IMG/VR virus record: IMGVR_UViG_3300040801_003161
Coordinates: 1-36,406 of that record
Source: a virus
Length of the DNA: 36,406 bases
Direction: 5' to 3' (one strand)
Below the pieces are notes generated by a model, which was not told the origin of the DNA, searched no databases, and saw only the letters and a list, made by a program, of their open reading frames with translations. The first letter of the stretch is position 1. Each line of letters opens with the position of its first letter. This document shows positions 1 to 36,406 of the stretch, one piece after another. Both the position numbers and the translations under genes were made by a program.

Positions 1-117
1 GACCCAGACTTGGTTGATAAGTTCAAACAAAGGGCTATAAACATAGGCCAAGAATCGCAAATGAAAGTGCGCTTAATCAAATTGGTTAACAGGCAGGTCA
101 TACAGGAGTTTAATTAC
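1..117. repeat. Terminal direct repeat, left copy (circular overlap)
   Basis: Bases 1-117 are identical to 36290-36406. The repeat lies inside a coding gene that reads through the join, so it most simply reflects a circular or circularly permuted molecule assembled as a linear contig. A true short physical terminal repeat is not excluded by sequence alone. Confidence 0.9.
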
Positions 118-138
118 GATGCCGGAAAATCAAAGTAA
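1..138 (+). CDS. Hypothetical protein, 3' part (gene crosses the circle join)
   Basis: This is the C-terminal 45 codons of a gene whose start lies at 36161 at the other end of the window. Joined through the 117-bp overlap it encodes about 88 residues, in frame without interruption, which supports circularity. I do not recognise the product. It is hydrophilic with a mixed charged C-terminal half and no membrane segment. Its stop overlaps the start of the next gene at 119, so it belongs to the rightward operon of small ORFs. Confidence 0.75.
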   Translation, partial: DPDLVDKFKQRAINIGQESQMKVRLIKLVNRQVIQEFNYDAGKSK

Positions 139-538
139 AAAGTACATCAAACGCCCTTATAAAATTGAGGCTTTTCAATACAACATAGACCCTCGCCCGG
201 ATTGGTTTCAAGATAAAGTCTCTTCAAATGAAATAAAAACCTATGATGACTTTTGTTTCATTCAAACGCTCGAAGGCAAAATGGAAGTCCAAAAAGGCGA
301 CTATATAATCAAAGGCGTGGAGGGGGAGCTATACCCTTGTAAAAAATCTATCTTTGAAAAAACTTACAGATTAGTTGACGATATAGACCTAAAAGAGCCT
401 GTTTTTGCCGATAACGCCGATGAATTTGAGTTAAGGCTGCAAAAATCATGCCAAGTTGATAGCGACCATAATTTTGAGCCTTGTAAGGCTTGCTTGAATT
501 GCGGTCATGTTATGTTTGAGGAAAGCAATGCTAATTGA
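119..538 (+). CDS. PGDYG-type small phage protein
   Basis: The 139-residue protein has the layout of a widespread phage protein: an N-terminal KRPYKIEAFQYN segment, then a TLEGKMEVQKGDYIIKGVEG core and a YPCKKSIFEKTY segment (about residues 51-86). Family members are common in phage early or accessory regions and their role is unknown. The C-terminal tail adds a cysteine cluster, CKACLNCGH, that could bind zinc. The start overlaps the stop of the junction gene, and the end overlaps the next gene by 11 bp. Family assignment is from remembered motifs; function is not inferred. Confidence 0.75.
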   Translation: MPENQSKKYIKRPYKIEAFQYNIDPRPDWFQDKVSSNEIKTYDDFCFIQTLEGKMEVQKGDYIIKGVEGELYPCKKSIFEKTYRLVDDIDLKEPVFADNADEFELRLQKSCQVDSDHNFEPCKACLNCGHVMFEESNAN

Positions 539-878
539 ATGCGAAAAAGACCCAATTCCCGACCAAATGATTTTAAGGATAACTCTCCCCGATAACAGTT
601 CCGCTTATCAGTTTTTGCTACCCAAGCAAGAATCAAAACATCGTGAAATAAAAGAATACTACGCTCACGCTTTTTCTACGGACGCAATGATTAATATCCA
701 TAAAATGCTCGATAAATATTTATACCCACGAGGTCGAATTCGATATGCTTTCCGAGTTGACTTAGATGCCATAGCTTTTGAAATTGAATCGGCTTTAAAA
801 TCGCGCATGCATCAAGATATGTGGGCTGTTTCACAATCGCTTAATAATATCTTAAGGATTATTTTAGATGAAAGCTAA
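528..878 (+). CDS. Hypothetical protein
   Basis: The encoded 116-residue protein starts at the ATG at 528 rather than an upstream in-frame ATG at 507, because a GAGGA ribosome-binding site sits at the right distance before 528. It has no signal peptide, membrane segment or recognisable motif. It overlaps the genes on both sides by about 11 bp, so it is translationally coupled within the operon of small rightward ORFs. The product is unrecognised. Confidence 0.65.
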   Translation: MLIECEKDPIPDQMILRITLPDNSSAYQFLLPKQESKHREIKEYYAHAFSTDAMINIHKMLDKYLYPRGRIRYAFRVDLDAIAFEIESALKSRMHQDMWAVSQSLNNILRIILDES

Positions 879-1119
879 CAAATTCACACTAGGTCAAAGG
901 GTTTATTTTTGCCATGCCGGGGTCGTTTTTCCTTTAACCATTAATAAAATAGAGTTAATCGAAGACGACCTCGATGATGAGTTTATTCCTTGGGTAGCTT
1001 ATTCAGGGGAATATGAATGCACCGGACTTTATGATGAATGTTTCCGTGAAAATCAGCTTTTTGCTACAAGGGATGAATGTATTGATCATGAAATTCAGGA
1101 ACTGGAAAAGCAGAGATGA
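868..1119 (+). CDS. Hypothetical acidic protein
   Basis: The 83-residue acidic protein begins with a short basic segment followed by GQRVYF and a long Glu/Asp-rich region. It resembles small phage proteins with an SH3-like N-terminal strand pattern, but no family can be named. AAGGA lies about 8 nt before the ATG. It overlaps the preceding gene by 11 bp and shares an ATGA overlap with the next small ORF at 1116. Confidence 0.6.
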   Translation: MKANKFTLGQRVYFCHAGVVFPLTINKIELIEDDLDDEFIPWVAYSGEYECTGLYDECFRENQLFATRDECIDHEIQELEKQR

Positions 1120-1292
1120 AAGTCGACAAACAATTATTCAATTGGTTAAACGAGCAAATTGAAATATATCAAGCATCATTAAAAAACATTGCTTTGACCG
1201 AATCTAAAAAAATTCACTATCAAGCTAAACTGGATGCTTTTTCAAGCGTATTTAACAAAATAAATATTATTATTGATGAGGATGTTAAATGA
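1116..1292 (+). CDS. Small hypothetical helical protein
   Basis: This 58-residue ORF is linked by ATGA overlaps to the genes on both sides, which supports translation even though it is short. The protein is predicted mainly helical and hydrophilic, with a VDKQLFNWLNEQIE start and an acidic C-terminus. No family is recognised. Confidence 0.5.
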   Translation: MKVDKQLFNWLNEQIEIYQASLKNIALTESKKIHYQAKLDAFSSVFNKINIIIDEDVK

Positions 1293-1465
1293 ATAATCAC
1301 CCAGCTCAAGATGGCGCTGTTATATGTTGCATTATCGGCTTTTTAATTCTTTGCTATTTACAGCCAGAAATATTCATCGGAGTCTTGGCCGGGGGAGCTT
1401 TCCTTTGTTTGCCCTATAGCGTAGGTTTAATTTATCAAAAGATTTTTAAAAGGAAAAAGAGATGA
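1289..1465 (+). CDS. Small two-helix membrane protein, holin candidate
   Basis: The 58-residue protein has two hydrophobic segments (about residues 11-25 and 28-49) and ends in the strongly basic tail KRKKR. That topology, short length and positive tail match many class II holins. ATGA overlaps connect it to the ORFs before and after. No holin family motif is specific enough to be decisive, and the putative endolysin lies about 2.8 kb upstream on the circular map, so the lysis role is inference. Confidence 0.5.
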   Translation: MNNHPAQDGAVICCIIGFLILCYLQPEIFIGVLAGGAFLCLPYSVGLIYQKIFKRKKR

Positions 1466-1572
1466 TAGGTGGGTTCGATCAATTAGCCAAATTAATGACG
1501 ATGTTGTTTTGGTTACTTGTTGCGCTTGTAGGGCTAGAGACAGCCTTTTTGATTTATTTGCTGGTTAAATAA
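1462..1572 (+). CDS. Very small single-pass membrane protein
   Basis: A 36-residue ORF starts in an ATGA overlap with the preceding membrane protein. Residues about 12-34 form one continuous hydrophobic helix, and the C-terminus is a lone lysine. It could be a holin partner, antiholin or regulatory microprotein. Its only support is the overlap and the clean hydrophobic pattern. Confidence 0.45.
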   Translation: MIGGFDQLAKLMTMLFWLLVALVGLETAFLIYLLVK

Positions 1573-1611
1573 CACAATAGTGTCCTTTTAGTAGCGTCAC
1601 TGTACAATCTT

Positions 1612-1639
1612 AAGTCTGATAATAAACATAATCAGACTT
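1612..1639 (+). terminator. Hairpin after the small-ORF operon
   Basis: A perfect 9-bp inverted repeat, AAGTCTGAT and ATCAGACTT, is separated by 10 nt and followed by a broken T-rich stretch. It lies just after the last small ORF and before the repeat-rich region, so it may end or attenuate the upstream transcript. The stem is AT-rich and the T-run is weak. Confidence 0.4.
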
Positions 1640-1738
1640 TTACAGTTTTGTTACATTCAAGGGAAGGTTTGCGAGGCCAGAATCACGTAGACCGCCAAAC
1701 AATAACTAACCATTTTGGTAAAGTCAACAATAAGGTGT

Positions 1739-1771
1739 GTTTACTAAATGTTTACTAAACGTCTACTAAAC
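1739..1771. repeat. Three contiguous 11-bp direct repeats
   Basis: GTTTACTAAAT, GTTTACTAAAC and GTCTACTAAAC follow each other without a gap. They lie in an AT-rich intergenic region of 278 bp (1573-1850). Head-to-tail repeats of this size are typical of binding sites for an initiator or regulator. What binds them cannot be told from this window. Confidence 0.75.
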
Positions 1772-1792
1772 AAAAAAAGGTTTGTCAATTTT

Positions 1793-1855
1793 TATGAGGT
1801 TTATGACAAATATGAGCTTTTTTATGAGAAATATGAGGATTGATTAAATTATGAG
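1793..1855. repeat. Phased TATGAG repeats
   Basis: TATGAG occurs at 1793, 1811, 1823, 1832 and 1850, with TATGAC at 1802. Most spacings are 9 bp or a multiple of 9. An inverted pair, TTTGTCA (1781-1787) and TGACAAA (1804-1810), overlaps the array. The last copy includes the start codon of the gene at 1851, so a bound protein could control that gene. Operator array or origin are both possible. Confidence 0.6.
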
Positions 1856-2057
1856 CGAAACAGCGCACCTATTATTGCAATTAATACTCCACCTGTTTTG
1901 TTCCGTTGTCTTGCTTAAGTGTTGCTTAATGCGGTGGGCAAAGGTTGATGACTGGCTTGATAAAAAGGTCATCTTTTTTGGTTGCCTTTTCTTGTTAGCA
2001 AACGTTAACTTTTTCTGGACTTGCTGGTTGGTTCATAACGTCTTACAGGGGTATTGA
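1851..2057 (+). CDS. Small membrane protein with two hydrophobic segments
   Basis: The 68-residue protein has hydrophobic stretches at about residues 6-27 and 40-64, separated by a charged WAKVDDWLDKK loop. It contains several cysteines and tryptophans. It is the first gene after the repeat-rich intergenic region and is followed 1 bp later by the next ORF. A holin-like or envelope-modifying function is possible, but no family is recognised. Confidence 0.55.
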   Translation: MSETAHLLLQLILHLFCSVVLLKCCLMRWAKVDDWLDKKVIFFGCLFLLANVNFFWTCWLVHNVLQGY

Positions 2058-2058
2058 T

Positions 2059-2268
2059 ATGTGTTGGATTTTATACGGTATAAGCATAGGCATATCGCTT
2101 GGCGCTGTTATTATTTCGTTTAAAAATATTATCGAGATAGGTAAGCTTAGGAGCAAAATAAAAATTATGAAAGTCGAGACCGATTTTTACCGTGATCGCT
2201 ATTGTAGCCTTATAGCTTTACTAAAAAGAAGTCAATCAACTCATAGTGTAACGGAGCCTGACTTATGA
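2059..2268 (+). CDS. Small membrane-anchored coiled-coil protein
   Basis: The 69-residue protein has an N-terminal hydrophobic helix (about residues 3-22) and then a charged helical segment, a topology seen in spanin-like and other membrane-anchored phage proteins. It has an AGGGG ribosome-binding site and overlaps the next gene by ATGA. No lipobox or proline-rich segment supports a spanin call, so it is left unnamed. Confidence 0.5.
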   Translation: MCWILYGISIGISLGAVIISFKNIIEIGKLRSKIKIMKVETDFYRDRYCSLIALLKRSQSTHSVTEPDL

Positions 2269-2690
2269 CGGAATCAATTAATCTAAAAGACGTTACAATA
2301 ACCGTCGAAGGCGAAGATGGTGAGATGGTCGAAGTTAGCCCGTTAAGGCACCATTTTCCTGATTCCGGCAAAATGGACATGGTTGTAAAGCTTAACCAAA
2401 CGATAGAGCTTGATAATCATTATGAAGGCTTTATCGATGAAATAAGGCGAACCGACCAACCACGGGAAGCAGTGCTGGAATTGGAGATGGGTAATAAGTT
2501 TGTCGGTGAGCTTACCATAAGGCATGAAGATATTGGCAGGTGTCGCCGTGTTATTGGCAGGCTCAATAAACCTTTGCAAATAATAGACGATCAACCTTGC
2601 AATCCAGACCTTGACGCCATTGAGTTTACAATCGCTTTTATTGACTTGGATAATTTTATAAAAGTTGACAATAATGAGTCGAAAAGTTGA
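2265..2690 (+). CDS. Hypothetical protein, last gene of the rightward operon
   Basis: The 141-residue soluble acidic protein begins with a beta-rich segment and contains conserved-looking ELEMGNKFVGELTIRHEDIG and DLDAIEFTIAF stretches. A GGAG site lies 8 nt before the ATG. It is the last rightward gene before the bidirectional terminator and converges with the tail gene at 2777. No family is recognised. Confidence 0.6.
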   Translation: MTESINLKDVTITVEGEDGEMVEVSPLRHHFPDSGKMDMVVKLNQTIELDNHYEGFIDEIRRTDQPREAVLELEMGNKFVGELTIRHEDIGRCRRVIGRLNKPLQIIDDQPCNPDLDAIEFTIAFIDLDNFIKVDNNESKS

Positions 2691-2699
2691 CAATTGAAC

Positions 2700-2736
2700 A
2701 GCTTAGAAAACCCTTTAAACACAGGGCTTTTTAGCT
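2700..2736. terminator. Bidirectional terminator between convergent operons
   Basis: A hairpin is built on CCCT (2711-2714) and AGGG (2723-2726), extended outward by A/T pairs and AGCT at both ends. T-runs occur in both directions (TTTTT on the plus strand, TTTT on the minus). It sits exactly between the ends of the rightward and leftward transcription blocks. Confidence 0.75.
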
Positions 2737-2776
2737 TTTCTTAACAGCCTTACCCACAGAAAATGTTAATAACTTC

Positions 2777-4009
2777 CTAAGAGCCTGACAAGAATTTATA
2801 TAGCTCAACTTGCGCTGCAGGAACGTACTCGCCCACGGTTCCATTCGGCCTAAAATAAGTCGCAATGCTTCCTGTTTTTGCCGTTGTATTTGGGGGAGCG
2901 CCTGCCGTTTCATAAAGTATCTGACCGCCGTCAACGGTTGGCTCCATAATTGCATAGCGACCGCTGCCTAGGTCAAAATTAACCCGGCCACCGCCGTTTG
3001 CCCAATTTGCAGGAACCTCTGTGTCGTATTGGCTAGGGGTATAATTGCCGTTAGAAAACGCCAAAACAAAAAAGCCTGCTGTTGGCCAATTGGATAATAT
3101 CGGCTCGGGTGCAGCGCACGCTGCCGTATCACCTGCGTCTAATCCACAGTCTTGTATTCCATAACCTGTTGATACTGTTCCGCCCGGGCTATAGGCATTA
3201 AAAGCATAGCCTGTGCCACCAATTGAGCCAACAGTATCGCCAACCTCTGGTGCCGGGTCTGAAGTTAAGAACATAGTATCACCCGGCGTTGGTGAAAGCG
3301 ATGTAACAAGGTTTGATGCCCCGGTTCCGTCTACCGCAACAAATTGCGCTGATGCAGGTATAAGATTGCCGGGGATTAAGCCTTCATAAAAACTATTACT
3401 AAAACCGTAAGGAGGGAAAGCCCATACTTTTCCGGCTTCATAACTAGGGTCAACGCCCGGTGTTCCGGGTTGCTCCCATCCGTTTGGCTTCCTTTGGGAG
3501 CCATCCAAATTAACAGCGACGTTTTTGCCTGAATGATACTCTTTGCCTGTTACATTACGGTATTTTTTCTCTTTCCTTGCATTGCCACTAGACTTCGATG
3601 CATTGGTATCGGTTCTATTACCATCGCCATCGGTTTCGTTACTATTGTCAATGATGTCTTTAGCGCTTCGATTGCCTGAGTTTTCAAGGTTTGCGCTTGC
3701 GCTTTTGTCGGTATTTTCTTCAGAATCGTTGTCTTTTTCCGCGTCTTTTTCAGGGTCAAAGTTTTGTAAATCCTTGTCGTTATATTCCAGATCGTCTTGA
3801 AAATCGCTATCAATATCGGTTGTTAAGCTATTATTTGAAGGTGAGCCTGTTTGAACGCCTGTGGTGCCGTTGGCTTTTAAATAAGCTATAGCACGCTGTC
3901 CTTCGATAGCAGCTTTTTCTGCTAGTAACGCAGCCTTAACCGCTTTGTCTACCCTCTCCTCTAGGTACTTAGTCCGGGCAATTTTTTGTATATCATTAGC
4001 GAAAGTCAT
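2777..4009 (-). CDS. Putative tail fibre or tail-tip protein
   Basis: The encoded protein has 410 residues. The start at 4009 is chosen because GGAG lies 7 nt before it and it overlaps the preceding gene by a few codons. An N-terminal helical region (about residues 1-50) is followed by a low-complexity Asp/Glu/Asn/Ser linker (about 60-150). A Gly/Pro/aromatic-rich beta domain makes up the C-terminal half. This anchor-linker-binding-domain layout fits a receptor-binding or tail-tip accessory protein, and it is last in the tail module. The C-terminal domain has several cysteines, uncommon in the neighbouring tail genes. The receptor is unknown. Confidence 0.55.
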   Translation of the reverse strand: MTFANDIQKIARTKYLEERVDKAVKAALLAEKAAIEGQRAIAYLKANGTTGVQTGSPSNNSLTTDIDSDFQDDLEYNDKDLQNFDPEKDAEKDNDSEENTDKSASANLENSGNRSAKDIIDNSNETDGDGNRTDTNASKSSGNARKEKKYRNVTGKEYHSGKNVAVNLDGSQRKPNGWEQPGTPGVDPSYEAGKVWAFPPYGFSNSFYEGLIPGNLIPASAQFVAVDGTGASNLVTSLSPTPGDTMFLTSDPAPEVGDTVGSIGGTGYAFNAYSPGGTVSTGYGIQDCGLDAGDTAACAAPEPILSNWPTAGFFVLAFSNGNYTPSQYDTEVPANWANGGGRVNFDLGSGRYAIMEPTVDGGQILYETAGAPPNTTAKTGSIATYFRPNGTVGEYVPAAQVELYKFLSGS

Positions 4010-5753
4010 CTGAAAACTCCAAAACAAGATAATCATTGGGAATAGACACTGTATAATTCGTCGTTTTTGTAAGCTCACGATTCCCCCTTATTTGGTCAGG
4101 TATTTTCGGTGTATCAACAATGAACGCCTCCGGATATTGAGTTCTATAACCAACACTTGAGGATGTACCATCAAAAAACTTATTGCCGATGTGACCATTC
4201 CATTCGGCAGCGCTCGGGGTTGTAGGGTCTTGGCCATAATGGCTTTGTAATACTACCGATTGAGCTGTACCGATATAACTTGCATCCTCGCTAGGTTTAG
4301 CAGGGATTGCAAGTGTTGAATTTGAAGCAGAGCCATCTATTAATGATAAGGAAAGCTCGACATCGGTATAAGCCTCACCTGTTTGAATCATAATGGTATG
4401 TTTAACAGCCGATACTTTTCCCCTACATTTTAGCGGTGTGGTTGTTACCGATATAGTATGGTGGGTGTCGTATTGAGGGCTTATTTGCGTTTGAAAATCA
4501 ACCATTACATCGCGGTGGGAATTCAAAAGCTCGGTTTTGGCTTGGTTCATTAAGACGTTAAACGCCCCTTGAAACGTTCCTCTGTTGTTGTCTTGGTCGG
4601 TGTAGTAATTGGTGGCGTTTCCATCATCGTTGACCGAGTCTTCCCAAACTTTAGGGTCGTACTCTGCAGTGACCTGATGTGTCTCTTCATGATCGACGGT
4701 TCCATATTTTGTTACCGATTGAGGTGCGGTTAAAGTTACGGTGTATTGTTCTTGTATATTTTGGGTAAAGCGCTTGTAAGCCTTCCAATTCGCTGATAGG
4801 CAAAGGTGTGAGGCGGTATCTTGATAAGTAATCTGTGCCAGCTCTGTTTGGTTGTTACCGTTTGAATCTTGGATAACGTTTCCATCGGTATCGGTTTGAT
4901 TTCTATAGCTTGAACCCACGACGCTTTGGGTTGACCAGTAAATATTAATCCCGTTGTAAGTAAACCATTGCGAATCCCAAAGAGCGCCAAAGTTATAATT
5001 GCCAAGTATTTTATAGCCTACACCCTGCGAAGCAGAGCGAATCATATCTTTTGATGGGAAGCTTGGCCTGCCGTTAGCATACCAAGTTCTTGGTGTTGAG
5101 CCAAAAAATGAACCATTCCAGACGTAGTTAATTACCTGCTGGTGTAAGCGTTGATAATTATAGTTAACTTTTATTCTAATAGTGTTTATTGTTTTAACCC
5201 TTGAAGAAAAGGTCACCTCCGGGTTTCGGTAATAAACATGGCCTGCAGTTAGGGCAAAGTCTGCCGTACCTTTAGGCGACCAAGCTGTAAGCCTTGGGTT
5301 TCCATAATTATCAAAGTCAAAGCTATAAGGGATGGTGCTTAAGCGTTTTCGCAATTCATCTGATTTATCTTCCGGCGTTCCGAATATTTCGCTCGAATAA
5401 TAACCAACTTGGTCTATATAATTATTTGATAAAGCGTTTATTTTATTTTCACGGTTATCAGTGCATCGGTATGTGGTTTTTTTTAAAAGTAAATCAACCT
5501 CCGGCACATCAATTTTTCCTGTAAACGCCCTGTATAATCCGCTTGAGGTTCTTATATCAATCTTTACATCTTCGCCTTGGGTGGAGCTAGGGTTTTGAAT
5601 TCCTGCCGGGTTTAGCAAAGTAAAGCTTGCCAAAGCAGAGGTATTTTCTGTTTTCGAGATGGTTATTTTGCCGTGTATTTGAGAGCGTGGAACCTGCCAA
5701 GTCCCAATCGTTATAAATACGTCATAGCCATTCCGTTGGTAAAATATTGACAT
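3996..5753 (-). CDS. Tail hub or baseplate-like protein
   Basis: The 585-residue protein starts with a beta-rich domain of the kind found in GpD/gp27-like tail hub proteins, with GKITISKTENTSALASFTL near residues 28-46 and a following DIRTSSGLYRAFTGKID segment. A long beta-rich middle and Thr/Ser-rich C-terminus follow. Hub proteins cap the tail tube and hold the fibres. It overlaps the 100-residue repeat protein by one base and the following fibre gene by 14 bp. The assignment rests on fold pattern and order, not on a decisive motif. Confidence 0.5.
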   Translation of the reverse strand: MSIFYQRNGYDVFITIGTWQVPRSQIHGKITISKTENTSALASFTLLNPAGIQNPSSTQGEDVKIDIRTSSGLYRAFTGKIDVPEVDLLLKKTTYRCTDNRENKINALSNNYIDQVGYYSSEIFGTPEDKSDELRKRLSTIPYSFDFDNYGNPRLTAWSPKGTADFALTAGHVYYRNPEVTFSSRVKTINTIRIKVNYNYQRLHQQVINYVWNGSFFGSTPRTWYANGRPSFPSKDMIRSASQGVGYKILGNYNFGALWDSQWFTYNGINIYWSTQSVVGSSYRNQTDTDGNVIQDSNGNNQTELAQITYQDTASHLCLSANWKAYKRFTQNIQEQYTVTLTAPQSVTKYGTVDHEETHQVTAEYDPKVWEDSVNDDGNATNYYTDQDNNRGTFQGAFNVLMNQAKTELLNSHRDVMVDFQTQISPQYDTHHTISVTTTPLKCRGKVSAVKHTIMIQTGEAYTDVELSLSLIDGSASNSTLAIPAKPSEDASYIGTAQSVVLQSHYGQDPTTPSAAEWNGHIGNKFFDGTSSSVGYRTQYPEAFIVDTPKIPDQIRGNRELTKTTNYTVSIPNDYLVLEFSDDFR

Positions 5754-6055
5754 TAATCCACCACCATTTGTTCGATTTCAACCTTAGTCCCGGAGGTTGT
5801 ATGGACGACGCTTTGTTCAAACTTAATTGCAATTAAATCATCAGCGCTTGGGGTTGCGTGTAATTGCACCTGCTGCTCAATGGAGACCGCCGTTCCTGAA
5901 AATTCAACTCCAACGGCTTGCTCAATTTCAGCTACTACACCTGAAAACGCCTCGTTTACCGATTGCTCAAATTGGACAACAACACCTGAAAAGGTTACAG
6001 GTAGCGCTGCACTATTAACCGGGTTTGTATTTAAGGGCTTTTTGTTTAAAGACAT
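5753..6055 (-). CDS. Tail-module protein made of short FSG-EQ repeats
   Basis: The 100-residue protein consists largely of about five repeats of roughly 16-20 residues built on a pattern such as FSGVVVQFEQSV, FSGVVAEIEQAV, FSGTAVSIEQQV, then IAIKFEQSV and SGTKVEIEQMV. Each unit looks like one beta strand with an EQ pair near the end. It has no signal peptide. It lies between the fibre and the hub genes and overlaps the hub gene start, so a structural role at the tail tip is likely. I know no named family with this repeat. Confidence 0.6.
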   Translation of the reverse strand: MSLNKKPLNTNPVNSAALPVTFSGVVVQFEQSVNEAFSGVVAEIEQAVGVEFSGTAVSIEQQVQLHATPSADDLIAIKFEQSVVHTTSGTKVEIEQMVVD

Positions 6056-6064
6056 ATCCCTTCC

Positions 6065-7990
6065 TTAACTTGCAACAATTCCATATAGTCTTATTGACCC
6101 GGATGTTATTGTTCCGCTTGCCATGATAAATTGAACCGCATCAACGTCTGCAGCAGCTACTCGCGCACCGCACCCTGTAATACACATCACACCCGTTGAG
6201 TGGTTTTGTATTCCTTGCCAGTAGCACATGGTATCTTTCGCGGCATTGCTTGGCGCTTTTAGGGTGATTGTTGAATTTATAGCGTCGTTTGAATTTGCCT
6301 CAACAGCAAGGTCGCTTGTTATTCTTATCCCGGTCTGTGTTGAAGACCCAAAACCAACCGGGGTGCCAGAGACACCTATTCTTTGGCCTGATTCTTGATA
6401 ATTTGTTGATGTATTATCCCAAGAGCTGCCATTATTGGTTGAGGTTCTCATATACAAAGTTGAGCCGACCTGTGTTAAGAGGTCATCAACCTCAAAAATA
6501 TAAGTGTCGTAAGTTCCGTCAATTACGCTGGTAAAATCTAAGCTTGCAGAGGCGCTGGCCGTTTTCGTATCTAATAAAACGCGACCCGGTGTACCGCCAC
6601 CGCCCCCTCCTGTTTCAATCTTTTTCCAATTGGTAGCGTCATACGCGGTAAAGCCTACAATTCCGCCTGAAGCTAAGGTGGTGGCCGTATCTGCCCCCTC
6701 GCCTAGGTTATCACTAGAGGCAGGGAATATTTGCAAGGTTTCCGCGCCGTTATTAATAATATAAATAGAGCGCCCTGCAGCAGCCGTTGGCAAAGTCACC
6801 GTGTCGTTTGAATTTGCGCAAGTTGATATCTCGTTTATATCAGATGTCAAAGCCCCTTGACCCTGCGTTTGGGTAGTTGATGCGGTAATTCCTGCGGTGA
6901 CCTTTTTCTCAAGGTGACCTGATAATAAAAAGTCTTTGTCGCTTGATACCCTGAAAGCTTCGACAGCCGTAGTACCACCATCCGGGGTTACTTTGAAAAC
7001 TATCCGACCGGGCATATCATTAGAGCCGGGGGAGCCGTCAACCTCAAAATCAATCTGACCTGCTATAACGTAGTCGGTGCCGTCATGGCCTACAGCGTAA
7101 AGCGATAAAAGGGCTTGCCCATCGGTTACGGCAGCATGTGAAGAGGTATCGCTGTTTGAACGCGCCCCCACCAATATTGGCGCAAGGGTTGTGCTATGAC
7201 GGTGTAAGATTGCCATTGCAACGTTTGACCCTCCAATATCAGAGGCTTTTAATACGCTTTCATAGGTTGAACCGTTTACCGTGATGCCTGTATTTTCTAA
7301 ACCGGGATCACCTGCAATTATTTGGTCTGCTTGAAAAGTTCCAGAGCCTCCTGTTACTACAGGCACCCAATTGGTGGCATCGTAGCAAAAAAAGCTTTTT
7401 CTACCTCCGGCTGATATTGTAGTGGCAGTGTCAGCACCATTACCTAAGTCATCGCTTGAGGCAGGGAAAACTTGCAACCTGTTTGCACCGTTATTAACTA
7501 CCGAAACAAACATCCCGGTAACAGCTGTGGGAAGCGTAACTGTATCGTCATCATTAGCGCATGTGCTAATTTCGTTTATATCAGAGGTAAGCGCCCCCTG
7601 CCCTTGGGTTTGGGTTGTTGAAGCCGTTATCCCGGCGGTTACAGTTCGCTTTAGCGTTCCTCTTAAAGTGGGGTTTGTATCTGCTGATAATACATCCGTA
7701 AAGCTTTCCGTTGTTACCCTTACCTCAACGCTCGCGCCATCACTAAAAGCGTAACCAGATGTGCCTTCCTCTCCTCTTGAAACTGTAAACGTAGGGCTGG
7801 AAGCATCATCGGTGGCGTGCATTACTTCAATGTTTCCAGCACCATCATCGGCGGTAAATACAAGATATTCATTCGCCCCAATAGCAGGTAAACCGCTTGC
7901 CGATGTCAAAGTTATTGAGGTAGCGACATCAGTGATCGAACCATTTAATGTCGTTGTAAAATTATTTGCATATTTTCTTAAGTCTGCCAT
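6065..7990 (-). CDS. Tail fibre protein with an internal duplication
   Basis: The encoded protein has 641 residues. The ATG at 7990, with AAGGA 6 nt before it, is preferred to the in-frame TTG at 7996. The N-terminus (about 1-95) is a beta domain of the type common in virion attachment proteins. A roughly 100-residue unit starting VTAGITASTTQTQ occurs twice, about 248 residues apart. A GGGG hinge then leads to a C-terminal domain (about 480-641) whose end resembles many phage fibre tips (MASGTITSGSIRLYGI). This is the best receptor-binding candidate. Confidence 0.65.
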   Translation of the reverse strand: MADLRKYANNFTTTLNGSITDVATSITLTSASGLPAIGANEYLVFTADDGAGNIEVMHATDDASSPTFTVSRGEEGTSGYAFSDGASVEVRVTTESFTDVLSADTNPTLRGTLKRTVTAGITASTTQTQGQGALTSDINEISTCANDDDTVTLPTAVTGMFVSVVNNGANRLQVFPASSDDLGNGADTATTISAGGRKSFFCYDATNWVPVVTGGSGTFQADQIIAGDPGLENTGITVNGSTYESVLKASDIGGSNVAMAILHRHSTTLAPILVGARSNSDTSSHAAVTDGQALLSLYAVGHDGTDYVIAGQIDFEVDGSPGSNDMPGRIVFKVTPDGGTTAVEAFRVSSDKDFLLSGHLEKKVTAGITASTTQTQGQGALTSDINEISTCANSNDTVTLPTAAAGRSIYIINNGAETLQIFPASSDNLGEGADTATTLASGGIVGFTAYDATNWKKIETGGGGGGTPGRVLLDTKTASASASLDFTSVIDGTYDTYIFEVDDLLTQVGSTLYMRTSTNNGSSWDNTSTNYQESGQRIGVSGTPVGFGSSTQTGIRITSDLAVEANSNDAINSTITLKAPSNAAKDTMCYWQGIQNHSTGVMCITGCGARVAAADVDAVQFIMASGTITSGSIRLYGIVAS

Positions 7991-7999
7991 TGCCAATCC

Positions 8000-8632
8000 T
8001 TAGCTTGGTACAGTTGCGGTTTCGGTTACGCTGTTAAACGATAAGCCAAGCTCGGGGGAGCCTGTATTGTTTGAGACGTTTGTAACGGCGTTCGTCACCC
8101 TCATATGTATCTCGACCAAATTGCCCACGAGCGAGTCGATTGTATTCCCTAGTGAAAGCGTTACCCCACCGGTCGCTGAATCCAGACCTGCACTTGAGGT
8201 TGCGAGTTTTATTTCGGTTTCCTCATGCTTTGCGCCTACAAATTCCCAAGTGATATCATTATCTGAAACGGTTGTGCCAATACCGCTGGTCGGCCAAGTC
8301 GGCTCGGTCGAACCATCGGATGTGCCTGCCACAGTACATACATAGCGATAGCCATTTTCGTTTCCGCTAGACGGCTGAACGCTATCCCCGACGGAAAAAG
8401 ACGTCCCGGTAGTCCAATTCGTTAAGAGGTCAACGATGTCTAATTCTATGTTATCGACCCCGGGATTTGTGGTGGTTTGGAGCTGCCTATTTGCAGTTAA
8501 GCTGCCCAAATAAAGTACAAAATCCTGATCGTTATCACTTAAATCGGTATTGTGTACCAGTTGATATAAGCCGGAAAATTCCGTCAATAAATCATCACTA
8601 GTGCTAAGTAAAAAACTATCCCAAGTCGCCAT
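8000..8632 (-). CDS. Tail protein with a carbohydrate-binding-like segment
   Basis: The 210-residue protein follows the tape measure gene. Residues about 93-132 hold a SVGDSVQPSSG segment followed by EPTWPTSGIGTTVSDNDITW, a pattern frequent in phage fibre-associated proteins and resembling small carbohydrate-binding domains. The rest is beta-rich with many Thr/Ser and no cysteine outside that segment. It probably forms part of the distal tail. The exact role is inferred from order. Confidence 0.5.
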   Translation of the reverse strand: MATWDSFLLSTSDDLLTEFSGLYQLVHNTDLSDNDQDFVLYLGSLTANRQLQTTTNPGVDNIELDIVDLLTNWTTGTSFSVGDSVQPSSGNENGYRYVCTVAGTSDGSTEPTWPTSGIGTTVSDNDITWEFVGAKHEETEIKLATSSAGLDSATGGVTLSLGNTIDSLVGNLVEIHMRVTNAVTNVSNNTGSPELGLSFNSVTETATVPS

Positions 8633-8635
8633 AAT

Positions 8636-10357
8636 CTATCCCTTTATTGTTTTGGCAGCATTCCTAGCTGTCTCTTGTATTTGCTTATCAACCGCTTTTT
8701 GTAATTCTTGCGAAGTTGTAACCTCGGCAAGAAAACCTTTATCCGCTTTGACGTTAATATTTACATTTACTTTTTGCTCTTGTTTGTTATTAACGAATTT
8801 TTGAAGCTCAGCCAAAGCGCCCTCCATACCGATTGTATTTCGGCCTGAACGTTGTGCCGTTGATACTAGGTTTTCAAGCTTTGAAATATCGTCTTTTATT
8901 GAGGTTTCATTAAAAGTTTTTGTTTGGCCGTTAACGCTTCCTGTGAAAGACCCCACGCCTTGGGTAGTTTTCCTATAGATATCTTGTACTAATCGGTCGA
9001 ATTGATCTGACCTATGTATTGGGTTTTTATTATCGGTTTTTTTATCAAGCCCTAGGATTCTAGTTAGCTCTGATTGACCTGCTTGTTGTTGCATCTTACT
9101 CAAAAAGTCATCGACCGCGTTACCTGATAAACGAATCTTGTCAGCCGTTTCTTTGGTTGAGTCGGCAAGCTCTACATAGTTATCGCGGACTTTGGTTTGG
9201 CTTTCTTCAAGTTGCCCGAGTATTTTGCCGATCCCTGTATCTTTGTATAAGTCAAAAGCCCCAGAGCCTGAATCTTGCTGAAACTTATCGTTTGCAGCTA
9301 GTCCTTGCCTTAATGTTTCACGCAAGCCTTGAAAGAAAGAATCAGCCGACTCACCTGTTCCACGGATAGAGTTATATTGATCTCTAACGGTTCCAATAAC
9401 GGCAGGGTCGGTGGTTCCGGCAGCGATAGCCTTACCGACTATATTAAGTCTTGCAATAATTCCATAGACCTCATTAGTTAAACGTTTCGCTTTTTGAATA
9501 ATCCAATCAATTGAGTTTGCTATGGTTTGAAAAGCGGTGATAAAACTTTCTGCCATTGCGCTTACAAATTTAACGATTGCATTTGCTACCTTATCAATAC
9601 CACCTGACTTTTGTATAAATTCGGTTACATATTCAACAAGCCTGCGCATAGGCTCGGCAGCTCGTGCGGTAATTGCTTTACCAAGACCGTCAAATATAGT
9701 TGATAACTTTGTTTTGGCATCGTTGTAAGCTTCAACAGCTCTTGCTTGCTGCTCGGTGATTCTTATACCTAAAGACTCAAATTCTTGGCCTGTTTTTTCT
9801 AGGTTTGAATTAAAGGTGTTTACTAAGCCAACACCCTCGGTATCAAATATCTGCATAGCCAAGCGAACCTGATCGCCCCTAGTGCCAATATTTTGCATAG
9901 CCTTAGCAATGGCATTAAATTGCTCCTCTGGCTTTAATTGTGCCAAACCCTGTGCTGATAGCCCTAGCTCTTGGAGCGCTTTAGTAGCAACACCTGACCC
10001 TTGCGCTGCTTCCGAGACGCGCCTTACCATACGCTGCAATGAAGTGCCTAGGGTTTCGGCGCTAATCCCCGATAACGCTGCTTGATATTGGAGTTTTTGT
10101 AGCTCGCCAACGGTGGTGCCGAGCTTAGTTGCGGTTTTGGCAAGCTTGTCAATTTCATCTGCTTGGTTGTTTATCATCCGGGTTAATAAGGCAAACGCAC
10201 CTGTGGCAAGCGTAGCAATAGCGCCCCCAATTAAAGCGATATGTTTAGCAGCGTCTTTGGCAAAGCTTCTCACAGACTTGGTCGCGTTGTTTAAACTTGA
10301 CCTTAACTTTGAGTCTTTAGCCGATAATTGAACAATCAGATTTGCTATTGTTGCCAT
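8636..10357 (-). CDS. Tape measure protein
   Basis: The 573-residue protein sets tail length in siphoviruses. It is largely helical, with a phage-type start (MATIANLIVQLSAKDSKLRSSL), a hydrophobic stretch at about 40-62 (HIALIGGAIATLATGAFALL), and Ala/Gln-rich helices such as the ATKLGTTVGELQKLQYQAA segment seen in this family. It is the longest uninterrupted helical gene of the tail module and lies directly after the two chaperone genes, the canonical position. It is short for a tape measure, so a short tail is expected. Confidence 0.85.
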   Translation of the reverse strand: MATIANLIVQLSAKDSKLRSSLNNATKSVRSFAKDAAKHIALIGGAIATLATGAFALLTRMINNQADEIDKLAKTATKLGTTVGELQKLQYQAALSGISAETLGTSLQRMVRRVSEAAQGSGVATKALQELGLSAQGLAQLKPEEQFNAIAKAMQNIGTRGDQVRLAMQIFDTEGVGLVNTFNSNLEKTGQEFESLGIRITEQQARAVEAYNDAKTKLSTIFDGLGKAITARAAEPMRRLVEYVTEFIQKSGGIDKVANAIVKFVSAMAESFITAFQTIANSIDWIIQKAKRLTNEVYGIIARLNIVGKAIAAGTTDPAVIGTVRDQYNSIRGTGESADSFFQGLRETLRQGLAANDKFQQDSGSGAFDLYKDTGIGKILGQLEESQTKVRDNYVELADSTKETADKIRLSGNAVDDFLSKMQQQAGQSELTRILGLDKKTDNKNPIHRSDQFDRLVQDIYRKTTQGVGSFTGSVNGQTKTFNETSIKDDISKLENLVSTAQRSGRNTIGMEGALAELQKFVNNKQEQKVNVNINVKADKGFLAEVTTSQELQKAVDKQIQETARNAAKTIKG

Positions 10358-10359
10358 GC

Positions 10360-10602
10360 TTAATTACCTCTAACGCCAAACATGGACTTAAGCGCTTGGA
10401 TATACTCTTCCCTTGATAGCTCTTGCGATTTCTTAAGCTCTAGCTCTTTGTTATAGTTTTCGAGCCAGTCGTTATCGCAAGTCTTATCAAAAGCCATCCA
10501 TTCGGCAATTTCTACCGAATTCAAGTCCCTGTATAGCTCATTAACAGTCTTGCCGAGCCGTTCCGCCAAATGAAAAGCATATCGGCGAAACGGTCGGCTC
10601 AT
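10360..10602 (-). CDS. Tail assembly chaperone, T-like downstream part
   Basis: The 80-residue protein resembles the lambda gpT-like domain (AFHLAERLGKTVNELYRDLNSVEIAEWMAF). Such proteins are usually made as the C-terminal part of a frameshifted fusion with the upstream chaperone. Its ATG overlaps the upstream stop by one base. The -1 frame entered at the slippery site at 10605-10611 leads directly into this ORF. It may be expressed by frameshift, by coupled initiation, or by both. Confidence 0.75.
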   Translation of the reverse strand: MSRPFRRYAFHLAERLGKTVNELYRDLNSVEIAEWMAFDKTCDNDWLENYNKELELKKSQELSREEYIQALKSMFGVRGN

Positions 10603-10949
10603 TAGTTTTTTGCTAAGCTATCCACGTCGTCTTGGCTTATTAAATTAAGCTCTTGCGATACTTCAAAGATGCGTTGTAGGGCTGCAGCCGATTTTCGACC
10701 TAGCTTTAAGACATCCTTTTCATCGAATAACAGCTCACCTTCCTCATCAACCAAAGACGCAGCTGCTAACTTAGCGCGTATATTTTGCAGGTTTGTTCCA
10801 CCGTTTTTGCCAACAACAGACGACTCAAAAGCATCTCTTGCTTGCGATGACATTGTTGAAACGATAACCTCACCGCCCCATTCCGGTACTTTGACGACTA
10901 CCGTTTTTTTGTCATCAGCGCTTAATATTTGTTCTTTTGATAAAGCCAT
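10602..10949 (-). CDS. Tail assembly chaperone, G-like upstream part
   Basis: The 115-residue protein lies between the tail tube genes and the tape measure, the position of lambda gpG. It begins with a DDKKTVVVKVPEWGGEVIV segment typical of these chaperones, which keep the tape measure protein soluble during tail assembly. It ends in the slippery sequence and a stop codon. A -1 shift would add L plus 80 residues, making a fusion of about 196 residues. Confidence 0.75.
   Translation of the reverse strand: MALSKEQILSADDKKTVVVKVPEWGGEVIVSTMSSQARDAFESSVVGKNGGTNLQNIRAKLAAASLVDEEGELLFDEKDVLKLGRKSAAALQRIFEVSQELNLISQDDVDSLAKN
10605..10611 (-). promoter_or_regulatory. Slippery heptamer A AAA AAC for -1 frameshifting
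   Basis: On the minus strand the chaperone gene ends with codons GCA AAA AAC TAA, so A AAA AAC is in the exact X XXY YYZ register. It sits directly before the stop. Slipping back one base gives CTA ATG AGC, which is the frame of the downstream T-like gene. Confidence 0.75.
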
Positions 10950-10974
10950 TTTAACTTCCTTATTGTTATAGTTA

Positions 10975-11391
10975 TCAAGTTGCAGCGTAAACAGGATCGC
11001 CTGTTATCTTAATAGGGATAGTCCCTGTTATACTTTGGTCGACACCGCCGTTAATCGGTAGCGCTTTCACATATCCGTTGAAAGTAATGGTGCCATAATC
11101 GGTAATAGTTAAAACAAATTCGCGTGTCGCGCCTAAGTCAGCAGCGGACTTACATTCGGCTTGACCGACATCATTGGGGTCTCTAAAAACATCAACGTTA
11201 ACGGATCCGCCGTCTTGCAATCCTTGTCTAAAAGTCATGAATTCGGTATCGGCAAACGTAGTCTCATCAATGTCAGGAGCTTCCCCGTCAAAACCTGTAT
11301 AGCCTGTGATTTCCCCTATCGCCACAGGGCTTCCGCCTGAATCGGCGATTGTAAGGGTTGTCCCTTGCGCTGGTAAAAAAGTTATAGCCAT
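10975..11391 (-). CDS. Tail tube protein, second of two paralogues
   Basis: The 138-residue protein is a tail tube-type protein, clearly related to the product of the neighbouring gene at 11407. Both share GFDGEAPDIDETT- or GLDGQATDKDRTT-like segments, a QGLQDGG/QGLRDGG motif, an FRDPNDVGQ/FRDPTDPGQ motif and a final FNGYVKAL/FNCYVKSL strand. Tube proteins stack in rings to form the channel for DNA. One may be the main tube and the other a minor or tail-end variant. AAGGAG precedes the ATG. Confidence 0.75.
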   Translation of the reverse strand: MAITFLPAQGTTLTIADSGGSPVAIGEITGYTGFDGEAPDIDETTFADTEFMTFRQGLQDGGSVNVDVFRDPNDVGQAECKSAADLGATREFVLTITDYGTITFNGYVKALPINGGVDQSITGTIPIKITGDPVYAAT

Positions 11392-11406
11392 TTCTTAATC
11401 TCCTTA

Positions 11407-11808
11407 TTAAGACCACACAGGTTTGCTGATAACCTTCAAGTTTAAAGTACCTTGATGGTCTTCATTCTTTTGAGCGCCTAAAGTCAAACTTTTGACATAA
11501 CAGTTGAACGTAACAACATCCCCTGATGCTAAAGTAAGAACGGCGACCGAATTTGTCCGTGCGGTTTTTAAGGCAAGTGCTGCGCTTTGCCCCGGATCGG
11601 TAGGGTCTCTGAATAGCTCGATTGAGAAATTACCACCATCCCTTAGCCCTTGCGCAAATTCACGCGCTGTAGAATCGAGCGTGGTTCTATCCTTATCGGT
11701 AGCCTGACCGTCAAGACCTGAAAAGCTAATCATTCCGCCAACAGTTCGAGCGACAGAGCCTGTATCTTCCAAGGTAAATGTGCAACCTTGCGAGCTTAAT
11801 TTTCCCAT
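11407..11808 (-). CDS. Tail tube protein, first of two paralogues
   Basis: The encoded protein has 133 residues. The start at 11808 is taken from GGGAG 7 nt before it, and it leaves an intergenic gap instead of a 19-bp overlap. The sequence matches the next gene over most of its length (LDGQATDKDRTTLDS, QGLRDGGNFSIELFRDPTDPGQ, FNCYVKSLTLG). It immediately follows the tail terminator, the usual place for the major tail tube gene. Having two adjacent copies suggests division of labour in the tail. Confidence 0.75.
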   Translation of the reverse strand: MGKLSSQGCTFTLEDTGSVARTVGGMISFSGLDGQATDKDRTTLDSTAREFAQGLRDGGNFSIELFRDPTDPGQSAALALKTARTNSVAVLTLASGDVVTFNCYVKSLTLGAQKNEDHQGTLNLKVISKPVWS

Positions 11809-11819
11809 GTTAACTCCCT

Positions 11820-12224
11820 TTAATTTTTGGCATAACACCTATACTGGATGTCAATTTGAGCTTTATACCAAGACTCCTCACGGCCAACATAACGAGGCGT
11901 TATCGCTCCAATATGCACCTCTGTATCACCGTTTGTTAGGACTTGACCCTCAAATAATGTATAAATATTGTTTACTATTACCCTAAGCCTCGAAGTTCCT
12001 TGTCCGAGGGGTATGTAAACGTCCACTTGATAAATGCCCCTGCTTTCTTGATCCCAATCAAAATCAACAAGCTCTGAATCCGCCGGAACCATGAAAGGAG
12101 CTATAAACGTGGTATTTTCCGACGGTTCAAAGTCTACATTTTCCCAAGCAATCTCAGGTTTTGGGTCTAACGCATTGAGCTTTATATCAAGCGCTTGGCA
12201 AAGCTCTGAGTACCAATCGCTCAT
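11820..12224 (-). CDS. Tail terminator (DUF4128-like)
   Basis: The 134-residue protein has the pattern of siphovirus tail terminators: an N-terminal helix, a central strand set with VPADSELVDFDWDQESRGIY, and a YQVDVYIPLGQGTSR segment typical of DUF4128. It would stop tail polymerisation and join the tail to the connector. It overlaps the upstream gene and precedes the two tube genes, which fits the usual order. Confidence 0.7.
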   Translation of the reverse strand: MSDWYSELCQALDIKLNALDPKPEIAWENVDFEPSENTTFIAPFMVPADSELVDFDWDQESRGIYQVDVYIPLGQGTSRLRVIVNNIYTLFEGQVLTNGDTEVHIGAITPRYVGREESWYKAQIDIQYRCYAKN

Positions 12225-12688
12225 ACTTTGTTACCTCTTGCCTCTTGGTTTATGTAAGGCAAAAACTTTAAAACGGTTGATCGCATCATTCCTTGAGGCC
12301 GTTGCTTTCTTGACCAGCCTCCGTTTTCAACGCGGTCGGCATAGGGTAGATTGTTAGTTAAAAACATAAGGTCATCTATGCTATAAGCCTTTGTTACACG
12401 TTGAACGCTTGCATTTGCATCGCTTCCGCCTTTATCTGCTTTTGATACTTCGCCTGTAGCAGGTCTTTTAAGCGTTGCCTGCCAATTGTTTCTCAACCTT
12501 CCGCCTATATAGCCCTTTGGCTGTAATTGGCCTGTGTTCTTTTCGTTAATCTTCCAAAGCTTTCTGTTACCAACAGGGGTGACCCTTATAATTTCGCCAA
12601 ATAAACGCAAAGCCGTACCTCGGACTGTCTTTTCGCAAGCGTCGATGATAATTTTTTCAGCTCTGGCCATTTCGCTAGTAAACGTCAT
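12221..12688 (-). CDS. Neck protein, HK97 gp10-like
   Basis: The 155-residue basic protein contains FLTNNLPYADRVENGGWSRK near residues 110-130, a motif of the HK97 gp10/tail-completion group in which NLPYA and an E-x-G-W-S run recur. These proteins bridge the head connector and the tail. It overlaps both neighbours by a few bases, within the standard connector series. Confidence 0.7.
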   Translation of the reverse strand: MTFTSEMARAEKIIIDACEKTVRGTALRLFGEIIRVTPVGNRKLWKINEKNTGQLQPKGYIGGRLRNNWQATLKRPATGEVSKADKGGSDANASVQRVTKAYSIDDLMFLTNNLPYADRVENGGWSRKQRPQGMMRSTVLKFLPYINQEARGNKV

Positions 12689-13044
12689 ATCCTTACCTGT
12701 AAGTCGTACAATACATCCTCGCCGTTAACGACCTCTTTTAGCGCGTCAATAACACGGTATCTAACGCCCCCGACCGTTACTTTATCGCCTTGTTTTGGCT
12801 CATAATCGGTTACGTTAACTAAAAGCCTGACATCCTTTTCTTGTATATTTGTCAGGTTTATTTCGGTTTTCTTATAGTTTTGAGGAACACATACACCTTC
12901 CCAAGTTAAAGGGGAGCCGTTTGTTACATCGCCACTTGTAGGGTCAAAAGACCCACCCAAAGGACGCTCAAAATCGCAAGCTTGACCAAATTCGGTTATA
13001 AGCTCTAAGGATAAAGCTTGAAACTCATCAGATAGCTCGCTCAT
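12685..13044 (-). CDS. Head-tail stopper or adaptor
   Basis: The 119-residue beta-rich protein contains a LVNVTDYEPKQGDKVTVGG segment and a final YRVIDALKEVVNGEDVLYDLQVR. That pattern is typical of small head closure proteins that follow the adaptor in siphovirus gene order. ATGA overlap joins it to the adaptor gene. Identity rests on order and strand pattern. Confidence 0.6.
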   Translation of the reverse strand: MSELSDEFQALSLELITEFGQACDFERPLGGSFDPTSGDVTNGSPLTWEGVCVPQNYKKTEINLTNIQEKDVRLLVNVTDYEPKQGDKVTVGGVRYRVIDALKEVVNGEDVLYDLQVRI

Positions 13045-13529
13045 GCGTGTGTTACCGAAAACTCAAAACCATTGTTATAGCCCGAGCCTAAAAGCTTGGC
13101 TAACTTGTTATATAAGGCGTTAGGTGTGGCATATTCGGTGCCACCGTCCGCGTATTCTTTAGAAATTGAACCAACCTGCACGCGCTTAACTAAACGCTCT
13201 CTTACGGCTAGTGGGCTGTTTCCTTGATATACAGCAATCGCTGCCTCATACTGGCTCTCAATTAAATCATTGGGTATTTCATCGACGTCGATTTCATAGC
13301 CGTCAATAACTAAACCCTCGCGTGGGAATTGCAACGGCTGAGCTTTGGTGTATTTAATACCGCCAAAATCAACGTATTCAATTATGTCCATGGCTTGGAT
13401 TAGATATTGTTCGCGGTCTGCAGTAGGTATTGTAATGCCACGCGCCGAGGCATAAGTTGTTAACCCTGCCTCGGTTCCGTAGCTATTGGCACCTGTTACT
13501 ATTGACCCGTCTTCGACTACGATAGTCAT
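13041..13529 (-). CDS. Head-tail connector adaptor, DnaT-like
   Basis: The 162-residue protein has the layout of phage connector adaptors annotated as DnaT-like. A GANSYGTEAGLTTYASARG start is followed by a QAMDIIEY helix, LQFPREGLVIDG, and a helix ending IESQYEAAIAVYQG. It would bind the portal and receive the head closure proteins. AAGGGG lies before the ATG. Confidence 0.75.
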   Translation of the reverse strand: MTIVVEDGSIVTGANSYGTEAGLTTYASARGITIPTADREQYLIQAMDIIEYVDFGGIKYTKAQPLQFPREGLVIDGYEIDVDEIPNDLIESQYEAAIAVYQGNSPLAVRERLVKRVQVGSISKEYADGGTEYATPNALYNKLAKLLGSGYNNGFEFSVTHA

Positions 13530-13546
13530 CCATGACCCCTTCTTTC

Positions 13547-14056
13547 TTAAACTTCGCCTATAATAACGATGTCATAACTTGCAGCAGCGCCTGAGTCGGC
13601 GTTAGCAATATCTAGCACATCCCCTGTGCTTGCGGTTACTACAAAGCCTGTGGCTGCAGGATTTGACAAAACAAAATGACCGCCGGGAGGTATGATAATC
13701 TTATCAGTATCATCGCCAAATATTGTCCCAAAAGCGTTAGCATTACCGCCGACCTCCAAGTTGTCACCATTGGTTGATGCCGCTGAAATACGAATATATT
13801 TTATTGATGTAAACGTTAAAGTCGTACCAAAAGCATTTGTAAGACCGCCTGCTAAGTCCAAAGAGTCGGTGCTGGAAGCGTTGACACTTCGAGTATCATC
13901 AAAACGCTGGTTAGCTTGGTTTGCAGCGGTTCCATTTGCAAATGTAATGGTTTGCGTATCGTTAAGCTTTGAGCTAATTGTTGATAGCTCAGATGCATCA
14001 CCGACAAGGTTTGAAACTTCTTTAATCGTTACGGTTGCCGTCAATGTTTCTGCCAT
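13547..14056 (-). CDS. Putative virion surface protein
   Basis: The 169-residue beta-rich protein is high in Ala, Thr, Ser, Asn and Gly and has no cysteine. It contains IIIPPGGHFVLSNPAATGFVVT, a pattern found in decoration or appendage proteins of phages. It lies between a short charged gene and the connector genes. A capsid surface or minor structural role is inferred from composition and position. Confidence 0.5.
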   Translation of the reverse strand: MAETLTATVTIKEVSNLVGDASELSTISSKLNDTQTITFANGTAANQANQRFDDTRSVNASSTDSLDLAGGLTNAFGTTLTFTSIKYIRISAASTNGDNLEVGGNANAFGTIFGDDTDKIIIPPGGHFVLSNPAATGFVVTASTGDVLDIANADSGAAASYDIVIIGEV

Positions 14057-14068
14057 GATAGTGCCTCT

Positions 14069-14293
14069 TTATTTTTTAGGTTTTTTGTCATCCTTGGCTT
14101 CAACCTTCTCAGGCTCGGCCACCTCTTGGGGTTTGACCGCTGGTTGCTTTACAGGCTCAGGTTCAGGCTTTTCTTTTGTATAAAATCCAATAGCCAGCGC
14201 CTCTTTAGCATCAATCGGCTCAAATACACGCTCTTTGCCGTTTCGGTCGTATAAAGTAACTCTTTTATCAGCGTCTCTTTTTACTTCGCTCAT
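14069..14293 (-). CDS. Small protein with a Pro/Glu/Lys tail
   Basis: The 74-residue protein has a short N-terminal segment (YDRNGKERVFEPIDAKEALAIGFY) and a low-complexity EPEPVKQ and EPEKVEAKDDKK tail that is probably disordered. Genes of this shape occur between the capsid and connector genes of many phages, where their role is unknown. AAGGA precedes the ATG. Confidence 0.6.
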   Translation of the reverse strand: MSEVKRDADKRVTLYDRNGKERVFEPIDAKEALAIGFYTKEKPEPEPVKQPAVKPQEVAEPEKVEAKDDKKPKK

Positions 14294-14321
14294 TTTATTT
14301 CCTTATAAAATAACCCTAAAC

Positions 14322-14344
14322 AGGCCGGGAATTTCGCCCGGCCT
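14322..14344 (-). terminator. GC-rich hairpin after the capsid genes
   Basis: AGGCCGGG and CCCGGCCT form a perfect 8-bp stem with a 7-nt loop, the strongest hairpin in the structural region. It lies between two leftward structural genes. The run of T after it in the leftward direction is weak, so partial termination or protection of the upstream capsid mRNA are both possible. Confidence 0.6.
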
Positions 14345-14361
14345 AGGGACTGGAGATGTTC

Positions 14362-14991
14362 TTAATTTTGACCAACGTTCGCCCAAAGAAACTCAATAGT
14401 CCCTGTAAAGTGACCAGTTTCGGCTGTATGAGCTGCATTGTCGTCAACTACAAAATTCAAAAATAAGTCTTTAGCCGTTGCAGTACCGTCAAACCAACGA
14501 GCGCCGGATTCCGTCAAAGCGGTGGCAATCGTTACGGCATCGCAATTTGCAACCTTTGAAGATGCTTGAGTCAAAGCGGTAGATTGCAAGATATCGGCTT
14601 CCGTACCTGTTAACGTCGCACCTGTTGTTGCGGTAGCGCTACCCAAAGCAACGTCACCATCAAATGCATCAATAAAAGGCGCTGGCAAAGTTAAATCGCC
14701 GTTAATTACGCAACCAAGCGTGCATAATAGACCAACCGGAAAGTCATATACCTGTACGCCACCATATTGGGCTACACCTGCATCATCAGAGATGCTAATA
14801 GGCAAAGCGGTGCAGGTTAGCTTTGTACGGTTAATAACCCCATTACCAAAGTTTTCGACAGCAATATAATCTTGAACGGCTCCGGGAACTAACCCAAAAC
14901 CGCCATTGTTATCATCAAAAACTTGGATCGTCTGAGGCTTACGCACGTTTGCATTGATTTCTTTATAACCATCAACGTATTTATCAGACAT
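14362..14991 (-). CDS. Structural protein, unrecognised
   Basis: The 209-residue protein is rich in Ala, Thr, Gly and Asp, with a first half containing VYDFPVGLLCTLGCVINGDLT and a terminal TGHFTGTIEFLWANVGQN. It follows the capsid cement-like gene and precedes the GC-rich hairpin, so a head decoration role is likely. No named family is recognised. AAGGGG precedes the ATG. Confidence 0.5.
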   Translation of the reverse strand: MSDKYVDGYKEINANVRKPQTIQVFDDNNGGFGLVPGAVQDYIAVENFGNGVINRTKLTCTALPISISDDAGVAQYGGVQVYDFPVGLLCTLGCVINGDLTLPAPFIDAFDGDVALGSATATTGATLTGTEADILQSTALTQASSKVANCDAVTIATALTESGARWFDGTATAKDLFLNFVVDDNAAHTAETGHFTGTIEFLWANVGQN

Positions 14992-15000
14992 GTCATCCCC

Positions 15001-15423
15001 TTATTGTTTCTTTGCCAAGAAAGCAGAGAAGTTGATCCCTGTAGCAACATCACCTGCTACGTGCGTAAATACGCGCACATAACGGTAAAGGGTGCCAGCT
15101 TCCTCATTACGGAAAGGGATAACATAGCGACCTGCAGACGATAGCGCTGCGTCCATAGGTACTACCAAGTTACCAAAAACCTTTTTAGCAAGGCATACTG
15201 AACCTGAGCTCATAGCAGCTACGTTTGAACCTTCTAAGCATACGTTATAGATTTCATCGCCTGTTGCAATTTCGCAAGCGCTTAAATCTATAACCAAATA
15301 ACCGTCGACCAAGCCTTCGCCAAGATCAAGGATAGTGGTTTCGCTTGTAGTCGATGCAACAAGCCCTGCCTCTTTAAGCTCAAGGTCGGCATCGAAAACA
15401 AACTGTGAGTATTGATTAGCCAT
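15001..15423 (-). CDS. Capsid cement protein, Bbp16-like
   Basis: The 140-residue protein resembles the Bordetella phage BPP-1 Bbp16-type cement: YLVIDLSACEIATGDEIY in the first half and a C-terminal GTLYRYVRVFTHVAG followed by TGINFSAFLAKK. These proteins bind the outside of the capsid and stabilise it. It lies directly after the major capsid gene, as in that phage group. GGGAG precedes the ATG. Confidence 0.7.
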   Translation of the reverse strand: MANQYSQFVFDADLELKEAGLVASTTSETTILDLGEGLVDGYLVIDLSACEIATGDEIYNVCLEGSNVAAMSSGSVCLAKKVFGNLVVPMDAALSSAGRYVIPFRNEEAGTLYRYVRVFTHVAGDVATGINFSAFLAKKQ

Positions 15424-15437
15424 TATTAATCTCCCTA

Positions 15438-16376
15438 TTAAGCCACTACAGCTTCGTCAGATATTGACCAAAGTCTTGTAACAGCTCGGCCATTGTAAAT
15501 TGCGACACCGTTATACCATTCGACCCGAGTTCTAAACTTAGGTGAATCTTGCAATTCGCCAAGGTCGCGAGCGTTAACAGAGCCGTTTTGAATTCCAGTT
15601 AACATTCCGTCTGCCATTGAAACAACATAGATTGATGTTGCCGTAGCAGTTCCTGAAGTTGCAGCCTCGTTAAAGCCTAGGATTTCATTACCTTCATGGT
15701 CTAGGTCAACAATAAGAATCGGCAGGCCGTCATACATTGTCACTTTTTTACCAAATTGGTCGACAGTGTAATCAATTTGACCACCGACACTGGTCTTACG
15801 AGCAGCAACGGTCAAATGACGACGCATTTTCTTATTCATGATTAGATGGGTAGGGTTCAACGTTTGGTCGATTGCCTCATCAAGCTTGGCAAGACTTAGC
15901 TCTGAACCGTTGGCATCTGAACCTGCAGCGATTTTTTGATCGCCTACGACACGCGCTTGAAGACCGTCAAGTTCACGAGGGTCTGAAAGCATATCGCCTT
16001 TTATGAATTTCTTAGTCCAAGCAGCAGCAAGTGCGCGAACCTTCATAGCCTCTTGAACCGAGCGATGTTGCATACCCATAGTGTCGATAATGTATTTATC
16101 AACGTCTAGGTCGCCCCCGGCAATGACTAAGCTTTCTGTTTGAGGGTTTAGGATACCTGTTGATGCTGTATAAGCCTCGTTTACGCCCCTAAAACCAATC
16201 CCGGGATATTGACCCTCGCGGTTATATTTGAGCGCGTTACCTTGAATGTTATCGAAAGGCAAAAATTGCAAGATATCAGACGACCCGGTATAAAGCTCGA
16301 TAATAGCTTCACGCAGGTCGTCACCTTGCCCATTTATACGATTGAGCTTTTCAGCTTCTAAAAGTGTAAGAGCCAT
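15438..16376 (-). CDS. Major capsid protein
   Basis: The 312-residue protein occupies the major capsid position, after the scaffold and before the cement protein. It contains FDNIQGNALKYNREGQYPGI, AWTKKFIKGDMLSDPRELDG and the usual capsid-type MNKKMRRHLTVAAR helix, ending in an RVEWYNGVAIYNGRAVTRL strand pattern. It is expected to have the HK97 fold. There is no N-terminal delta domain, consistent with the separate scaffold gene. Confidence 0.85.
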   Translation of the reverse strand: MALTLLEAEKLNRINGQGDDLREAIIELYTGSSDILQFLPFDNIQGNALKYNREGQYPGIGFRGVNEAYTASTGILNPQTESLVIAGGDLDVDKYIIDTMGMQHRSVQEAMKVRALAAAWTKKFIKGDMLSDPRELDGLQARVVGDQKIAAGSDANGSELSLAKLDEAIDQTLNPTHLIMNKKMRRHLTVAARKTSVGGQIDYTVDQFGKKVTMYDGLPILIVDLDHEGNEILGFNEAATSGTATATSIYVVSMADGMLTGIQNGSVNARDLGELQDSPKFRTRVEWYNGVAIYNGRAVTRLWSISDEAVVA

Positions 16377-16425
16377 ATTTATTCATCCTTAAATAAAATT
16401 TACTAGCTCTTGAGATGCTTATTCG

Positions 16426-17082
16426 TTAAGCATTTTTATTATTGCTCTCATGCGCACGATGCAGCTTCTCAACAGCCGGGACAATGTTTTCATTCTTTGA
16501 TTGATTGTTTTTTCCGGGACTGCCGGTCGGCTGTGTGGGACGCCCACCACTGGCCTGAGTGCCTTTGACTAAGGCAGAATATTTCGGCGTTTCGACGAAT
16601 TCCTTTTTTAGTTCATCGATAGTTGAGACTGTCAACTCGCCTTTTTCATTCGTTACTTTGACACCATCTTCCGAAAATTTCAAGCGTCTTGATATAAAAT
16701 CGCTCAATAATTCGGCGCTATGGTTATCATAAGCAATCTCAGAGGCAAGCTTTGAGGCCACGCTTGATATTTCGCGCTTTTGGTCTTTGGTGGTGTATTC
16801 TTGAATCGTTTGATTTGCTTTTTCATACTTTTGGACTAGGTCTTGATTCTTTTCCTCAAGCGCTTTAATAATAGCCTGAGCATCGCCTGTTTCACGGGCT
16901 AATCTTTCCTCGTCTTCTTTTTTCTTGGCTTCAATTTCACGTCGCTTGTCAGATTCTTTTCTTTTTTCGTTGACAAGCTCTTCATTGTTAGCCTTTACCT
17001 TTTCAAATTGCCCTGTGATATCGGTTAATTTTTTTTCTAATTCCGAGATCATCTTTTTTGCATCTTCCAGAGTTAAGTCCAT
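16426..17082 (-). CDS. Scaffold protein
   Basis: The 218-residue protein is a charged coiled coil at about residues 1-115, followed by a linker and a basic Gly/Pro/Asn-rich tail. This is the standard shape of a siphovirus scaffold (DUF4355-like), which shapes the prohead and then leaves. It lies between the MuF gene and the major capsid gene. Confidence 0.8.
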   Translation of the reverse strand: MDLTLEDAKKMISELEKKLTDITGQFEKVKANNEELVNEKRKESDKRREIEAKKKEDEERLARETGDAQAIIKALEEKNQDLVQKYEKANQTIQEYTTKDQKREISSVASKLASEIAYDNHSAELLSDFISRRLKFSEDGVKVTNEKGELTVSTIDELKKEFVETPKYSALVKGTQASGGRPTQPTGSPGKNNQSKNENIVPAVEKLHRAHESNNKNA

Positions 17083-17125
17083 ATTGTCCCTCTTTTGTTT
17101 TAGTTTTCCTGTTAACTAGCATTGC

Positions 17126-18193
17126 TTAATCATCAAGCCCTGCCTTATCAAAAGCGACTGGATATAATCGCTTAAGCTCATCAAGCGAATAAGTCGCCTG
17201 CCTAGAGTCGGTGAATTGGTCTATTTTGAGACCGCCCCTTTTCCATAGCGCATAACGCGCCTCGCCATCGGGTTGTTTAAAAAAATATTCTTTCTGGAAA
17301 GTTGACCCTTGATTGTCTAACCAAGTACCAAAGCTTTGGCCTGCTCTTACGGTTTCAGCACCGCTCTTTCCAATTGAGGGTCTTTCGCCTTCAACCTTGG
17401 AAAACAGGTCATATTCAGGCTTAACCCTTGGGATTAAAGTAGTACGGCACCCCCAGTGATAAGGTGGCCAAACTTCCTCCCCTATTGGGTAAACTTTGCC
17501 ATCTAATCCTGCGCAGATAATTGTTGTTTGTGAGTCAAGCGTTGCCACTACCTCATAGCCTTCCAACACATCGGCGTTTTCCTTAAGTGTTTCCATTCTT
17601 GCAACAGTTGAGACGTGGTTTGTTACCGTTCGCACTAACGCTTCCGCTTGATTGCGGTGTTGTTGCGCTTGGATTGAATTGAGGTCTCTTATTATTTCGC
17701 CGTTTGATTTACCTAAAACGATGCCATCTCTTAGCGTTTGGACTATTTGCTTTCTTTTTTTCTTACGGAATGAGGAAAGCGCATCGCCTATTGTTCCGCG
17801 CCCCTCCGTTGGTACATAGTCCATAATGTTTGTATTAAGCGCTGCTTTTATTTGCTCGGTACTTGGCAGGTTAAATTCAGCGCTGCTTCCCTTATCGACC
17901 ATGCGCTTTGTAAATTCGGCCTCATACCTTGCAAAGCCTGTCATAGACTTTTCTATTTTTTTCTGGAATTTTTCATATACTTTATCGGTTAAGCTTTCCA
18001 AATCTCTATAAATTTGCAAGAGCCTGTCGCGCCTTATGTCGGTAAGTTCATCAAGTTTTTTTAATTCATTGGCCACATCTTTTTGTAAGCGCTTTAATAA
18101 AGGCAATAGCTCTCTAACTTGCCCCCCTGCAAAGCGCTGAACAAAAACGGCATGACGTGCCGATGCGTTCTTTAAGAATTGGCGTGTGCTCAT
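17126..18193 (-). CDS. MuF/SPP1 gp7-like minor head protein
   Basis: The 355-residue protein carries the MuF domain near residues 180-262: HRNQAEALVRTVTNHVST, then DSQTTIICAGLDGKVYP, then PPYHWGCRT. These proteins attach to the portal and are packaged with the head; some act in DNA exit. The gene begins in an ATGA overlap with the portal gene, so the two are coupled. The N-terminal part is helical and charged. Confidence 0.85.
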   Translation of the reverse strand: MSTRQFLKNASARHAVFVQRFAGGQVRELLPLLKRLQKDVANELKKLDELTDIRRDRLLQIYRDLESLTDKVYEKFQKKIEKSMTGFARYEAEFTKRMVDKGSSAEFNLPSTEQIKAALNTNIMDYVPTEGRGTIGDALSSFRKKKRKQIVQTLRDGIVLGKSNGEIIRDLNSIQAQQHRNQAEALVRTVTNHVSTVARMETLKENADVLEGYEVVATLDSQTTIICAGLDGKVYPIGEEVWPPYHWGCRTTLIPRVKPEYDLFSKVEGERPSIGKSGAETVRAGQSFGTWLDNQGSTFQKEYFFKQPDGEARYALWKRGGLKIDQFTDSRQATYSLDELKRLYPVAFDKAGLDD

Positions 18194-19551
18194 ACTAGAG
18201 GGCTACCGTTTGAAATATCAGCATCGACGTCTTCGTCATCCCTTGTATGTTCAAGCAAACCTGATTTTCTAGCGTTATGGCGTAAGTCAGGCAATGCTAT
18301 TGCACCACGGTCATATAATTGAATAGCTGCCAATATAGCCTGAGAATCGGCTACCGCTTCAAAAAACTCATAGTTAAGCTCGAATTGAATATCATCGGGG
18401 TTGTCGCCTTCAAATTCGGCGCACCAGCGAAGGTTTTGGCGAATCCCTACACTGTTATTGGTAGCAATTGAATCAAGCACTGAAATTTCGGACTTATTGC
18501 GAATCTTAGCAGCAGCTGCGGTTTCGTTTGAGGCTTGGGGTTGTAATAGCATAGCGCCAACCATAAAGGCTAAGCGTTGCTTTTGTTCCATCCCTTCGCC
18601 AGCTAAGGTATTGGGGGAGGCTTGCAATAGTTGAGCGCTACCGCTAGACCCAAGGTTATGCCCTGCTCTCGCCCCAATTTTGATGCCGTTTTTGTTTGCA
18701 GCTTTGAATTGCTCACGGCTTAAATCGGTTGTAAAAAATAAGGAAGGCTGACCACATATTTTTATCGACTCCTCTTGGGAGGCTGAGTTTTTATAGTGGC
18801 CTAAGTTAATTTTTGCAATATCGTATATGGGTGGGGTATGGGGATCAGCGCCTACACGTTGCGCTCCTATTATCGAGACAGGGATGATTTCAAATAGCTC
18901 CCCATTCCCCTTTTTAGGCCAATTTTCACGGATTAAAGTTAATTCATGATCGTAGACCTCAATTTTATAATAACCATCTTGATCAAGCCTAAGCACCGTG
19001 TATTCGTTAGACTCATGGTGTATAAAATCCTCGTCAACATAATCAATTACGTCCTTTAATACAAGCAAATTAAGAATTTTTCTATTGTTTCGGTACTCAT
19101 AACCCCAATTGATAGCGCTTTCGGCTTTCCAAACTCTAAGCTTTGATTGTAGGTTTAGGCGTTGCTGGTCGCGTCTATTAACGGCGGTTTCAAGTTCCGG
19201 GAAGTCAGAGAGAATAATATATCTAGCGGTTAGGATGGTTTCGGTGCAGGATTCTTTAGCAAGCTGGAATAAATGCATGCTATCGCCTGTGGCATCTTCA
19301 AGTAAATGCTCCGTTTTTGGCGTTAGTTCATAGCTCGGGTCTTTTGAGAAGATTAAACCAACAAAGCCGTTGACAGTTCGAGCGGTAAAGTTTGTTAGTT
19401 GCGCGTCTTCTCTGTATTGTTGTGAGCGCTTTTTATCTTTGGGGTCAATATCCGGGATTCGGTGTTCGACCTCCGATTCCATAAAATCACGGCATAAGTC
19501 CCATTTTTTCTTATATTTTGTGTATAGCTTATATTCCGTGTTAACGGCCAT
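18190..19551 (-). CDS. Portal protein (DUF4055-like)
   Basis: The 453-residue protein forms the DNA entry channel at one head vertex. It follows the large terminase gene and precedes the MuF gene. N-terminal FMESEVEHRIPDIDP and TNFTARTVNGFVGLIF, a central IPVSIIGAQRVGADPHTPPI, and LGSSGSAQLLQASPNT fit the DUF4055 portal group. The C-terminus is acidic. Length and order match the family. Confidence 0.85.
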   Translation of the reverse strand: MAVNTEYKLYTKYKKKWDLCRDFMESEVEHRIPDIDPKDKKRSQQYREDAQLTNFTARTVNGFVGLIFSKDPSYELTPKTEHLLEDATGDSMHLFQLAKESCTETILTARYIILSDFPELETAVNRRDQQRLNLQSKLRVWKAESAINWGYEYRNNRKILNLLVLKDVIDYVDEDFIHHESNEYTVLRLDQDGYYKIEVYDHELTLIRENWPKKGNGELFEIIPVSIIGAQRVGADPHTPPIYDIAKINLGHYKNSASQEESIKICGQPSLFFTTDLSREQFKAANKNGIKIGARAGHNLGSSGSAQLLQASPNTLAGEGMEQKQRLAFMVGAMLLQPQASNETAAAAKIRNKSEISVLDSIATNNSVGIRQNLRWCAEFEGDNPDDIQFELNYEFFEAVADSQAILAAIQLYDRGAIALPDLRHNARKSGLLEHTRDDEDVDADISNGSPLV

Positions 19552-19560
19552 GATCTCTCC

Positions 19561-20853
19561 TTAGATTTCAAACGCAAAGTCCATATCTATAACAGGCTTA
19601 ACAATTGGATGCTCAAATACGATGGGATATCCGCTCGCATCGTTTTGGTGGTCATGGCCTGATTTCTTATCGGGCAGACCGTTATCATCCCAGCCTTGTT
19701 GCTCAAAGCATTTTGACACAGTTGGTGCCGTTTTTGAATTGACAAATAGGTACATTTGTGAAAAAGCACGATTAACCGAATGCACCCGGTCGTTTATATA
19801 GGGGTTTTTGTTGTTAACCCTTACATCATAACCTGCTATTTCTAGGAGCGCGATATCGGTTTTATAAGCGTCTTTTGAGCTACGGTTACGCCCGGAGGCA
19901 TCGGGGTATATGGTTATATCATGGCCTGCCAATTCGTTGTTAATTTTCTCAATCATATGGGGGGTGTCAAGCATATCTACCATCTCGGCTACGGCGTGCC
20001 ATTCCCGAGGCTTGTCGCGACCTTCGCGGTTGTCGCGCATTGCGTATATAGTGGCTGCCTGTTTGCCAACGTTAAAGTCGCAACCTATGCGCAAAGGTTC
20101 TTTTTCTTGGATTGTTTCGTTTGACTCATGGACTTTTCTTTTGTAATTTTTGTACACGTTACCGCTTTTTAGGTTGACAAAGCGACCTAGCACATAAGCG
20201 TCTACTAATTCAGGCTCATAGGTTTCATATAACGAATCAATATAGTCATCAGGTAGGTTCTTAAGGTTTTCATAGGTGGAAGCCTGCACCATCGAATAGC
20301 TTTTTTTAGGTCTATCGGCGAATCGGCTGTGTACGAATAAATAGCCCTCGGGGGTGGTTGCTACGCCTACGCCGTTAATTACGCCGTCTATTTTAAGCCG
20401 TAGACGTGCGATTATCTTATCCCATGCAGCCTTGGCTTTGTTCTTAGGTAGGGTATCAAGCTCATCCACCATAGCCCTTGCAATCTTAAAGCCAACGATT
20501 GAGGCCGGGTTATCCATTGAACGGCAGATGATAGTTCCGTAGTAAAAACCTGCCCTATAGATATCGATTTCTTTTATTGATGGCTTAATGTGAACCGTAA
20601 AGCCAAGCAAAAACGCTGCCTCTTCAAGCGTTGGATAGAATATATCTCGAATTGCTGAATAAGTAGTGCCAAAATAGCCCTGTACCGTTCCGGGGTGGTT
20701 TCCGGCAAAGATAAGCAGGTCAAGGCAGCCAACAAAGGTCTTGCCTGAACCAAAGCCACCCACATACGCCCTAAACTTTGTATTAAGCTCGTTTAGGAAT
20801 ATATGCTGAGGCGCGGATAGCTCAAGCTCGGTCTTTCTAGTCCTCTGAGCCAT
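19561..20853 (-). CDS. terL: Large terminase subunit
   Basis: The 430-residue packaging motor has Walker A GFGSGKT at residues 33-39 and a Walker B region ARAMVDELDT (the VDE at 129-131). The C-terminal nuclease domain has DFNVGKQAATIYAM near residue 248, YPDASGR further on, and a final DHQNDASGYPIVF. The gene overlaps the small terminase by 17 bp. Headful or cos packaging cannot be told from the sequence alone. Confidence 0.9.
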   Translation of the reverse strand: MAQRTRKTELELSAPQHIFLNELNTKFRAYVGGFGSGKTFVGCLDLLIFAGNHPGTVQGYFGTTYSAIRDIFYPTLEEAAFLLGFTVHIKPSIKEIDIYRAGFYYGTIICRSMDNPASIVGFKIARAMVDELDTLPKNKAKAAWDKIIARLRLKIDGVINGVGVATTPEGYLFVHSRFADRPKKSYSMVQASTYENLKNLPDDYIDSLYETYEPELVDAYVLGRFVNLKSGNVYKNYKRKVHESNETIQEKEPLRIGCDFNVGKQAATIYAMRDNREGRDKPREWHAVAEMVDMLDTPHMIEKINNELAGHDITIYPDASGRNRSSKDAYKTDIALLEIAGYDVRVNNKNPYINDRVHSVNRAFSQMYLFVNSKTAPTVSKCFEQQGWDDNGLPDKKSGHDHQNDASGYPIVFEHPIVKPVIDMDFAFEI

Positions 20854-21235
20854 GCGTTACCTCAATCTCGCCTCTGGGGGGTGCTACCTTAAAAGTAATA
20901 TTTAAAGGCGGAGCCTCTTGCTCTTTGTTGCGGTCTAGGTCGTCATTTTCCCTATGCTTAAAGCGCGTTTTCATAGTAAAGCAATAAATGCCTGTATCAA
21001 AGCCGGGAAACTTGCCAAACATTGCCACACGGCCTTGGCGTAAGTACCAAGCCTCTGCAGCTTCCTCTGCAAATTCAGCCTTGTCTCTAAAGTAGGTCTT
21101 TTCGCGCTTCCATTGATAGTAGCTTTTCCTGCTTATCCCTAAAACTTGGCAAACTTCAACCACGCTCCGGCCTTCTTTAAAAAGCTCGAAGAGTTGGTCG
21201 GCTAAGGCTTTATAGTTATGCTTAGGTTTAGCCAT
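20837..21235 (-). CDS. terS: Small terminase subunit
   Basis: The 132-residue protein has an N-terminal helix-turn-helix (SVVEVCQVLGISRKSYYQWKR, about residues 24-44) followed by helices, the usual pattern of small terminase or packaging-recognition proteins. It lies directly before the large terminase and overlaps it. GGAGG is 5 nt before the ATG. The binding site on the DNA (pac or cos) is not recognised here. Confidence 0.8.
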   Translation of the reverse strand: MAKPKHNYKALADQLFELFKEGRSVVEVCQVLGISRKSYYQWKREKTYFRDKAEFAEEAAEAWYLRQGRVAMFGKFPGFDTGIYCFTMKTRFKHRENDDLDRNKEQEAPPLNITFKVAPPRGEIEVTHGSED

Positions 21236-21250
21236 AAAACCTCCGTGTTT

Positions 21251-22474
21251 TTAATCTTCCTTTTGTTCTAACGTTGCGGTCTTTCCAGTAAAATTTTGCC
21301 AACGCTGAACAATGACATCGCAATACTTGGGGTCAAGCTCCATTGTTAAAGCTCTGCGCTTTGACTTTTCGGCAGCGATTATAAGCGTACCTGAACCGCC
21401 AAAAGGATCGTAAACGTACTCCCCGGGGTTGGTGTGGTGTTCAATTGATTTTAAGAATAATTCGACGGGTTTTTGAGTAGGATGCGCGGTTTTATCTTTT
21501 TCTGAGATAACGCTTGCAACATCCCACACCGTCATTTGCTTGCGACCGCCTTGCCAGTTCCTTTCCTTCATATCCTTAACGGCATACCAACAAGGCTCAT
21601 GTTTCCAATGATAGTCGCTACGAGATAAAGCGTGGACGTTCTTATTCCAGATTATTTGTTGCTTTATCTCAAACCCTGCACGCTTAAGGCCGTCCATGAC
21701 CACGTCGGTATAAGCCGATGCGTGCCAAACATATGCAACCGAGCCGGGGAATAAAATATAAGCATCATACCAATCGGCACGGTCGTCGTTTTGTAAGTTG
21801 GAGCTTTCCTCACGCTCTGTTTTCTTGCGTTTTTTAGCGTCGGCTCTCCAGCTTGCTTCATACTTAACCCCATAAGGTGGGTCTGTAATCATAGTATTTG
21901 GTTTTTGCCCTGCGGTCAATCTTTCGACATCTGTTGCAATTGTTGAGTCACCGCATAGTAAACGGTGGTCACCTAAAAGCCAAAGGTCACCGGGTTTGGT
22001 TATAGGCTCGGCAGGTAATTCAGGAACGGTATCCTCGCCCTCTAGATATTCCACGTCCTCTTCGCCAAGGCCGACAAGTTCGTCATCTGAAAAGCCAAGC
22101 AGGGATAAATCAAAGTCATCCTCAAGTAAGCCTTTCATTTCGTTTTGTAGGACTTCGTCATCCCATCCGGCGTTTAAAGCGAGTTTGTTATCAGCGATAA
22201 CGTAGGCTTTCACTTGAGTAGGTGTTAGATGGTCTGCAACCAGCGCTGGCACTTCCTCAAGCCCAAGCAAATGCGCTGCTTGAATTCGGCAATGGCCTGC
22301 AATAATCATATTTTTTGAATCAATCAAAATCGGTATTAAAAAACCGAATTCGTTAATCGAGGCTGCAACTTGCTTGATTTGCTCTTCGCTATGGGTGCGC
22401 GAATTATTAATATATGGGATGAGCTCATTTACTTTTTTATAGTGTAACCTATCTGGCGTCCGTATCTTAGTCAT
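21251..22474 (-). CDS. ParB-domain DNA methyltransferase
   Basis: The encoded protein has 407 residues. The second in-frame ATG at 22474 is chosen because AGG sits at normal spacing before it. Residues about 11-135 form a ParB/Srx-like domain (NNSRTHSEEQIKQVAASI, IIAGHCRIQAAHLLG). A beta-class methyltransferase follows: DPPY at 198-201 precedes the S-adenosylmethionine motif DPFGGSGT near 365. Such fusions are common beside terminase genes. They probably modify phage or host DNA at specific sites. The order DPPY then FGGSGT argues for N4-cytosine or N6-adenine. Confidence 0.85.
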   Translation of the reverse strand: MTKIRTPDRLHYKKVNELIPYINNSRTHSEEQIKQVAASINEFGFLIPILIDSKNMIIAGHCRIQAAHLLGLEEVPALVADHLTPTQVKAYVIADNKLALNAGWDDEVLQNEMKGLLEDDFDLSLLGFSDDELVGLGEEDVEYLEGEDTVPELPAEPITKPGDLWLLGDHRLLCGDSTIATDVERLTAGQKPNTMITDPPYGVKYEASWRADAKKRKKTEREESSNLQNDDRADWYDAYILFPGSVAYVWHASAYTDVVMDGLKRAGFEIKQQIIWNKNVHALSRSDYHWKHEPCWYAVKDMKERNWQGGRKQMTVWDVASVISEKDKTAHPTQKPVELFLKSIEHHTNPGEYVYDPFGGSGTLIIAAEKSKRRALTMELDPKYCDVIVQRWQNFTGKTATLEQKED

Positions 22475-22515
22475 AAACATCCTGTTTATTGTTATTATTG
22501 GGGCTTTATCTTATA

Positions 22516-22701
22516 TCAATCTAGGCTTTTCCCTGTTTGTTTGTCAAAACATTTGACACTTAAGCGCCTTAAAAGCCTTGGTCTTTGTTCTAATTCTTTT
22601 TTAAAGTGTAGGCATTGCTGCTTTTCTTGGAATTCTACTGTGGTAACACCGCCCCCATAAGAGGCTGAGTAGACGATTAAAGCTAGGGTGGTATTAATCA
22701 T
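22516..22701 (-). CDS. Small exported or membrane protein
   Basis: The encoded protein has 61 residues. The start at 22701 (GGAG 9 nt before it) removes 11 unlikely upstream residues and leaves a hydrophobic N-terminus MINTTLALIVYSASYGGGV resembling a signal peptide. A basic cysteine-containing body follows (CLHFKKELEQRPRLLRRLSVKCF), so two cysteines could pair if exported. The start overlaps the end of the preceding gene. No family is recognised. Confidence 0.55.
   Translation of the reverse strand: MINTTLALIVYSASYGGGVTTVEFQEKQQCLHFKKELEQRPRLLRRLSVKCFDKQTGKSLD
22518..22547 (-). promoter_or_regulatory. Candidate leftward promoter before the late block
   Basis: On the minus strand TTGACA is followed after 18 nt by TAGATT, within the end of the small gene at 22516. 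It would drive the methyltransferase, terminase and structural block. The -10 is weak. Confidence 0.35.
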
Positions 22702-22906
22702 TTTTAGGCTCCGAAAAGCCAAGCTGTTGCTCAATGAAAAAGCCTATATATTCGACCTCCTCAAGTTTGGCGCGCCAGTGAATCATGCCTGTGGTGTTTT
22801 CCTTTGAGCGCTCGCTATTGTAGGCATCTTTATAAAGTTTGATTCTTGAATGGATAAAGTTAACTAGCTCTTGGTATCGCGCATCATCCACTGATTTTCC
22901 GTCCAT
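22694..22906 (-). CDS. Small helical hypothetical protein
   Basis: The 70-residue protein is charged and mostly helical (YQELVNFIHSRIKLYKDAY, MIHWRAKLEEVEYIGFFIEQQ). It overlaps the genes on both sides, as do most small ORFs in this block. No family is recognised. Confidence 0.55.
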   Translation of the reverse strand: MDGKSVDDARYQELVNFIHSRIKLYKDAYNSERSKENTTGMIHWRAKLEEVEYIGFFIEQQLGFSEPKND

Positions 22907-23427
22907 TGTCCTTCCTCGTTTATTATTTTTTTAACGTGCGCCAAAGCACGCTCGTCAGCGCCTTCCAAGGCATAGAGCATGTCTTTGGTTTCTTGTTTGA
23001 TAACTTTCCAAAATTCAGGGTCATGCTTTCTTATTGTTCGAGCGTTATCGATTAAATCGAAACATTTAATTGTTTTTACATAATTGTTAGCATTAAATAT
23101 TTGAGCGCTATAGGCTTCTTTTCTTAGCGCCCTATTGCCAAACTCTAAAGGTGGCTCGGTTAAAGCGCTAACCATGTGGGCTATATCATCACCAAATAAG
23201 CCAAGAATATCAAGGCTAGTAAAAACGGTGTCCTCTACTACGTCATGAAGCCAAGCAACGGCAATGACATCGTCCATTGTTTTGGCATCATAGGCTAAGT
23301 TTAAAACAATCAAGTTATGGATGTTTTGTAAATGTTGCCAATAAGGGTCGCCGACATATTTTCGCTTTTGATTGCCGTGTGCGCCTATAGCGAACCATTT
23401 GGCTTTTTCGCTGATTAGTTCTAGCAT
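22864..23427 (-). CDS. HD-domain phosphohydrolase, SpoT/MESH1-like
   Basis: The encoded protein has 187 residues. Start 23427 is chosen because GGAGG lies just before it. It has the metal-binding pattern of small alarmone hydrolases: H17 in GAHGNQKRK, PYWQH with H32, HD at 61-62 and EDT at 65-67, then a conserved DLIDNART segment near 130. Family members remove pyrophosphate from (p)ppGpp or act on related nucleotides. No synthetase domain follows, so a hydrolase-only function is likely. A phage could use it to blunt the stringent response; this is inference. Confidence 0.8.
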   Translation of the reverse strand: MLELISEKAKWFAIGAHGNQKRKYVGDPYWQHLQNIHNLIVLNLAYDAKTMDDVIAVAWLHDVVEDTVFTSLDILGLFGDDIAHMVSALTEPPLEFGNRALRKEAYSAQIFNANNYVKTIKCFDLIDNARTIRKHDPEFWKVIKQETKDMLYALEGADERALAHVKKIINEEGQWTENQWMMRDTKS

Positions 23428-23612
23428 TCGTCCTCCGGGGAACCGCATATCATCTCTTTTAGTTCCTCTTTGGCAAAGCCAAGCTTATGAGTTTGATGTT
23501 TGTAGTCAACCAACACATCGCGCCATCGTAAATACCAATCGCCGATAATAGCGCAGATTTCGTTTTGTTCGTCTATTGATAGGCTTTGCACGCCTTCATG
23601 TTTTTTGTGCAT
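23421..23612 (-). CDS. Small hypothetical protein
   Basis: The 63-residue protein has an acidic and aromatic middle (ICAIIGDWYLRWRDVLVDYK) and no known motif. GAGGA lies 5 nt before the ATG. It overlaps the HD gene by 7 bp, so the two are coupled and probably expressed at the same time. Confidence 0.5.
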   Translation of the reverse strand: MHKKHEGVQSLSIDEQNEICAIIGDWYLRWRDVLVDYKHQTHKLGFAKEELKEMICGSPEDEC

Positions 23613-23874
23613 TTGTTTCCTCTTTGCTATAGATGCTTTGCTCTATTTCAACGCTAAAGTCTTTATAATTATCGCGCATTACAGTTAAGGCTCTAAGATA
23701 ACCCTCAAAAAAGTCTTTGTTACTTGGAGGCATGATTTTTAACAATTCTAGGCCGTTGTCAATATGGTTTGAGATATGTTCCACCACCCATTTGAGAGCA
23801 ATAACAATCCCCTCTTTTCTAAAAAAAACCGTTTCTTTTTCAAGTTCCGCAAGTAATCTATTAAGCTCAGTCAA
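23596..23874 (-). CDS. Small hypothetical protein with a TTG start
   Basis: The 92-residue protein begins at a TTG codon, supported by a strong GGGAGGGG ribosome-binding site 6-8 nt before it. It is helical, with the segment RKEGIVIALKWVVEHISNHI and an acidic C-terminus. It overlaps its neighbours by 8 and 17 bp. No family is recognised. Confidence 0.55.
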   Translation of the reverse strand: MTELNRLLAELEKETVFFRKEGIVIALKWVVEHISNHIDNGLELLKIMPPSNKDFFEGYLRALTVMRDNYKDFSVEIEQSIYSKEETNAQKT

Positions 23875-24226
23875 TACAAGCCCCTCCCTTTAGCCATTCT
23901 ATGGCCTTTGGTTGTTTCATTTGCTTGATACGTTCGACTATACGCTGATGGCCGTATTTCGCCATGTTATAACTTGAATACCTAGCCATATAGATATCGC
24001 CCCCATCGCCTGTTTCAGTATTATCAAAAACCATTGTTTCAAAAATCATGGGGTACTTAGAATCGGGATGGAAGGCGTGGTCTATAACCAAGAAAACGGT
24101 CGATACCCAAAGGCCGTCGATGTCATCCCTAAGATTAAGGGGGTATTTTTCTTTGCTTTCCCATGCTTTTAGCATATCGTCGCACTTTTCGGTGCTAAAG
24201 TCGGGGTTAATTTTGTAGTTAGTCAT
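23867..24226 (-). CDS. Hypothetical protein
   Basis: The encoded protein has 119 residues. Start 24226 is preferred to 24238 because its ATG overlaps the stop of the upstream gene (ATGACTAA). The C-terminal half has ETMVFDNTETGDGGDIYMARYSS and helices. It may act on other small proteins of this block, but no family is recognised. Confidence 0.55.
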   Translation of the reverse strand: MTNYKINPDFSTEKCDDMLKAWESKEKYPLNLRDDIDGLWVSTVFLVIDHAFHPDSKYPMIFETMVFDNTETGDGGDIYMARYSSYNMAKYGHQRIVERIKQMKQPKAIEWLKGGACID

Positions 24227-24428
24227 CGTCGCCCCCACAGGCTATATAGGTTAATTTTTCCTTATGTTTTGAGTGTTTTTTGTTGAACGCTTTAACTTCC
24301 GCCTCGCATTCAAGGAACGCCATATCCTTGGCAATTTGCTCGCAATCAACACCAGCGATATTAGTATGATGAGTGTATGTTTCACCGCAGGTTTCGCATT
24401 TGATTTCAGTTATCACTATTTTGTCCAT
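24219..24428 (-). CDS. Small zinc-binding-type protein
   Basis: The 69-residue protein has CETCGETYTHH near the start (C-x2-C) and further cysteines at CEQ, CEAE and IACGG. A zinc-ribbon-like fold with one pair near the start is plausible. The protein is otherwise charged and helical. It overlaps both neighbours. No function can be given. Confidence 0.5.
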   Translation of the reverse strand: MDKIVITEIKCETCGETYTHHTNIAGVDCEQIAKDMAFLECEAEVKAFNKKHSKHKEKLTYIACGGDDD

Positions 24429-24666
24429 ACTTCACTGCCCTTTTCCATATGTTCCAGAAATTTTCTATTTTTTCAAAAGGCGCTATTTCATCGTTATCGC
24501 GATACCAAACAATGCCTGAGCCATCCGCGAATTGATAGACGTAAACCTCAAGACCTAAGACCTTTAAAAGCACCGTGTTTTGTTGTGCGCTTTTAGCAAG
24601 CTCACGCCTTGGGTCTTGGCTTTCATCCCGGCATCTTTCTAAGTATTTAAAAGCGTCACCTATCAT
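24406..24666 (-). CDS. Small hypothetical protein
   Basis: The 86-residue protein has a helical N-terminus (GDAFKYLERCRDESQ) and a second half with VYQFADGSGIVWYRDND. GGGAG lies 8 nt before the ATG, and it overlaps the preceding gene by 11 bp. No family is recognised. Confidence 0.5.
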   Translation of the reverse strand: MIGDAFKYLERCRDESQDPRRELAKSAQQNTVLLKVLGLEVYVYQFADGSGIVWYRDNDEIAPFEKIENFWNIWKRAVKYGQNSDN

Positions 24667-24889
24667 TTAACTGCTCCCTTTTTAATTGCGTTTCATAGCG
24701 CTCAATATTGGCCTTTGTAGATTCCAAGAATTGCCTCTCGGGGGAGGCTTCGCCAAGCTTATCCCAATCCACCTCTTTTAGGGCTTCTTTGATTTCTTTG
24801 ATATGGGGGTGGAGCCAGCTATCTATTTCATCCAATACGGCATCCATTTCAATGCTTTTTGCAAGGTTAACCATTTTATTTTCGCTCAT
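24656..24889 (-). CDS. Small acidic helical protein
   Basis: The 77-residue acidic protein is helical, with EIDSWLHPHIKEIKEALKEVDWDKLGEA in the middle. GGGGG lies 4 nt before the ATG. It follows the coiled-coil protein gene after 8 bp. No family is recognised. Confidence 0.5.
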   Translation of the reverse strand: MSENKMVNLAKSIEMDAVLDEIDSWLHPHIKEIKEALKEVDWDKLGEASPERQFLESTKANIERYETQLKREQLNDR

Positions 24890-24897
24890 TGCGCCCC

Positions 24898-25800
24898 CTA
24901 GTATTCAATTTTCAAATGGTCAATATTACCGGACTTAATATTATCCAGCACCGATTGCGCTTGCTCTTGGTCAAGGCCACAGAAAAAGGTTAAGCCAAAC
25001 AAAACATCGGCATGGATTGCGCTTTGATGGTTTGGGTCTTGTTTCTTAAGAGCCACCTCTTTGGCGACCCTTTCTTTTTCTAGGATTTCCCGGCGCTTAA
25101 GTTCCTCTTGTTTTTGCCGAGCCTTTTCAAGTTCATCCTCGCGCATTCTTTGGAGTTCCCTTTGGGCTTCGATAGCCTCTAGCTCTTCAGGGCTTGCTAG
25201 TTTTTCAGCGCCTGATTCTTTTTGCTCTTCTTTTTTGAGCAAATCTTGCATTTTTTTAAGCTCTTCAGCGCCCTTGCGTTTGACCTCTTCCTTTGCTTGC
25301 TCGATTGCTTTTTCTTTTTCGGCTTGGGCTTTGGCAGCTTCCTCTTTTCTAATTTGTTCGCGCAGTTGCTCTTCGCGTTCCTTGGCAGCGCGTTCCTCGG
25401 CTGCACGGCGCTTGGCTTCCTCGGCCTCTTGTATCTTACGCTGACGCTCAGCTTCGATTGCTTTTTCCTTTTCCTCAAATTCGGTTAAAGGTTGGCGAAT
25501 TCTATCGCGTAAGCCGTCTAAGAATTCCCGGGCTTGCTTGCGGTTAGCGTCGACTATTTTAGGGAGCTTTTTAAGCTCGGCTGCTACGTCTTTGCCGTGG
25601 TTATCGATGTAGGTCTTGGTGCGAGCTATTTTGTAAGCAAGAGAGGATATTTCTTTCCTTTCCTTTTCGGTCTCGGCGGTAAGCGCTGGATATTCGTTAA
25701 CTATAGCCTCAACCTTGGTTAATATGCCATCTAAGCTGTTAGGCTTGGTGAATAGATCCATCAAATTGGATTGTTCTATGGTTATTAATTCGTTAGCCAT
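24898..25800 (-). CDS. Coiled-coil protein
   Basis: The 300-residue protein has an N-terminal helical region (about 1-110, with LDGILTKVEAIVNEYPALTA and AREFLDGLRDRIRQPLTEFE), a very long Glu/Lys/Arg/Ala coiled coil (about 110-250), and a C-terminal FGLTFFCGLDQEQAQSVLDN segment. The layout matches phage proteins often left as hypothetical or annotated TolA-like because of the coiled coil. A role in early DNA metabolism is guessed only from its position near the SPFH, SSB and HD genes. Confidence 0.6.
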   Translation of the reverse strand: MANELITIEQSNLMDLFTKPNSLDGILTKVEAIVNEYPALTAETEKERKEISSLAYKIARTKTYIDNHGKDVAAELKKLPKIVDANRKQAREFLDGLRDRIRQPLTEFEEKEKAIEAERQRKIQEAEEAKRRAAEERAAKEREEQLREQIRKEEAAKAQAEKEKAIEQAKEEVKRKGAEELKKMQDLLKKEEQKESGAEKLASPEELEAIEAQRELQRMREDELEKARQKQEELKRREILEKERVAKEVALKKQDPNHQSAIHADVLFGLTFFCGLDQEQAQSVLDNIKSGNIDHLKIEY

Positions 25801-26168
25801 CAGTGGTATTCCCCTTTGCAGGTTGGCGATGCAGCATCATAATCAAATAAGCTGTCTTTTTCGTTTATTTCGTTAGGATTGCCAAACTCTCTCATGGCTT
25901 GCTTTATTAACTTATTTATTTCTTGATCTGTTTTTCCTTCAAGCGCCTCAAAGCCAGACTCCTTAGCAAACAAAACAAGCGCACCAAGGTTAGTGCTTGC
26001 ATATTCTAAGCGCTTGGCAGTTTCGTTTATTATTTCATGGCAAACTTGCAAAATTTGACCTATATCAGGCTCGGTTCCTATTGTTGAAACTTTGAGGGCT
26101 TTGGCTAAGACCTTAACGACATCCTCCAAATTACCCTCAAGTATTACACCTCTTTTAACTTTTTTCAT
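25800..26168 (-). CDS. Hypothetical protein
   Basis: The 122-residue helical, mostly acidic protein starts MKKVKRGVILEGNLEDVVK. Its stop overlaps the start of the coiled-coil gene by 1 base. The AAAGGTG ribosome-binding site is inside a hairpin (26171-26195), so expression may be tuned by RNA structure. No family is recognised. Confidence 0.55.
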   Translation of the reverse strand: MKKVKRGVILEGNLEDVVKVLAKALKVSTIGTEPDIGQILQVCHEIINETAKRLEYASTNLGALVLFAKESGFEALEGKTDQEINKLIKQAMREFGNPNEINEKDSLFDYDAASPTCKGEYH

Positions 26169-26170
26169 TG

Positions 26171-26195
26171 CAGCACCTTTGCTTAAAATGTGCTG
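26171..26195 (-). promoter_or_regulatory. Hairpin that can cover a ribosome-binding site
   Basis: CAGCAC and GTGCTG form a 6-bp stem directly before the ATG at 26168. The right half of the stem in the mRNA overlaps the GGTG of the ribosome-binding site. The 37-bp gap between the SPFH and downstream genes consists mainly of this hairpin. Confidence 0.5.
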
Positions 26196-26205
26196 TAATT
26201 CTAGC

Positions 26206-27009
26206 TCAATTTGATGGCAATATCAAAGGCAAAGAGCCTGTGTCTTTGTTGCCTATAATTATTACTTTGCTATTGGGGGACTTGGCTAGTATTTCGGTGG
26301 CCTCGATTCCTTTCCAAGCCAAAAGCTCGCGGTCAATTCCTTTTTTGACTATCTCTTGGAATTTTTGAATGCCCTCAGCCTCGATGCGTTTTCTATCGGC
26401 CTCTAAGCGCTCCCTTTGCAGCCTAAACTTCATGGCTTGCGCTTCCTGCTGTTGCGCCTGCTTTAATTCTATAGCCTTCCTTAAGCTTTCAGGGGGGAGG
26501 ACTTCCTTAAGCATTACCGATTCGATAATAACGCCCCTAGGGTTTAATTCGCGCTCTAAGGCAACCTGTATTTTCCCGGCTATTTCGTTTCTTGAGGCTG
26601 AAAAGAATTGATCGCTAGTATAATCGCTGGTCACTTCCCTTATACAAGAGCGTATGTGAGGCTCTACAAGCTTATCGAAAAAGCCTGTGCCAACGGTGTT
26701 ATAGATATCACCTGCTTTGTTTTTATCTAGGTGGTAATTAACCGAGGTCTTAAGCGTTAGGTTAAGCATCTCTTTTGAGGGAATTGTTCCAACCTCGTCG
26801 GCTTTTTGGGTTCTAAGATCAAGCTTAACAACGTTTGCAAATGGGTTAAGCATATGAAAACCTGACTCAAGATAGCCCGGCTGTACCTTTCCGAATAAAA
26901 CCGGAATGCCTACAAAGCCCGTGGAGATGGTTGATATTGAACAAAACAAAAGAAAAAGCGCGAATATAATCGCGCCAATCGCTGAATAAAACTTAATTTC
27001 TGAATGCAT
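26206..27009 (-). CDS. SPFH/band-7 (prohibitin-like) membrane protein
   Basis: The 267-residue protein has an N-terminal transmembrane helix (about residues 8-28), then an SPFH domain (GFVGIPVLFGKVQPGYLESGFHMLNPF, LTLKTSVNYHL, RSCIREVTSDYTSDQ, ELNPRGVIIESVMLKEVLPPE), and then a coiled coil (about 180-225). Family members form large ring-like membrane cages that scaffold proteases and protect the envelope. A phage copy may protect the membrane or act against host proteolysis such as HflKC/FtsH, but that is inference. AAGGAAG precedes the ATG. Confidence 0.85.
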   Translation of the reverse strand: MHSEIKFYSAIGAIIFALFLLFCSISTISTGFVGIPVLFGKVQPGYLESGFHMLNPFANVVKLDLRTQKADEVGTIPSKEMLNLTLKTSVNYHLDKNKAGDIYNTVGTGFFDKLVEPHIRSCIREVTSDYTSDQFFSASRNEIAGKIQVALERELNPRGVIIESVMLKEVLPPESLRKAIELKQAQQQEAQAMKFRLQRERLEADRKRIEAEGIQKFQEIVKKGIDRELLAWKGIEATEILAKSPNSKVIIIGNKDTGSLPLILPSN

Positions 27010-27039
27010 AAAACTTCCTTATTGTAAATTCCCGTCCTG

Positions 27040-27060
27040 CCTAAAAAGGACATTTTTAGG
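27040..27060. terminator. Hairpin with A/T tracts
   Basis: CCTAAAAA and TTTTTAGG form an 8-bp stem around a 5-nt loop. The run of A and T on opposite arms is typical of bidirectional terminators. It lies in the 139-bp gap between the small gene at 27149 and the SPFH gene. Confidence 0.5.
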
Positions 27061-27089
27061 GTTAAAGCGAATTAGTTTTTATTAAAGGC

Positions 27090-27124
27090 GGAGCCGTGCA
27101 ATTTGAAGGTTAAGACACGGCTCC
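27090..27124 (-). terminator. GC-rich hairpin before the SPFH gene
   Basis: GGAGCCGTG and CACGGCTCC form a perfect 9-bp stem with a 17-nt loop. It follows the stop of the small gene at 27149 in the leftward direction. The T-run that should follow is weak, so termination may be partial. It is a second hairpin in the same gap. Confidence 0.5.
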
Positions 27125-27148
27125 TATCGGTAGCGGAGAGCAACCGAA

Positions 27149-27322
27149 TCAGTTAAAAAGCTTTAGTAATTGCTCTTTGTAATGCGCTAATACCCTTTTT
27201 TTATTAATTTCTTTTTGATTGGGATTTCTGTTTCGCTGGCCATTGTATTTTCTATCCAGCGCTTTTTGCAAGTCCGCCCAGATTTGCTCGGCGGTTCTTT
27301 CTTCGCGTTTATAAGTATTCAT
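27149..27322 (-). CDS. Small basic hypothetical protein
   Basis: The 57-residue gene is supported by a strong ribosome-binding site (GGAGGA about 7-12 nt before its ATG) and by a 14-bp overlap with the preceding gene. The protein is basic and helical, with YKREERTAEQIWADLQKALD and QRNRNPNQKEINKKR, which suggests nucleic-acid contact. No family is recognised. Confidence 0.5.
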   Translation of the reverse strand: MNTYKREERTAEQIWADLQKALDRKYNGQRNRNPNQKEINKKRVLAHYKEQLLKLFN

Positions 27323-27659
27323 GGCTTTCGTCCTCCGTTAATTCTATGCCCCAGTGCTCTTCAAGCCAGCAGTCTAAGGGCAACAAATGCGAATCAGGGA
27401 TATAATCCTCGTTTTGTATTCCGCGCATAAATTCGGCGTAAATAATAGCTAGCAATTGAAGCAAAGCCTGTCTATGGGTTAAGTCATCCCGGCTAAAGCC
27501 CCATCGGCCTTGAAACAATTGCTGCGAACCTGTTACCGCGTAAAGTACGAATTCAAAGTTAGACGTGCCAAGGATGTGATATTCTATTATTTTAAGCCCG
27601 ATATCCTTACCTCTAATTATCGCGTACTCCTCTTTTTGTATTTGCTCGATTGTTTTCAT
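27309..27659 (-). CDS. Hypothetical protein, paralogue of the 27709 product
   Basis: The 116-residue protein has a beta-rich first half and a C-terminal half with the pattern W-x-FS...L...A...L-x-I...E...ED-x-P-x-S...D-x-W...WGI-x-L. The same pattern occurs in the next upstream gene (27709-28032), so the two are paralogues. Both begin after GGAGAGCAAC-ATG-AAA. No known family is recognised; the last segment contains a DCWLEEHWGIEL run. A GC-rich hairpin lies between the two genes. Confidence 0.65.
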   Translation of the reverse strand: MKTIEQIQKEEYAIIRGKDIGLKIIEYHILGTSNFEFVLYAVTGSQQLFQGRWGFSRDDLTHRQALLQLLAIIYAEFMRGIQNEDYIPDSHLLPLDCWLEEHWGIELTEDESHEYL

Positions 27660-27674
27660 GTTGCTCTCCTATTT

Positions 27675-27696
27675 GAGGGGGAACCTTCGCCCCCTC
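27675..27696. terminator. Hairpin between paralogous genes
   Basis: GAGGGGG and CCCCCTC form a 7-bp stem with an 8-nt loop, between the stop of 27709 and the start of 27659. The leftward transcript has no T-run after it, so it may slow transcription or affect mRNA decay more than terminate. Confidence 0.5.
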
Positions 27697-27708
27697 TTGT
27701 TTAAAAAA

Positions 27709-28032
27709 TTATAACCAAATACCCCAAGCATCAAACCAATCGTACCTGTCGTATTTAATAAATTCACTAGCAGGAACGCCATCGGAAAGTTCTTTTTCCA
27801 TGTTTTCTTGGTACTCTTTGAATTTAATATCAAGCACCTCGTTAATTGCGTCCTCAACTCCTAATCTTGATTTACTAAAAGACCAAACGTCCTCAAGCTT
27901 GCAATAATAGCCATAATATCTGAGGTGGTATAAGTCAGCCTCAACTTTCACTATTTCAATCTTACAGGGGGTGTTTTTCATGTGTTGCTCATAAACAACT
28001 TGGTTACTTTCAATTTTTCTTAATGCTTTCAT
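27709..28032 (-). CDS. Hypothetical protein, paralogue of the 27309 product
   Basis: The 107-residue protein is the first of two tandem paralogues. Its C-terminal half (DVWSFSKSRLGVEDAIN, then LDIKFKEYQEN, SDGVPASEFIKYDRYDWFDAWGIWL) matches the neighbouring product in order and in several Trp/Asp positions. It starts at ATG 28032, after GGAGAGCAAC, with a strong promoter upstream. It heads the leftward operon, so it is probably an early protein. Function unknown. Confidence 0.65.
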   Translation of the reverse strand: MKALRKIESNQVVYEQHMKNTPCKIEIVKVEADLYHLRYYGYYCKLEDVWSFSKSRLGVEDAINEVLDIKFKEYQENMEKELSDGVPASEFIKYDRYDWFDAWGIWL

Positions 28033-28073
28033 GTTGCTCTCCTAAAATTGTACTTTTCTTAACCTTCATTATA

Positions 28074-28102
28074 AGTATAGCATTGACCTAAGAATACATC
28101 AA
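28074..28102 (-). promoter_or_regulatory. Leftward promoter
   Basis: On the minus strand TTGATG, a 17-nt spacer and TATACT precede the 28032 gene. The bases around the -10 (TCAATGCTATA) are identical to those of the rightward promoter at 28188. A good sigma70-type match. Confidence 0.7.
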
Positions 28103-28128
28103 GTTTTTGTCAAAGTATTTTGAGAGAG

Positions 28129-28141
28129 AATTGTAACAATT
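28129..28141. promoter_or_regulatory. Palindromic operator candidate
   Basis: AATTGTAACAATT is a 13-bp palindrome between the two divergent promoters. A related GTGTAACAT follows. It could be an operator that controls both promoters. Confidence 0.4.
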
Positions 28142-28187
28142 GTGTAACATTTGACCACCCCACTATTAACTTATTTTTGATATAAAT

Positions 28188-28216
28188 TTGCTGCTTTTTT
28201 AAATCAATGCTATAAT
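28188..28216 (+). promoter_or_regulatory. Rightward promoter for the zinc-ribbon gene
   Basis: TTGCTG, a 17-nt spacer and a consensus TATAAT lie about 30 bp before the ATG at 28245, followed by the ribosome-binding site CAGGAGAG. This isolated gene on the opposite strand therefore has its own promoter. Confidence 0.75.
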
Positions 28217-28244
28217 TGAGCTGAATTTAAACAGGAGAGCAATC

Positions 28245-28763
28245 ATGAAAGACTACAATTTCTCAATTCTTAAATACCAACGCTTTGATGACGACCTTAT
28301 TCTTGATGCTGAAATTGCCTACAAAAGCGATATTGACGGCGGTTTAGATGTTAAGCGTTGTGAATACCACGCTCAAGTTTCCGATGGCGGTTACGATATT
28401 AAACAGATGAATTTTCAAACAGGTGCGCTTGATAAAATTGGCTTTGTTAAAATCGAATTACCTGCAACCAACGAAACTATAATCAAGCATATTGCGCAAA
28501 CGGCCTATCAAAAGCTCCAAGGCTTTGATGCTCAAGTTTATATACTAGACCCCGGCGACCATGTTATATGCGACCACTGTAACGAGGACTATTCAACATC
28601 AAACATGGAGGGTGGCGTTATATTTCAATCAAAAGCCTACTGCCCTCAATGCGCCCCTGCCCTATTGGAAGACGTTAGGCGTTTTGGTGAGGAGCGCTTT
28701 GTTCGCGCTGTTTGTCCTGATGGAACTACGTTTAAACAATTCGTTTTAGACAACCGGGGTTAA
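28245..28763 (+). CDS. Zn-ribbon hypothetical protein, isolated on the plus strand
   Basis: The 172-residue protein has two CxxC pairs, CDHC and CPQC (about residues 107 and 133), that could form a zinc ribbon, and a beta-rich N-terminal half. It is the only rightward gene in a long leftward block, with its own strong promoter, and its end overlaps the end of the SSB gene by 4 bp. This layout is typical of a moron, an extra gene expressed independently. It has no known family. Confidence 0.65.
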   Translation: MKDYNFSILKYQRFDDDLILDAEIAYKSDIDGGLDVKRCEYHAQVSDGGYDIKQMNFQTGALDKIGFVKIELPATNETIIKHIAQTAYQKLQGFDAQVYILDPGDHVICDHCNEDYSTSNMEGGVIFQSKAYCPQCAPALLEDVRRFGEERFVRAVCPDGTTFKQFVLDNRG

Positions 28764-29185
28764 AAGGGAGGCGCGTCGTTTTCTGGCATTGAATATTCAA
28801 AAGCGGTGCGGTCAACCTCTTGGCTTTGGGGTTGGCCTTGCCCTTGCTCTGTATTACCGGAGGATAACAAAATAAAATCTTTGATTGTTATCTTGGTAAT
28901 ATAACGCTTAATACCATCCTTTTCATAATCTTGATAATCAAGCGAACCCTCTATATATATTTTTTTCCCTTTTTCGCAATACGTGCCAATAAGCTCTGCT
29001 ACTTTGCCAAAAGCCGTGCATTGATGCCAGCTTGTTTTTTGGCGGTCTTCGCCTGTTCGCTTATCTTTAAATTTAACGTTAGTGGCCACCGATATGTTAG
29101 CGATCTGATTGCCGTTTGGGGTATAGCGTATCTCAGGGTCTTTTCCAATAACGCCTACCAATATGACCTTATTTATTCCTTTCAT
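28760..29185 (-). CDS. ssb: Single-stranded DNA-binding protein
   Basis: The encoded protein has 141 residues. The start is taken at MKGINKVILVGVIGKDPEIRY (ATG at 29185), the standard SSB beginning, rather than at an upstream ATG. The OB-fold continues with ISVATNVKFKDKRTGEDRQKTSWHQCTAFGK and ends near ITIKDFILL. The C-terminus is a Gln-rich linker and an acidic tip ending DAPPF, which in SSBs binds replication and repair partners. It protects single-stranded DNA during replication and recombination, and lies beside the nuclease and initiator genes. Confidence 0.9.
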   Translation of the reverse strand: MKGINKVILVGVIGKDPEIRYTPNGNQIANISVATNVKFKDKRTGEDRQKTSWHQCTAFGKVAELIGTYCEKGKKIYIEGSLDYQDYEKDGIKRYITKITIKDFILLSSGNTEQGQGQPQSQEVDRTAFEYSMPENDAPPF

Positions 29186-29672
29186 TGTGTGGCTTCCATG
29201 CGTAGCGGTGATTTTCCCAAGTAAAGTTATAGTCGCAATTATCCATATTGTTAAAATGGGAAGCGCCAAAAGCGCGGACTGCAAAGTACATCTTAGCGCT
29301 TGTAATACCGGAAACGCCCTCTTTGACTAACGCGCTATAAAAGACCTCATCCGCCCATTGCCGTGAAATTCCGTCAGGGCAGCGGTATAGGAAGTCGTGC
29401 AAAATGGCAGGGTAAACAAGTCGTGTGTCTTGGGGTGCTAACCAAGGCCAGAGGTATTTGGGGATTGAAGCTAGGTCGGTTGTAAACTCGGGGTCAACGG
29501 TTAAACGCTTGCCATCTATTAAAACATCAAGCTTTGAGCAGGTATCATAATCAAAGCCTGTCATTGGCTTAATACACGGTCTTGATAGCCATTGAATATC
29601 GTGGTCTTTATGACCCTGACACGCACTTAGCGAAAACGCCAAGGCGAGTGGGATTAGCGTCCTTGTTTTCAT
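29169..29672 (-). CDS. DUF1353 lipoprotein
   Basis: The 167-residue protein begins with a signal peptide and lipobox LSAC (lipidated Cys at residue 18), so it should be anchored in the envelope. The rest matches DUF1353: LTVDPEFTTDLASIPKYLWPWL, then YPAILHDFLYRC and a C-terminal FGASHF segment. The family is common in phages, often near endolysin or tail genes, and its activity is not established. It overlaps the VRR-NUC gene by 65 bp in another frame and the SSB start by 17 bp. Superinfection exclusion or a cell-wall role is possible. Confidence 0.8.
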   Translation of the reverse strand: MKTRTLIPLALAFSLSACQGHKDHDIQWLSRPCIKPMTGFDYDTCSKLDVLIDGKRLTVDPEFTTDLASIPKYLWPWLAPQDTRLVYPAILHDFLYRCPDGISRQWADEVFYSALVKEGVSGITSAKMYFAVRAFGASHFNNMDNCDYNFTWENHRYAWKPHNERNK

Positions 29673-30096
29673 TTAACGTTCCTTGTAAATAATCTTTTAT
29701 CGTTTGGATGGCATCCGTTGCCCCCTTGCAAACTTTGGCATAATAGCCTTCATTGTTCAAGGCTTCGACCCACGCTTTTTGTTCTTTGGTTGGATAGCCC
29801 CAATTTCCGGTGTAAGGGCTTTTTGCTTTGAGCTCAATTCTTAAGCCGTGATAGCCGTGTTTTGGCTTGTCAACGTAGATATCTAATACCCCACGCCTTT
29901 TCCCTAGGGCTTTCAAGACTTCGCCTTCCTGTGGCCTTACCTTAACCTCGTTCATGGTTGCAAAGCTTAGGTGCTTGATTTCAGGCGTTAGGTTAATAAA
30001 ATCAAATACCTCTTTTTGTTCGCCTTCCTCAGCTTTCAAAGCCCTATAAAGGCGTTTTGTTCTTATTCCAAAAGCTTGCTTTTTTCTGTAAACCAT
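29608..30096 (-). CDS. VRR-NUC domain nuclease
   Basis: The 162-residue protein has a VRR-NUC-like domain at about residues 26-140: EGEQKEVFDFINLTPEIKHL, then GKRRGVLDIYVDKPKHGYHGLRIELKA (acidic and Lys residues of the nuclease core, D-x-Y and E-x-K), then LSP-like and EALNNEGYYAKVCKG. In phages this fold commonly acts as a Holliday junction or branched-DNA nuclease. It sits beside the initiator and SSB genes. The last 20 residues overlap the DUF1353 gene. Confidence 0.8.
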   Translation of the reverse strand: MVYRKKQAFGIRTKRLYRALKAEEGEQKEVFDFINLTPEIKHLSFATMNEVKVRPQEGEVLKALGKRRGVLDIYVDKPKHGYHGLRIELKAKSPYTGNWGYPTKEQKAWVEALNNEGYYAKVCKGATDAIQTIKDYLQGTLNENKDANPTRLGVFAKCVSGS

Positions 30097-30346
30097 CTTG
30101 GTAATTCCTTGTTATGTTTAGCAAGTGTCCGTTTGCAGCCTTACGGCCATAACTTTGAGCCTTAATTGAACCCTCATGCTTTTTAAGCTCTTCGCGCCAA
30201 AGGTTGGCATATTCAACCAAAGCGCCTGTCCACGATCCTTTGGGCAGTTGGCATAAGCTTTTTTCAATGAAGGTTATATCTTCCCTAAGTATATCAAGCC
30301 CTAACTTTTCCGCGTAAGGCAAGAATCTATCCCTGACAATGTGCAT
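30044..30346 (-). CDS. Hypothetical protein, possible replication partner
   Basis: The 100-residue basic, helical protein follows the O-like initiator with a 20-bp overlap and overlaps the nuclease by 53 bp. In lambda-like phages the gene after O often encodes a helicase loader or a replication factor, but this protein is shorter than P and has no clear motif. I leave the function open. Confidence 0.5.
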   Translation of the reverse strand: MHIVRDRFLPYAEKLGLDILREDITFIEKSLCQLPKGSWTGALVEYANLWREELKKHEGSIKAQSYGRKAANGHLLNITRNYQDGLQKKASFWNKNKTPL

Positions 30347-31289
30347 TTTGTAAGTTTCCCCTCCCTAGCATTCGCATAAGCTTAGAGCCGTATTCGCTAA
30401 AGCCTTGGGGTTTGTTTGTTTGTTTTCTTTTCTGACCAAAGGTTTGCATCTTTTCCCAGTGTGCTTTTTCGTTAGCCTTAAGCTGCGCTTGTTGCCTAGC
30501 TTCGATTTGCTTTCGTTCTTTTTCTTTGGCTTCCAAGTCAACAAACCCTGAAGGCTTCGACCATTCTCCGCAATTGTTTAATAATTTGCAAACAGCGTTA
30601 GCCTTATGCCGTATGGTTTTAATTTCAGGCTTGATAACCCGGTAATTAAACTCTATCTCCTTAAGCCACTGGTGTTGGCTAATGCGATCAAGAGGCCAAG
30701 TTTCTGGTTTGGTTTTTTTCTTGATTGTCTCTAATATTTGCTTGTCAGCTTCAAGAGAAAAAACAACAGGATCACCTTCGCTTATAGGTTCTAAAGGGGT
30801 GGGGTTTTCTTGATTGGGTTTTGATTCTTTTTTTGCTGTTGTTTTTTTATCTTCTAAAGACTTCGTCTTGTTTGTTCTTTGGGTGACCTCTGGTGTCACC
30901 TTGGGGGTGACCTCTGGTGTCATCCCCTCCTTTTTTTTCTTGGTGTTATCAGAGGCAATATAAGGCGTTTTAACCGTACCCCATATCCATTCCCCTTTGC
31001 TGTTTTTTTCCCGAGTAATGAGGTGCTTTTCCTTAAGTTTTTGGGCTATCCGCTTAACCGATCTGACTTTGATTTTAATTTGCTCGGCGAACCATTCATA
31101 ACTGAAATATGCCCTGCAGTTTTTGTTGGTTTCCATTTGGGCTATCTGCCCATAAAGCCTTAGATGGTTAATATTTAAATCGGGGTCGAAAAGAACGTGG
31201 AAGGGAATTAAGGCGCTAAAAGGGGTCGCTTTTTGACTAAAATTTCCGTTAAATTGGGTCAATTCGCTATGGATTGTTGCTGTTCTCAT
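30327..31289 (-). CDS. Replication initiator, lambda O-like
   Basis: The 320-residue protein has an N-terminal winged helix-turn-helix at about residues 40-108 (NINHLRLYGQIAQMETNK, SYEWFAEQIKIKVRSVKRIAQKLKEKHLI). A charged, disordered linker at about 115-185 contains TPEVTPKVTPEVTQ, and a conserved C-terminal part (about 195-320) follows. This is the layout of phage O-type initiators that bind iterons inside their own gene. The linker DNA does contain 18-bp iterons beside an A-rich stretch (30881-30922). SD GGAG precedes the ATG. Confidence 0.7.
   Translation of the reverse strand: MRTATIHSELTQFNGNFSQKATPFSALIPFHVLFDPDLNINHLRLYGQIAQMETNKNCRAYFSYEWFAEQIKIKVRSVKRIAQKLKEKHLITREKNSKGEWIWGTVKTPYIASDNTKKKKEGMTPEVTPKVTPEVTQRTNKTKSLEDKKTTAKKESKPNQENPTPLEPISEGDPVVFSLEADKQILETIKKKTKPETWPLDRISQHQWLKEIEFNYRVIKPEIKTIRHKANAVCKLLNNCGEWSKPSGFVDLEAKEKERKQIEARQQAQLKANEKAHWEKMQTFGQKRKQTNKPQGFSEYGSKLMRMLGRGNLQNAHCQG
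30881..30922. repeat. Two 18-bp iterons inside the initiator gene (origin)
   Basis: GGGTGACCTCTGGTGTCA occurs at 30881-30898 and 30905-30922, 24 bp apart. Each unit is itself a dyad (GGTGAC and GTCACC in the first). A degenerate third copy, related to the minus-strand GATAACACCA, lies near 30941-30950. On one side the minus strand is A-rich for about 90 bp (30790-30880). This is the lambda-type origin arrangement, iterons next to an AT-rich unwinding region within the linker of the O-like gene. Confidence 0.65.
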
Positions 31290-31315
31290 GATATAATATC
31301 TCCGTGATGTAGAGT

Positions 31316-31338
31316 TCCGTTTAGTAGAGTCAAGCGGA
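31316..31338. repeat. Inverted repeat before the initiator gene
   Basis: TCCGTTT and AAGCGGA form a 7-bp stem (one G-T pair) with a 9-nt loop. It lies about 30 bp before the ATG at 31289 and could be a leader hairpin or an operator. The region 31290-31384 has no other recognisable signal. Confidence 0.4.
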
Positions 31339-31384
31339 GGTCTCTGTTGTTACAAGCGCTTTAGATCGGGTCGTCAAACTTTCA

Positions 31385-31579
31385 CTATTGCGCGTTATTG
31401 TTATTTTTGTTGTAACGGATTGCGCCTATTACTAGGCCGAGGGCAAGATGCCCTTTCAATCTTTCAAAACTTCTTATTTTTACTTTGCGAAGCGTACCAA
31501 ATAGATTAACGCAAAATAATCTATTTGTCTCTGGCAGGTTAGTTTCTTGATTTGAATAAATATTTTTGATAGTGCTCAT
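31385..31579 (-). CDS. Small hypothetical protein
   Basis: The 64-residue ORF fills most of the 435-bp gap between the initiator gene and the 31725 gene. The protein is basic, with RLFCVNLFGTLRKVKIRSFERLKGHLALGLVIGA in the middle and an Asn-rich end. Its ribosome-binding site is weak (AAGG about 13 nt away). It may be real, but this is the least certain gene of the block. Confidence 0.35.
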   Translation of the reverse strand: MSTIKNIYSNQETNLPETNRLFCVNLFGTLRKVKIRSFERLKGHLALGLVIGAIRYNKNNNNAQ

Positions 31580-31618
31580 CTTTTTTGCCTTTTTTTATTA
31601 TTAATGGCTTGACAAAAG

Positions 31619-31686
31619 AGCAGCACTTGTAGACAATGACCTTGGAATTTGGGGTGGTGTCTTTGGTGGTGCTGCCCTTTTTTTTT
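31619..31686. terminator. Bidirectional terminator-like hairpin
   Basis: AGCAGCAC (31619-31626) and GTGCTGC (31669-31675) can pair across a 42-nt loop, with nine T after the right arm on the plus strand and TCTTTTGT after the left arm on the minus strand. It would end the leftward 31725 gene. A plus-strand TTGACA with a 17-nt spacer and GACAAT overlaps the left side (31609-31637). Confidence 0.45.
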
Positions 31687-31724
31687 ACCAAGCGATGATG
31701 CTAAATTTTCGCTAATAGATCAAG

Positions 31725-32093
31725 TCATTTTTCGTTTAATGTTCGCCTTTCGTTTTCGATGCATTCTTTTTGATCAGAGCTGTAATCGGCTACAGGTTGA
31801 CCGCCTGCTTCCCAAATAGGCTCAATAAACCCTTTGTTATCCGCTAAGAACATCTGCTCGCCGTTAGCAATGGCCGATACAAGCGTGCTGTGAACCGTTA
31901 AGGCTTCGTCTAGGTCTGAGGTAGCAAACATTGAGATCGTTTCCTCATCGCTAAAATGGACGTCAATTTCATAGAATTTTTCACTGGAGTGATTGTAGCT
32001 TTCGCCCATTTCTATAATGCGTACTTTTTCAAGGTTAATAATTCCGCAAGTTATCTCGTCTTTCCAACCTTTAAGCTGGTAATTAATGAACAT
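31725..32093 (-). CDS. Hypothetical protein divergent from the Cro-like gene
   Basis: The 122-residue protein has a beta-rich first half (GIINLEKVRIIEMG, EIDVHFSDEETISMFATS) and a helical acidic C-terminus. It shares the intergenic control region with the Cro-like gene on the other strand. In lambdoid phages this position often holds a repressor, but there is no helix-turn-helix here, so I do not call it one. Function unknown. Confidence 0.5.
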   Translation of the reverse strand: MFINYQLKGWKDEITCGIINLEKVRIIEMGESYNHSSEKFYEIDVHFSDEETISMFATSDLDEALTVHSTLVSAIANGEQMFLADNKGFIEPIWEAGGQPVADYSSDQKECIENERRTLNEK

Positions 32094-32113
32094 TTTTAAA
32101 CTCCTGTAATGGT

Positions 32114-32142
32114 TTGATAAAAAAGTTATGCTAAACTATAAT
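32114..32142 (+). promoter_or_regulatory. Promoter of the Cro-like gene
   Basis: TTGATA, a 17-nt spacer and a consensus TATAAT lie about 33 bp before the ATG at 32175. This is one of the best sigma70-type promoters in the window and drives the rightward early operon. Confidence 0.7.
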
Positions 32143-32174
32143 CAACAATATAAAGAAAAATGAGGCTATAGTAC

Positions 32175-32483
32175 ATGAATAAAGAGCAAGTTCTTAATCA
32201 CTACGGTTCAGGCGTTGCGGTTGCCGAGGTTTTAGGGATAACTAGCTCGTGCGTTTCCCGGTGGCAGGATATACCCTACAAACATCAGCTTAAGCTTCAA
32301 GCCCATTCAAAAGGCAAGCTGAAAGCCCAAAAGCCAAAGGAAAAGAAAAAAGAGCCAATAATCCGGGTTTGTTATAACTTACCAAAAACAGTCCACGATA
32401 AGTTCCGCCGTCTTTGCCGTAAAGAAAACCTGCCCATGACCAAAAAGGCGTTAACCTTAATTGAAAATTATATTGATTCTTAA
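32175..32483 (+). CDS. Cro-like repressor with a C-terminal ribbon-helix-helix
   Basis: The 102-residue protein begins with a Cro-type helix-turn-helix (about residues 3-45: EQVLNHYGSGVAVAEVLG, SSCVSRWQDIPYKHQLKLQ). It continues through a basic linker to a segment that looks like a ribbon-helix-helix (about 62-102: IIRVCYNLPKTVHDKFRRL, then LPMTKKALTLIENYI). It is the first gene of the rightward block and is transcribed from its own promoter. It would control early genes. The two-domain fusion is unusual; no CI-type partner was seen. Confidence 0.75.
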   Translation: MNKEQVLNHYGSGVAVAEVLGITSSCVSRWQDIPYKHQLKLQAHSKGKLKAQKPKEKKKEPIIRVCYNLPKTVHDKFRRLCRKENLPMTKKALTLIENYIDS

Positions 32484-32512
32484 TTGCTGTTAGTTTTCAT
32501 CAATGGTATGAT
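32484..32512 (+). promoter_or_regulatory. Promoter before the exonuclease gene
   Basis: TTGCTG (32484-32489), a 17-nt spacer and TATGAT (32507-32512) lie about 29 bp before the ATG at 32541. The downstream leader TATGATGCTTTTTTATCAAA is very similar to the leader before the RecT gene. There is no clear ribosome-binding site before the ATG. Confidence 0.6.
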
Positions 32513-32540
32513 GCTTTTTTATCAAACTAAAAAATAAAAT

Positions 32541-33386
32541 ATGCTATCCGAAACTCAAAGAGAAGCAAGGAAAAAAGGTCTAGGCGGTTCCGATATTTCG
32601 GTAATATTTGGCCTATCTAGTTATAAAACGCCTTATCAACTATGGCTTGAAAAAACCGGGGTTGTTGAGTCCTCTTTTGAGGAAACGCAACAGCAAGAAT
32701 GGGGTCATATACTTGAACCTGTTATCCGCGATTATTTTTGTAAGCGACATGGCGTTACCGTTATAGAGCCAAGCCCTGACGAGCCACCTTTGGTTCATCC
32801 TATGTTCGACTTTTTGCTTGCTAACATTGATGGCTATGTTGTCGAATGGGATTGTATTCACGAGATTAAGTGTTCCGATAAGTTCATGCGACAGGAATGG
32901 GGGGATGAGGATTCCGACCAAATTCCCCTAACTTATTTGCTACAAATTGCCCACTATTGCATGATTAAGAATTGCGAAAAAGCTGTGCTTTCTGTTCTAA
33001 TTGGCGGTAACGAGTACCGTGAATATACCTACTACCGTGACCAAGCCTTAGAGGATCGAATCATTGAGGAAGCCACGACCTTTTGGGATTGCGTTTTAAA
33101 TAATACTCCGCCTCCCCCTATTAATATCGACGATCTTAAAAAGATGTATTGCAAGCCAGAGCCTGTTGGCGTAACCGCGCCAGAGGAGCTTTTAAAGCAC
33201 ATTGAAATAGTCAAAGAGGCAAAGCTTCAATCTAAAGAACTAAAAGAAGCTGAGCAAAACTCAAAGTTTGAAATAATGAAATACTTAGGCGATGCCGAGT
33301 TGCTTTTAGATGACCGAGGTTATACCGTAGCAAGCTGGAAGGCTAACAAAAAAGGCGTTAGGACTTTTTTAGTCAAAGGCATGTGA
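32541..33386 (+). CDS. YqaJ-type exonuclease
   Basis: The 281-residue protein is a YqaJ/lambda exonuclease-like nuclease. It contains GGSDISVIFGLSSYKTPYQLWLEKTG (about 16-41), an E-x-G-H segment WGHILEPVIRDYF, and the active-site-type NIDGYV...HEIKCSD run near residue 94-111. It would degrade one strand of double-stranded DNA to make an annealing substrate for the RecT gene that follows. The start has no strong ribosome-binding site but lies close to its promoter, suggesting a short leader. Confidence 0.85.
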   Translation: MLSETQREARKKGLGGSDISVIFGLSSYKTPYQLWLEKTGVVESSFEETQQQEWGHILEPVIRDYFCKRHGVTVIEPSPDEPPLVHPMFDFLLANIDGYVVEWDCIHEIKCSDKFMRQEWGDEDSDQIPLTYLLQIAHYCMIKNCEKAVLSVLIGGNEYREYTYYRDQALEDRIIEEATTFWDCVLNNTPPPPINIDDLKKMYCKPEPVGVTAPEELLKHIEIVKEAKLQSKELKEAEQNSKFEIMKYLGDAELLLDDRGYTVASWKANKKGVRTFLVKGM

Positions 33387-33388
33387 TG

Positions 33389-33394
33389 TATAAT
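33389..33394 (+). promoter_or_regulatory. Candidate -10 and leader before the RecT gene
   Basis: A consensus TATAAT precedes the RecT gene by about 33 bp, with a poor -35 (TTTTTA at 33366-33371, 17-nt spacer). The sequence after it matches the exonuclease leader. It would give RecT a second promoter inside the operon. Confidence 0.4.
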
Positions 33395-33427
33395 GCTGTT
33401 TTTTTATATCAAAATTAAAGGCTAGTA

Positions 33428-34363
33428 ATGAGCGAAAACAATCAAGAGCTTTCAACTTTACAAACAGAGCTAACCATTGCAAGGCAAGAAAAAGAAATAA
33501 TGGAGCTCAAATTCGAGCTACAAAAAACCCAAGCTGAAAAAGCATCACGGCTTGAGGATAGTTTATTCGCCCCTGCCCTTTTTGACCATTACCAAAAGGT
33601 CGCCCAAGTTTTCTCAACTTCCGGCGTTGTGCCAAAGGCTTACATTGGCAAGCCTAACGACATTTTTATTGCTATGGGTATGGGCTACCAGCTAGGCTTC
33701 CCCATTGAGCAATCCTTACAAGATATCGCAGTCATAAACGGTCGTCCTTGTTTATGGGGTGATGGGTTGTTATCGCTCTGTTTAAATCATCCTGCATGTG
33801 AAGGGATAGATGAGGAGCCGATTTATAAAGACGATAAATTTTATGGCTATTCTTGCACCGTAAGGCGTAAAGGCCATAAACCCCACACCCAAACCTTTAC
33901 TCTAGATGACGCGGTTCAAGCTAAGCTTATAAGCAAGCCCGGCGCTTGGGAAGGTTATCCAAAGCGCATGGTGCAATTAAGGGCTAGAGGCTTCGCTGTT
34001 CGAGATAAGTTCGCCGATGCCCTTCGCGGTTTGCGTATTGCTGAGATTGAGAAGGAAGACGGTCGCGTTATTGATGGTGAGGTCGTTGAGGAAAGAAAGC
34101 AAGAGCGCGTTGAAGAGTTGAAAAAAAAAGCAAATAACGTGAACAAAAACGACTCAACAGGAAAGGAAAACGACCAGCCAATAGGCGATGACGACCCTAT
34201 CCACCCTGAGCTTTTGACCTACGTTAATAACTTAATAAAAGAAAAGAATCTAACCGAAAAAAGAATGACCGACGCTTTGAATTATTTTAAGGTCGATTCG
34301 ATTGAATCAATGACCAATAAGCAGGCTAACGACTTTATTAATATGCTTAAGAGGGTTAAATAG
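33428..34363 (+). CDS. RecT-type single-strand annealing protein
   Basis: The 311-residue protein has a helical N-terminus, then a RecT-like core (about 55-205): SGVVPKAYIGKPNDIFIAMGMGYQLGFPIEQSLQDIAVINGRPCLWGDG, then YSCTVRRKGH, and a final GYPKRMVQLRARGFAVRDKFADALRGL. The C-terminal tail is acidic and charged. It anneals complementary DNA ends and works with the preceding exonuclease. AAAGG is 6 nt before the ATG. The end overlaps a GTG-start ORF by one base. Confidence 0.9.
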   Translation: MSENNQELSTLQTELTIARQEKEIMELKFELQKTQAEKASRLEDSLFAPALFDHYQKVAQVFSTSGVVPKAYIGKPNDIFIAMGMGYQLGFPIEQSLQDIAVINGRPCLWGDGLLSLCLNHPACEGIDEEPIYKDDKFYGYSCTVRRKGHKPHTQTFTLDDAVQAKLISKPGAWEGYPKRMVQLRARGFAVRDKFADALRGLRIAEIEKEDGRVIDGEVVEERKQERVEELKKKANNVNKNDSTGKENDQPIGDDDPIHPELLTYVNNLIKEKNLTEKRMTDALNYFKVDSIESMTNKQANDFINMLKRVK

Positions 34364-34533
34364 TGGATGCAGAAACAGCTTATTTTTTAAGTAAACTTGA
34401 ATCAAAGGTGCAATATATTTTTAGTAAATCTAAAAATCAGCTTATTACAATGCTCCTGCTTGAAGTATTGGACGACCTAAGAGCTCATATTAAAACAAAC
34501 TTAACGAATGGTGAGTCAAATGTCCAAGCCTAA
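34363..34533 (+). CDS. Small hypothetical protein with a GTG start
   Basis: The 56-residue ORF begins at a GTG that shares a base with the RecT stop. GAGGG about 7 nt before it supports initiation. The protein is helical, with VQYIFSKSKNQLITMLLLEVLDDLRAHI. It overlaps the next ORF start by 14 bp. No family is recognised. Confidence 0.5.
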   Translation: MDAETAYFLSKLESKVQYIFSKSKNQLITMLLLEVLDDLRAHIKTNLTNGESNVQA

Positions 34534-34717
34534 AGAAAAGCAATACATCAAGCTTGATTTGCAAGACTTTAAATGCTTGGTCGGCGGAGGGGTTCTTAAG
34601 GTTGGCGATTTAATAAGAATTTGTTTATCGGATATAGGCTTCGAGGCTATGGACGATGCCATTGTTGATGCAATGATTCCTGAAAACCAATACAAGGATC
34701 ATCAAAAAACTTTTTAA
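34520..34717 (+). CDS. Small hypothetical protein
   Basis: The encoded protein has 65 residues. The ATG at 34520 is preferred to 34508 because a GGTGAG site is 5 nt before it. The sequence starts basic and then becomes hydrophobic in the middle (FKCLVGGGVLKVGDLIRICL). No family is recognised. Confidence 0.5.
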   Translation: MSKPKEKQYIKLDLQDFKCLVGGGVLKVGDLIRICLSDIGFEAMDDAIVDAMIPENQYKDHQKTF

Positions 34718-34742
34718 GAATTCGGTTATATCAGGAGGATAT

Positions 34743-35180
34743 ATGAATTTTAAGGATGAAAGCAGGGGTTTTAGAAACAATAATCCGGGGAATATTCGCA
34801 ATACCACCATTGATTGGAAAGGCGAAACAAAAGGTGATGACAAGGGCTTCGAGACCTTTGAGTCGGTTGAATACGGTATCAGGGCTATTTTTCGCCTCTT
34901 GAAAACTTACAGGGAAAAGCATGGCCTGCGAAGTATAAGAGAAATAATTTATCGCTTTGCACCGCCTAACGAAAACAACACCGATGCTTATATAGCAAGT
35001 GTGATGTGGTATATGCAACATAACGATGTTAGGGCTAGACGGCTTTTAACCGAAACAGGCGAAAACTTAGAGCCTTATTCTGAAAGCTTAATGCCTTTAT
35101 TTGTTGAGGCAATTATTGCCCACGAAAACGGCTTACAACCTTTTAACTCGGAGTTTATTAAAAAATGCTCCAAGCTATAA
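34743..35180 (+). CDS. Putative endolysin
   Basis: The 145-residue protein matches a family annotated as structural protein P5 or lysozyme-like: FRNNNPGNIR (residues 10-19), then TFESVEYGIRAIFRLLKTYREKHGL, then REIIYRFAPPNENNTDAYI, and a final helix with YSESLMPLFVEAIIAHENG. These proteins cut or bind peptidoglycan. There is no signal peptide. A consensus ribosome-binding site AGGAGG precedes the ATG. Its location in the early rightward block is unusual for an endolysin, so a virion-associated lysin remains possible. Confidence 0.75.
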   Translation: MNFKDESRGFRNNNPGNIRNTTIDWKGETKGDDKGFETFESVEYGIRAIFRLLKTYREKHGLRSIREIIYRFAPPNENNTDAYIASVMWYMQHNDVRARRLLTETGENLEPYSESLMPLFVEAIIAHENGLQPFNSEFIKKCSKL

Positions 35181-35275
35181 AGGCAATTATAGGTGCTTGG
35201 ATTTGCCTAAAGCACTACTTTAAAAAAAGGAAGGTTAACAAACGCCTTAAAAAGCTTTTGAAGGACTTAGACTAG
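35165..35275 (+). CDS. Very small membrane-associated basic protein
   Basis: A 36-residue ORF overlaps the endolysin gene end by 16 bp. It has a hydrophobic N-terminal segment (about residues 1-16) followed by a very basic tail (KKRKVNKRLKKLLKDL). The shape fits a small membrane-disrupting or holin-accessory peptide, and its position next to the endolysin supports a lysis role. Short length makes it uncertain. Confidence 0.4.
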   Translation: MLQAIKAIIGAWICLKHYFKKRKVNKRLKKLLKDLD

Positions 35276-35285
35276 GAGATGAAAT

Positions 35286-35663
35286 ATGAAAGTTAAACTG
35301 GCCGAGGCGTTGCTTCGCCGTAAAGAATTACAGGCAAAGGTCGACCAATTGCAACGAATCAAAGACAAAGATTTGGTGTATGATATACGGCTTAAACGCA
35401 TATCAGTTAACGATGGTCTTGACGAGGTTTCAGGGCAATGTCCCCTTTTAGATATTAACCAAGTCACCGCTGAATTTGATTATTATGCTCGGGCTTTGCG
35501 GTTGGTAGATGCCTGCATTCAACAAACAAACTGGACTGCCGATGTTGTCGTTGACGATAACGTTTTCAGGGCTTGGTCTAAGCCTGCGCCTGTTGACGTT
35601 GAAAAAAGCAGCGAAGCTTTTAAAAAGGCATGGTCTCAACATCCAGAGCCACCAAAAGAATAA
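35286..35663 (+). CDS. DIP1984/septicolysin-like protein
   Basis: The 125-residue protein begins KLAEALLRRKELQAKVDQLQR, the characteristic start of the DIP1984 (septicolysin-like) family, whose members are small helical proteins of uncertain function. A helical acidic body and a Pro-rich C-terminus follow (SQHPEPPKE). The start at 35286 is used because the in-frame ATG just before it leads to a stop. It is the last gene before the structured RNA. Function unknown. Confidence 0.55.
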   Translation: MKVKLAEALLRRKELQAKVDQLQRIKDKDLVYDIRLKRISVNDGLDEVSGQCPLLDINQVTAEFDYYARALRLVDACIQQTNWTADVVVDDNVFRAWSKPAPVDVEKSSEAFKKAWSQHPEPPKE

Positions 35664-35672
35664 AACCGTTTT

Positions 35673-36019
35673 AACTTGTCTAGTGGAGCGAGTAGGGTTG
35701 CCACGCACCATAAGCGTGAGATTGTTGCAACGATCGAAAGCCCCGTGCAGGGTTAAGCACCGCTGCTTGTAGCGTAAACAAGCTAATGCGTAGCTCAGCT
35801 GGTTAGAGCGTTGGAATGTTAATCCAAAGGTCGTGGGTTCAATTCCCACCAAGGGACTCATAATCCCTAGCGAATAACTCCGATTAAGATAACTTTTAAA
35901 AAAGTATATCCGAATAACCGAATAGCAAACCAGCAAGCCTTTGGTGGCGCGTTGGCTAAAATCCGATTTTTGACTACGATAAATCCGAATAACCAGCTCG
36001 CTGCTAGACAAGTTTTTTT
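35673..36019 (+). ncRNA. Candidate large structured RNA with a tRNA-like domain
   Basis: No convincing rightward gene lies in this 370-bp gap. AACTTGTCTAG (35673-35683) pairs with CTAGACAAGTT (36004-36014), AGCGAG (35687-35692) with CTCGCT (35997-36002), and GGTT (35696-35699) with AACC (35991-35994). This 21-pair closing helix ends in a T-run at 36013-36019. Inside are hairpins at 35702-35718, 35720-35735 (loop TTGCAA), 35745-35760, 35765-35783, a tRNA-like domain, 35888-35910, 35923-35958 and 35958-35970. TCCGAAT or TCCGATT recurs at 35879, 35909, 35962 and 35984. It could be a small relative of the large phage RNAs (GOLLD, ROOL) or a new class. Confidence 0.6.
35791..35870 (+). tRNA. tRNA-Asn(GTT)-like domain with a permuted acceptor stem
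   Basis: The D arm (GCTC 35793-35796 with GAGC 35806-35809), anticodon arm (TTGGA and TCCAA, loop ATGTTAA, anticodon GTT) and T arm (GTGGG and CCCAC, loop TTCAATT) are all perfect. The expected 5' acceptor strand, just upstream, does not pair with CAAGGGA (35850-35856). Instead TCCCTAG (35864-35870), downstream of it, pairs with one A-A mismatch, through a 7-nt loop CTCATAA. The fold is therefore a cloverleaf opened between acceptor and D arm. A normal mature tRNA is unlikely unless the RNA is processed. Confidence 0.6.
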
Positions 36020-36024
36020 ATTAT

Positions 36025-36097
36025 GGGGGTGCAATGAATATAGACATGTTTCATTCTAGGATAATATCCTCCGTTGTGCGCCCCCACCATTTTTTTA
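36025..36097 (+). terminator. Terminator-like hairpin after the structured RNA
   Basis: GGGGGTGC (36025-36032) pairs with GCGCCCCC (36078-36085), followed after four bases by a run of eight T. A second small palindrome, AGGATA-A-TATCCT (36058-36070), lies in its loop. The left arm also contains the ribosome-binding site of the ORF at 36034, so the element could stop transcription or hide that site. Confidence 0.5.
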
Positions 36098-36168
36098 GGC
36101 CGATAGATAAGCGCTTAGAAAAAGTCAAAGAGCAAGATAGGCAATTAAGGAATCCAAACAATGGCTAA
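36034..36168 (+). CDS. Small basic ORF, uncertain
   Basis: A 44-residue ORF begins 2 bp after the left arm of a hairpin that contains its GGGGGT ribosome-binding site. The protein is basic, with SSVVRPHHFFRPIDKRLEKVKEQ. It overlaps the junction gene by 8 bp. Because the hairpin resembles a terminator, this ORF may not be translated. Confidence 0.35.
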   Translation: MNIDMFHSRIISSVVRPHHFFRPIDKRLEKVKEQDRQLRNPNNG

Positions 36169-36406
36169 CCATATCCCAAAAATAAACCAATTATGGGCTT
36201 ATGTTTCGGTGGACGAAAACGGCGAAGGCGTTATCGGAGAGCTGCAACAAATTCAAGGGCAGGCCGTGTTTATGCCCTACGTTTTCGCAGACCCAGACTT
36301 GGTTGATAAGTTCAAACAAAGGGCTATAAACATAGGCCAAGAATCGCAAATGAAAGTGCGCTTAATCAAATTGGTTAACAGGCAGGTCATACAGGAGTTT
36401 AATTAC
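36161..36406 (+). CDS. Hypothetical protein, 5' part (gene crosses the circle join)
   Basis: This is the N-terminal part of the roughly 88-residue junction protein that ends at 138. AAGGA lies about 9 nt before the ATG. The first residues (MANHIPKINQLWAYVSVDEN) form a soluble beta-type start. No family is recognised. The coding frame continues exactly across the duplicated 117 bases. Confidence 0.7.
   Translation, partial: MANHIPKINQLWAYVSVDENGEGVIGELQQIQGQAVFMPYVFADPDLVDKFKQRAINIGQESQMKVRLIKLVNRQVIQEFNY
36290..36406. repeat. Terminal direct repeat, right copy (circular overlap)
   Basis: Identical to bases 1-117. It shows that the window is a full circular genome with overlapping ends. Confidence 0.9.

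Follow-up and report, generated by a model that had tools for sequence, protein, structure and literature searches.

Organization of the RNA locus

The window analysed here, the whole 36,406-base stretch of a phage record from IMG/VR, carries portal, scaffold, tape-measure, RecE/RecT-like and endolysin-like genes, and its right end (35673–36014) is occupied by an RNA locus that lies directly 3′ of a gene for a 125-residue protein (35286–35663). An earlier sequence-only reading of this DNA had described ~345 nt of structured RNA with a closing helix of 21 pairs and a T-run at its end, in a gap without a convincing protein. This description was borne out: the locus is one of ~70 related loci in which the 5′ helices covary, the closing helix comprises 11 + 6 = 17 pairs to which the MFE fold adds a few, seven T residues stand at its end, and the open reading frames that overlap the RNA match no phage protein family. 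The embedded tRNA, the DIP1984-like gene and the repeat array had been overlooked. An Rfam 15 scan of the window RNA, a search that the same reading had proposed, returned the tRNA body (35790–35850) as its sole match and left the core without one, in agreement with the remark in that reading that the arrangement was not a recognised one. The features of the locus are as follows.

35286–35663, + strand: gene for the DIP1984/DUF6847-like protein, 125 aa; stop codon 9 nt before the closing helix
35673–35683, + strand: P1 5′ strand, AACUUGUCUAG; 11 exact pairs with 36004–36014
35687–35692, + strand: P2 5′ strand, AGCGAG; six pairs with 35997–36002
35693–35697, + strand: pseudoknot 5′ strand, UAGGG; pairs with CCAUA at 35708–35712 (4/5 pairs in the window)
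35702–35718, + strand: pseudoknot hairpin, CACG-(CACCAUAAG)-CGUG; stem covaries in 70 RNAs
35720–35735, + strand: hairpin T, GAUUGU-UGCA-ACGAUC; self-complementary loop UGCA, a predicted symmetric kissing loop
35765–35783, + strand: hairpin P6, GCUUGU-AGCGUAA-ACAAGC, read from the sequence; 7-nt loop ending in UAA
35790–35850, + strand: tRNA-like body, Asn(GUU); Rfam tRNA 53.3 bits, E 7e-9, model positions 7–64 of 71
35793–35809, + strand: D arm of the tRNA-like body
35811–35827, + strand: anticodon arm of the tRNA-like body; loop AUGUUAA, anticodon GUU
35833–35849, + strand: T arm of the tRNA-like body
35852–35868, + strand: hairpin P8, AGGGA-CUCAUAA-UCCCU, after the T arm
35878–35994, + strand: 3′ domain, CCGANU repeats on a ~7.6-nt lattice; in the window a hairpin at 35931–35957 interrupts the array
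35997–36002, + strand: P2 3′ strand, CUCGCU; pairs with 35687–35692
36004–36014, + strand: P1 3′ strand, CUAGACAAGUU; pairs with 35673–35683
36013–36019, + strand: run of seven T after P1; possible terminator or 3′ end

The MFE of the region is −111.9 kcal/mol against −88.6 ± 5.0 kcal/mol in dinucleotide shuffles (z −4.7), and the reverse strand gives a nearly equal z of −4.5. Because both strands score alike, folding energy was not taken as proof of a structured RNA; the question is settled by the comparison across homologous loci, in which the closing helix pairs despite unrelated sequences.

Distribution of the family and its probable partner gene

Relatives of the DIP1984-like protein led to ~70 distinct phage loci with the RNA in IMG/VR, the records of which are partly fragments. 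The RNAs are 255–425 nt long, and in nearly every locus tested the core adjoins the gene homologue on the same strand, with a median of ~7 nt from the gene stop to the closing helix. A covariance model built from 27 RNAs, the window included, finds the core in all held-out protein-bearing loci except one (L083, found in an earlier scan), with the best hit on the plus strand beside the gene and mostly at E < 1e-6 (L059 is weak, E 0.04). The model finds one clear copy of the RNA in each of 18 phage records, and in L097 and the probable prophage L107 it places the RNA upstream of the gene. L107 is a Planctomycetota MAG contig with a DIP1984-like gene, the RNA core upstream (2062–2127) and an adjacent integrase-like ORF (2881–3936); the RNA and gene system thus probably occurs in a prophage as well. 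Cultured Vibrio phages (Zobellviridae) also carry the RNA, among them PS32B (MW824407), a phage of Vibrio crassostreae in which the RNA of ~270 nt lies at ~16970–17241 of the record, and 1.264.O, a phage of V. splendidus. In L109 (from MG592629) and L110 (from MW824407) the RNA sits within gaps, at 4303–4677 and 4300–4603 of the respective locus, that are annotated as empty intergenic sequence; in MG592629 it is followed by genes annotated as sigma-factor fragments. Taken together, these loci almost certainly represent a conserved structured RNA family.

Similarity searches with DNA do not recover these relatives, because only the tRNA part is alike: against cultured phages, the match was limited to that part and to ordinary tRNAs. 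The 3′ domain alone as a DNA query found no relatives, nor did the endolysin-like neighbor (34743–35180) as a search anchor. RNAs without a partner gene are under-sampled, since the search ran through the protein; one pattern scan gave five loci, one of them on a contig absent from the protein search.

The partner protein scores 28.3 bits against Pfam PF20935 (cut-off 27; 33.2 bits for the homologue in locus L012) and 37.8 bits against NCBIfam DIP1984, under the cut-off of 70, and its best PDB profile match is 3kdq (E 0.002). AlphaFold with 67 sequences gave a weak helical hairpin (pLDDT 71, pTM 0.49; pLDDT 53 for a model from 14 sequences), for which the top fold match is DIP1984 itself (3kdq, E 0.57), the other matches being insignificant. 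Plasmids searched for relatives of the protein had none, and a literature search of incomplete coverage on the function of DIP1984/DUF6847 found no paper. From its place beside the gene, we give somewhat better than even chances to the RNA working as an RNP with the neighboring protein.

The closing helix and the 3′ end

P1 is present in 71/71 RNAs with unrelated sequences and extends up to ~30 pairs, so that the covariation check proposed by the sequence-only reading found pairing of the closing helix in every locus despite wholly different sequences. In the window an internal loop, UGG/G, separates P1 from P2, and a similar layout of P1, loop and P2 is seen in homologues. A T-run of at least four residues stands at the P1 3′ end in 27/71 RNAs against 18/213 control windows. 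We infer that the locus yields a discrete RNA product. Promoter and terminator scans showed nothing above chance.

In many loci (for example L045, L032, L037, L005 and L082) the sequence of the P2 5′ strand recurs in a short segment that directly precedes the first CCGA. The P2 3′ strand could, by complementarity, pair with either the P2 5′ strand or this segment before the array, a possible switch or a possible domain swap between two RNAs. Just beyond the locus in the window, at 36024–36086, an inverted repeat, UGGGGGUGCA/UGCGCCCCCA, with its arms 43 nt apart, encloses the start of a small ORF (36034–36168).

The 5′ pseudoknot and a palindromic hairpin loop

The 5′ strand of the pseudoknot varies among the RNAs (for example AAGGC, AAGGU, AAGCA, AAGCG, CAGAGU and ACGCG), and its partner in the hairpin loop varies with it (GCCUU, ACCUU, UGCUU, CGCUU, ACUCUG and CGCGU, respectively). 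In 70 RNAs, with segments placed with pairing in mind, the pseudoknot helix is 94.6% paired and shows 46 double changes against 7.8 (maximum 20) with shuffled partners; on the same placement, the stem of the pseudoknot hairpin is 98.6% paired with 147 double changes against 48 shuffled, and the stem of hairpin T shows 183 against 53. An independent count matters because of that placement, and in a plain MAFFT alignment 89.7% of positions are paired, with a covariation of 0.773 against 0.216 shuffled and 0.07–0.15 when the partner is slid. The 5′ helices thus covary far above both the shuffled and the slid controls.

Hairpin T consists of a 6-bp stem and a 4-nt loop, and this loop is palindromic in 54/70 RNAs by strict count and in 62/70 with G-U pairs allowed, against 1 in 16 expected, a comparison whose p-value is overstated because the RNAs are related. 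The palindromes are of many kinds (GGCC, GCGC, TGCA, GTAC, CCGG and others), and repeated switching among them cannot be explained by pairing within one chain. In a cryo-EM study of OLE and GOLLD, a covarying palindrome was taken as evidence of symmetric intermolecular kissing loops (PMC12286853). The hairpin T loop is accordingly predicted to form a symmetric kissing loop, and on this pattern of change we consider it likely that the RNA forms a homo-oligomer. Downstream of hairpin T, hairpins with ..GUAA loops recur in homologues at the place of P6.

An interchangeable tRNA slot

The segment from P6 to the 3′ domain holds a module whose content differs widely among the RNAs. By reading of the sequences, the arms of a tRNA follow in their usual order in ~36 RNAs. 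Circularly permuted tRNAs, in most cases opened on the anticodon side and running from T arm through acceptor hairpin to D arm, are present in ten RNAs and in near relatives of these. Another five combine an anticodon arm with a T arm but have no D arm, an anticodon-type hairpin stands alone in about fifteen, and five are unclear. Some RNAs (L023, L052, L059, L073 and L109) show no clear anticodon hairpin. In the permuted modules the acceptor strands pair at 59/70 positions against 34 when dealt among RNAs, and the distance from the 3′ strand of the anticodon stem to the T arm is mostly exactly 5 nt, as in a normal variable loop. The 28 normal-order modules scanned have 146/196 acceptor pairs against 83 when dealt among RNAs, many with five to seven pairs.

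An anticodon-type hairpin (stem of at least 4 bp, 7-nt loop NNNNUAA) is found in 49/71 modules against 2.1 in shuffles, and among modules without a T arm in 14/19 against 0.4. Across 63 anticodon loops, those in modules without a T arm being partly picked by eye and leaning towards the U36-A37-A38 pattern, U33 occurs in 49, U36 in 50, A37 in 59 and A38 in 56; 13 loops do not have U36, 56 have either U36 or A36, and seven have G36. These loops hold 20 kinds of anticodon, led by GUU (15), GCU (10) and GAU (9), followed by 17 rarer ones.

In two pairs of RNAs, L007/L010 and L024/L025, the 5′ cores are 100% identical while the modules are 75–77% alike with 44–53 gap columns. L007 and L010 encode identical partner proteins, and the module is a full tRNA (GAU) in one and a remodelled one (GUU) in the other. 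By these alignments, near-identical RNAs swap their modules. In three loci (L025 5500–5700, L029 900–1100 and L069 1960–2200) the module reads as two permuted tRNAs in tandem, in the order T arm, acceptor hairpin, D arm, anticodon arm, T arm, acceptor, D arm, as if from a tRNA circle. In another three (L039, L066 and L077) a second hairpin resembling a T arm (UGUGG-UUCGAUU-CCACC and similar) follows a complete tRNA.

The tRNA body of the window is without an acceptor stem (3/7 acceptor pairs) and was not called by ARAGORN. It is not the four-arm cloverleaf with a 7-bp acceptor stem that a functional tRNA has; some other family members have one. P8 may be either a second anticodon-like loop or a displaced acceptor. 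A reading in which the window tRNA is permuted between nucleotides 7 and 8 (acceptor CAAGGGA/UCCCUAG, 6/7) was set aside, because homologues often have a hairpin following the T arm and because a tRNA body that lacks the acceptor is the simpler description.

The 3′ GA array

The motif CCGA[ACU][UC] occurs 3.9 times per 115 nt of 3′ domain against 0.16 in shuffles, at spacings that cluster at 7–8, 15–16, 22–23, 30–31 and 38 nt. GA dinucleotides peak at ~7, 15, 22, 30, 38, 46, 54, 61, 68, 76 and 83 nt upstream of the last GA, and this period was not found in the DNA downstream of the RNA. The array comprises ~11–12 units of ~7.6 nt and appears unpaired. Such a pattern would suit one RNA strand wound around an oligomeric protein, of which TRAP, with a 5-nt period, is a known example.

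Possible function of the RNA

The features described above suggest a model in which a constant frame (P1/P2, pseudoknot, hairpin T and GA array) would enclose a slot for tRNA parts that nearly always presents an anticodon stem-loop, the acceptor, D and T arms being optional and permutable. The small neighboring protein, or another oligomeric protein, would bind the 3′ array, and contacts between palindromic loops would join the RNAs into dimers or larger assemblies that hold out anticodon arms as bait. During infection these arms could serve in counter-defence as decoy substrates for host anticodon nucleases or for other enzymes that act on anticodon loops. Many modules cannot serve as ordinary tRNAs, because the acceptor stem is absent or the order permuted, and a decoy is favored because many modules can be neither charged nor used as tRNA and the anticodon arm is what they retain. 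Other modules, also numerous, are ordinary tRNAs with acceptor stems that could be used; this counts against a decoy and fits cargo or a tRNA precursor. The 13 anticodon loops without U36 and the RNAs without a clear anticodon hairpin count against the model too. We hold the role of anticodon decoy only tentatively. The statement as a whole, that these are an undescribed family of trans-acting phage RNAs with a decoy mechanism, seems to us somewhat short of an even chance, and the fullest version, an RNP class in which a kissing-loop oligomer and an oligomeric protein wrapped by the array carry tRNA or anticodon modules that shield infection from anticodon-cutting defences, is rather unlikely in all its parts.

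The RNA could instead be an ornate cargo RNA like GOLLD or ROOL, self-assembled into a cage or ring, in which the tRNA parts are linker cargo or neutral passengers and the anticodon loop is unselected. The predicted kissing loop fits such an RNA, as does the occasional presence of phage tRNAs in the variable linker of GOLLD (PMC12286853), but neutral passengers would not keep an anticodon-type hairpin where the T arm is gone, GOLLD is about twice as large as this RNA, and neither the GOLLD nor the ROOL model matches it here; we regard this as an unlikely account, if a serious one. An RNA directed at translation, with its anticodon arm or arms placed in a ribosomal site so as to bind or block ribosomes, or to pair with ANN codons and reprogram host translation, would explain why nearly all loops have A37-A38 and most have U33, as in decoding tRNAs, and GOLLD has been reported to bind ribosomes in pull-downs (PMC12286853). 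The diversity of the anticodons speaks against it, and a ribosomal site could take up permuted and bulky modules only with difficulty, which makes this role distinctly less probable than cargo.

The same loops bear on tRNA-modifying enzymes. U36 or A36 followed by A37 is the typical substrate loop for t6A or i6A/ms2i6A synthesis, and most loops conform to it, so the RNA might titrate the enzymes of these pathways or need the modification itself; G36 in seven loops does not fit, the bias could simply mirror the tRNAs that phages pick up, and we think such a sponge improbable. The acceptor pairing of the 28 normal-order modules would be expected of a long-flanked precursor to one or several functional phage tRNAs, or of a permuted one whose maturation takes RNase P/RNase Z and ligation. 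The absence of an acceptor stem in the window, the ~20 members with an anticodon arm alone or without a D arm, and a conserved frame, palindromic loop and 3′ array that have no role in tRNA supply make a precursor more doubtful still. Hardly any weight can be given to a bacterial Y RNA, in which the permuted tRNA part would be a YrlA module acting with the Ro60 protein: the Rfam scores for YrlA (33.3 bits in the window, 36.3 in L012 and 29.7 in L062) are far under the cut-off of 69 and arise because the permuted-tRNA shape is shared, most members lack such a module, and no Ro60/TROVE gene was found in ten phage records, the window's among them, which may be incomplete and whose host could supply the protein.

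The RNA bears on why phage RNAs such as GOLLD and ROOL accompany tRNAs, and on how phages meet tRNA-cutting defences. The family is spread widely among distantly related phages with a tight protein-gene neighbor, the model makes clear predictions (a kissing loop, ring-like binding and anticodon bait), and these can be tested at once because cultured Vibrio phages carry the RNA.

Comparison with known RNAs

No Rfam 15 family, group I intron included, covers the RNA core, and a member without D or T arms (L034) has no Rfam 15 match at E up to 2. The sequence-only reading had compared the locus with GOLLD and ROOL, which was a good hint as to the kind of RNA, but neither Rfam model matches at the gathering cut-off in the window and 14 related loci, or in four RNAs searched with E limits of 5 or 2. 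Like GOLLD, the present RNA is phage-encoded, ornate, and placed near or around a tRNA, and it has, as a prediction, a symmetric kissing loop with a covarying palindrome such as that described for GOLLD (PMC12286853). GOLLD occurs in phages and prophages and forms a nanocage of 14, and many GOLLD RNAs exceed 800 nt, against 255–425 nt here; the DIP1984-like gene neighbor, the permuted tRNAs and the 7.6-nt GA array set the present RNA apart from it. ROOL is likewise a phage RNA with pseudoknots, a variable linker and tRNA genes nearby, but it forms a nanocage of eight and differs in size and architecture. We know of neither a protein partner nor an internal tRNA module for ROOL.

The OLE RNA forms a homodimer through a kissing loop in which the tetranucleotide switches among the palindromes GGCC, GAUC and AGCU (PMC12286853). 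These changes are of the same kind as those in the hairpin T loop, whereas organisms, size, secondary structure and partner proteins are different, and the present RNA has no Rfam match to OLE. With YrlA it shares, by the alignments, a tRNA-like module permuted and opened at the anticodon side, but in this family only some members have the module, the match is under the Rfam threshold and a Ro60 gene is missing. The tmRNA, of ~350 nt, combines part of a tRNA with pseudoknots, and permuted versions are known; the present RNA resembles it in size and in this combination but keeps the anticodon arm that tmRNA lacks, and tmRNA was rejected as an identification, there being no Rfam or ARAGORN tmRNA match.

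A literature search on permuted tRNA parts in phage RNAs found no paper, its coverage being incomplete and a description elsewhere possible, and we know of no RNA that uses a tRNA as an exchangeable insert, still present when circularly permuted or when cut down to its anticodon arm. On a stricter reading, the RNA could join the ornate phage RNAs as a new variant; as far as our comparisons and knowledge reach, the combination of a frame, a permutable tRNA slot, a partner gene and a 7.6-nt array appears to be without precedent among them or elsewhere.
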